NCBI GenBank assembly: GCA_027459665.1
Contig: DAIDHN010000037.1
Location: forward strand, 1 to 39,563
Source: Chthonomonadaceae bacterium
GTDB taxonomy: Bacteria > Armatimonadota > Chthonomonadetes > Chthonomonadales > Chthonomonadaceae
DNA: 39,563 nt
Direction of reading: 5' to 3'
Shown: in pieces, positions 1 to 39,563 of the stretch
Layout: each line of letters opens with the position of its first letter
Position numbering within the stretch: position 1 is the stretch's first letter
Made by a program: the position numbers and the translations under genes
The notes under the pieces: model-generated
Seen by the model: the letters and a program-made list of their open reading frames with translations, nothing else
Database searches by the model: none
Told to the model about the DNA's origin: nothing

Positions 1-519
1 CTCTGGCTGGCAGATACCCTCTACTCGTTTGCCAACATGGGCATCACCGGTGTGAACCTGCACGGCGGTTTTGGCGTAGGCGGCTACACCCCTATAGATG
101 ACCGTGGCGGCGTTTTTAGTGCAGCACCCGAATACTACGGCGCGCTTTTGTACCATTTGGGCGCTGTTGGGCACACCATTCCCGTTACCCTGCAGAGCAC
201 ACACAACGTAAGTGCCTATGCCGGGCGCAGCACAGAGGGCACGCTGCGCATTACCATAATCAACCGCTCGCTTAGTCATACCGAGCGCATTGCAGTGGCT
301 CTGCCAGCAGGCTATAGCAGCGGCAGGTCGCTTGTACTGCAGGCTCGTGCGCTCACCTCAAAAACCCGCATCACACTGGGAGGCTCTTCGGTATCTGCTG
401 ATGGAAGCTGGAAGCCGATGCAGGCCGGGGTGGTTCGCATTGAGCATGGCAGGGCGCTCATTGTGGTGAAACCTCTCAGCGCCGCACTGGTTACATTCAG
501 GCGAAAACTGGGCAGGTAG
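1..519 (+). CDS. C-terminal part of a GH79-like glycosidase (5' end outside window)
   Basis: The frame is open from base 1 (it reads LWLADTLYSFANMG before the first internal ATG at 37), so the gene starts outside the window. The visible 172 residues contain a loop with VNLHGG, a following APEYYGALLYH segment, and then an all-beta tail with alternating hydrophobic strands ending in LVTFRR. This matches the end of the TIM barrel and the beta-sandwich C-terminal domain of GH79-type glucuronidase/heparanase-like proteins, where a P-x-YYG-like segment is typical. Family membership implies hydrolysis of a uronic-acid-containing or related glycoside, probably outside the cytoplasm. The catalytic glutamates would lie upstream and cannot be seen. 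Other clan A glycosidases with the same tail architecture remain possible. A strong hairpin follows the stop codon. Confidence 0.6.
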   Translation, partial: LWLADTLYSFANMGITGVNLHGGFGVGGYTPIDDRGGVFSAAPEYYGALLYHLGAVGHTIPVTLQSTHNVSAYAGRSTEGTLRITIINRSLSHTERIAVALPAGYSSGRSLVLQARALTSKTRITLGGSSVSADGSWKPMQAGVVRIEHGRALIVVKPLSAALVTFRRKLGR

Positions 520-533
520 GCGCTGATTTGTTG

Positions 534-568
534 GTAACATCCTCCTGCACGCAGCTGGAGGATGTTAC
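534..568. terminator. bidirectional hairpin between convergent genes
   Basis: A perfect 12-bp inverted repeat (GTAACATCCTCC at 534-545 and its complement at 557-568) encloses an 11-nt loop. It sits between the stop of the glycosidase (519) and the stop of the convergent minus-strand gene (573). Only a short T-rich stretch follows on the plus side (TGTTT), so it is a hairpin terminator without a strong U tract, or a transcript 3'-end stabiliser for both genes. Confidence 0.7.
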
Positions 569-572
569 TGTT

Positions 573-1430
573 TCAATGGAGTTGTGCAGAAGGCTGCTGC
601 AGGTGGTTTTGCACCAGAACCAGGGTTACCTGCCGGGTGATTACCGAGCCTGCCTGATCCAGTGCATCCACTTCCAGGGTATGCTCGCCATCGGGTGCCT
701 TGCGGCTGTTCCAGCGGAATTGGTAGGGGGCAATATTGCGCAGGTCATAGGTTGCATCATCAATCAGAAACGCAACTGCATAAATGTGGTCAGGTTCATT
801 GTCAGGCAGGCGTGCGTTCACCGTTACGAGGCCGTTTACTATCGGCAGGTGCCATAACTTTGCTCTTTCTGCCGCCGCCGCTGCATACTGTTTTGCATAC
901 ATTTGCAGCATGCCAGGCAGTGAAGATTTTGGCGTGACGGGAATTTGTATTGCAATTATGTCTCCGTATGCCGGCTGGTAGCCATTGGGAAATGCCAGCA
1001 GTGTGTTATGCTGCATCAGCCCTGCCTGCTCTGGCTGATGCAGCAGCTGTTTCATAACATCAGTATTCATGTGCAGGTCGGTGGCAACGGTTGTATCTGG
1101 TTTGCGGGCAGGTGGAGAGCAAAATAAGGCAAATTGTATGCCTGTATGGGCGCCGGTGGCAATGGAGAATCCTGAATGTGTGGTACCATAAATTGAGTTG
1201 GCATTCATTTTAATTCGCATGTGTTGAATATTGCGGGCTAAAGAAAGCACTCTTCCTATCAATATCGGCGTTTGGTGGTTAGGCAGAAGTGCATCTACCG
1301 CTCCGTACCGGGTGTTTTGAAAGGTGATTGTGAGAAAATCGCTGTTTTGTTTGGCAGGCGCAGCTGCTTGCTGCAGACAAAAGCAGAAAAAGAATGCAAC
1401 AACAGTCTGACTGAATAAAATGCGCACCAT
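573..1430 (-). CDS. secreted protein with C-terminal bacterial Ig-like domain
   Basis: This is a 285-residue protein starting MVRILFSQ with a hydrophobic stretch (VVAFFFCFCLQQAAA) that reads as a signal peptide. A TAGGAG Shine-Dalgarno site lies 9 nt upstream of the ATG. Residues about 202-272 look like a bacterial Ig-like (Big_7-type) module: hydrophobic strands, AFLIDD, an APYQFRW strand, then DGEHTLEVDALDQAGS. That module usually describes surface or carbohydrate-related extracellular proteins. The middle 170 residues are not recognised; they have the look of a beta-rich domain. The gene is divergent from a LacI-family regulator with an 83-bp spacer, so it is a reasonable target of that regulator (inference). 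A role near polysaccharide use would fit the glycosidase on its other side, but no enzymatic motif is visible. Confidence 0.65.
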   Translation of the reverse strand: MVRILFSQTVVAFFFCFCLQQAAAPAKQNSDFLTITFQNTRYGAVDALLPNHQTPILIGRVLSLARNIQHMRIKMNANSIYGTTHSGFSIATGAHTGIQFALFCSPPARKPDTTVATDLHMNTDVMKQLLHQPEQAGLMQHNTLLAFPNGYQPAYGDIIAIQIPVTPKSSLPGMLQMYAKQYAAAAAERAKLWHLPIVNGLVTVNARLPDNEPDHIYAVAFLIDDATYDLRNIAPYQFRWNSRKAPDGEHTLEVDALDQAGSVITRQVTLVLVQNHLQQPSAQLH

Positions 1431-1513
1431 TGTATATCGCTCCTACTCGTATTTACGTTCAGAATGTTGCGTGCTGTCAGCGTGAGCATCTTTATTTCAA
1501 AGGGGCACGTATT
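1431..1513. promoter_or_regulatory. divergent control region between the Ig-like gene and the LacI-type regulator
   Basis: This 83-bp spacer must carry the minus-strand promoter and the plus-strand leader. Candidate boxes are weak: CTGACA followed about 19 nt later by TAAATA on the minus strand, and TTGCGT then TTTATT on the plus strand. An imperfect ATGTTG...GAGCAT dyad lies near 1464-1489, but its arms match at only 4 of 6 positions, so I do not call it an operator. An AAAGGGG Shine-Dalgarno site at 1499-1505 decides the regulator's start. Confidence 0.35.
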
Positions 1514-2563
1514 TTGGCTGGTTCTGTTACACTCAAAGACATTGCTGTACGCGTAGGCGTTTCCAGACAGGTAGTTGCTACTGTGCTTACCGGTCGCGGG
1601 TCTGCACGTGCGGGCAGTGTTACGCGTCAGCAGATACTGCAGGCAGCACATGAAATGGGGTACCGGCCGCATGGCCCTGCCCGCTCGCTGGCTACCGGGA
1701 AAACCAGGACCATAGAGATACAGGCCCATTCGCCTGGCGACAGCCTGTACCGAGTTGCACGACACCATTTGCCGGTGTGGGGGGCTGTGGCAGAGGCATG
1801 CCAGCAGAGAGACTACAGGCTGCTGCTGGTATCGCGCCAGAACGACAGCAATGAGGTGCCGCTGCGCAATTTGCTTGAACGCAATGTAGACGGCGTTATT
1901 TTGATGGGGGTTTCTGATCTCGCTGTACTGCATACCGCACGTGAAGCAGGCATACCTGCAGTATGCATAAACCCGGAAATGGCTCGCGAACTGCTGGTGG
2001 AAGCAGGCTTTGATGTGGTGGATTTTGACAATGCCGGAGGAGTGCAGCAGGCGCTGGAAAAACTGGTGGAACTGGGACACCGCAATATCGGGTTTGTGAG
2101 AGGCAGGTCTTCCAATCAGGATTTTGAAGAGAGGTGGCGCGCCTACTGGCGGTTTATGAATCTGAACAGTCTGCCTGTGCGCTCTGAGTTTGTTTGGGAG
2201 GCAGTGCCGAGTTTTACCAGCGGCAGGCAAATAGGAGAACAGATAGCAGTGCTGCACCAGAAGCCTACTGCCCTGCTTGCTGCATCAGACGCACTTGCAC
2301 TGGGCATTCTTCACTCGCTGATGAAGGCGGGCATTGCTGTACCCAAAGAGATCAGCCTCATGGGGTTTGATGATGTGGAAGCGGCTGCCTATGTCTATCC
2401 TGACCTGACTACCGTGAAACTGGACTGGGGAGGGCTGGGGAAACTGGGGGCGCAGAGGCTGTTCGACCTGCTTTCAGATACCGGCATAGAGCAGCCTGCT
2501 GCCCTGTGCCGGTATCCTGTGCATGTTGTGTGGCGGGGGTCTTGCGAACCTCCTGCATACTAG
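1514..2563 (+). CDS. LacI/GalR-family transcriptional regulator (TTG start)
   Basis: This is a 349-residue LacI/GalR-type repressor. The N-terminal helix-turn-helix reads VTLKDIAVRVGVSRQVV, followed by the family's hinge-helix region (PARSLATGKT) and a periplasmic-binding-protein-like effector domain. In that domain RNVDGVILMG, ELGHRNIGFVRG and LMGFDDVEAA correspond to typical LacI segments. I place the start at TTG 1514 because AAAGGGG lies 8 nt upstream and the protein then begins directly at the HTH. The frame extends further upstream to an ATG at 1430, but that adds 28 unconserved-looking residues and overlaps the start of the divergent gene. Family knowledge says it binds a sugar-like ligand and represses nearby genes. 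The divergent secreted protein and the glycosidase are plausible targets. Its stop codon overlaps that of the convergent protease gene. Confidence 0.88.
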   Translation: MAGSVTLKDIAVRVGVSRQVVATVLTGRGSARAGSVTRQQILQAAHEMGYRPHGPARSLATGKTRTIEIQAHSPGDSLYRVARHHLPVWGAVAEACQQRDYRLLLVSRQNDSNEVPLRNLLERNVDGVILMGVSDLAVLHTAREAGIPAVCINPEMARELLVEAGFDVVDFDNAGGVQQALEKLVELGHRNIGFVRGRSSNQDFEERWRAYWRFMNLNSLPVRSEFVWEAVPSFTSGRQIGEQIAVLHQKPTALLAASDALALGILHSLMKAGIAVPKEISLMGFDDVEAAAYVYPDLTTVKLDWGGLGKLGAQRLFDLLSDTGIEQPAALCRYPVHVVWRGSCEPPAY

Positions 2564-5500
2564 TCTTTTCCTGAACCTGGCTTCACTTCTGAAGAATCGC
2601 CGTTCGGGTTGCTGTTGGCAGGCTTGAGTACGGGCGGCCCGGTATCGGGATGCCTGTTTATTTCCTGCATAAGCACTTTTACTGCTTCCAGCAGCTGCGG
2701 GTCTTCATGGTCTGCTGCCTCTTCGGGGGTAATGTGCACGGTAATGTCTGGCTTTACACCCATATTTTCCAGGTTAGTGCCGTTTACTGTGTACCAGCCA
2801 ACTTCGGGCATTCTGAAGTGGGTTCCATTCAGAAGCGTTCCATCTCTTGTGCCGATGACATAGCCCGGAGTTGCAACTCCGACGATTTTACCGAGTTTCA
2901 GGGTGTGAAAAATCTCGGGAAAAATCTCTGCATCGCTATATGAGTGCTGATTGATAAGCAGCACAATGGGATGCGTGAATGCTCGAACCGGCTGCGACTG
3001 CACCAGACCATCGCGCTGGCGTTCATAGGCATAGATTTTCTGTGCAAGTGCCTGTACAACCTGGTTGTGTGTATTGCCGCCGCCGTTGTTGCGTACATCC
3101 AGCACCAGGCCCTCTTTGCGAATCGCTGTAGTGTAGAGCTGCTGCAGAAATTTCTTAAGCGAAGGCTGGTCCATGGCTTCTATCTGAATATAAGCCAGTT
3201 TTCCATCTGAAAGTTTGTTGACTAGTTTTTGCATGCGCTCTATGTGGTTGCGGTAGCGTATGCCTCCCAGTGCGCCTTCGGGCACCGGCCTAATGGTAAC
3301 GGTGTGCGCTCCTGCTGAAACCGGCTGCTTGTTTACTTCCAGCGTGAGCGGCTTGCCCGCCTTGTTTTGCAGCAGTTTATAGAAGTCTTCTGTCAGCACG
3401 ACCGGCTTTTTGTTGATAGAGAGAATGTAGTCGCCGGGGTGCAGCATCGACCTGGGCTTGTCTGCAGGGCCGTGAGGCAGCACATTCAGTACCTTGATGC
3501 CAGGGCCAGGGTAGTTGTAATCGTAGGTTACTCCCAGTGTTGCTACCTGAATACCTGGGCTGCCAAATGAGGGCGAGATTTCAGAGTGAGAGGAGTTTAC
3601 TTCTCCTATCATTTCAGAAAGCACGTTGGCAAACTCGAATGGGGTACCAACACCGTCAAGAAACTTTTCGTATTTATTGTGCAGGGCCAGCCAGTTCACC
3701 CCGTTCATATGCCTGTCGTAAAATGCAGCTCCGAATCTGCGGTACAACTCATTGAATGCCTGCAGATTAATCTGCTTTTCGTTGTAGGTGTAAATGGCGT
3801 TGAAAGAAATCTGCTGCGGCTGCGCAGGGGGGCCAGGGGGAACCGGTAGTGAGCGCGGTATGCCGTCTGGCGACAGATAGAAGAAGCGATGTCCGTCTGG
3901 TGTGAACTCCAAATCTGAGTTGTTGCCTTCGTTTTCGGGGCCGAATATGCGCATGAGGGCGCTGCCGTCTACGTTTACTACCCAGAAACCTCCTGCAGCG
4001 TGAAACACAATGCGCTGTCCATCTGGCGTAATGGCATAGTCATCTACAGGGGCGGGGGTGTCTATGATGGATGCGCGTTTTCTAATTCCGTCAAAATTGA
4101 TGGCAACTGCCTTGCCTGTGTTCTTGCCGCCTTCTTTTAGCAGCGGCAGGCGGTAGAGCTGAGGCGGGCCGTTTTTATCTGAAATGTATATAAGATACTT
4201 GCCATCGCTGGTAAAGGTAGGGCCGAAATTGAAGTTGGGCATGCGGGTAATGTTTACCGGGTTTCCGCCTGCCGCCGGCACTACCCAGACATCGGTGATG
4301 TCGTATCTGTCCTGGCGTGAATACGCGATCCATTTGCTGTCGGGCGACCAGTTGAGCGAATCGATTCCATTTCCGGCCTGCCCCAAAAAGCGTTCGGGGG
4401 TTTTTCCATCTGCGTTTACCACATAGAGGCCAGGTTTTGCCCCCGATTTTACAAAGGCTATTACCTTGCCATCGGGCGACCAGTCTGGCAGATGCTCTTC
4501 AGGCACATCGTTGGTGAGCCGGGTAATGTTTCCGGTTGCAACGTTGATGGTATACAAATCAGACTGGTTGCCCACATCTGAGGTATAGGCAAGCGTTGTG
4601 CCATCGGGCGACCATGCAATTTGGGCATTGTGTGCGATATTGTGAGTAATGCGGGTTGCATCTCCTCCGTTTGAGGGCACTGTCCATATTTGCCCTCTTA
4701 GCACCAGCGCCAGGGTTTTGCCATCTCTCGAAAGCTCACTGTACTCGGCATGGTCGTGCAGAGTAACCTGTTTGTCTACACTCTGCGAATTATCGTCTGA
4801 TGCATAGATAGTGAGTTTTTGCGGCTGTTTGCCGGGTGTAAGCGTATAGATGTACCCATTGTAGAGGTAGCAGATCACATTGGCATCTCTGGCAGCATCG
4901 GGCCAGCGCACTGCATCGCTTGTGTAGTGGGTAAGAGCCACTGGTCTGCCCCCCTGCACCGGAATGCGCCAAAGATTGGGCGTATTCACACTGCCCAGAA
5001 TAGTAGTCACATAGACATACTTGCCGTCTGGCGCGGCCAGAGGGAACAGCTGCTGGGTAACTGTATGCAAAAGAAAGCGCGCATCATTTTTGCCAGGGGT
5101 TTCAACCATTGTCTGGGCTGCCACGCTTCCCCGGTACCATGCCCTGTTCCAGGGTTCGCCTTCCCGTGTGCATACCAGTTGTTTGCCATCTGGCAGATAG
5201 CGCCCAAAGTAAAGGTTTTCAGAGTCATGGGTGAGTTGTTTGAGGCGCAGGTTGAGCAGGTTCAGTGAAAAGAGCGCTTCTCCCCTGGTATCTCTCGAAG
5301 TTGATGCCAGCAGCAGATGTTTGCCATCCGGCGCCCAGTCGTCTACCAGACTGTTGATTACTGTAACCTGTTTAGGTTCTCCTCCTGCAGCAGGAATCAG
5401 AAAAACCTGCACGCCTCCTGCCCGAAGGCTGTTGAACGCGATCCATTTTCCATTGGGCGACCAGTGCGCCTCGTAATCAATATTCTGATTGGCAGTGAGG

Positions 5501-5805
5501 CGTACAGCGCTTCCGCCCGAAGCAGGTACTGTCCAGAGGTTTCCCCTGTAGGTAAAGCAAATTGTTTTGCCATCGGGAGAAAGCGACGGCCAGCTCATGC
5601 CGCGAATTGGGTGCGGCTGCGGCAGATTGAGCAGGCCCGAATTGGGGAGAACGGGAGGCGGCGGCACTGCCTGAGGGGCGGTGGGAGTGGGTTTTTGAAC
5701 CTTGGGCGGCGCCTTTACGTTTGCCTGAGCGGAAGTGATGGAAAATGCTGCAAGTAGAGACAGGATAAACGAACGAGAGATTCCTGTGCTGCAAAAGCCC
5801 TTCAT
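2560..5805 (-). CDS. secreted Tricorn-like protease (PD40 propellers, PDZ, S41 protease core)
   Basis: This is a 1081-residue protein. A signal peptide (cleavage probably after AQA, residue 28) is followed by a proline-rich linker (about 32-55). From about 70 to 640 there are many SPDGK/SPDSK-type blades characteristic of TolB/PD40 beta-propellers. A helical region, a PDZ-like domain (about 767-800, with PGDYILSINKKPV) and a C-terminal S41 core complete it. All four residues of the Tricorn tetrad can be placed: S739 and H740 (VNSSHSE), nucleophile S957 followed by D958 (HSYSDAE), and E1013 (LENMGVKPD). Their spacing is close to that of archaeal Tricorn, a cytosolic peptidase acting downstream of the proteasome. 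The signal peptide here suggests an extracytoplasmic version that degrades peptides. AGGAGG lies just upstream of the start. The C-terminal tail is low-complexity. Confidence 0.9.
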   Translation of the reverse strand: MKGFCSTGISRSFILSLLAAFSITSAQANVKAPPKVQKPTPTAPQAVPPPPVLPNSGLLNLPQPHPIRGMSWPSLSPDGKTICFTYRGNLWTVPASGGSAVRLTANQNIDYEAHWSPNGKWIAFNSLRAGGVQVFLIPAAGGEPKQVTVINSLVDDWAPDGKHLLLASTSRDTRGEALFSLNLLNLRLKQLTHDSENLYFGRYLPDGKQLVCTREGEPWNRAWYRGSVAAQTMVETPGKNDARFLLHTVTQQLFPLAAPDGKYVYVTTILGSVNTPNLWRIPVQGGRPVALTHYTSDAVRWPDAARDANVICYLYNGYIYTLTPGKQPQKLTIYASDDNSQSVDKQVTLHDHAEYSELSRDGKTLALVLRGQIWTVPSNGGDATRITHNIAHNAQIAWSPDGTTLAYTSDVGNQSDLYTINVATGNITRLTNDVPEEHLPDWSPDGKVIAFVKSGAKPGLYVVNADGKTPERFLGQAGNGIDSLNWSPDSKWIAYSRQDRYDITDVWVVPAAGGNPVNITRMPNFNFGPTFTSDGKYLIYISDKNGPPQLYRLPLLKEGGKNTGKAVAINFDGIRKRASIIDTPAPVDDYAITPDGQRIVFHAAGGFWVVNVDGSALMRIFGPENEGNNSDLEFTPDGHRFFYLSPDGIPRSLPVPPGPPAQPQQISFNAIYTYNEKQINLQAFNELYRRFGAAFYDRHMNGVNWLALHNKYEKFLDGVGTPFEFANVLSEMIGEVNSSHSEISPSFGSPGIQVATLGVTYDYNYPGPGIKVLNVLPHGPADKPRSMLHPGDYILSINKKPVVLTEDFYKLLQNKAGKPLTLEVNKQPVSAGAHTVTIRPVPEGALGGIRYRNHIERMQKLVNKLSDGKLAYIQIEAMDQPSLKKFLQQLYTTAIRKEGLVLDVRNNGGGNTHNQVVQALAQKIYAYERQRDGLVQSQPVRAFTHPIVLLINQHSYSDAEIFPEIFHTLKLGKIVGVATPGYVIGTRDGTLLNGTHFRMPEVGWYTVNGTNLENMGVKPDITVHITPEEAADHEDPQLLEAVKVLMQEINRHPDTGPPVLKPANSNPNGDSSEVKPGSGKD

Positions 5806-5835
5806 GATGCCTCCTGGTTGGAATATGGCGAATGT

Positions 5836-5858
5836 GCGTCTGGTGTTGTATAAGACGC
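5836..5858. repeat. 6-bp inverted repeat in the leader of the Tricorn-like gene
   Basis: GCGTCT at 5836-5841 pairs with AGACGC at 5853-5858 across an 11-nt loop. It lies in the 94-nt spacer between the MoxR stop and the protease start. It could be a weak operator or a leader hairpin; no U tract follows. The same spacer contains TTGTCT on the minus strand, but no convincing -10 box at the right distance. Confidence 0.3.
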
Positions 5859-5899
5859 CTGACTTTCTATAGACAATACATCTACAGGAAGGTTACGTA

Positions 5900-6904
5900 T
5901 TAAAGAGGGACTTTTATTACCATCTGTGCCGAAACCTGTTCCAAAAGCTCCTGAATAAGAGTATCTGTGCTGATTTCTTCTGCCTGGCCTTCAAAATTGA
6001 GCAGAACCCGGTGCCTCAATGCCGGCAGAGCAGCCGCTTTCAAATCATCTATGGCAACATTGAATCTGCCAGCCGCCAGCGCCCTTACTTTTGCGCATGC
6101 AACCAGCGCCTGCGCCCCGCGGGGGCTGGCTCCGTACCGCACAAACTTTTTGATGTTAGAAGTAGCAAGCTCTGAGCTGGGGTGTGTGCCCAGCGCCAGC
6201 CGAATTGCGAAGTCGCGCATATGCGGTGCCAGAGCGGTTTGCCTGCAAAACTGTCTGTACCCCATTATGGTCTCCGCGTCTATGACAGGCTGCGGCATTT
6301 CCTGCCCTGCGCCGGTAGTTCTATCCAAAATGGCCTCCATCTCCTCAAAGCTGGGTGAAGGAACCAGCAGCTTGAGCAGAAACCTGTCGAGCTGTGCTTC
6401 GGGCAGGGGGTATGTGCCTTCCTGCTCGATGGGGTTTTGCGTGGCCAGCACAAAAAAAGGCTGGGGGAGCATGTGAGCAGCGCCGCCTGCTGTAACGCTC
6501 TGTTCCTGCATTGCTTCCAGCATGGCAGACTGCGTTTTGGGGGTGGCGCGGTTGATTTCGTCAGCCAGCACAATAGAGGCGAATACGGCGCCCGGTTGAA
6601 ACCTGAAGGTTCTTTTGCCCTCATCGGTTTCTGAAAGAATAGTGGTGCCTGTGATGTCGGAGGGCATTAGATCGGGTGTGAATTGAATGCGCGAGAAAGA
6701 GAGGCGCACGCATTGCGCCAGTGTGCGAACCAGCAGCGTTTTACCCAGCCCCGGCACCCCTTCGAGCAGCACATGCCCGCCGGCAAACAGGGCGGTGATT
6801 ACTCCTTCCAGTATTTCTTCCTGGCCTACAATGGCTTTTTGCAGCTCGCTTCTGATCCTCTGAAACGTTTTTTGAAACTCTGCAGCCTGTTCTTCCACGT
6901 TCAT
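5900..6904 (-). CDS. MoxR-family AAA+ ATPase
   Basis: This 334-residue AAA+ protein has Walker A GVPGLGKT at residues 49-56, Walker B IVLADEIN, the MoxR-typical MLEAMQEQ segment directly after it, and sensor 1 in FVLATQNP. A C-terminal lid carries SPRGAQAL. MoxR ATPases are chaperone-like factors that assemble or activate envelope or metal-dependent complexes, usually together with a DUF58 and vWA proteins. Here it is the last gene of a minus-strand cluster, 14 nt after a membrane coiled-coil protein and downstream of ABC-2 transporter genes. No DUF58 or BatA-type vWA protein is next to it. An AGGAG site lies 11 nt before the ATG. The assignment is secure; the client is unknown. Confidence 0.93.
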   Translation of the reverse strand: MNVEEQAAEFQKTFQRIRSELQKAIVGQEEILEGVITALFAGGHVLLEGVPGLGKTLLVRTLAQCVRLSFSRIQFTPDLMPSDITGTTILSETDEGKRTFRFQPGAVFASIVLADEINRATPKTQSAMLEAMQEQSVTAGGAAHMLPQPFFVLATQNPIEQEGTYPLPEAQLDRFLLKLLVPSPSFEEMEAILDRTTGAGQEMPQPVIDAETIMGYRQFCRQTALAPHMRDFAIRLALGTHPSSELATSNIKKFVRYGASPRGAQALVACAKVRALAAGRFNVAIDDLKAAALPALRHRVLLNFEGQAEEISTDTLIQELLEQVSAQMVIKVPL

Positions 6905-6918
6905 AAACTTTTCTGCTC

Positions 6919-8634
6919 CTATTTGCTGTTTGGCAGCCCGGCAAAGTAATTGTGCACCTGTTGTTTGAGTGAGGCAGGCACCCGCTGAATAACGAGTGCA
7001 GATTCTGCTTCCCGTTTACCAGTTTCTACTGCCTGGTAGAGAGGAGAGAAAGCGATGTTCGGCGTGGGTGCGCCGCGTGTAATGATGGTAAGCTGGTCTC
7101 CATTGCGCGATTTGCCGCCTTTTATCTGGCCGTTTGGCAGTACATCAGGATGTTTATGAGCCATCATTTTGAGGTACTTGGTGAAAGCAGAGAGAGAGCC
7201 TTTTTTCCCTTTTCCGCTCACGGCCTGCCTGCCAGCGTAGGTAAGTTTTGCATTGGGATGTGCCGGGGCAATTCCTGGGGCATATCTGGCCCCCAAACCG
7301 TTGATGCCGCTGCCCGGTTGGTGCATGCCAAAATAGGTGACGTCTCCATTCTGATTCTGCATGGCCAGCAGCATCTGCTCAAGAGCCTGCGAGTCGAGAG
7401 CGTGCGCCCTGCCTGCTTTCAACTGCCCTGCAAGGTGTTGCATTTGTGCTGCAATACTCTGCATTGCACTGCCAGACAGCGGCACATTTGAAAAAGCGCC
7501 AGGCTGTGCCAGCCCCTGCATTTGCCTAGACATCTGCATCATCTGTTCTGCCTGCTTCCGGCTCATGCCCGCCATTTTCATGGCGCTGCCAAGCGCAGCA
7601 GAAAGCTGCGCCATCTTACTCATTTCAGTCTGCGTCAGCCCTCCCTGTTTCAGGGCAGCTGCCAGCTGCTGCATGGCTTTTTGCATTTGCGCGGCGTTGT
7701 TTGCCTGCATTGCCTGCTGCATTTTTTGCACTGCCTGCAAAGCCTTGCGCATAGCGGCAGAGGGGGCCGCATGCGGAGGATGCATATGCGCGTCATTGCC
7801 TGCCCCCTGCTGCGGCCGGTTTTGCTCCCTATGTTTCTTTGCCTCATTCAGTGCTTGCTGCAGCAGTCTGGCCGCCTGTCTTTGTTGGCTGAGCGATGAT
7901 TGTTTCGATATTTTGTTGAGCATTTCTTTCATCTGGCTGGTCAATTGCTGGCGCTGCAGCTGGGCTTGTTCGGGGCTGACTTTGTTGTGCTGCATGGCAT
8001 CTGCCAGTCTTTTCAATTCTCTGGCAATTTGGGCTGTGCCGGGCTGAGGGTGTTTGCCTGCTGCCAGCTTGGCCAGAGATGCAATTTTTAGCATGATGCG
8101 CGCCTGCCTGTGCATTTCTGCATAATCTGCCTTCTTTTTGCTGCTCCAGAAATAAGGAAGCGGCGGCAGAAAGTAGAGAAAAAAGAGGAGGAGCAGGGCA
8201 GGCGCAGCTGCGTAGAGCGACCGGGGCGGGCGCAGCGGAAACAGCTGCTTTATATTCAGACTGTCGGCGTATTTGCCTGCATCTGCCAGCAGGGCAGCAT
8301 GAAAATCGATGGCGGATGACTGCAGAAGCAGCGCACTGCTGAGCCGCTGCTTCAGATTGGCTCTTTCTTCGGTGATGCAGGCGGTTTTTAACGGTGAAAG
8401 CGGATAGAACAGGGCAAACAGCGCTCCGCACAAAGCGCCGCCAGTTATCAGCATGACTGCCGTGAAGACAGAAGGCGGGTGAAACAAGCCTGCATGAGCC
8501 AGAAGCGACCAAAGAAGCGCTGCAGCGGCAGCTGCCAGTACGCCTAAAGGCAGAGTGCGTACCAGTATGAGCAAGCGTATGCGCCGCGCCGCTTTTTGCA
8601 GCATGCTGTGCAGCGGGGGTGAAACCAGATTCAT
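6919..8634 (-). CDS. membrane-anchored Met/Gln-rich coiled-coil protein in the MoxR cluster
   Basis: This 571-residue protein has two hydrophobic segments near the N-terminus (about 22-48 and 56-80) and a third near 145-165 (ALLLLFFLYFLPPLPYF). A long helical region follows, from about 175 to 430, very rich in Gln, Met and Ala (for example MQQAMQANNAAQMQKAMQQ) and predicted by eye to form coiled coils. The last 100 residues are less repetitive and contain many Gly and Lys. The ATG overlaps the stop of the upstream permease (ATGA), so translation is coupled. The layout resembles large DUF4175-like proteins found beside MoxR in some phyla, but I cannot confirm that family. It could be a scaffold for the ABC-2 transporter or the MoxR ATPase (inference). 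Confidence 0.7.
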   Translation of the reverse strand: MNLVSPPLHSMLQKAARRIRLLILVRTLPLGVLAAAAAALLWSLLAHAGLFHPPSVFTAVMLITGGALCGALFALFYPLSPLKTACITEERANLKQRLSSALLLQSSAIDFHAALLADAGKYADSLNIKQLFPLRPPRSLYAAAPALLLLFFLYFLPPLPYFWSSKKKADYAEMHRQARIMLKIASLAKLAAGKHPQPGTAQIARELKRLADAMQHNKVSPEQAQLQRQQLTSQMKEMLNKISKQSSLSQQRQAARLLQQALNEAKKHREQNRPQQGAGNDAHMHPPHAAPSAAMRKALQAVQKMQQAMQANNAAQMQKAMQQLAAALKQGGLTQTEMSKMAQLSAALGSAMKMAGMSRKQAEQMMQMSRQMQGLAQPGAFSNVPLSGSAMQSIAAQMQHLAGQLKAGRAHALDSQALEQMLLAMQNQNGDVTYFGMHQPGSGINGLGARYAPGIAPAHPNAKLTYAGRQAVSGKGKKGSLSAFTKYLKMMAHKHPDVLPNGQIKGGKSRNGDQLTIITRGAPTPNIAFSPLYQAVETGKREAESALVIQRVPASLKQQVHNYFAGLPNSK

Positions 8635-10328
8635 GCCCGCTGCACCTCCTGCATCTCTTCTTCCAAACTGCGTACTGCACTAGAGCGAAACCTGCGGCCA
8701 TAGAGCATTAGCCCTAAAAGGTGAATGCACCCGGTGATGAACCAGATGGCAGCTACACTGCCGGCGAGCATGCCGCTGGTGCTGCCGGCATGACTTTGCA
8801 GCAGAGAGGCAGTGGGAGATAGCTGAAGGAATGGAAGAAGCGGGTTGAATGCAGAAAGAATACTTTTTAGAATAGGTGGTGCGCTGTGAACCAGCAGGAA
8901 TATCCAGCCGACCAGAATAAGCATGACAGGCACAAAACCCGAAAGCAGCCTGCTGTTAAAAATTGACCCGTAAAACATGCTGCACATTGCAATTCCAAAT
9001 GTAACTGCCAGCATCATGCCCAGAATGGCGGGTGCGCCCAGCCCATTCAGATGCGGGTCGTGCAGCCAGGCAGGGGCAAGCCCTGTGGTGATGCTGTTTG
9101 CAGAAAGGAGGTGCGGAGGCAAGCCGATGAGCGTGATGAACTGCTTCATGCCGATGAGGTAAAAATAGAGCGGGTACATAACGCACTGCCCCACGCAAAG
9201 CAACAACACAAACGGCAGCGCAGATGCAGTGCAGTTGCTTTTGAAACCTGCTTTGCTAAACCCCCACCGCAGCCTTTGCAGAAGGTTGCTGCACTCCCAT
9301 GCAGAGAGTGTGCCTGCAGTGTAGAAAAGAGTGAGTATGCACTGCATGAAAATAAACAGACACAACAATGCAGCAGGCGGTGAGATAGCGGTGAGTATGC
9401 TGCCGTGAGAAAGGAGTGATGTATACCATGTACTGCAAAAAAGCAGCGAGAGATACATATAAAGAACAAGCGAGAGTATTCTGAGTGCAAAACCCTGACG
9501 CTTTGGAAAGGATTCGAGTTGCGCGCCTGCTGCAGCGCACAGCAGGATACCGGAGAGCAGACATAGAGAACTGCCCCCGACTCCCTTCCAGAGAGAGAGG
9601 CCAAACAGCGTGGAACTGGAAGTGAGGCCAGTGAGAATATCTGAAACAGGGCTGGTAATGAGTATGATCGGGTTGTGGTACTGAAAAGATAACAGCCCCA
9701 TATAGCCTAATATCATGGTGAGGAAATACGGTACAAACAAGCTGCTGTAGCTGAACATCACCGCAGACACCGTGGTTTTGCAGCAGGATGACCAGTAAAT
9801 TCCCAGGGAAGCCATGAATACAGAGGCGCTGAACAGGGTGAGGCATGTTTGAAAGATGCTGCCGGGCGATACCCCTCCGAATAGAAAACAGATGGAGCAA
9901 AGCGGTATGGTAGTGAGGATGAGGAGCAGCGTGAATGCAAGGGCTGTTGCCATTTTGCCTGCGATGAGAGAGCTTTTCTTAAGCGGAGTCATGGTGAGCA
10001 GATCTAGGGTTCGCTGCTCTTTTTCGAGCGTTATAGAGCCGGCAGTGATGGCGGGAGAGATGATGATTACCATAAGAAATTCGATGCTGGCAAGTGTTCT
10101 GAAGGTAATCTGGCCGATGATGGCAGCGCCAATGAATGAGCCTTTTCCGTGTGCCGAATAGTCAAAAAAGCCTCGAAAACCACTGCTGCCATATAAACCC
10201 AGCAGAAACAGTATCAGAATGCCCAGATAAAAGAAAAGCAGCCCAAATGCCCTTCCGCCGCGCATGCGCGATCTCAATTCCTTCACAAGTACAGGATGTG
10301 AAAAAAATTCCTGAATGGTAGAGAGCAT
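8631..10328 (-). CDS. ABC-2-type transporter permease (large)
   Basis: This is a 565-residue polytopic protein with roughly a dozen hydrophobic segments. The N-terminus (SHPVLVKELRSRMRGGRAFG) and the EKEQRTLDLLTMTPL motif after the second helix are hallmarks of ABC-2/NosY-like permeases, in which this element contacts the ATPase. The gene starts inside the stop of the ATPase gene (TAATG, 1-nt overlap) and ends by overlapping the coiled-coil gene (ATGA). With the ATPase and a second, shorter permease it probably forms a heteromeric exporter. Substrate unknown. Confidence 0.88.
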   Translation of the reverse strand: MLSTIQEFFSHPVLVKELRSRMRGGRAFGLLFFYLGILILFLLGLYGSSGFRGFFDYSAHGKGSFIGAAIIGQITFRTLASIEFLMVIIISPAITAGSITLEKEQRTLDLLTMTPLKKSSLIAGKMATALAFTLLLILTTIPLCSICFLFGGVSPGSIFQTCLTLFSASVFMASLGIYWSSCCKTTVSAVMFSYSSLFVPYFLTMILGYMGLLSFQYHNPIILITSPVSDILTGLTSSSTLFGLSLWKGVGGSSLCLLSGILLCAAAGAQLESFPKRQGFALRILSLVLYMYLSLLFCSTWYTSLLSHGSILTAISPPAALLCLFIFMQCILTLFYTAGTLSAWECSNLLQRLRWGFSKAGFKSNCTASALPFVLLLCVGQCVMYPLYFYLIGMKQFITLIGLPPHLLSANSITTGLAPAWLHDPHLNGLGAPAILGMMLAVTFGIAMCSMFYGSIFNSRLLSGFVPVMLILVGWIFLLVHSAPPILKSILSAFNPLLPFLQLSPTASLLQSHAGSTSGMLAGSVAAIWFITGCIHLLGLMLYGRRFRSSAVRSLEEEMQEVQRA

Positions 10329-11320
10329 TAGGCCACCTGCCCTTTAGTCACTCTCATAAACAGGTCTTCCAGGTCTGTTTCGGGGGTAAAGAAAGAGCGC
10401 ACCTGTATGCCCGCCTGTACCAGCGCCTGCAGTACAGCGTATTCTTCTTCTGGCGGGCCAATGTATTGAAACTGCAGAGTGCAGCCGCGGGGCATTTGCA
10501 AGCTGCCTTCGGCGATTTTATGGTTTTCGGCACAAATGGAGGGCGTCTGAACCAGTTCAGGCATCTGCTGCAGCATATGCAGCGCCTGCTCAGCGTTCGC
10601 TTTCACTGTGAGTGTGATGCTCTGGTAGCCACGCACATTTTGCGCAAGCGTTTTTACGTCTCCCTCTACAATCATTTTTCCGCGCTCTATAATGCCTATT
10701 TTGTTGCAAAACTCTTCCATTTCCGGCAGAATGTGCGAAGAGATGAGAATGGTTTTCCCCATTGCCTGCAGCTCTTTCAGCAGCTCTCGTATCTCTATGC
10801 GCGCACGCGGGTCAAGGCCGGAAGCGGGTTCATCCAGCAGCATCACAGGCGGATCGTGTACCAGTGTTTTTGCAAGGCAGAGGCGCTGTTTCATTCCTCT
10901 TGAAAGCGACTCAACGTACGCATCTTTCTTCACGCTCAGGTCGGTCAGTTCCAGTACATCGCTGATGATGCCTGGACGTCTGTCTTTTGGAATTTTGTAT
11001 GCCGCCGCAAAGAAATCGAGGTATTCCCACACTTTTATATCGTCGTATACCCCAAAAAAATCTGGCATGTAGCCAATGAATCCTCTTGCTCTGCCCGGCT
11101 CTTTCAGAGCATCTACACCGTTTACCCGCACGGTTCCTGCAGAGGGAAGCAGCAGGGTGGCAATGATTTTGATAGTGGTGGTTTTGCCGGCTCCATTGGG
11201 GCCAATGAACCCGAAAATATCTCCTTTTTCCAGCTGAAGGTTCAAATTGTCGAGTGCAGTCAGGGTGTCTGAACCGGTTTTGTACACTTTGCACAGATTA
11301 TTGAGTTCCACCATTGCCAT
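10328..11320 (-). CDS. ABC transporter ATP-binding protein
   Basis: This 330-residue ATPase has Walker A GPNGAGKT (residues 40-47), the Q-loop region GYMPDFFGVYDDI, the signature LSRGMKQRL, Walker B VMLLDEP with the D-loop SGLDP, and the H-loop in ISSHILPEM. A C-terminal extension of about 100 residues is typical of ABC-2 exporter ATPases such as the CcmA/NatA/DrrA type. GGAGG lies 8 nt before the first ATG, which supports that start over the internal Met at codon 3. The gene sits between two ABC-2 permease genes and is the energy-coupling subunit for both. The presence of one ATPase with two unequal permeases resembles gldA/gldF-like arrangements. Confidence 0.95.
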   Translation of the reverse strand: MAMVELNNLCKVYKTGSDTLTALDNLNLQLEKGDIFGFIGPNGAGKTTTIKIIATLLLPSAGTVRVNGVDALKEPGRARGFIGYMPDFFGVYDDIKVWEYLDFFAAAYKIPKDRRPGIISDVLELTDLSVKKDAYVESLSRGMKQRLCLAKTLVHDPPVMLLDEPASGLDPRARIEIRELLKELQAMGKTILISSHILPEMEEFCNKIGIIERGKMIVEGDVKTLAQNVRGYQSITLTVKANAEQALHMLQQMPELVQTPSICAENHKIAEGSLQMPRGCTLQFQYIGPPEEEYAVLQALVQAGIQVRSFFTPETDLEDLFMRVTKGQVA

Positions 11321-11339
11321 AGAGAGTCCCTCCGGGTTT

Positions 11340-12113
11340 TTACATTCCCTGCACTGGTTTGCGCAGTTTTGCTATAGAAACAGCCAGCAGCACGGTTGCC
11401 AGCAGCGTGAGCAGAAACAATGCCATTGTGAATGAGAGAACATCTGCAGGGCTTTGGTTCTCTGCAAGGGAATGTTCAAAAAACAGCACAAAAGGGTTGA
11501 GCCAAACAAGAGAAGGAACCAGTCCGCTTAGCAGCCCTGTTCCGATGCAGAACAACCCGAAGAGCGTTGTGTATGAAGCAAGTATTGCATAGAGCGACCG
11601 GCTAAGCAGGTTTGAGAAGAAAACGGAGAGAGCCAGTATAAAGTACCCTATGAGAAATTGCGTGAGATAGGTTTGGAAAAACTGTATGAACGGGTAGTGT
11701 GTGCTGTGCGCTATCAGGCGCGCCCATATGAGAATATTGATGGGCAGCAGGGGAAGCAGCATTGCTGCAAACAGGAGCAGAGACGAGAGCAGCTTGCCCA
11801 CAATAATCTCGGCGCTGCTAAGCGGGGTGAACAGAAGCATTTCGAGAGTTTGCTGTTCTCGCTCTTTTGATATAATATTTCCGGCTGTGCCTGGCAAAAT
11901 CAACATGAATGCAGTAAACTGCAGCCCCATTATTACCTGCCAGACAGAGTAGGCGACACTTTGGCTTGCACCAAACAGAATGTAGCGGCCTGTTAGAAGG
12001 TACAACACCAGCAAAAACAGAGCCGTAATCACAAGCCCGGCAATTCGGGCCGATTTATCGTTGCGCAGTTTATAGCGCAAAAGCTCTTTGCGCAGCACAG
12101 GGTTGTTCCACAT
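11340..12113 (-). CDS. ABC-2-type transporter permease (short)
   Basis: This 257-residue protein has about six membrane segments. It begins with the NPVLRKELLRYKLRN element and has KEREQQTLEMLLFTPL after the second helix, the same ABC-2 permease signature as the larger permease downstream. Its ATG follows immediately after the TAA of the preceding gene (TAAATG, no spacer). The length fits the core ABC-2 permease fold without extras. It probably pairs with the 565-residue permease to form the exporter pore. The two differ strongly in length and sequence, so this is not a recent duplication. Confidence 0.88.
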   Translation of the reverse strand: MWNNPVLRKELLRYKLRNDKSARIAGLVITALFLLVLYLLTGRYILFGASQSVAYSVWQVIMGLQFTAFMLILPGTAGNIISKEREQQTLEMLLFTPLSSAEIIVGKLLSSLLLFAAMLLPLLPINILIWARLIAHSTHYPFIQFFQTYLTQFLIGYFILALSVFFSNLLSRSLYAILASYTTLFGLFCIGTGLLSGLVPSLVWLNPFVLFFEHSLAENQSPADVLSFTMALFLLTLLATVLLAVSIAKLRKPVQGM

Positions 12114-14225
12114 TTAGCCGTCTCCTGTAGAGTGATGGTGCATGTATGCAGGGAAATTGGAGAGTGGAATATGCACTATGAGCAGCGACGCCTGTTTGCT
12201 GACTACTGTGGAATGAGGTATGTCGAACTGCACCACCGCCTTTGGCAGCCATGCAAAGAAGTGCAGAGCGGGGTACGGTCTGGCAAAGTTGCTGATTACT
12301 GAATCGGTGTTGTAGACTGTCTGCGGGTTGATGCCATGTTTAGCTGCAGCCTGCAGATTGAAGCCTGCAGGTGGGTGGCCTGCGGGATAAACTGGAGCAA
12401 GCGCAGCAGTGTGCCACGAATAGGCGGAATCGGAGTGCTGTATTGCGGCCAGCTGCGCAGAGGTGAAATTTGCTGTAACAGACTGCCCGGGCTGAAGAGT
12501 TCCCAAAGGGTGTGTTTCAAGAACACACTGTTCTACAGGAAAAGAATTTTTGTTGGTGATTGTAAACCCGAACAGGTTTTTTGAAATTTTTGCAAGCTGC
12601 ACATGAATGCCGCCCGACCGTATAGTGAAGCTTTGGTATATGAAATGAGATGTCCAGACAGGCACAAAGAGCTTTTGTAGAGAGGAATGGGCGGCACCGT
12701 AATAAAAGACGCTGCGATGTGCCGGGGGAATGAGATAGGGATTGCCCGGTTGACGGGGAATGCCCGGAACAAAGCTGTTTTTGAAGGCATTTTGCACGTG
12801 CAAAACAACCTTGTAGTACGAGCTGCGAGGTGAATAGATGCTGGCAAAAATAGTCCCTGCCATATGCCCCGAGTTTGCTGTGGTTTCGAGGTAGGTAATG
12901 CTGCGCAGAGTGAGCGGTGCGTTTTTGAGGATGCGCCCGAACAGGTAGGCGCCTGCGGTGAAGAGGAGGATGCATGCTGGTATGGTGACCCAGCTCCACT
13001 CCAGACGGTCGAGTTTTTTGAGAATCAGATAGTTTACCGGTGAAATCAGCAGCAGATAGGCGATACAGAAAAAAGCGACTACTTTTATACTTGGAACAGA
13101 AGCGGCTTTTGAACCAGACAGGCTGTTTAAGATATACGACGAGTGAGCAGCTATGTCTGGCATTCTGGGCAGTATGGGCACAGGGTGTCTGCCTGCCGTG
13201 TCGAGCAGTTTCCAGAGCGCAATTCTGCCGGGCCACCGGTTGAGGTCAGAATCGAGCAGATCGAATGAGGTGAAAACCACTTTTCCGCTGCCCCTGGAGA
13301 TAGTGCTGATGAGTGGCTGCCCTGCATGCGTTGAGGCAAACACAACAGCGCCCGGCATGAGCTTGCCTTCTGTGAGAGCGAAGCCTGCTGCAGAAGTAAG
13401 CGGGGCATACTTTGGCAGTGCATCAAACTTGAGAACATGTGCTGTACTTACCTGCTGCGGCTTGATGGGAAGCATCTGCTGCAGGGCGGGGTTTTGAAGG
13501 TGTGTGAGGTTTGCCCCCCCCGAGACGATAAGCGTTCCGCCGAGATACACATAGTTTTGCAGTGCAGAGATTTGCATGGCGGTGAGAGAGCTGAGCGGCT
13601 GATCTGCCAGGACAATTCTGCTGAATGCAAGATAGCCTTCGGCAGAATTGGGCAGGTCTCTGGCATCGGGGGCAGTCACCATTTCGCTTTGCAAGCCTGT
13701 TGCAAGGGGCTGTGCAGCGAGCAGGTTGATTTGAATGGCAGTCAGCGGGGCGCTGTTTTGTGCAAGCACCATTACTGCGTGCTGGTTCACAGGGTTGAAA
13801 GTAGGTTTGAAGGTGAGGGGCGCCCCGGTCTGCTGTCCGTTTTGAACGATGCTGATGGTGCATTTGTACCGATTGTACTGCTGAAAGCTCAGCATATAGG
13901 CTGTGCGGGTGATTGGGAGAAGAAAGTTTTCTATCAGATGCACCTGTCCGCCTGGCAGGGTGATGTTGCGCAGAAAAAGCTGTCGAACGTTGCTGGCGGT
14001 TAGCTGCACCTGTATTTGCGCCAATCCCTGCGGTGCTGTACCTGTAACAGAAAGTGATAGCTTTGCCCAGCACTCATAATAAGGGCTGACAGTAAATTGC
14101 ATGCCATTTGCGGTGCCAGGCGCGATGGCAATTTTCAACTCTGCGGCGCTGCTTCGGGGCAGGCAGCAGAATATCATTAGAAAAAGCGCCGGGAAGCTAG
14201 CCTCCGGCCGCCTCAAGCACCTCAT
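12114..14225 (-). CDS. exported membrane protein of the ABC-2/MoxR cluster, GldG/GATase-like
   Basis: This 703-residue protein is read from ATG 14225, inside the last codons of yebC (29-nt overlap). That start gives a proper signal peptide: RCLRR, a hydrophobic core (FPALFLMIFCCL), then PRSSAA. The next 200 residues are beta-rich. Around 217-240 (LQNYVYLGGTLIVSGGANL) the sequence resembles the class I glutamine-amidotransferase-like fold found in GldG-like and related envelope proteins: a helix, a GGTLIVSGG strand, then a loop. No catalytic Cys is evident. Two membrane helices lie at about 377-430 (FFCIAYLLLISPVNYLILKK and the following VTIPACILLFTAGAYLF), and a soluble beta-rich C-terminal part follows. 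The frame stays open to 14327, but that would lie wholly within yebC. Its place before two permeases and an ATPase suggests an auxiliary exporter subunit. Confidence 0.7.
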   Translation of the reverse strand: MRCLRRPEASFPALFLMIFCCLPRSSAAELKIAIAPGTANGMQFTVSPYYECWAKLSLSVTGTAPQGLAQIQVQLTASNVRQLFLRNITLPGGQVHLIENFLLPITRTAYMLSFQQYNRYKCTISIVQNGQQTGAPLTFKPTFNPVNQHAVMVLAQNSAPLTAIQINLLAAQPLATGLQSEMVTAPDARDLPNSAEGYLAFSRIVLADQPLSSLTAMQISALQNYVYLGGTLIVSGGANLTHLQNPALQQMLPIKPQQVSTAHVLKFDALPKYAPLTSAAGFALTEGKLMPGAVVFASTHAGQPLISTISRGSGKVVFTSFDLLDSDLNRWPGRIALWKLLDTAGRHPVPILPRMPDIAAHSSYILNSLSGSKAASVPSIKVVAFFCIAYLLLISPVNYLILKKLDRLEWSWVTIPACILLFTAGAYLFGRILKNAPLTLRSITYLETTANSGHMAGTIFASIYSPRSSYYKVVLHVQNAFKNSFVPGIPRQPGNPYLIPPAHRSVFYYGAAHSSLQKLFVPVWTSHFIYQSFTIRSGGIHVQLAKISKNLFGFTITNKNSFPVEQCVLETHPLGTLQPGQSVTANFTSAQLAAIQHSDSAYSWHTAALAPVYPAGHPPAGFNLQAAAKHGINPQTVYNTDSVISNFARPYPALHFFAWLPKAVVQFDIPHSTVVSKQASLLIVHIPLSNFPAYMHHHSTGDG

Positions 14226-14946
14226 CTGAAATATCGAAGTTGGCATACACGTGCTGTACATCTTCATCTTCTTCAAGGCGCTCCAGAAGCCTGAGCATTT
14301 GCTGTGCATCCTTCCCCTCCAGGGCAACCGTATCTGCCGGCTCCATAGTATATTCAGCGCTTACTATGGCAATGCCTGCTTTCTCTACTGCCTCACGCAC
14401 AGAGGCGAAATCTTCTGGCTGCGCCACCACTTCAAAATGTTCCGGGTCGGTGCGCAGGTCTTCGGCGCCAGCTTCTGTAACGAGTGCGAACAGCGTATCT
14501 TCATCGGTAGCCTTTGTATCCACTACAATCAGCCCTATGGGATGAAAGCGGTATGAAACGGAGCCAGACTCGGCCATTCGGCCTCCGTTTTTGGTGAAGA
14601 TATTGCGCAAATTGGCCACCGTGCGGTTTTTGTTGTCTGTAGCGCATTCTACCAGAATGGCGGTGCCGCCGGGGCCATACCCCTCGTAGGTCACCTCATC
14701 GTAAACGGCCCCATCGATTTCCCCTGTGCCGCGCTGTATCGACCTGCGAATATTGTCCTGCGGCATAGAGTTTTCTCTTGCCCTCTGTATCGCAAGGCGC
14801 AGTCGAAGGTTGGTATCGGGCGTGCCGCCGCCCGCCTTTGCGGCCATAATGATTTCTTTCGCCAGTTTGGTAAACAGGTTGCCGCGTTTTGCATCCTGAG
14901 CGCCCTTGCGCAAACGGATGTTGTGCCATTTGGAATGCCCGGACAT
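14197..14946 (-). CDS. yebC: YebC/PmpR-family protein (TACO1 type)
   Basis: This is a 249-residue protein of the usual family length. The N-terminus (MSGHSKWHNIRLRKGAQDAKRG), the three-domain layout, NMPxxNI-like SMPQDNIRRSI and YEGYGPGGTAILVECATDNKNRT are diagnostic. Members act as transcriptional regulators (PmpR) or as translation factors that relieve ribosome stalling at proline-rich stretches, as known for TACO1-type proteins. GGAG lies 7-8 nt upstream of ATG 14946. The gene heads the minus-strand cluster, and its 3' end overlaps the next gene by 29 nt, so the downstream exporter genes may depend on its promoter. In other bacteria yebC is more often next to ruvC, which is not seen here. 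Confidence 0.95.
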   Translation of the reverse strand: MSGHSKWHNIRLRKGAQDAKRGNLFTKLAKEIIMAAKAGGGTPDTNLRLRLAIQRARENSMPQDNIRRSIQRGTGEIDGAVYDEVTYEGYGPGGTAILVECATDNKNRTVANLRNIFTKNGGRMAESGSVSYRFHPIGLIVVDTKATDEDTLFALVTEAGAEDLRTDPEHFEVVAQPEDFASVREAVEKAGIAIVSAEYTMEPADTVALEGKDAQQMLRLLERLEEDEDVQHVYANFDISDEVLEAAGG

Positions 14947-15005
14947 TAAGGTTCTCCTCCATGCTGCACTGTAGTGCTGATTTGCATATTGTACAATTAG
15001 AGAGG

Positions 15006-15011
15006 ATTATA
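15006..15011 (-). promoter_or_regulatory. candidate -10 box upstream of yebC
   Basis: On the minus strand a perfect TATAAT lies about 60 nt upstream of the yebC start. No good -35 hexamer is found 17 nt further upstream (GGAAGC-like). A second weaker TACAAT lies nearer the gene. It probably drives the yebC-to-MoxR cluster. Confidence 0.45.
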
Positions 15012-15082
15012 CTCCATGTTTCCTTTGTGCTTCCATGCCGCCATACTGTTTTCAGCTGCCTGGCGTCTAAAGCGCCGCCGAA

Positions 15083-16294
15083 TTACCTGTTGTTTTGATG
15101 GGTGCGCCAGTACTGCATAAGCGTGACAACCAGTTTCTGCGCCATAGCGGTGGCATCTGCCAGGCCCTTGTCATCTATCCCCTGGTTGAAGGCGACCATA
15201 ATGGCGATGTCGTGCTGCGGATACAACCAGATGGAACAGTAGTTGAGCGTGTTGGAACCGTCGTGGGTAAGCACCGGTTTTTCATGTGCAGCGCCGGGCA
15301 GCGTCAGCCAGCCGTCCGCGTAGCTGCTGCCGGGCAGAGGGGTGTGCAGACGCTGTAAAATGTGAGCATTCAGCAGCCCGTTTTTCCCTTCCTCCCCTCG
15401 TAAATGAAGTGCGGCAAATTTCGCCCAGTCGGTGATAGAGCAGTGCACCAGAGCGGCGGGGGCAATGCAGACCGGGTTATCGGCCAGCGGGCCGGGAGGG
15501 ATGGCAACATGATGCCCATGAGAAACTATGTGTTCCCACAACCCTTGTTTGCGTGTTGATGCCATTGGCCCATAGCCAGCGGTTGTCATGCCGAGAGGCT
15601 CAAAAAGGTCGGTCTGCATCAGTTGTTCCCAGCTGATACCTGCTACGGTTTCTTCTATAAAGCCCAGCACTGCATAGTTTCGGTTGGAGTAGAGAAAGGT
15701 TGTGCCGGGGGCATTCACCGGCTTTTCCTGCAGCACTGCTTTTACATAGGCAGCGCGCTGCTGCGTTGGTGAACCGGGCAGCTGGTGAAGCTGCAGCATA
15801 TTGACAGAGGGCAGGGCGGTATCTGCCGAAAACCCTGTTCGCTGCTGCATTAGCTGCTCTATGGTGAGTTTGCGGTAGGCAGGCTGCATTACTTTGGCAT
15901 ACATGGGCAGGGCCTGTGCCAGCGTGGTGTTCCAGTGCAGTTTGCCCTGCTGTATCAGCAGTCCGGCCAGGGTAGCCGTCATTGCTTTTGTGTCTGACCC
16001 CAGATGAAAGGCATCATTGGGCTGTGCGGGGTCTTTTTTGCCCCAGATGCGCACTCCGGTTACACCGGTGGCCAGCAGCCTTTCACCAGATGTGATGGCT
16101 ACTCCCAGGGCGGGCAGCTGCATCTGCTTTCTCAGCGGTTCAATCACCTTGTTCAGATTCAGCACCCTGTGCGTCAGTGTGTCTGCCTGGTAGGCCGCGG
16201 CATCTGCAGAAAGCGGCGCATGAATGTGCGACAGCATGGAAAAAGCCATGAGACCTGCCCCCAGGTTTGCAAGAGCAATTTTGGCGAAAAACAT
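15083..16294 (-). CDS. secreted class C beta-lactamase-like serine hydrolase
   Basis: This is a 403-residue member of the serine beta-lactamase/penicillin-binding-like (beta-lactamase family, class C fold) group. The three active-site motifs are visible: S100-D-T-K103, Y202-S-N204 and H344-D-G346. I start it at ATG 16294 rather than the upstream ATG 16306 because GGGAG lies 5 nt before it and the resulting N-terminus (MFFAKIALANLGAGLMAFS...HIHA) is a clean signal peptide. Family members include esterases, D-aminopeptidases and DD-peptidases, as well as beta-lactamases. The HxG triad instead of KTG is more common in the esterase/peptidase members, so antibiotic resistance should not be assumed. 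It is followed upstream by another secreted hydrolase gene, 57 nt away. Confidence 0.85.
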   Translation of the reverse strand: MFFAKIALANLGAGLMAFSMLSHIHAPLSADAAAYQADTLTHRVLNLNKVIEPLRKQMQLPALGVAITSGERLLATGVTGVRIWGKKDPAQPNDAFHLGSDTKAMTATLAGLLIQQGKLHWNTTLAQALPMYAKVMQPAYRKLTIEQLMQQRTGFSADTALPSVNMLQLHQLPGSPTQQRAAYVKAVLQEKPVNAPGTTFLYSNRNYAVLGFIEETVAGISWEQLMQTDLFEPLGMTTAGYGPMASTRKQGLWEHIVSHGHHVAIPPGPLADNPVCIAPAALVHCSITDWAKFAALHLRGEEGKNGLLNAHILQRLHTPLPGSSYADGWLTLPGAAHEKPVLTHDGSNTLNYCSIWLYPQHDIAIMVAFNQGIDDKGLADATAMAQKLVVTLMQYWRTHQNNR

Positions 16295-16351
16295 GCAATC
16301 TCCCATTATTGTAGTTGTTTTGGTCTGGACGGATGTTTTTGCCAGATGGTT

Positions 16352-17341
16352 TCACGGAATGTGTGCTGCAAGCAGTTTTTGCTGGAACCACGCCCGTATG
16401 TTGAATACAAGCATTGGGTTCAGTACATGCGAGGCATCTACCTGATTTACCACCATATTTTTATCGTTTGCTGCTGCGCGCAACAGCGCCTGCGAGGCTT
16501 CTGGCGGGATAATCTGATCGTATTTTGCAGTAAAAATGAGTAGCGGGCGGGGGGCTATGCCGCCTATGTAGTGAACGGGGTCGGTAATGCTGGTTACGTT
16601 TTCTACGGTGCGCATAAGCTGCGGGGTGATTTTTATGGGCCAGTGCTCGCGAAGTATGGGGTACCTTGCGATGTGGCGCACCACATCGGTGAGGTCTCCA
16701 CCGGGCACCGCCAGGCAAAACACAGCCACTCTCTTGTCTACTCCGCCAAACACAGCGCCAAGCATGGCCCCCTGCGAGAACCCCAGGTACCCCAGCTTGT
16801 GCACATCGATGTCTTTTCGGGTTTGCAGGTAATCTACCGCCCTGCGCAGGTCTATTACTGTTTGCACCCAGGCGTCTCTGGCTGTGTACGAATTTGGCAG
16901 AAAGATATCGCCGCTTTTGCCCGGCACCCTGCGCGCTCCGCAGTATTGCGCATCAAGAGACAGCGTGGCGCAGCCGATTTGGGTAAGCGCAATGGAGCTG
17001 GCTTTTACATAGGAGGAATCTTTGTTGCCGCCGGAACCGTGCATGAGCAGAACGCAGGGGTAGGGGGCTTTGCCCTGGTCGGGCAGAGCGAGAATGGCGG
17101 GCACTGTCTGATCGTGTACCGATTGAAAGTGAACCAGAAAGCGCCGGGCGGTAGGCAGGGTATCGAGCGGGGTGATGACTGCATTCAGCGGCAGGCTTGA
17201 ATCGTAGCGAAACCATTGCAGGCGCATGGCCTGAATTTGCTGCCGGCAGCTGTTTTTTGCAGCGGGCGCCGCTGTCGCTGCCGCTGTGATCAGCAGAAGC
17301 GCTGCAGGGAAAAGTACACGAAACAGAATGGTTTTTTTCAT
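16352..17341 (-). CDS. secreted alpha/beta hydrolase (dienelactone hydrolase/acetyl xylan esterase-like)
   Basis: This 329-residue protein has a signal peptide (MKKTILFRVLFPAALLLITAAATAAPA). The alpha/beta-hydrolase core shows the oxyanion segment LLMHGSGGNKD (about 99-108), nucleophile elbow G-F-S189-Q-G, acid D275 (AKYDQIIPP) and H305 (DASHVL), in the correct order and spacing. Such proteins cleave ester bonds, often on plant polysaccharide acetyl groups or small esters, outside the cytoplasm. It reads into the beta-lactamase-like gene on the same strand, with no evident terminator between, so the two may be one transcript. No strong Shine-Dalgarno site is visible (AAGGT lies about 15 nt upstream). 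Confidence 0.85.
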   Translation of the reverse strand: MKKTILFRVLFPAALLLITAAATAAPAAKNSCRQQIQAMRLQWFRYDSSLPLNAVITPLDTLPTARRFLVHFQSVHDQTVPAILALPDQGKAPYPCVLLMHGSGGNKDSSYVKASSIALTQIGCATLSLDAQYCGARRVPGKSGDIFLPNSYTARDAWVQTVIDLRRAVDYLQTRKDIDVHKLGYLGFSQGAMLGAVFGGVDKRVAVFCLAVPGGDLTDVVRHIARYPILREHWPIKITPQLMRTVENVTSITDPVHYIGGIAPRPLLIFTAKYDQIIPPEASQALLRAAANDKNMVVNQVDASHVLNPMLVFNIRAWFQQKLLAAHIP

Positions 17342-17356
17342 AATGGTAGTATGATA

Positions 17357-17368
17357 CCTTGATGATAC
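17357..17368. repeat. TGATA-N2-TATCA palindrome in a divergent spacer
   Basis: A 5+2+5 inverted repeat (approximately 17357-17368) lies between the divergent alpha/beta hydrolase and 2-hydroxyacid dehydrogenase genes, about 20 nt from the hydrolase start. It could be a small operator or part of an AT-rich promoter. It is short enough to occur by chance. Confidence 0.25.
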
Positions 17369-17468
17369 ATATCAGTATGCACACTGCCCAGGGCACAGCC
17401 TGCTTGTGCGCTGCCTGAATGACAGTACTAAAGGCAGAGATGTGCAGCTGCAATGAAAGATAGTGAAA

Positions 17469-18461
17469 ATGAAGCACGCAGTTTTTTTGGGAGACCCGCA
17501 GCGCATAGAAATGGTGTACAGCCCAGACAGGAGGGAGCGTGCCGCGCAGCTTTCCCAGCTCTATTCGCCCGTTGTTACGCGCAGCACCATGAAAGAGCAT
17601 GCAGAGGCTTTGGCCAGTGCAGATGTGCTGCTTTCTACCTGGGGCATGCCTTTGCTAACTGAAGAGGAGCTGAACCTGATGCCTTCTCTTCAGCTGCTGC
17701 TGTATGCTGCCGGCACGGTGCAGCCATTTGCAGCGCCTCTGCTGAATCATGGAGTGCGCATAGTGAGCGGCTGGCGCGCCAATGCAGAGCCAGTCGCTCA
17801 TTTCACCCTGGGGCAGATACTGCTCTCTCTGAAGGGGTATTTTCGCAATGTGCGTGAATTTACCGGTGGAGATGCGAGCTTTCGCGCTGCGCATCGCGGT
17901 CCGGGGGTGTGCCGTGAAACTGTTGCTCTGCTTGGCTTTGGCGCTGTGGGAAGGCGGGTGAGAGAGCTTTTGATGCCATTTGAACTGGATGTGCTGGTTT
18001 ACGATGCTTTTTTGCAGGAAGAGACTGCGCAGCAGCTGCAGGTGCGCCGAGTCACTCTGGAAGAGGCGTTTGCGCAGGCGCGAATTGTTTCCAATCACCT
18101 GCCAGACAAACCGGCTACAGAAGGGCTGCTCAGCAGGCATCTGTTTCAGTTGATGGGGGAGGGGGCAGCTTTTCTGAACACGGGCAGGGGGCGTACTGTA
18201 AACAGTGCAGACCTGGAAGCCGTAATGCGACAGCGACCCGATCTCACTGCCCTGCTGGATGTTACCTGGCCGGAGCCTATGCCTGCCGACAGCCCGCTGA
18301 GGCAGCTGCCCAATGTGCTGGTAAGCTCGCATATCGCCGGAGCAGTAGGGAAGGAAACAGGCCGCATGGCGGATATCTGCCTGGATGAACTGGAAAGGTA
18401 TTCATCCGGCCAGCCATTGCAGCATGAAGTGACTGGTGAAATGCTGACAGCGCTCGCCTAG
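17469..18461 (+). CDS. D-isomer-specific 2-hydroxyacid dehydrogenase family protein
   Basis: This 330-residue NAD(P)-dependent dehydrogenase has the nucleotide-binding loop G156-F-G158-A-V-G161, the conserved arginine R240 in NTGRG, E269 in TWPEP and the catalytic H288 in SSHIAG. Those are the family's active-site Arg/Glu/His. The reaction would be reversible 2-keto acid/2-hydroxyacid oxidoreduction; the substrate cannot be told. The start is either ATG 17469 or the in-frame GTG 17463. I prefer the ATG because GAAAG lies about 9 nt upstream of it. The gene is divergent from the secreted alpha/beta hydrolase (about 127 bp between starts), with a TGATA-N2-TATCA palindrome in that spacer. Confidence 0.88.
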   Translation: MKHAVFLGDPQRIEMVYSPDRRERAAQLSQLYSPVVTRSTMKEHAEALASADVLLSTWGMPLLTEEELNLMPSLQLLLYAAGTVQPFAAPLLNHGVRIVSGWRANAEPVAHFTLGQILLSLKGYFRNVREFTGGDASFRAAHRGPGVCRETVALLGFGAVGRRVRELLMPFELDVLVYDAFLQEETAQQLQVRRVTLEEAFAQARIVSNHLPDKPATEGLLSRHLFQLMGEGAAFLNTGRGRTVNSADLEAVMRQRPDLTALLDVTWPEPMPADSPLRQLPNVLVSSHIAGAVGKETGRMADICLDELERYSSGQPLQHEVTGEMLTALA

Positions 18462-18631
18462 CCCGGATTATTTTATGAAGCAAATAAAATGGTGTTACGT
18501 GATATTGTTAGGGAATTTCTCAGCAGGTCGCTGCTCAGAAACCGCCCTATGCTCGTATCGTAGTACCTGAGACCAGGCACATTGGCTAGTATTACCAGGT
18601 TTTCTTAAAATACGAACGGGGACAAGGTGAT
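18462..18631 (-). pseudogene. decayed C-terminal RHS-repeat core fragment
   Basis: The minus strand encodes a clear RHS core signature. It reads ENLVILANVPGLRYYD, then TSIGRFLSSD (about 18527-18610), matching the RHS consensus of GLRYYDP and GRFLS-DP. After SSD a one-base shift restores PAEKFPNNIT. Back in the first frame NTILFAS is followed by a TAA and then NNP (18464-18472), the expected end of the core (...YAYNNP). A stop also precedes ENLV. The fragment is thus broken by at least one frameshift and two stops, and it abuts the stop codon of the dehydrogenase gene. No toxin tip or upstream YD repeats are present. It is the relic of a larger RHS/YD-repeat polymorphic protein or of a mobile RHS element. 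Confidence 0.72.
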
Positions 18632-18836
18632 GCATTGTTGCGAATGCAGCAACGGCAGAAAAAATTACACAGACTTACTGCTGGAATTTGGTAAAATGTC
18701 TGCTAAATCAATATTCCTGGCTAAACCTGCCTGCGGCAAAAGAGTAAGGCAACAGCGCCGCATCCCCTGTGCGTATAAATAATGATGAAGAGATTGTTTG
18801 AGAACGTCCCATTTTTAATTGAAAAGGAATAGACGT
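18632..18836 (+). promoter_or_regulatory. upstream region of the triad with an extended -10 promoter candidate
   Basis: No gene is seen here. TGG-TAAAAT at 18689-18697 forms an extended -10 element about 140 nt before the vWA start; the -35 match is poor, as is common for extended -10 promoters. A TATAAA at about 18775 is a second, weaker candidate. Two overlapping inverted repeats (TGCATT/AATGCA and GTTGC/GCAAC, about 18631-18653) cannot pair at the same time. I give them little weight. Confidence 0.35.
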
Positions 18837-19511
18837 ATGACTTCCTCCTCTGCTCTGGAAGAAGCAGTTGAATTTGCAGAAAATCCTGAACCCCGATGCC
18901 CCTGTGTGCTTTTGCTCGACACCTCCGGCTCTATGAACGGGCCGGCGCTGGATGCACTGAACGAGGGGTTGAAATCGTTCAAAAACGATCTGGTCAAAGA
19001 CCCTCTTGCATCTAGGAGGGTGGAAGTAGCTGTGGTAACATTTGACAACGAAGTGCGTGTGGTGCAGGATTTTGTTACCGTTGACCAGTTTGACCCTCCC
19101 GGCCTCACCGCCGGCGGCATGACGCATATGGGAGCGGCCATTCACAAGGCGCTTGATATGGTAGCCGCCCGCAAGCAGCAGTACCGCTCCAATGGAGTGG
19201 CCTACTACCGTCCCTGGGTGTTTCTGATTACCGACGGCGCACCGCAGGGCGAGCCTGATGATGTGGTGGAACAGGCAGCCCAGCGTGTGAAAAGCGATGA
19301 AGCCGGGCGCAAGGTGGCGTTGTTTGCAGTAGGTGTGGAAAACGCCGACATGAACAGACTTGCTCAGCTTGCAGTGCGTGCGCCAGTGAAATTGAACGGC
19401 CTCAACTTTGTAGAGATGTTTGTGTGGCTTTCGGCCAGCATGCAAAAGGTTTCGCAGTCGCGTGTAGATGAACAGGTAGCGCTGCCTCCCCCAGGCTGGA
19501 GCGCTGTTTGA
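18837..19511 (+). CDS. TerY-like von Willebrand factor A domain protein
   Basis: This 224-residue protein consists almost entirely of one vWA domain. The metal-ion-dependent adhesion site is intact: D28-x-S30-x-S32, T96 (GGMTHMG) and D133 (LITDGAP). ATG 18837 is chosen because AAGGA lies 8 nt upstream; an in-frame TTG at 18819 would overlap that site. It is the first gene of a three-gene set with a PP2C phosphatase (1-nt overlap) and a protein kinase. That is the arrangement known as the TerY-P triad and seen as yegL-yegK-yegI in E. coli. The vWA protein is thought to be a metal-dependent scaffold or substrate in a phospho-signalling pathway. No signal peptide is present, so it is cytosolic. 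Confidence 0.92.
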   Translation: MTSSSALEEAVEFAENPEPRCPCVLLLDTSGSMNGPALDALNEGLKSFKNDLVKDPLASRRVEVAVVTFDNEVRVVQDFVTVDQFDPPGLTAGGMTHMGAAIHKALDMVAARKQQYRSNGVAYYRPWVFLITDGAPQGEPDDVVEQAAQRVKSDEAGRKVALFAVGVENADMNRLAQLAVRAPVKLNGLNFVEMFVWLSASMQKVSQSRVDEQVALPPPGWSAV

Positions 19512-20239
19512 TGACCTGGAAAGTGGTTTCTGCAAAAACTGCCGGAGTCAGCCACCTCAGGTGCGGTGCCGGCTGCCAGGATGCTTTTGCAAGCGCTGTA
19601 CTGGGGGAGTGGCTGTTTGCCGCGGTAAGCGATGGAGCAGGTTCTGCCGCCATGGGGGGTGAGGGAGCGGAGACTGCTGTTGAAGCAGCCCTCGCTTTTC
19701 TGGTGCAGGCAGGGCCTAGGCTGGCAGGCATGGAAGAAAAGATGCGGGGGGCGGCGTGCGCAGCGCAGGATGCCTTGCAGACAAAGGCGGTGCAGCAGGG
19801 TGCGGCGCTGCGGGACCTTGCCTGCACTCTTCTGCTTGCTGCGGCAGGACCGGAAGGAATTGCCTCGCTGCAAATTGGCGACGGCGCAGTAGTGGCTGCC
19901 GGCAGAGACGGCAGTCCGGTTGCACTCACCCGCCCTCCCGATGCAGAATATGCCAATGAAACAGACTTTCTGGTTTCTGAAGGCGCAATGCAGAAAGCAC
20001 AGATCAAGTTATGGAATGAGATGCCCGGCTATTGCGCTCTGTTTACCGACGGGCTGCAGCGGCTTGCCCTGCAATGGCCTGGATGTGACCCGCATCTTCC
20101 CTTTTTTCAGCCGCTTTTTCGATTTGCAGCCGCCGCAGGCGATAAAAGTGCGGAAGAACTGCAGCGCTTTTTGCAGTCGCCCAAAGTTGCCGGCAGAACC
20201 GACGACGATATAACGCTGATACTTGCCGCTCTGGAATAA
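19511..20239 (+). CDS. PP2C-family serine/threonine phosphatase of the triad
   Basis: This 242-residue PP2C-type phosphatase has metal-binding acidic residues at the expected motifs: D41-G (SDGAGSA), D124-G (IGDGAVV), D180-G (LFTDG) and the terminal DDDITL (D231-D233). The early HLRCGAGCQDAF segment is typical of the triad phosphatases, which are shorter than stand-alone PP2C enzymes. ATG 19511 overlaps the stop of the vWA gene (TGATG). It should remove phosphate from targets of the downstream kinase or from the vWA protein. The kinase gene begins 3 nt after its stop, so the three genes are certainly co-translated. Confidence 0.92.
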   Translation: MTWKVVSAKTAGVSHLRCGAGCQDAFASAVLGEWLFAAVSDGAGSAAMGGEGAETAVEAALAFLVQAGPRLAGMEEKMRGAACAAQDALQTKAVQQGAALRDLACTLLLAAAGPEGIASLQIGDGAVVAAGRDGSPVALTRPPDAEYANETDFLVSEGAMQKAQIKLWNEMPGYCALFTDGLQRLALQWPGCDPHLPFFQPLFRFAAAAGDKSAEELQRFLQSPKVAGRTDDDITLILAALE

Positions 20240-20242
20240 ACC

Positions 20243-22684
20243 ATGCGCCTGGTACGACAATCTGATGGAACCCGAGTCGCTGTAGATGTTTCCGCCTCGC
20301 TGGGCAAAGGCGGCGAAGCACGCGTGTTTCCTGTACTTGATCAAAAGCAGTGGTGCGCCAAGGTGTACCACACTCCAGCCGAAACACAGGCGCGCAAACT
20401 GCAGGCAATGCTGAGCAATCCCCCCGAAGACCCAATGTCAGCGCGAGACCATATCTCCATTGCATGGCCGGTAGACCTTCTGCGCTATATGTACAACGGG
20501 CAGGGACTGGCAGGCTTTTTAATGCCTCGCGTGGAGGCAATGCGGCCGGTTTTCAGCGTATACAACCCAATGACCCGGCGACAAAACACCCCTCTGTTCA
20601 ACTGGCTCTACCTGCACCGGGCGGCACGCAACATGGCCGCTGCCATACGGGCGCTGCATCAGCGCGGATACGTGGTGGGCGACATCAACGAATCGAACAT
20701 CCTGGTGAGCGATACCGCGCTTGTGACCCTGGTTGACTGCGACAGCTTTCAGGTGCGCGACCAGGAACGGGGCAGAGTATACCGCTGTATGGTGGGCAAG
20801 CCCGAATTTACGCCGCCTGAACTGCAAAACAAAAACTTTCGGCTGGTAGACCGCCTGCCAGAACACGATCGTTTCGGCATGGCGGCGCTTATTTTTCTCA
20901 TGCTTATGGAGGGGACGCATCCTTTTGCAGGCATTTATCAGGGCGAAGGCGAACCTCCCCCCCATGAAGAAAGAATCAGCAAGGGGCACTACACCTACAG
21001 CAGCTCTCCTGTGCCTTACCGCCCCATGCCATTTGCGCCTCCTGTAGGCATGCTTCACCCCTCTTTGCGTCAGCTTTTTTCGCGATGTTTCGAGCAGGGC
21101 TGTTTCGACCCGCAGTCGCGCCCTCTGCCCGAAGAGTGGATGGCCGCTTTGCAGCAAGCCGAAGAAAACTTGCTGCCATGCAGTGTGAACCCTTTGCACA
21201 TGTATGGCAGTCATCTGCCAGGCTGCCCCTGGTGCGAGCGAACAGAGCTGCTGGGCGGGCGCGATCCGTTTCCACCTACCACGCAGGAGCCTATGAAGAA
21301 AACCCCGAAAGAGGTGTATCCCGAAAAGCCTGCCGTGCGTTATCAGGGGGCGCGCATTGTGGGCGGGCGAGCTGCCGCCGTGCTGGCCGCCCCGGCCGCT
21401 GCAGTGCAAAACCCAATTGCCGCCATACCTTCTTATGCACCTACTTTTCAGGTCTCTTCTGCCCCAGCGCCTTCTATTACCATTCCCGACTATTCACCAT
21501 TCACCTGGCTTGCAGGCACCTTTGCACTGGTTTCAGCCATACTGCCGGGCTTTCAGATTTTTTTTGGCGTGCTGGCTCTGCTTTGCGGTGTTCCTGCACT
21601 GCGCGATAAACGCAAAGGCCGCTGGCTTGCACTGGCTTCCACTTTACTGGCAGGTGCAGTGGTGCTGACACTGGTGACTCTGCGGCTGCGCGATTACTTT
21701 GTGAAAACCCCTGCAAGAGCCATTATAGAGCAGGGGCCAATCGAGTCTTTGGCATTTGCTCCGGGCGGGCACATCATTGCAGTAGCTACCGGGAGAAACG
21801 AAGACCAGCGTCTCATACCCGGCGAGGTATCTATATACAACACACGCACCGGTGAGCCTGTCAATTTTCTTGATGGCGTGGATGATGAGACCTCTGTGGC
21901 ATACTCTTCTGATGGGAGGCTTTTGGCAGCAGGTACAGGGGGCAGCATGATGCCCGGCATGGTGGAGATATGGAACACCCGGCATTTTGTTGTGATGCAG
22001 AAAATAAGAAACTTTCAGGGAGATGTAACCGGTTTGCAGTTTTCGCCCGACAGCAAAACCATTGCTACAGGCTGCCGCGGCAAAACCATAGCTCTCTGGA
22101 ATGTGGCTACCGGTGAACAGCTCTGGTCGCGCACTGCGCCGGGGCAGGTATTTGATATAGCCTTTTCACCATCCGGCAGGCTGCTGGCAGCTGCTACTGG
22201 CTCTACTTCCAGCGGGCAGCCAGGGCGGGTGAGCGTTTACAGCGCATCGAGCGCCGCACTGCTCTGGTCACATCGTGCGCACAGCGACAGGGCCACCAGT
22301 GTGGCTTTTTCTCCAGACGGCAGGTACCTTGCATCTGCCGGCAACGACAATGCAGTGCGTGTATGGAACCCTGCAACTGGAAAACGCCTCTGGATGCTGA
22401 ATGTAGCTGACGCACAGGCACTGGGCAGCGTAGCATTTTCACCCCACGGCAAACGCCTGGCAGCAGGAGGAAACGACGGCGCGGTGCGTGTATGGGCGGT
22501 GCCTGGGGGTACACTATTGCAGCGTTTTGTAGTGAAAAACCCGGGTAGCAGGTCTGACCTGCTTATACAGCACATTGCATTTGCACAGGATGGGCATTTT
22601 GTTGCGGGCGGTTCTGAGGGGGGGACATTGCATTTGTGGCGTCTGAAAGCAGCCGGGAAACCGCATGAAGGAGCAGGAGGCTGA
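20243..22684 (+). CDS. protein kinase with Zn ribbon fused to TM helices and WD40 propeller
   Basis: This 813-residue protein begins with a eukaryote-like kinase domain: glycine loop GKGGEARVF (residues 21-29), K40, catalytic V-G-D147-x4-N152, and a D165-C-D167 in place of DFG. The last two are usual for TerY-P-type kinases. A Zn-ribbon-like segment follows, with C313, H319/H324 and C328-P-W-C331. After a linker come two to three membrane helices (about 418-480, AGTFALVSAILPGFQIFFGVLALLCG and ALASTLLAGAVVLTLVTL). The rest (about 490-800) is a WD40-like propeller with FSPDGRYLASAGNDNAVRVW and similar blades, placed beyond the membrane or at its face depending on topology. Fusion to a membrane-anchored propeller is not the standard architecture and suggests a sensor kinase for an envelope signal (inference). 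Confidence 0.88.
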   Translation: MRLVRQSDGTRVAVDVSASLGKGGEARVFPVLDQKQWCAKVYHTPAETQARKLQAMLSNPPEDPMSARDHISIAWPVDLLRYMYNGQGLAGFLMPRVEAMRPVFSVYNPMTRRQNTPLFNWLYLHRAARNMAAAIRALHQRGYVVGDINESNILVSDTALVTLVDCDSFQVRDQERGRVYRCMVGKPEFTPPELQNKNFRLVDRLPEHDRFGMAALIFLMLMEGTHPFAGIYQGEGEPPPHEERISKGHYTYSSSPVPYRPMPFAPPVGMLHPSLRQLFSRCFEQGCFDPQSRPLPEEWMAALQQAEENLLPCSVNPLHMYGSHLPGCPWCERTELLGGRDPFPPTTQEPMKKTPKEVYPEKPAVRYQGARIVGGRAAAVLAAPAAAVQNPIAAIPSYAPTFQVSSAPAPSITIPDYSPFTWLAGTFALVSAILPGFQIFFGVLALLCGVPALRDKRKGRWLALASTLLAGAVVLTLVTLRLRDYFVKTPARAIIEQGPIESLAFAPGGHIIAVATGRNEDQRLIPGEVSIYNTRTGEPVNFLDGVDDETSVAYSSDGRLLAAGTGGSMMPGMVEIWNTRHFVVMQKIRNFQGDVTGLQFSPDSKTIATGCRGKTIALWNVATGEQLWSRTAPGQVFDIAFSPSGRLLAAATGSTSSGQPGRVSVYSASSAALLWSHRAHSDRATSVAFSPDGRYLASAGNDNAVRVWNPATGKRLWMLNVADAQALGSVAFSPHGKRLAAGGNDGAVRVWAVPGGTLLQRFVVKNPGSRSDLLIQHIAFAQDGHFVAGGSEGGTLHLWRLKAAGKPHEGAGG

Positions 22685-23520
22685 ATAATTATCAACAGAA
22701 ATGCATCCTGGTTACAGGAGCTTCTTCCGGCATTGGGGAAGAGATTGCAGTAGAGTTTGCATCTGCCGGCTGGCGCACTGTTCTGGTTTCTGAAGACGAG
22801 CGCGGGCTGGTGCGAGTGCAGCAGCGCATTCGGGAAGCAAACGGCTGTGCAGAAGTTTTGCAGACCGATCTGAGCCGCCCTGAACAGGTAGATGCGCTGT
22901 TTAGAAAAGCAGAGTGTGCATTTGGAGCCATAGATATTTTGGTAAACAATGCGGGCATAGGCTTGGGGGCAACAGTGCTTGAGACCAGAACGCAAGACCT
23001 TCGGCTGTTGTTTGAAGTGAACTTTTTTGCCCTGCACAGTTTATGCAGGCAGGCCCTTGCCGATATGGGAAAGCGCAGAAGAGGAATTATTGTAAACGTA
23101 ACGTCTGCGGCTGCGCGCAGCGGCTGCCCGCGGGTGAGTGCGTACTCAGCTTCAAAGGGGGCGGTGCATGCCTACACGCAGTCGCTGCGCCTGGAAGCGG
23201 CACCGCTTGGTGTGAGCGTGGTGGAATGCCTGCCGATTTCGGTGCGCACAGGTTTTTTTGAGAATGTGCGCGGCAAGAAGTACCTTCCTTCGGGCGTAGT
23301 GCAGACCCCGCAGAAGGTAGCAAAAACCCTGCTCAGGGCACTGTCACAAAAAAACCCTCCGGCAGAAGTACTGCCATTCAAACCCATTCGAATTGCTTTT
23401 GTACTCGAAGCGCTGATTCCACAACTGTTTTACCTGTTTTCAAGGCGCATGCTGCTGCATGATGAGGACTATACGCTGGTACCTGTTTCTGGCGGGGAAA
23501 CGCATGGAAATGAAGGATGA
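22681..23520 (+). CDS. short-chain dehydrogenase/reductase with apparent CTG start
   Basis: This is a 279-residue SDR. The fold starts KCILVTGASSGIGEE (TGxxxGIG), then DLSRPEQVDALF and NNAGIG, then catalytic S in NVTSAAARSG and YSASK, with a C-terminal extension probably binding a membrane or lipid (LIPQLFYLFSRRM). No ATG, GTG or TTG lies between the in-frame stop at 22666 and the beta-1 strand. The only start that preserves the nucleotide-binding loop is CTG 22681, with AAGGAG 7 nt upstream, overlapping the TGA of the kinase gene by 4 nt. GTG 22810 would delete the cofactor-binding loop. The substrate is unknown, but neighbouring glycosyltransferase and protease genes hint at envelope lipid or sugar metabolism. 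Confidence 0.8.
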   Translation: MNNYQQKCILVTGASSGIGEEIAVEFASAGWRTVLVSEDERGLVRVQQRIREANGCAEVLQTDLSRPEQVDALFRKAECAFGAIDILVNNAGIGLGATVLETRTQDLRLLFEVNFFALHSLCRQALADMGKRRRGIIVNVTSAAARSGCPRVSAYSASKGAVHAYTQSLRLEAAPLGVSVVECLPISVRTGFFENVRGKKYLPSGVVQTPQKVAKTLLRALSQKNPPAEVLPFKPIRIAFVLEALIPQLFYLFSRRMLLHDEDYTLVPVSGGETHGNEG

Positions 23521-24403
23521 GCCTCTTCTCTCAATAGTGATTGTAAGCTACAACACATGCGATATGCTGAAAGCCTGCCTGCAGTCGCTGCCGCGGGCAG
23601 TTTCTCCCTGCTCTTGCGAGGTATGGGTGGTAGACAACCATTCGCAGGATGGAACAGTGGAAATGCTGCGCACCTGTTTTCCTGAGGTGCAGCGCATAGA
23701 GAACCAGGATAACCCGGGGTTTGCAAAAGCGAACAACCAGGCTTTGCGGCTCTGCAGGGGAGAGTACCTGCTGCTGCTCAACCCAGATACCGAGCCAGAA
23801 CCAGGGTCTCTTGCCCTCATGGTAAATTTTCTGCAAAACAATGCCTCGGTGGGGGCGGCTGGCCCCAAGCTGCTCAATACCGACGGCTCGCTGCAGCGCA
23901 ACGGCGCTCGCTTTCCTTCGCCGCTTCGTGAAACGCTGCACTACTGCGGAGTGCTGTCGCTGCTTCCTGCCGGCTGGCAGGCCAGGCTGGCATATGGGAG
24001 GGAAGATTTTGATGCAGAGTGCGAAGTAGATCAGGTATCGGGCGCCTGCCTGATGATTCCTCGCCGCATTATGGAAGAATGCGGTGCACTGGACGAAGAT
24101 TTTTTCATGTTTTTTGAAGAAGTAGAGTGGTGTTTGCGCATACGCCGCGCGGGCAGCAGGGTAATGTATCTGCCTCAGGCCCGCGTGGTGCATCACTGGA
24201 TGGGCAGCGTACGCAAATCGTACCGCGTGATGGAGCGGCAGCTCAACCGCAGCCGCATGCTGTACTATCGCAAAACCGCCGGCCCCCTGCGCAGGGCAGC
24301 GGCCTGGTGCGCTGTGGGGGCTGCCTCTCTGCGTGCTGCTGTTATCGGCACAGGGGTGTGGGGCAAACGCATTCTGCGCAGACTAAAAGGGAAAATCTCG
24401 TGA
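23504..24403 (+). CDS. GT2-family glycosyltransferase (rhamnosyltransferase-like)
   Basis: This 299-residue GT-A-fold glycosyltransferase has LLSIVIVSYNT at the N-terminus, VVDNHSQDGTVEML, NPGFAKANNQAL, LLLNPDTEP (the metal-binding D-x-D/E element) and later SGACLMIPRR with DEDFFMFFEEVEWCLRIRRAG, all typical of WbbL-like rhamnosyl/mannosyl transferases. It uses a nucleotide-sugar donor and acts at the cytoplasmic membrane face in cell-wall or exopolysaccharide synthesis. ATG 23504 (with GGGGA 6 nt upstream) overlaps the SDR by 17 nt; an alternative ATG lies at 23510. Its stop overlaps the GTG of the next gene. A single GT in this place suggests one added sugar rather than a full polysaccharide pathway. 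Confidence 0.9.
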   Translation: MEMKDEPLLSIVIVSYNTCDMLKACLQSLPRAVSPCSCEVWVVDNHSQDGTVEMLRTCFPEVQRIENQDNPGFAKANNQALRLCRGEYLLLLNPDTEPEPGSLALMVNFLQNNASVGAAGPKLLNTDGSLQRNGARFPSPLRETLHYCGVLSLLPAGWQARLAYGREDFDAECEVDQVSGACLMIPRRIMEECGALDEDFFMFFEEVEWCLRIRRAGSRVMYLPQARVVHHWMGSVRKSYRVMERQLNRSRMLYYRKTAGPLRRAAAWCAVGAASLRAAVIGTGVWGKRILRRLKGKIS

Positions 24404-26007
24404 AAATAACCGCTCCTGTCTGTTTGACACTGGCGCTCTGTGCAACGCTTTCGTACCCTGTACATGCTGCGGCGTTTGATCAGGCTCACGCGCTTTTTGA
24501 GAAAGGGCGTTATGCAAGTGCAGCGAAGGCGCTGCAGCAGGAAACCGTAAAAAACCCTGCCGACACGCAGGCGGGGCTTTTGCTGGTGCGAACTCTTTTG
24601 CGGCTTGACAAGTGGCAGCAGGCGCTGCAAACCGCCCAGGCCCTGGTGAGGCGGCAGGCAGGCAGTGCAGATGCACATGCGCTGCTGGCCATGGCTCTGA
24701 TGCGTGCCGGCAGGCCGAATGCCGCAGAACGGCAGGCCCAGGCGGCTCTTGCCCTGAACCCCCAGTGCTATTACGGGCTGGTGGCAAACGGCAGGATACT
24801 GGCCTGGAACAACCACATAGCGCAAGCCAAGGCAGCGCTGCAGCTTGCAGCGCATCTCTCACCCCGCAACCCCGATGCCTGGTACTACCTGAACGATGTG
24901 CGCAGCAATGAACCTGCCCTTTCTGTACAGGCGCTGGCAGACATACGAACCTACCTTGCGCTCAAGCCCAAAGGGCACCCCAATCTGCTCAACATGCTGG
25001 CACTTCCCGGGCAGATGCCCCTGCTGGAAGCCGAAAGCCGTACCGAACCCATGCAGGCTCTGCAGCCTGTGTCTGAAGCGCAGCTGAACCAGACCGATGC
25101 AGGAGCCGCCCCTGTTTTTTCGCTGACCATGCCAGTGCAGCGAAGCGGCGATTATGTAGTGCTGCCGGTTGAACTCAATGGCGTACGCTGCCGGCTGATG
25201 TTTGATACCGGGGGCGGAGGAGACATCACACTCAATGAAAGCATACTGCGCAAAACCGGGGCAAAAATTCTCTCCCGCTCTATTATATTCGGGGTAAGCG
25301 GCCAGGAGCCAACCAGCCTGGCGTATCTGAGTACCTTGCAGTTAGGCTCGCAAACTTTTGGCCCTGTGCCCATAGAGAGCGTAAAATCCAATCCTGGCAA
25401 CTTCGACGGCATTCTGGGGGCAGCGGCATTTTCGCAGTATGCCGTGACCATAGATTTTTTGAAAAGCACCCTTACCCTGCAGCGGGGAAAGAATGCTGCT
25501 GCGCCGCCGCCTCTTGCAGGCGACAGCATAGTGAGCATTCCTTTTCATCTGCTTGATACCGACATAGTGGTAAAGGCGCAGATGGCAGGGCGAAGCGCCT
25601 GGGCCATTGTTGATACCGGGGCAGATGTGGATGCCATGCTGTCGCTGCGCGCTGCACAGGAAATCGCCCGCACCCTGCCTAAAAAAGCTGCCATGCTAAT
25701 GAAAATGGATGGGCGCATGGGGCTGGGGAAAACAGCGACTAAACAGCAGATGATGATTTTTACACATCCTTACTCTGTTGCCATGCCAGGCGCTGGCGGG
25801 ACAGTTTTTTCCAGCCTGATTCTGCCTTCCATCGGCCTTTCTATTTTAGATACCGAGGTGAACCCCGCAGACGATTTTGAGCTGACCGGGCTGATAGGGG
25901 TGGGTATGATCAGCAAAGCGCGAAGGGTTACGTTTGACTATCCGCACAGGCTTCTTACCATCGAAACAGCCCCTGCCTCTGCCCTAAAAAGCAAGACAGC
26001 GCACTAG
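24400..26007 (+). CDS. secreted TPR protein with tandem retropepsin-like domains (paralogue 1)
   Basis: This is a 535-residue protein from GTG 24400, which overlaps the TGA of the glycosyltransferase gene and has AAGGGA 7 nt upstream. The frame is open further back, but only inside the glycosyltransferase. A signal peptide (VKITAPVCLTLALCATLSYPVHAA) is followed by TPR-like helical repeats (about 25-215). Two aspartyl-protease lobes follow, each with an active-site triad-type loop: D269-T-G (MFDTGGGGDITL) and D405-T-G (IVDTGADVDAML). Each also has a matching C-terminal hydrophobic-glycine segment (DGILGAAAF and TGLIGVGMI). Having both catalytic Asp residues in one chain resembles pepsin-type pseudo-dimers built from retropepsin-like halves. 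It is probably an extracytoplasmic protease or peptide-binding protein. Confidence 0.82.
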   Translation: MKITAPVCLTLALCATLSYPVHAAAFDQAHALFEKGRYASAAKALQQETVKNPADTQAGLLLVRTLLRLDKWQQALQTAQALVRRQAGSADAHALLAMALMRAGRPNAAERQAQAALALNPQCYYGLVANGRILAWNNHIAQAKAALQLAAHLSPRNPDAWYYLNDVRSNEPALSVQALADIRTYLALKPKGHPNLLNMLALPGQMPLLEAESRTEPMQALQPVSEAQLNQTDAGAAPVFSLTMPVQRSGDYVVLPVELNGVRCRLMFDTGGGGDITLNESILRKTGAKILSRSIIFGVSGQEPTSLAYLSTLQLGSQTFGPVPIESVKSNPGNFDGILGAAAFSQYAVTIDFLKSTLTLQRGKNAAAPPPLAGDSIVSIPFHLLDTDIVVKAQMAGRSAWAIVDTGADVDAMLSLRAAQEIARTLPKKAAMLMKMDGRMGLGKTATKQQMMIFTHPYSVAMPGAGGTVFSSLILPSIGLSILDTEVNPADDFELTGLIGVGMISKARRVTFDYPHRLLTIETAPASALKSKTAH

Positions 26008-26022
26008 CGTTTTTATAAACGC
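26007..26022. repeat. short hairpin between the two protease paralogues
   Basis: GCGTTT-TTAT-AAACGC is a perfect 6-bp inverted repeat starting on the last base of the first paralogue's stop codon. The remaining 120 nt before the next gene hold no recognised gene or strong promoter. It may be a weak terminator that allows the second copy to be controlled separately. Confidence 0.3.
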
Positions 26023-26144
26023 GAGGGCAAGGCAGGAAAATGGTATGGTGAGGGAGAATCATTTACTGCCGGTGACAACTGCGGAGCGGCAGGGGAAAAA
26101 CCAGGCAGTGGAATGCAGATTTACTTACCCTCGGAGCTTCATAA

Positions 26145-27734
26145 ATGAATTACCCAGCAATTGTTCGGAGAGTCGCGTTTTTTGCACTGCTTACCTTCAC
26201 GGTGCGCGCTGCCGCTTCGCCGGCGGATACGTTTTTTGAAAAAGGAGAGTTTGCCAAAGCCTCCTCGGCCTGTCTTGCCGAAATACACACCCATCCCCAC
26301 AGTGCAGCGCTGCATTTAGAAGAGGCGCGTATTTTGCTGCGCCTCGATAACTGGCAGCGGGCGGTGGCGCAGGCGCAGTCGGCGGAAAAGCTCAAGCCTG
26401 GCAGCGCAGATGCACACGGCCTGCTCTCGGTGGCGCTGATGCGGGCAGGAGAGCCTGCCGAAGCGGCCGCTGAAGCACGCAAAGCCGCCGCGCTGCAGCC
26501 TTCTGGGTATTACAGCCTGCTGGCACAGGCACGGCTGGACTACTGGAACGACGACAACACTGGTGCGAAAAACCTTCTTGAGAAGGCTGTGCAACTTTAT
26601 CCGGCCAGGCCGGGTGCATACGCCTACCTGCTTCCTCTGTTCAACAGCGTGGATCATAAGGGGGCATATGCCTACCTGTCCGCCTATCTCAAACTGCATC
26701 CCCAGGGCTACCCTCACAAACAGATACTTGAGCAGCTGCATGCAGTGATACAGCACCTCAGTCCGTTTTATGCGAAAAAAGAGGGAAACAAACCTGGTTT
26801 CCCAGATCATTCTATCGGCAGCATCTCTGCCGATTCCAGCGGCGGCGCTGCCCAGGGTATTTCGGCCTGCACGCTGCAGATAGAACAGAGAAACGACTCT
26901 ATACTGCTGCCAGTCACCATACAGGGAAAGCGCTTTTTGCTGCTGCTTGATACCGGTGCAGGCTACGGGGTAGGGCTGGTGAACAGCGCTGCCCAAAGGC
27001 TGAATCTGCCGGTTGAAGGCAGCGCTGTTTTGCAGGGCGTGAGCGGCAGCGAAACCGATAAAACCTACCATGCCAATACCATGCAGGTAGGCAGCGATTT
27101 GTTTCACAAGGTGGAGGTCACCTCTATGTCTTCACTGCCCGATCAGCGCATTGATGGATTGATTGGCGGTGGAAATTTCAGCAATTCCGTGCTTACGCTG
27201 GACTTTGCAAACAGCAGCCTCACCATACAGCAAGGCCCCGGCGCGCAGGCTCCTGCTCCCATGGAAGGCGACCATGTGATGCAGGTGCCGTTTCATTTCT
27301 ATCACGGCTACATTTTCGTTTCCGCCCTGCTTGCCGACAGCAGCAAACCCTCGTGGGAACTGCTGGACACGGGGGCGCAGCCGCTGGGCGTGCTTTCGCT
27401 TGTGACTGCGCATCAACTTGCCAAAAAGCAGCGCAAGGATTCGTGGGCGCAAATTACCATCAATCAGCGGCTGGGTGTGGGGAACACGGCCACTGGCTTT
27501 ACGGCGCTGGTGTTTCGCTTTGCCGTAGACCTCACCATGGCGCACACTACCGGAACACCCTTCCTGATGGAAATGAACCCCATTTTTGGCGCATCCATGA
27601 TGGATACCCAGATTAGCCCCGAATTTGGTTTTCAGCTGAGCGGCATTGTAGGGTTTCCCTATCTTACCAATGCAAAGCGGGTGAGCATAGACTATCCGCA
27701 TCGGTTGCTGACAATGGAGTTTTCAGACAACTAA
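26145..27734 (+). CDS. secreted TPR protein with tandem retropepsin-like domains (paralogue 2)
   Basis: This 529-residue protein has the same plan as its left neighbour: signal peptide (MNYPAIVRRVAFFALLTFTVRAAA), TPR-like repeats (FEKGEFAKASSACL, GLLSVALMRAGEPAEAAAEARKA), then two aspartyl-protease lobes with D269-T-G (LLDTGAGYGVGL) and D408-T-G (LLDTGAQPLGVL). The first Asp falls at exactly the same residue number as in the other copy. Both end with DYPHRLLT followed by a short hydrophobic stretch. The start ATG has CGGAG 7-8 nt upstream. The loops after each DTG differ between copies, suggesting that the duplication is old and that the pockets have diverged. A 10-nt spacer separates it from the epimerase-like gene. 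Confidence 0.84.
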   Translation: MNYPAIVRRVAFFALLTFTVRAAASPADTFFEKGEFAKASSACLAEIHTHPHSAALHLEEARILLRLDNWQRAVAQAQSAEKLKPGSADAHGLLSVALMRAGEPAEAAAEARKAAALQPSGYYSLLAQARLDYWNDDNTGAKNLLEKAVQLYPARPGAYAYLLPLFNSVDHKGAYAYLSAYLKLHPQGYPHKQILEQLHAVIQHLSPFYAKKEGNKPGFPDHSIGSISADSSGGAAQGISACTLQIEQRNDSILLPVTIQGKRFLLLLDTGAGYGVGLVNSAAQRLNLPVEGSAVLQGVSGSETDKTYHANTMQVGSDLFHKVEVTSMSSLPDQRIDGLIGGGNFSNSVLTLDFANSSLTIQQGPGAQAPAPMEGDHVMQVPFHFYHGYIFVSALLADSSKPSWELLDTGAQPLGVLSLVTAHQLAKKQRKDSWAQITINQRLGVGNTATGFTALVFRFAVDLTMAHTTGTPFLMEMNPIFGASMMDTQISPEFGFQLSGIVGFPYLTNAKRVSIDYPHRLLTMEFSDN

Positions 27735-27744
27735 GGAGAAAGAC

Positions 27745-28767
27745 ATGCATGTACTGATTATTGGCGGCACTGGCTTGATAAGTACTTCCATCACCACACA
27801 GCTTCTGCAGCGCGGCGACAGCGTAACGTTGTTCAACCGGGGCAAAAGCGAAGTGCGCGTGCCGCAGGGGGCGCGTATTATTCATGGCGACCGCAGGGAA
27901 TACGCCCGGTTTGAGCAGCAGATGGCAGAAGAAGGCCCATTCGATGCTGTGATTGATATGGTGGGGTTTGTGCCTGACGATGCCGAGAGCCTTGCCCGCG
28001 CGTTTCGCGGGCGCACCAAGCAGGTGATTTTCTGCAGCACTGTCTGCACCTATGGCGGCCCTTCGGTGCAGTTTCCTATCTGCGAAACAGATTTGCAGCG
28101 CCCCATCAGCGGGTATGGGCGCAACAAGGTGCGCTGTGAACAGATTCTGATGGATGCCGCAAGGCAGGGAGCATTCGAAATCACCATCATGCGCCCCTCG
28201 CAAACCTATGGCGAGGGAGGCTCTATTGTACACAGCCTCGGATCGCGCACAACCTACATTGACAGAATTCGCAAGGGCAGGCCCATCATCGTGCATGGCG
28301 ATGGCTCGTGCCTGTGGGCTGCCTGCCACATAGATGATGTGGCCCGCGGATTTGCAGGCGCACTGCTCAACCCAAAGGCGTATGGCAGGGCATACAATGT
28401 TACAGGCGAAGAGTGGATGACCTGGAACCACTACCACGAAGGAGTAGCTGAGGCATTGGGCGCACCCTCACCAAAGCTGGTGCATATCCCTGCCGATCTG
28501 ATGCAGCGCATTGCTCCCAGAACCTTTAACATCAGTATTGAAATCTTTCAGTACCCTTCTATCTTCAGCAACAGCGCCGCCATGCAAGACCTGGGCTTTC
28601 GCTACACCATTCCCTGGGTAGAGGGAGTGCGGCGTACTGTTGCCTGGCTGGACGCCAATGGCAAGGTAGAGAACAGCGACAATGACCCGTTTGACGACAA
28701 GGTGATTGCAGCTTGGGAAAAATACACTGCCTCTATGACAGAAGAGCTGGCCGGGCTGGATGGCTGA
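27745..28767 (+). CDS. NAD-dependent epimerase/dehydratase family protein
   Basis: This 340-residue extended SDR has the N-terminal loop G7-G-T-G10-L-I-S13 (the last Gly replaced by Ser, as often in this subgroup), a STVCTYGG segment and the catalytic pair Y124-x3-K128. It contains MRPSQTYGEGG and a conserved HIDDVARGFAGALL segment late in the fold. It is close to the NAD-dependent epimerase/dehydratase (isoflavone-reductase/CSP41-like) proteins with an NTGxxW-like motif (NVTGEEWMTW). It acts on nucleotide sugars or related small molecules; the exact substrate is not visible. AAGGAG lies 6 nt upstream. Its 3' end overlaps the next gene by 8 nt. Confidence 0.85.
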   Translation: MHVLIIGGTGLISTSITTQLLQRGDSVTLFNRGKSEVRVPQGARIIHGDRREYARFEQQMAEEGPFDAVIDMVGFVPDDAESLARAFRGRTKQVIFCSTVCTYGGPSVQFPICETDLQRPISGYGRNKVRCEQILMDAARQGAFEITIMRPSQTYGEGGSIVHSLGSRTTYIDRIRKGRPIIVHGDGSCLWAACHIDDVARGFAGALLNPKAYGRAYNVTGEEWMTWNHYHEGVAEALGAPSPKLVHIPADLMQRIAPRTFNISIEIFQYPSIFSNSAAMQDLGFRYTIPWVEGVRRTVAWLDANGKVENSDNDPFDDKVIAAWEKYTASMTEELAGLDG

Positions 28768-29581
28768 GGGAGTGCTGCGCATAGGCACCATGGGGTGGAC
28801 GTATGCTGACTGGCAGGGGGTGTTTTACCCCCCGTCAGTCTCTGCAGAAAACCGTCTCAAGCTGTATGCATCTACCCTGGGCGCTGTGGAAATAGATTCC
28901 ACGTTTTACGCGTGCCCGCGTGAAAGCGTGGTGGAAACCTGGGGCAAAATCACACCCCAAAACTTTGTGTTTTGCCCCAAAGTCCCCCGTTCTCTTACCC
29001 ACGATCGCAAGCTGCAGAATGTGTGGCCAGACCTGCAGCAGTTTGTTGCCGTAATGCGCCGACTGGGGCCAAAGCTTGGGCCGGTACTGCTGCAGCTTGG
29101 CCCCGGTTTTACCCGGGAAGACTGGCCAGCCCTTCGCACTCTGATTCCGCTGCTGCCCACCCTTGCTCCCACGCGTTTTGTGCTGGAAGTGCGACACCGC
29201 TCTCTGCTGCAGCAAAGCCTGATACAGTTTTTGCACGAGCACCATGTGGCGCTTGCGGCAGCGGATTATGCCCTCATGCCGCGCCAGTTCACCACCACCA
29301 CAGATTTTGCCTACATTCGACTGATTGGAAGACACGGGCAGTTTGAGCACATCAACCGGATACAGCAGGACCGCAGCAGCGACCTTGACCGCTGGGCGGA
29401 GGCAATTCGCAAGGCACAGGCGCATACCAATGCAGTGTATGTGTTTGTGAACAACGATTACGAGGGCTATTCTCCGGGTACGTGCTCACGCCTTATGGAA
29501 CGGCTTGGCACCGCCGCCAAACCTGAACCCGGCCGGCTGCAGGGCATTCTTTTTGATGAGGAAGCAGCGCCATGGAACTGA
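28760..29581 (+). CDS. DUF72 family protein
   Basis: This 273-residue TIM-barrel-like protein matches DUF72 (YecE type): IGTMGWTYADWQGVFYP near the N-terminus, EIDSTFYACPRESVVETW, PKVPRSLTHDRKL, FVLEVRHRSLL and AYIRLIGRHG. The biochemical function of the family is not established. ATG 28760 overlaps the previous stop by 8 nt, and its own end overlaps the LysR gene by 10 nt, so it is translationally coupled on both sides. Confidence 0.9.
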   Translation: MAEGVLRIGTMGWTYADWQGVFYPPSVSAENRLKLYASTLGAVEIDSTFYACPRESVVETWGKITPQNFVFCPKVPRSLTHDRKLQNVWPDLQQFVAVMRRLGPKLGPVLLQLGPGFTREDWPALRTLIPLLPTLAPTRFVLEVRHRSLLQQSLIQFLHEHHVALAAADYALMPRQFTTTTDFAYIRLIGRHGQFEHINRIQQDRSSDLDRWAEAIRKAQAHTNAVYVFVNNDYEGYSPGTCSRLMERLGTAAKPEPGRLQGILFDEEAAPWN

Positions 29582-30462
29582 TGGATATTCGACTTTTCTG
29601 TGATCTTGTGGAAACCGGTTCCTTTTCCCGCGCAGCCGAACGCAACTTTGTATCGCAGTCGGCCGTGAGCCAGCGTCTGCGCACTATGGAGAGGCAGTAC
29701 AACCTGAAGTTTCTAGAGAGAAGCAAAGGCAAAAGCGTGGTGCGCCTTACCGAGGCAGGCAGAATTCTTTATGAGGGTGCGCGCCCGCTGCTGCTGCAGG
29801 CAGATACCCTGGATGCCCAGGTGAGAGGTCTGAGCGATGAGGTAACCGGCAGCGTTCGCGTGGCAACAGTATACTCGGTGGGTCTGCACGCCCTGCCGAG
29901 CCGTCTGAAACCTTTTTTGTTTGCTTACCCCATGGTGAATGTGCATTTGGAATACAGCCAGACACAGCGCATATACAGTGATGTGCTGTCGGGGGCCGTA
30001 GATGTTGGCATTGTTGCAGTGCCTGCGCCTCGCACCGGCATAGAAATCGTGCCGTTTGGGGTAGAGGAGATGGCCTGCATCTGTGCGCCAGAGCATCCTT
30101 TTGCACAGAAAACAGAACTCACGCTCTCTTGTCTGGATGGCGAGGAATTTATAGCCTTCGACGACGATATACCCACCCGCTTTCTCATAGATGAAAAATT
30201 GCGCGAGGCCGGTGTGCGAGTACACATTGTGATGGCCTTCGACAACATTGAAACCATTAAAAACCTGGTGGAAATTGGAAGCGGCGTAGCGCTTGTGCCG
30301 GCAGACACCGTGCGTGCGGAAGTGCGTGAAGGAACGCTGGCCTGTGTGCCACTGGCTGCAGATGACCGGTTTACACGCTCTTCCGGCATACTGCTCAAAC
30401 GCGTAGAACGTAGAAGAGCGGCAGTGCGCGCTTTTGTGGAGCACGTGCGTCTGCTGCCTTGA
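29572..30462 (+). CDS. LysR-family transcriptional regulator
   Basis: This 296-residue LysR-type regulator has the N-terminal winged HTH (LFCDLVETGSFSRAAERNFVSQSAVSQRLRTME) and a C-terminal periplasmic-binding-protein-like effector domain (LDGEEFIAFDDD, IGSGVALVPADTV). The closest well-known relatives by motif are CysL/CbbR-like proteins. The first ATG at 29572 has GAGGA 9 nt upstream; a second at 29581 (TGATGG) would shorten it by three residues. It lies between the DUF72 gene and an FAD oxidoreductase gene on the same strand rather than divergent from a target, which is unusual for LysR genes. The regulated gene is therefore uncertain. Confidence 0.92.
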   Translation: MELMDIRLFCDLVETGSFSRAAERNFVSQSAVSQRLRTMERQYNLKFLERSKGKSVVRLTEAGRILYEGARPLLLQADTLDAQVRGLSDEVTGSVRVATVYSVGLHALPSRLKPFLFAYPMVNVHLEYSQTQRIYSDVLSGAVDVGIVAVPAPRTGIEIVPFGVEEMACICAPEHPFAQKTELTLSCLDGEEFIAFDDDIPTRFLIDEKLREAGVRVHIVMAFDNIETIKNLVEIGSGVALVPADTVRAEVREGTLACVPLAADDRFTRSSGILLKRVERRRAAVRAFVEHVRLLP

Positions 30463-30471
30463 GGAACATTG

Positions 30472-32826
30472 ATGCGCTCTATTCTTACCCTGTTTCTTCT
30501 CCTGTATCCATGCACTGCATACTGCCTGCTGCCGCCCGCTTCGGTAGAAGCAGATGCTGTTTCTTCTACCGCCATTCGCTGTTACTGGCTGCCTTCCGCC
30601 GGGGCAGCGGGGTACCGGGTTTTGCGCGACGGGGTTCAGGCAGCGGTACTCCCTGCCTCTGCCCGGCAGTATACCGATACTGGCCTGCAGCGCTCGCACC
30701 TCTACACCTACACCGTGCTGGCGGTGGGAAAGAACGGGCAGACCGCTGCTGCGCCTCCCTACCAGGAAGAGACGTTCACGCCTTTTCCAGACCACGCGCC
30801 GCGCAATGAGCGCACCTGGGATGTGGTGGTGATGCAAGCCTCTTCCGCCGGCTGGGCAGCCGCTATCTCAGCAGCAAGGCATGGCATGCGCGTTGCGCTG
30901 GTAGAGCCTTCAAACAGGGTGGGGGGAATGCCTGTGAACGGGCTAAGCATGACCGACCTGTTTCGCGTGTATCACATGGCAGGCCCGATGCTGGCTGTAT
31001 GGAACAAGGTGCGTGATCTGTATGCTGCAGAGGGGATAAAAACCAGCGGGCATGCCTACTCGCCCCGCATTGCCCTGCAGGCAATGCGCAGCATACTCTA
31101 CAACACTCCCGGCATTACCCTCATACGCCATGCCCGCCTGGCCCGTGTGTATACCCGCCGGGATGCAGACGGACTGCGGCATGTAACCCATGTGCGCATT
31201 GCGCAGCTGAACGCGCAAGGGCGAGCAACCGGCAGGCAGACCAATCTCTATGCAAAGGTATTCATCGATGCCACCGACTGCGGCGACCTTGCTGCCTGGG
31301 CAGGCGCCCCGTTTCGCCTGGGGCGCGAAGCACGCTCAGCGCGTGAACCGCATGCCGGAGTGATCTACTACGATCATGCCACCGACTCGCTGCTGCCGGG
31401 CAGCACCGGCAAAGGCGACAATCGGCTAATGTCGTATGCCTATCTGCTGGTAGTGCGCGATTACGGCGACGGGTCAAACCATACTCTGCCGCATCCCCCT
31501 CCGGGCTACAACCCGAACAACTACATGCATTCTCCGCCCTGGAAACAGTCATGGGCGTATACCTCCGGCAAACTGCCCGACAATGAGTACGAATTGAATC
31601 AGCATCCGCAGGGAAACGACTGGCAGGGCATAAACTACCAATACCCCGTAGACAACTACAAGCAGCGCAGACGCATTGAAACACTCTACAAAAACCATGT
31701 GCTGGGCTATCTGTATTATTTGCAAACAGTGCAGGGAATGAAGCAGCTGGGCCTTCCCGGCGGAGATTACCGCGACAGCAGCCTGTTTCCACCTTTGCTG
31801 TATGTGCGGGAGGGCAGGCGCATTCTGGGGCAGCAGGTGCCTGAGGAATGGGACATTACCCATGCGAGAGAGGTAGTGCGTCCCAATGCAATGGGGATAG
31901 GCGATTACCCGATGGACAGCCATGCCTGTGAGCCAAAGCGCAACTGGAACCGCCCTGATATGGGCGAGGGAGAATACTGGCTCTACAAGGAAACCCACTG
32001 GCACCAGATGCCCGCTGGCATTCTGCTGCCCCGCAAACTGGACAATGTGTGGGTATGCATGGCGGTATCTTCCACGCATGTCTGTTTTGGCACATACCGC
32101 CTGGAAGCAGGCAGAATGGAGTTTGGAGAAGCCGCCGGTGCTGGCGCTGCACTGGATGTGCGTTATGGCTTCACCGCCCCGCAAACCCCATTTCGCCAGA
32201 TACAGCAAAGCCTCATACCCACCTTTCTGCACACTGCGGGCGACCCTTCTGCCATGCTCTACTATTTTGCAGATGTGCATCCGGGCAGCAGAGATTACCG
32301 GGCAATAGAGTATATGGCCTGCCGCGGTTTTGCAGCCGGGGAGAAAGATTTTCACCCTTCCGCCCCCACCACGCGGGGAGAGCTGATACGCTGGCTTACA
32401 CTGCTTGCCGAGCGCACCCGCCCTGCGCTGCAGAACAGTTACTATGGCCGCCCGGCCAGCCAAAAGGCGCTGAAAGCGCTGCAAAGCTGGCCAGACCCGC
32501 AAAAGCCTGTTACCCGCGCCCAAGCCGCCCTCTGGCTCAGCAGGCTGCTGCGCTGGCATCCTGCTGCAAACGCCCCGCGCTATGCAGACATCACAGAGGC
32601 AGCTGTTAGGCACGCCGCGGACTGCCTTGCCGCTCACTCTATTGTTTCCAGCGTATGGGACAGCTGGAGCGCCTACTCGCCAGACGGCAGGGTTATGTTT
32701 CACCCCAATGCCGTGCTGCGACATGATGACATGATGGAAACGCTTTTTCTGGCACAGATTGGCATTGGGCCGGCTTTTGGCGATAACCCCGTGGATGATG
32801 CAGTAGTGAAACAGCAGAGCCATTGA
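30472..32826 (+). CDS. secreted Fn3 / FAD-dependent oxidoreductase / SLH fusion
   Basis: This is a 784-residue protein with a signal peptide (MRSILTLFLLLYPCTAYC), an Fn3-like module (about 21-90, YWLPSAGAAGYRVLRDG, YTYTVLAVG) and an FAD_oxidored-type domain (about 117-590). Three S-layer-homology-like repeats end it (about 594-784; YFADVHPGSRDYRAIEYMACRGFA, then PVTRAQAALWLSRLL). The dinucleotide loop is odd: the usual GGxxAG is Q122-A-S-S-A126-G127, though E145 (VEPSNRVGGM) is retained. ATG 30472 has GAGGA 6 nt upstream, overlapping the LysR stop. SLH repeats bind secondary cell-wall polymer or outer-membrane-linked material, so the protein would be cell-surface attached. Substrate unknown; FAD binding must be tested. 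Confidence 0.82.
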   Translation: MRSILTLFLLLYPCTAYCLLPPASVEADAVSSTAIRCYWLPSAGAAGYRVLRDGVQAAVLPASARQYTDTGLQRSHLYTYTVLAVGKNGQTAAAPPYQEETFTPFPDHAPRNERTWDVVVMQASSAGWAAAISAARHGMRVALVEPSNRVGGMPVNGLSMTDLFRVYHMAGPMLAVWNKVRDLYAAEGIKTSGHAYSPRIALQAMRSILYNTPGITLIRHARLARVYTRRDADGLRHVTHVRIAQLNAQGRATGRQTNLYAKVFIDATDCGDLAAWAGAPFRLGREARSAREPHAGVIYYDHATDSLLPGSTGKGDNRLMSYAYLLVVRDYGDGSNHTLPHPPPGYNPNNYMHSPPWKQSWAYTSGKLPDNEYELNQHPQGNDWQGINYQYPVDNYKQRRRIETLYKNHVLGYLYYLQTVQGMKQLGLPGGDYRDSSLFPPLLYVREGRRILGQQVPEEWDITHAREVVRPNAMGIGDYPMDSHACEPKRNWNRPDMGEGEYWLYKETHWHQMPAGILLPRKLDNVWVCMAVSSTHVCFGTYRLEAGRMEFGEAAGAGAALDVRYGFTAPQTPFRQIQQSLIPTFLHTAGDPSAMLYYFADVHPGSRDYRAIEYMACRGFAAGEKDFHPSAPTTRGELIRWLTLLAERTRPALQNSYYGRPASQKALKALQSWPDPQKPVTRAQAALWLSRLLRWHPAANAPRYADITEAAVRHAADCLAAHSIVSSVWDSWSAYSPDGRVMFHPNAVLRHDDMMETLFLAQIGIGPAFGDNPVDDAVVKQQSH

Positions 32827-32835
32827 GGATGCAGG

Positions 32836-32841
32836 TATACT
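32836..32841 (+). promoter_or_regulatory. candidate -10 box upstream of pdxT
   Basis: TATACT lies 22 nt upstream of the pdxT start in the 36-nt spacer after the FAD oxidoreductase. No recognisable -35 hexamer is found 16-18 nt further upstream. It is the only break in the plus-strand run big enough for a promoter between 27745 and 36537. Confidence 0.3.
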
Positions 32842-32862
32842 GAAAGCAGAAGGAAAGTTGCC

Positions 32863-33483
32863 ATGAGCATGCAGAAAATTGTGGGCGTACTGGCTTTGCA
32901 GGGCGATTTTGAAGCGCACGAACGAATGCTGCAAAACGCGCTGGGGGCGAAAACCCGCCTTGTAAAAACCTGCCAGGAACTTGAAGAGGCAGACGGCCTG
33001 GTGCTTCCTGGAGGCGAGTCGACTACCATTGTGAAACTGATGCAGCGTATTGGCCTGTATGAGGCCATACAGCAGCGCTCTGCCGAGGGTATGCCCCTGT
33101 ACGGCACCTGTGCGGGCATGATACTACTGGCACGCAGCATACTGGCCCGTGAGGATCAGCCTACCCTGGGCCTGCTGGATGTTGAAGTGGCGCGCAATGC
33201 TTTTGGCAGGCAGATAGACAGTTTTGAGGCAGATATACCCATGCAGCTTTACGAAGGAGCCAGGCATCAGCTGGTGCACGGGGTATTCATTCGCGCTCCC
33301 TACATTACCCGCTGCGGCGCTGAAGTAAGTGTGCTGGGCAGGTATCAGGAAAAGGTGGTTGCAGTGCGGCAGCAGCATATACTGGCCACTGCGTTTCATC
33401 CAGAGCTTACCGATGACGCGGGGGTACACCGCTATTTTTTGCAAATGATTGAGCAGAGCCAGGAGAAACGCTCCCGCACATGA
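32863..33483 (+). CDS. pdxT: pyridoxal 5'-phosphate synthase glutaminase subunit PdxT
   Basis: This 206-residue class I glutamine amidotransferase has the PdxT features: VGVLALQGDFEAHERML, LPGGESTT, nucleophile C83 in GTCAGM, and H179/E181 in FHPELTDD. With PdxS it makes PLP from ribose 5-phosphate, glyceraldehyde 3-phosphate and glutamine-derived ammonia. pdxS, usually directly upstream, is not in the window. AAGGA lies 9 nt before ATG 32863; a second ATG at codon 3 is possible. The stop overlaps the truB start by 4 nt, so vitamin B6 synthesis is linked to RNA modification and flavin genes here. Confidence 0.95.
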   Translation: MSMQKIVGVLALQGDFEAHERMLQNALGAKTRLVKTCQELEEADGLVLPGGESTTIVKLMQRIGLYEAIQQRSAEGMPLYGTCAGMILLARSILAREDQPTLGLLDVEVARNAFGRQIDSFEADIPMQLYEGARHQLVHGVFIRAPYITRCGAEVSVLGRYQEKVVAVRQQHILATAFHPELTDDAGVHRYFLQMIEQSQEKRSRT

Positions 33484-34400
33484 ACCCCGAACCGTCAGGC
33501 ATTCTTGTGCTGGATAAGCCCGGCGGCATTACCTCTCATGATGCCGTGAACCGTATACGCCGCCTGTTTCACACGCGCAGAGTGGGGCATGCCGGTACCC
33601 TTGACCCCGAAGCCACGGGTGTGCTGGTGATCTGCATTGGGCAGGCAACCCGCCTGGCAGAATATGCTGCTGCCTCCAGCAAGCGGTATGCTGCCGGCTT
33701 CACGCTGGGTGTAGAAACTGCAACTCAGGATGCATGGGGCGAGGTTACTGCCCGAACAGATGCATCTCACCTTGCCGAGCAAGCAGTGCGCGAGGCGGTG
33801 TGCAGGTTTCGCGGCCCGCAGCTGCAGGTGCCTCCCATGGTTTCGGCGCTGCACCACAATGGGCAGCGGTTGTACGAGCTTGCACGCAGGGGGCAGGAAG
33901 TAGTGCGTTTGGCAAGACCGATTACCCTGTACGAATACCATTTGCATGCTTTCTGCCCTGGTGAGCAGGCATTGCTGGAAGTAGAGGTTCTCTGTTCAAC
34001 AGGGGTATACGTGCGCACCCTGGCAGCAGACCTGGGTGCGGCTTTGGGGGTGGGCGGCATGATGCACTCGCTGCGGCGTTTGCAGGCAGGAGCCTTTGGC
34101 CTGGAGGATGCTGTTACCCTGCCGCAACTGGAAGAGCTGCAGCGGGATGGGCGTGAGCTGAGCGTTTTGCTGCCTGCCGCAGCCGTTCTGCGCGGAATGC
34201 CGCAGTATACTCTGCAGTTTGAGCAGGCGCAGCAAACACGCCATGGCAGCCCGTTGCTGCCGGAGCAGATGGGGTTGAATGCAGAAGATATTTCTTCTGA
34301 TCTGCCGCTACTCTTGATGGATGAAGAGGGACAACTAATTGCTCTGGCACGGCTGGAAGAAGGGCGTATACAGCCGTACAAGGTGATGCAGCAGCCATGA
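33480..34400 (+). CDS. truB: tRNA pseudouridine(55) synthase TruB
   Basis: This 306-residue pseudouridine synthase carries the catalytic D42 in GHAGTLDPEATGVL, the KxY-type KRYAAGFTLGVET motif and the STGVYVRTLAADLG motif. It converts U55 of the T-loop of tRNAs to pseudouridine in the cytoplasm. A C-terminal extension of about 60 residues (after about 245) may be a degenerate PUA-like part. ATG 33480 overlaps the pdxT stop (ATGA), and its own stop overlaps the ribF ATG. The truB-ribF order is a common bacterial arrangement. Confidence 0.96.
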   Translation: MNPEPSGILVLDKPGGITSHDAVNRIRRLFHTRRVGHAGTLDPEATGVLVICIGQATRLAEYAAASSKRYAAGFTLGVETATQDAWGEVTARTDASHLAEQAVREAVCRFRGPQLQVPPMVSALHHNGQRLYELARRGQEVVRLARPITLYEYHLHAFCPGEQALLEVEVLCSTGVYVRTLAADLGAALGVGGMMHSLRRLQAGAFGLEDAVTLPQLEELQRDGRELSVLLPAAAVLRGMPQYTLQFEQAQQTRHGSPLLPEQMGLNAEDISSDLPLLLMDEEGQLIALARLEEGRIQPYKVMQQP

Positions 34401-35335
34401 AGGTGATTCACGGCCTGGAGGCGCTTACTGCGCCCCTGCAGCATTCTACTGTGGCCATAGGCAGTTTTGACGGTGTGCACCTGGGGCATCAGGCGCTGAT
34501 TCGGCAGGCGGTAGAGGATGCCCGCCGGCACAGCCGCACCTCGGTGGTATTTACTTTCGACCGTCATCCGGCCGAGCTGCTGCGGCCAGATGCCGCTCCT
34601 CCCCGACTTGCTGCAGCATTCCAGAGAGAGCGGTTTATAGGAGAGTGGAACCCCGATTACCTGGTAGTGGCACGCTTTGAACCTGCACTCGCCTCATTGG
34701 GCAGGGACGAGTTTTTGTGGCAGATACTCAAGGGTATGCTGGGGGCAGAGGCTATTGTTGAAGGGATAGACTTTGGGTTCGGCAAAAACCGCGAAGGAAA
34801 CGTAGCCTATTTGCAGCAAATGCAGCAGGCAGCAGGGTTTGTGCTGTACGCGCTATCGCCTGTGCTGGTCAATGGCATGCCCGCCTCCAGCACCCATGTG
34901 CGCGATCTGCTGCATGCCGGGCAGGTAGAAGAAGCTGCCGATGTGCTGGGACGGCCTTACTGGCTCGCAGGCACCGTGGAGAAAGGGATGCAGCTGGGAC
35001 GCACGCTAGGGTATCCCACTGCGAACCTGCATCCCGCCGAGAAGCAGATGGCCCCTGCAGACGGCATTTACGCGGTGATGGCCCTGCTGGAAGATGGAAT
35101 CATGCTGCCCGGTGCATGCAGCATAGGCAGCCGGCCAACAGTGGAAGGTGCGGGGCGAAGCATAGAAACCTACCTGCTGAACTACGAGGGCGATTTGTAT
35201 GGCAGACGCCTCGAAATTGGGTTTGTAAAGAGACTGCGGGATGAGTTGAAATTTGATGATTTGCAAAGCCTGCAAAAGCAGATGGCGGCAGATGTAGAGC
35301 AGACACGCCAGGTTATGAAAGACATACGGCTGTGA
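34397..35335 (+). CDS. ribF: bifunctional riboflavin kinase/FAD synthetase
   Basis: This 312-residue protein has the N-terminal FMN adenylyltransferase module (GSFDGVHLGHQ with H28-L-G-H31, FTFDRHP, FGFGKNREGN) and the C-terminal riboflavin kinase module (RTLGYPTANL, DGIYAV, ETYLLNYEGDLYG). It makes FMN and then FAD from riboflavin. The ATG overlaps the truB stop (ATGA), and its TGA overlaps the GTG of ackA. Its product would supply FAD to the oxidoreductase encoded upstream, although that is a general cofactor and not evidence of a pathway. Confidence 0.96.
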   Translation: MKVIHGLEALTAPLQHSTVAIGSFDGVHLGHQALIRQAVEDARRHSRTSVVFTFDRHPAELLRPDAAPPRLAAAFQRERFIGEWNPDYLVVARFEPALASLGRDEFLWQILKGMLGAEAIVEGIDFGFGKNREGNVAYLQQMQQAAGFVLYALSPVLVNGMPASSTHVRDLLHAGQVEEAADVLGRPYWLAGTVEKGMQLGRTLGYPTANLHPAEKQMAPADGIYAVMALLEDGIMLPGACSIGSRPTVEGAGRSIETYLLNYEGDLYGRRLEIGFVKRLRDELKFDDLQSLQKQMAADVEQTRQVMKDIRL

Positions 35336-36537
35336 AGGTTCTTGCACTCAATGCAGGTAGCTCCAGCCTGAAATACCGCCTTTTTGAGATGCTGGGCAGC
35401 CAGGAAGGAATGTGCGCTGATACACTGCTGGCATCTGGCCAGGTAGAAAAAATAGGACAGGAGAAGCCCCTGTTTCGGTTTCAGTTTGGCGGGAGTGCGG
35501 GCGAACAGGAACTGCAAGATGCTCCGGGGCACGCAGAGTGCTGCAGAACTGCACTGCGTTTACTGGTGCAAAACAGGCTTCTGCCGCACATGCTTGCGCA
35601 TAGAGTGGTGCATGGCGGAGAGCAGTTTACGCAAACCACTCTGCTTACCCCAGAGGTTAGACAGCAACTGGAATCTCTTTCTGAACTGGCGCCTCTGCAC
35701 AACCCCCCTGCACTTGCATGCATGGATGCCGCTGCCGAGGTGCTGGGCAGTCTGCCCGGCGCTGCCTGTTTTGACACTGCATTTCATTCTGCCATGCCTC
35801 CCGAAGCATACAGCTATGCGCTGCCTCAGCAAACAGTGCAGCAGTTTTCTGCGCGGCGATACGGTTTTCATGGCATCTCCTACCAGTACATTTTGCAGCA
35901 GCTTTTGCAGGCAATGAACAGGCCGGCAGAAGGCACACGGCTGATTCTGTGTCATCTGGGGGCAGGGGCGAGCATCTGCGCGGTACTGAATGGAAGAAGC
36001 GTGGACACCAGCATGGGCTATACTCCGCTGGCTGGACTGGTGATGGCAACCCGGTCGGGAGACCTCGATCCCGGTCTGCTGCTCTGCATGCTGGGCAGAG
36101 GCGGCTGTACAGTAACGCAAATGGAGTATATGCTGAACCATGAAAGCGGACTGCGTGCGCTATCTGGCGGCACTGCAGATGTGCAGACTCTGGAAAAACT
36201 GGCGCAGGAGGGCAGTGCGCGTGCTGCCTTTGCGCTGGAGGTGTTTGCACGCTCGGTAAAAAAGACAATCGGGGCGTACGCAGCAGTGCTGGGCGGGGCA
36301 GATGCGGTGTGCTTTACGGGCGGCATTGGGGAACATGATGCCGCAATGCGCACTCGCATTTGCCGGGGCATGAACTGGATGGGGCTGACACTGGACGAGA
36401 CAGCTAACCATGCGTCCCTTTCAGACACTCCGTTGCAGATTCATGCCGCAGGCAGCGGCTGCCAGATATGGGCGGCGCCCACCAACGAAGAGAAGCAGAT
36501 GGCGTATGAAGCATGGCGGCTGATACAGCAGCACTGA
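35332..36537 (+). CDS. ackA: acetate kinase
   Basis: This 401-residue protein matches acetate kinase over its full length: N-terminal LNAGSSSLKY, HRVVHGG, LHNPPAL, FDTAFH, RRYGFHGISY, LCHLGAGASICAV and GGIGEHDAAMR. It interconverts acetate plus ATP and acetyl phosphate plus ADP. The start is GTG 35332 overlapping the ribF stop (GTGA). No phosphate acetyltransferase gene is adjacent, so the usual Pta-AckA pairing must be met elsewhere or acetyl phosphate comes from another enzyme such as phosphoketolase. It is the last gene of the plus-strand run and converges on a PhzF-family gene 15 nt away. Confidence 0.96.
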   Translation: MKVLALNAGSSSLKYRLFEMLGSQEGMCADTLLASGQVEKIGQEKPLFRFQFGGSAGEQELQDAPGHAECCRTALRLLVQNRLLPHMLAHRVVHGGEQFTQTTLLTPEVRQQLESLSELAPLHNPPALACMDAAAEVLGSLPGAACFDTAFHSAMPPEAYSYALPQQTVQQFSARRYGFHGISYQYILQQLLQAMNRPAEGTRLILCHLGAGASICAVLNGRSVDTSMGYTPLAGLVMATRSGDLDPGLLLCMLGRGGCTVTQMEYMLNHESGLRALSGGTADVQTLEKLAQEGSARAAFALEVFARSVKKTIGAYAAVLGGADAVCFTGGIGEHDAAMRTRICRGMNWMGLTLDETANHASLSDTPLQIHAAGSGCQIWAAPTNEEKQMAYEAWRLIQQH

Positions 36538-36552
36538 TACGAGACAGCATGA

Positions 36553-37344
36553 CTAGAACTGCATTTGACACTGCATAGTTGTAACAGCCCTGCCGCGCAG
36601 TTCCACACGATCGCCCAGAAGCTCAACATAGAGGCTGCCGCCACGTGCAGATGCCTGGTAAGCCGAGAAACGGGTGATTTTCAGCCGCTCTGCCCAGAAT
36701 GGCGCCAGGGCGCAATGGGCTGAACCAGTGACTGGGTCTTCATTCACGCCGCATGCTGGATAGAAGCACCTGGAAACAAAATGGTACTGAGGATTGTCAG
36801 ACTGCGCAGTAACAATTACACCGCGTGCCTTCATATGCGCCAGAAGGCTGGCATTGGGCTGAAGACTGCGTACGATGGTTTCTGAGGCAAGCTGTACAAG
36901 GTAGTCCATTCGGTTGAGACCTACGTACAGCAGGTCTGCTCCCAGCGCTTCTTCCAGACCGTTCGGCACTGGTACAGGGAGAGCAGGTTCTACCGGGAAA
37001 TTGAGAGTGATCATGTTCCCGCTTCTTTGTGCGGTAAGCAGCCCGCTGCGCGTGTAAAATCGCGCGGTATCGCCTTCTGCCAGCAGATTGCTTTCTCCCA
37101 GCATGTGCGCGGCAGCCAGCGTGGCATGCCCGCAGAGGTCTACTTCCTGATTTGGAGTAAACCAGCGCAGGTTCCATCCATCTCCCTGCGGCAGCAGAAA
37201 AGCAGTTTCAGACAGGTTCATTTCCAGGGCAGCCTGCTGCATCTGGTGTGCCGGTATTTCGAATGGCAGCATGCACACTGCAGCAGAGTTGCCTGTGAAT
37301 GCCCGGTCGGCAAATGCATCTATCACAACAAGATTCAGCTTCAT
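36553..37344 (-). CDS. PhzF-family isomerase-like protein
   Basis: This is a 263-residue PhzF/diaminopimelate-epimerase-fold protein. Typical motifs are VIDAFADRAFTGNSAAV, NLSETAFLL with the catalytic E46, FTPNQEVDLCGHATLAAAH and NEDPVTGSAHCAL. The well-known member catalyses an isomerisation in phenazine synthesis, but most members are stand-alone enzymes of unknown substrate, and no phenazine genes are here. I start at ATG 37344 with AGGAGG 9 nt upstream, not at the upstream in-frame ATG 37392, which adds 16 residues before the conserved KLNLVVIDAFA. An extended -10 box (TGGTACAAT) lies 23 nt before this start. It is divergent from a nucleotidyltransferase gene. Confidence 0.9.
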   Translation of the reverse strand: MKLNLVVIDAFADRAFTGNSAAVCMLPFEIPAHQMQQAALEMNLSETAFLLPQGDGWNLRWFTPNQEVDLCGHATLAAAHMLGESNLLAEGDTARFYTRSGLLTAQRSGNMITLNFPVEPALPVPVPNGLEEALGADLLYVGLNRMDYLVQLASETIVRSLQPNASLLAHMKARGVIVTAQSDNPQYHFVSRCFYPACGVNEDPVTGSAHCALAPFWAERLKITRFSAYQASARGGSLYVELLGDRVELRGRAVTTMQCQMQF

Positions 37345-37366
37345 ATCTATCGCCCTCCTGATGCAT

Positions 37367-37375
37367 ATTGTACCA
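37367..37375 (-). promoter_or_regulatory. extended -10 promoter for the PhzF-family gene
   Basis: On the minus strand TGG-TACAAT forms an extended -10 element just upstream of the PhzF-family start. It would give a very short leader containing the AGGAGG site. The -35 region is poor, as at the triad promoter candidate (TGG-TAAAAT). Confidence 0.45.
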
Positions 37376-37445
37376 TTCTGTATTGTTTGCATATCAGAGC
37401 CAGGCAGCAGCTTTGGGCAGGAATCTTTTCAGGGTAAGGATGGGC

Positions 37446-37451
37446 TAGAAT
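37446..37451 (+). promoter_or_regulatory. candidate -10 box for the nucleotidyltransferase/MFS pair
   Basis: TAGAAT lies 34 nt upstream of the nucleotidyltransferase start in the divergent spacer. The region 17 nt further upstream has no clear -35 hexamer. Confidence 0.3.
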
Positions 37452-37485
37452 ATACCAGCCGGAATTCATCTCACTGGGGAGTATT

Positions 37486-38076
37486 ATGGATGCATCAGCG
37501 GTACTTTCACTCGCTGCCCTGCTGGAGCAGGAGGGGATTTTTTTCTGTTTGCAGGGCGGATGGGGCATTGATGCTCTTTGCGGCTGCCAAACCCGTGCGC
37601 ACAAGGATATGGATGTGCTGGTAAACCTGTGTTGCCTGGGGCGTTTTATTGACCTGATGGAAGTGCAGGGCTTTGTCTGCAAACTGATATGGGAAGAGAA
37701 TGCGTGGATTGCGGCGCCTTCGCCCCTTGCCATGATAGCCTGCCCTGGTGCGCCTGAGAAAGCGGCTTCAGCATTTGTGCTGAGGAATGCGGCTGGCAAT
37801 GAACTCGATGTGCATGTGATTGAGATGGATGCTGCGGGAAATGGAACCCCCTGCTGGAATACTGAGGAGGTTTTTCAGGCAGTTGATCTGCAGGGCAAGG
37901 GGACAATTTTGGGCAGACCGGTGCGGTGCATGTCGGCAGAAATGCAGATGCTCTGTCATACAGGCTATACCCTTGAGGAGAAAGATTGTAACGACATGTA
38001 TCTGCTAAATAAGCGATTTGGAACTGCACTGCCCGCAGAACTGCAAGGCCAGGCTGTTTCAGGACAGTGCGAATGA
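37486..38076 (+). CDS. ANT/Lnu-like nucleotidyltransferase
   Basis: This 196-residue protein has the nucleotidyltransferase signature of the aminoglycoside/lincosamide-type group (Aminoglyc_resit): G24-G-W-G-I-D-A-L-C-G, then R37-A-H39-K-D41-M-D43, followed by ELDVHVIEMD, which provides the third acidic residue. The enzymes transfer AMP to a hydroxyl of an aminoglycoside (2'' position) or lincosamide, but chromosomal homologues with untested substrates are frequent. GGGGAG lies 4-5 nt before ATG 37486. The stop overlaps the start of an MFS transporter gene, a pairing that would fit detoxification plus efflux (inference). Resistance is not demonstrated. Confidence 0.82.
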   Translation: MDASAVLSLAALLEQEGIFFCLQGGWGIDALCGCQTRAHKDMDVLVNLCCLGRFIDLMEVQGFVCKLIWEENAWIAAPSPLAMIACPGAPEKAASAFVLRNAAGNELDVHVIEMDAAGNGTPCWNTEEVFQAVDLQGKGTILGRPVRCMSAEMQMLCHTGYTLEEKDCNDMYLLNKRFGTALPAELQGQAVSGQCE

Positions 38077-39317
38077 ACCAAAGCACATCACGCAAAATGG
38101 CTTTTGGCCGTTACGATTACGCATCATTTCTCATCTTTCTCATCTATTCGGCAGGTTCGGTGGCAGTGCCTGTCTCACTGGTTATACTGGCACGCGGGCT
38201 GCATTTTCGACTGGATAATGGAGGTCTTTCGGCAGGGGGGGCGCTGCAGCTGGGGCGCACTGCGGCAATGGTGGCTTCCATGCTGCTTTGCGGTGTGCCG
38301 GCAGGACGCTGGGGAAAACGGCGCACGCTTGGCTTGTCTGTGGTTTTGATGGGGCTGGGGGTTGGTTTCTGTTCTCTGGCCCCTTCGTACAGCATTCTGT
38401 TTTTATCGCTCACCCTGGCCGGGGTGGGAGAAGGGGTGATTGAGGGGCTTACCACTCCGTTTGTTCAAGACCTGCACCCTCAAGAACCGGGGCGTTATAT
38501 CAATTTTTCACATGCCTTCTGGTCAGTCGGGGTGGTAATCACCGTTCTTCTATCGGGAGCGCTGCTTGCTGCCGGTGTTTCCTGGCGCATTATCATTGCT
38601 GTCATCGCTTTGCTTGCACTGCTTCCAGCCAGTCTGCTGCTGCTGCCAGAACGTGCTGGCCATGCCTTTCCCGAACACCCCCTGCAGAGGCACGGGATGG
38701 TGGTATGGGACAACGCCAGGGCGATTTTGCAGACAAAGCGGTTCTGGTTCTTTTTTGCTGCCATGTTTATGGCAGGCGGCGGGGAGTTTTGCCTCACATT
38801 CTGGTCGGCAAGCTACATTCAGCTGCACTTTCATGCTACCGCCTGGACGGGCGGCGCCGGCACTGCCTGGTTTGCCGTCGGGATGGCTGCAGGCCGCACG
38901 GGCTGGGGCTATTTGCTGCATCAGCGACACCTGCTGTCGCTGATTCTCTGTTCGGCTCTGGCTGGCATAGTGTTTGCGCTTTTTTTGCCCTGGATTACGC
39001 ATCTGAGCCTGTTTTTTCTCTTACTGTTTCTCATTGGAATAGCCACTGCCCCTTTCTGGCCCAGCATTCAAAGCTATTCCACCGATAGGCTGGTGCGGGC
39101 AGATACCACCCTGCTTTTTATTTTGCTGGCATGCGCGGGTGTACCAGGCTGCGGCGTTGCAACATGGCTTATGGGCTATATAGGCAATCAGCTTGGCGGG
39201 CTGGGCAAAGCCTTCTATCTGGTTCCTGCCTGCTACACGCTGCTGGCTCTGCTTATTGGAGGTGAGCGGCTCATCTGGGGCAGGCAGCCATCGGCAGCAC
39301 CCAATGCTGAAGCGTGA
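38073..39317 (+). CDS. MFS transporter
   Basis: This 414-residue major facilitator has about 12 hydrophobic segments, beginning YDYASFLIFLIYSAGSVAVPVSLVIL. The conserved cytoplasmic-loop motif between helices 2 and 3 is seen as GVPAGRWGKRRTLGLS, and the two halves are separated by a loop near residues 190-215. A later ATLLFILLACAGVPG-like segment sits in a C-terminal helix. It fits the sugar/drug transporter type (FucP/NarK-like body) more than a dedicated multidrug pump. ATG 38073 overlaps the TGA of the nucleotidyltransferase by 4 nt and has AGGA about 8 nt upstream; the in-frame GTG 38067 is an alternative. Substrate unknown. Confidence 0.9.
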   Translation: MNQSTSRKMAFGRYDYASFLIFLIYSAGSVAVPVSLVILARGLHFRLDNGGLSAGGALQLGRTAAMVASMLLCGVPAGRWGKRRTLGLSVVLMGLGVGFCSLAPSYSILFLSLTLAGVGEGVIEGLTTPFVQDLHPQEPGRYINFSHAFWSVGVVITVLLSGALLAAGVSWRIIIAVIALLALLPASLLLLPERAGHAFPEHPLQRHGMVVWDNARAILQTKRFWFFFAAMFMAGGGEFCLTFWSASYIQLHFHATAWTGGAGTAWFAVGMAAGRTGWGYLLHQRHLLSLILCSALAGIVFALFLPWITHLSLFFLLLFLIGIATAPFWPSIQSYSTDRLVRADTTLLFILLACAGVPGCGVATWLMGYIGNQLGGLGKAFYLVPACYTLLALLIGGERLIWGRQPSAAPNAEA

Positions 39318-39338
39318 ATGCACTTGCCGCCAGAACTG

Positions 39339-39539
39339 CGGGGGGCATCCCCGTGCTGAACACGCCAAGCCCTCTGCGAGGGCTGCAGAGCCTTCCGCGT
39401 GCCTCTTTCAGCGCCGACAGGCGCGTCCGGGAGAGGAGCAGGCCGCAAGGCCGGGGTGAGGCTGCTTCACGCGCTGGCGGCTGTTGCACGGGGTTGAAAC
39501 CCCGTGCTGATACGCCAAGCCCTCTTCGAGGGCTGCAGA
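39339..39539. repeat. hairpin-rich direct-repeat element (REP/MITE-like)
   Basis: Two near-identical units of about 41-42 nt lie at about 39349-39390 and 39499-39539. Each reads CCCGTGCTGA, then ACGCCAAGCCCTC-loop-GAGGGCTGCAGA, and the shared AAGCCCTC anchors are exactly 150 nt apart. Each copy has a 7-bp stem with a 3-nt loop (AGCCCTC/GAGGGCT) preceded by a GC hairpin: CGGGG/CCCCG at 39339-39353, and a 10-bp stem GCACGGGGTT/AACCCCGTGC at 39486-39507. Between them are two smaller stems, GCGCC-GACA-GGCGC (39411-39424) and GGCC-GCAA-GGCC (39441-39452). No coding frame is supported. This looks like a dispersed intergenic repeat of palindromic units; it continues to the window end. Confidence 0.7.
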
Positions 39540-39563
39540 ATTTGCTGCCGGGCTGTACCAGCC

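What the first reader, a model, noticed from the sequence alone, without database searches (positions are those of the whole stretch)
18837..22684. TerY-P-type triad whose kinase is fused to a membrane-anchored WD40 propeller
vWA, PP2C and kinase genes overlap or nearly touch (1 nt overlap, 3 nt gap). MIDAS, PP2C and kinase catalytic residues (K40, D147, N152, D165) all look intact. The known triad kinases carry a Zn ribbon; here the ribbon (C313...CPWC) is followed by membrane helices and about 300 residues of WD40-like propeller. That puts the triad at the membrane with a large protein-binding surface, which I have not seen described. No TerB, TerC, TerD or TerZ gene is nearby, so this is a stand-alone phospho-signalling unit.
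Basis: partly seen in the sequence, partly recalled or inferred. Interest (0 to 1): 0.65.

Follow-up and report, generated by a model that had tools for sequence, protein, structure and literature searches.

The report
YegI-type kinase triad with WD40 tail
Three neighbouring bacterial genes make a protein kinase, the phosphatase that probably reverses it and a metal-binding partner, like a trio known from E. coli, except that here the membrane-anchored kinase ends in a WD40 propeller, one of several interchangeable tails that relatives of this kinase carry.

Summary
An intact vWA-PP2C-kinase operon (18837-22684) encodes an 813-residue kinase: catalytic domain, C/H-CPWC motif, 2-3 hydrophobic helices, seven-bladed WD40 propeller. 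The fusion is one open frame in 12 Chthonomonadaceae (Armatimonadota) genomes, so it is not a frameshift. In 17 genomes of the family the three genes are all present (14) or all absent (3), even when unlinked. The closest characterised relative is E. coli YegL-PphC-YegI (53/38/34% identity); YegI also has the CPWC motif and membrane helices, so membrane anchoring is not new. The C-terminal tail is a swappable module: TPR, multi-TM, sulfatase-modifying-factor and HhH/coiled-coil tails occur in relatives. WD40 tails occur elsewhere too: Trichormus variabilis plasmid A (already annotated 'WD-40 repeat-containing serine/threonine protein kinase'), Chrysosporum and Hormoscilla. No TerD in the genome. 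New points: the charge pattern suggests the propeller may lie outside the cytoplasm, a receptor-like form (inferred, not shown), and in three genera the triad heads a conserved run with SDR, glycosyltransferase and aspartyl-protease genes. Verdict: new variant of a known kind, modest interest.

The parts
18837..19511 (+). TerY/YegL-like stand-alone vWA protein (224 aa), MIDAS D28xS30xS32...T96...D133 intact
   Evidence: Pfam VWA 1.8e-14; 53% identical to E. coli YegL; MIDAS conserved in 66 homologues
19511..20239 (+). PphC-like PP2C phosphatase (242-243 aa)
   Evidence: Pfam PP2C_2 1.2e-44; 38% identical to PphC/YegK; metal-site Asp conserved. Start ATG 19511 or TTG 19508
20243..21178 (+). YegI-type Ser/Thr kinase domain, residues 1-312
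   Evidence: K40, D147, N152, D165 invariant; 34% identical to YegI over 319 residues
21179..21235 (+). C313-x5-H319...C328-P-W-C331 Zn-binding-like motif
   Evidence: C313, H319 and CPWC invariant in 25 aligned sequences; also present in YegI
21281..21496 (+). disordered Pro/Ala/Ser-rich linker, residues 347-418
   Evidence: pLDDT below 50 for 347-413
21497..21700 (+). membrane segment, residues 419-486: two short helices (possible hairpin) plus one long helix, DUF4190-like, with a positive loop between helices 2 and 3
   Evidence: helices 419-433, 438-454, 460-486; DUF4190 E 0.0014 for the fragment, below cut-off; loop net charge +3.0 on average in 12 sequences
21713..22642 (+). seven-bladed WD40 propeller, residues 491-800
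   Evidence: Pfam WD40 5e-38; Foldseek best natural hit 5yzv, a Thermomonospora WD40 domain, target TM 0.93
22681..24403 (+). downstream genes that follow the triad in three genera: short-chain dehydrogenase (about 22681-23520, start uncertain) and family 2 glycosyltransferase (to 24403)
   Evidence: Pfam adh_short 1.3e-50, Glycos_transf_2 6.7e-23; same order in L042, L043, L044
24427..28767 (+). two TPR-aspartyl protease genes (about 24427-26007, 26145-27734) and an NAD-dependent epimerase (27745-28767), conserved continuation of the run
   Evidence: Pfam Asp_protease_2 1.9e-11 and 1.1e-10, Epimerase 5.9e-29; order kept in relatives

Best explanation
This is a YegI/PphC/YegL-type (TerY-P) reversible phosphorylation module whose membrane-anchored kinase carries a WD40 propeller as its exchangeable input or docking domain. 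Likely mechanism: the kinase autophosphorylates and phosphorylates cytosolic targets, the PP2C removes these phosphates, and the vWA protein, through its metal site, docks a partner or target. The propeller binds a ligand protein and so changes kinase clustering or activity; the anchor most likely places it on the outer side of the membrane, making this a receptor-like version. In the window's lineage the module may regulate an envelope- or glycan-related process encoded by the downstream SDR, glycosyltransferase and aspartyl-protease genes. Shown here: gene content, conservation, co-occurrence, architecture. Known for the E. coli relatives from the literature: kinase autophosphorylation, membrane location, dephosphorylation by PphC. 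Inferred: propeller side, ligand, downstream process.
For: Identity and motif order shared with YegL/PphC/YegI, whose kinase is reported as membrane-bound and autophosphorylating and as dephosphorylated by PphC (PMC13232886, citing Rajagopalan 2018 and 2020). All-or-none presence of the three genes in 17 family genomes, including genomes where they lie on different contigs (G007, G008, G010), argues that the three proteins work together. Catalytic and metal-binding residues conserved. Tail swapping after the CPWC/anchor region in relatives: WD40, TPR, FGE-sulfatase, multi-TM, HhH. Topology: positive loop between helices 2 and 3 (+3.0) against -0.17 before helix 1 and +0.92 after helix 3; in the 39 single-TM TPR relatives K+R is 4.15 on the kinase side and 1.9 on the tail side. 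Conserved downstream run in three genera.
Against: No biochemical data for this organism. Topology is inferred from charge and helix length only, without a trained predictor or experiment; the C-terminal flank is also mildly positive; YegI (two TM) and the Trichormus WD40 form (propeller before a C-terminal TM) would have their tails in the cytoplasm. The downstream run was not seen in the other family members examined, so the envelope link may be local. The Zn site is read from residues, not shown to bind metal.
Confidence: 0.6

Rival explanations
1. Same module, but the propeller is cytosolic: the membrane segment is a two-pass hairpin as in YegI, and the WD40 domain recruits substrates or assembles a complex beside the kinase.
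For: YegI has two TM helices and a C-terminal part that by this topology is cytosolic. In Trichormus WP_011316427.1 the WD40 domain precedes a C-terminal TM and so lies on the kinase side; the Chrysosporum WD40 kinase shows no TM in the stretch read. Hydropathy alone gives two clusters in the window protein.
Against: A two-pass reading puts the conserved positive loop (RDKRKGR in the window) outside, against the positive-inside rule, in 12 sequences. The model splits the first stretch into two short helices.
Confidence: 0.33
2. An antiphage (TerY-P type) defence module in which the propeller senses a phage product.
For: TerY-P triads with an OB-fold kinase are reported as defence systems (Gao et al. 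2020 as cited in PMC11090510 and PMC7699616). Relatives occur on plasmids.
Against: PADLOC gave only weak kinase and repeat hits. No defence or mobility gene among the neighbours scanned. The triad is kept in 14 of 17 genomes of its family.
Confidence: 0.07

Closest known systems
E. coli YegL-PphC-YegI
   Same: Same three proteins, same gene order vWA-PP2C-kinase, same CPWC motif after the kinase, membrane helices after it
   Different: YegI ends in a coiled-coil/HhH part instead of WD40; in K-12 yegJ is inserted between pphC and yegI; the E. coli anchor looks like a simple two-helix hairpin
TerY-P triad (Anantharaman et al. 2012; Kaur et al. 2020; CoCoNuT-associated triads)
   Same: vWA with MIDAS, PP2C, kinase fused to a Zn-ribbon-like motif; TM-fused forms already described (PMC7159879; PMC11090510)
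   Different: No TerD in the genome, no restriction or DNA-processing genes adjacent; tail is WD40
Trichormus variabilis ATCC 29413 plasmid A, WP_011316427.1 with its vWA and PP2C neighbours
   Same: Adjacent vWA-PP2C-kinase with Zn-like motif and a WD40 propeller; already annotated as a WD-40 kinase
   Different: About 40% identical in the kinase; CYWC instead of CPWC; propeller directly follows the kinase and a single TM sits at the C-terminus
PkwA of Thermomonospora curvata and cyanobacterial kinase-WD40 proteins (Zhang 2007 survey, PMC2176072)
   Same: Ser/Thr kinase fused to a WD40 propeller; best natural structural match 5yzv is a Thermomonospora WD40 domain
   Different: To my knowledge ordinary Hanks-type kinases; membership in a vWA-PP2C triad was not tested for them here

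Membership tests
TerY-P triad | stand-alone TerY-like vWA with intact MIDAS | tested here: met
   53% identity to YegL
TerY-P triad | PP2C phosphatase with metal-site aspartates | tested here: met
TerY-P triad | Ser/Thr kinase with catalytic Lys/Asp/Asn/Asp | tested here: met
TerY-P triad | Zn ribbon at the kinase C-terminus | tested here: inconclusive
   C313, H319 and CPWC invariant in 25 aligned sequences; three Cys and a His, metal binding not shown
TerY-P triad | genes adjacent and co-occurring | tested here: met
   adjacent here, all-or-none in 17 family genomes
TerY-P triad | association with Ter (TerD) genes (frequent, not required: E. coli yeg lacks it in the 20 kb shown) | tested here: not met
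   no TerD in the genome; E. coli neighbourhood
YegI-type membrane kinase | kinase-CPWC-TM order | tested here: met
YegI-type membrane kinase | autophosphorylation reversed by the partner PP2C | not testable with these tools
   reported for E. coli only (PMC13232886)
PkwA-type kinase-WD40 protein | seven-bladed WD40 propeller fused to a kinase | tested here: met
PkwA-type kinase-WD40 protein | canonical Hanks kinase motifs (HRD, DFG) | tested here: not met
   sequence reads GYVVGDINESN and LVDCDSFQ; Pfam Pkinase just below cut-off. It resembles this kind but is not a member

The most novel reading that the evidence does not exclude
A receptor form of the TerY-P triad: a YegI-type kinase with an extracytoplasmic WD40 propeller joined through a DUF4190-like anchor, one of a set of exchangeable outside sensors (WD40, TPR, FGE-like) on one conserved cytosolic kinase-phosphatase-vWA switch, coupled in its operon to envelope glycan enzymes.
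Probability: 0.35. Interest if true: 0.5.

Novelty: new variant of a known kind. Interest (0 to 1): 0.3.

Why it matters
The triad's input and targets are unknown even in E. coli, where no inducing condition has been defined. A family in which the same core carries several different, recognisable tails gives natural variants for asking what the tail senses and on which side of the membrane, and strict co-occurrence of unlinked genes supports the idea that the vWA protein is a genuine third partner.

Tried and rejected
Frameshift or gene-fusion artefact: rejected, one open frame in 12 genomes. Single origin of WD40 tails: neither shown nor excluded; constrained trees were not rejected (p-AU 0.30 for Chthonomonadaceae alone, 0.14 with Hormoscilla). 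The more distant Trichormus and Chrysosporum kinases were not in that tree. Defence-island reading: no neighbouring defence genes. PDB sequence search: kinase hits only to eukaryotic kinases at weak E-values, PP2C none, vWA one weak. Anantharaman 2012 and the two Rajagopalan papers are not held, so whether a WD40 tail is listed in the 2012 supplement could not be checked. A wider census of cyanobacteria by phylum was not possible; 35 genomes reached through loci were searched instead.

Full report
Observation. The three genes are as described. The vWA protein starts best at ATG 18837, the PP2C at ATG 19511 (1-nt overlap) or TTG 19508 (4-nt overlap), the kinase at ATG 20243, 3 nt after the PP2C stop. 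Pfam finds VWA (1.8e-14), PP2C_2 (1.2e-44) and WD40 (5e-38). The kinase domain scores just under Pfam's cut-off (30.3 bits), as expected for a divergent type whose HRD and DFG motifs read GYVVGD and VDCDS; K40, D147, N152 and D165 are invariant in an alignment of 25 sequences, and so are C313, H319 and CPWC at 328-331. The MIDAS residues and the PP2C aspartates are at least 97% conserved across 66 and 73 homologues.

Where it comes from. The window is contig 37 of a 3.67-Mb genome. Named close relatives in the same family are Chthonomonadaceae, so the organism is an armatimonad. The same 800-residue kinase-membrane-WD40 protein is one open frame in 11 other genomes of the family at 37-59% identity. 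In 291 genomes of the phylum the kinase core occurs in 41; among the armatimonad loci whose tails I read, WD40 tails were found only in the window's family.

Partners. I searched 17 genomes of the family for the vWA protein and the PP2C and compared with the kinase. Fourteen have all three and three (G003, G009, G012) have none. In G007, G008 and G010 the genes lie on different contigs, so the pattern is not an effect of linkage. Two of the fourteen need a caveat: G014 matched only a kinase of another, 658-aa kind (its vWA and PP2C genes lie at a contig edge), and G005 has only a YegI-like kind. This is the strongest evidence here that the three proteins act together.

What it is. E. coli K-12 YegL, PphC and YegI are 53%, 38% and 34% identical to the three proteins, in the same gene order, and YegI has the same CPWC motif followed by two hydrophobic helices. 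YegI is reported as a membrane-bound kinase that autophosphorylates and is dephosphorylated by PphC, with no known inducing condition (PMC13232886). Kaur et al. 2020 already describe triads whose kinase is fused to a zinc ribbon or to TM helices (PMC7159879). So the triad, the CPWC motif and the membrane anchor are known.

The tail is a module. Reading the C-termini of relatives shows TPR repeats (Nostocales, Gloeocapsa), a multi-helix membrane domain (Microcoleus, Planktothrix, Okeania), an FGE-sulfatase domain (Poribacteria and some armatimonads), HhH/coiled coil (E. coli and other armatimonads), no tail (three armatimonads) and WD40. WD40 tails are not confined to the window's family: Hormoscilla L115 (one TM before the propeller; the copy in L112 is split between two frames), Trichormus variabilis ATCC 29413 plasmid A, and Chrysosporum bergii L156, the latter two inside adjacent vWA-PP2C-kinase triads. 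The Trichormus protein is annotated 'WD-40 repeat-containing serine/threonine protein kinase', so the combination has been in public records, although I found no paper that discusses it as a TerY-P form. A tree of kinase cores leaves the number of WD40 origins open: 5 changes on the best tree, with a single origin not rejected (p-AU 0.30 within the family, 0.14 with Hormoscilla).

Structure and side of the membrane. The AlphaFold model (mean pLDDT 83) gives a kinase domain, a disordered linker 347-413, helices at 419-433, 438-454 and 460-486, and a propeller at 491-800. Foldseek's best natural match is 5yzv, a Thermomonospora WD40 domain. The membrane segment resembles DUF4190 weakly (E 0.0014 for the fragment, under the curated cut-off). 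In 12 sequences the loop between the second and third helix carries +3.0 net charge, against -0.17 before the first helix and +0.92 after the third. With the kinase inside, the simplest reading that keeps this loop inside is a short hairpin followed by one crossing, which puts the propeller outside. Relatives with a single TM (TPR tails) show the expected positive kinase side (K+R 4.15 against 1.9). This is inference: the YegI hairpin and the Trichormus C-terminal anchor would leave their tails inside, so tail location is not uniform in the wider family, and no coordinates or trained topology predictor were available.

Surroundings. In the window and in L042, L043 and L044 (three genera counting the window) the triad is followed on the same strand by a short-chain dehydrogenase, a family 2 glycosyltransferase and TPR-aspartyl protease genes, then an epimerase where the contig reaches that far. 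In the window the SDR reading frame overlaps the kinase stop if it starts at CTG 22681. No Ter gene or defence gene was found among the neighbours scanned and TerD is absent from the genome. This suggests, weakly, an envelope or glycan role in this lineage rather than tellurite or phage resistance.

Verdict. A real, conserved, intact module; a new tail variant of the YegI/TerY-P triad, with a database precedent for the WD40 fusion. The open and testable point is whether the propeller faces outward.

Noticed in passing
window 22681-22810: The SDR gene after the kinase has no ATG/GTG/TTG start ahead of its GASSGIG motif; the frame runs on into the kinase end and could start at CTG 22681, overlapping the kinase stop by 4 nt.
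   Followed up: partly
window 24427-27734: Two adjacent paralogous TPR plus retropepsin-like aspartyl protease genes (Asp_protease_2), also present in L042 and L044.
   Followed up: partly
window 5900-6904 and 2560-5805: A MoxR-type AAA ATPase (also matching Pfam bpMoxR) near ABC-2 transporter genes, and a Tricorn-like protease with PD40 propeller, PDZ and S41 domains.
   Followed up: no
L153:4355-7614: Granulicella tundricola plasmid pACIX901 carries an adjacent vWA-PP2C-kinase triad with a kinase about 47% identical to the window's, annotated only as hypothetical protein, with a multi-helix hydrophobic tail.
   Followed up: partly
L155: In Sphaerospermopsis a paralogous triad kinase has TPR repeats, one TM and then a PDZ-like and TPR region, another tail type.
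   Followed up: no
L038:8187-12235: One armatimonad (G054) has two different YegI-like kinases side by side after a single vWA-PP2C pair.
   Followed up: no
L154:410-6914: In Rhizobium rhizogenes the triad directly follows a His-Xaa-Ser system (hxsB, hxsC, hxsA).
   Followed up: no
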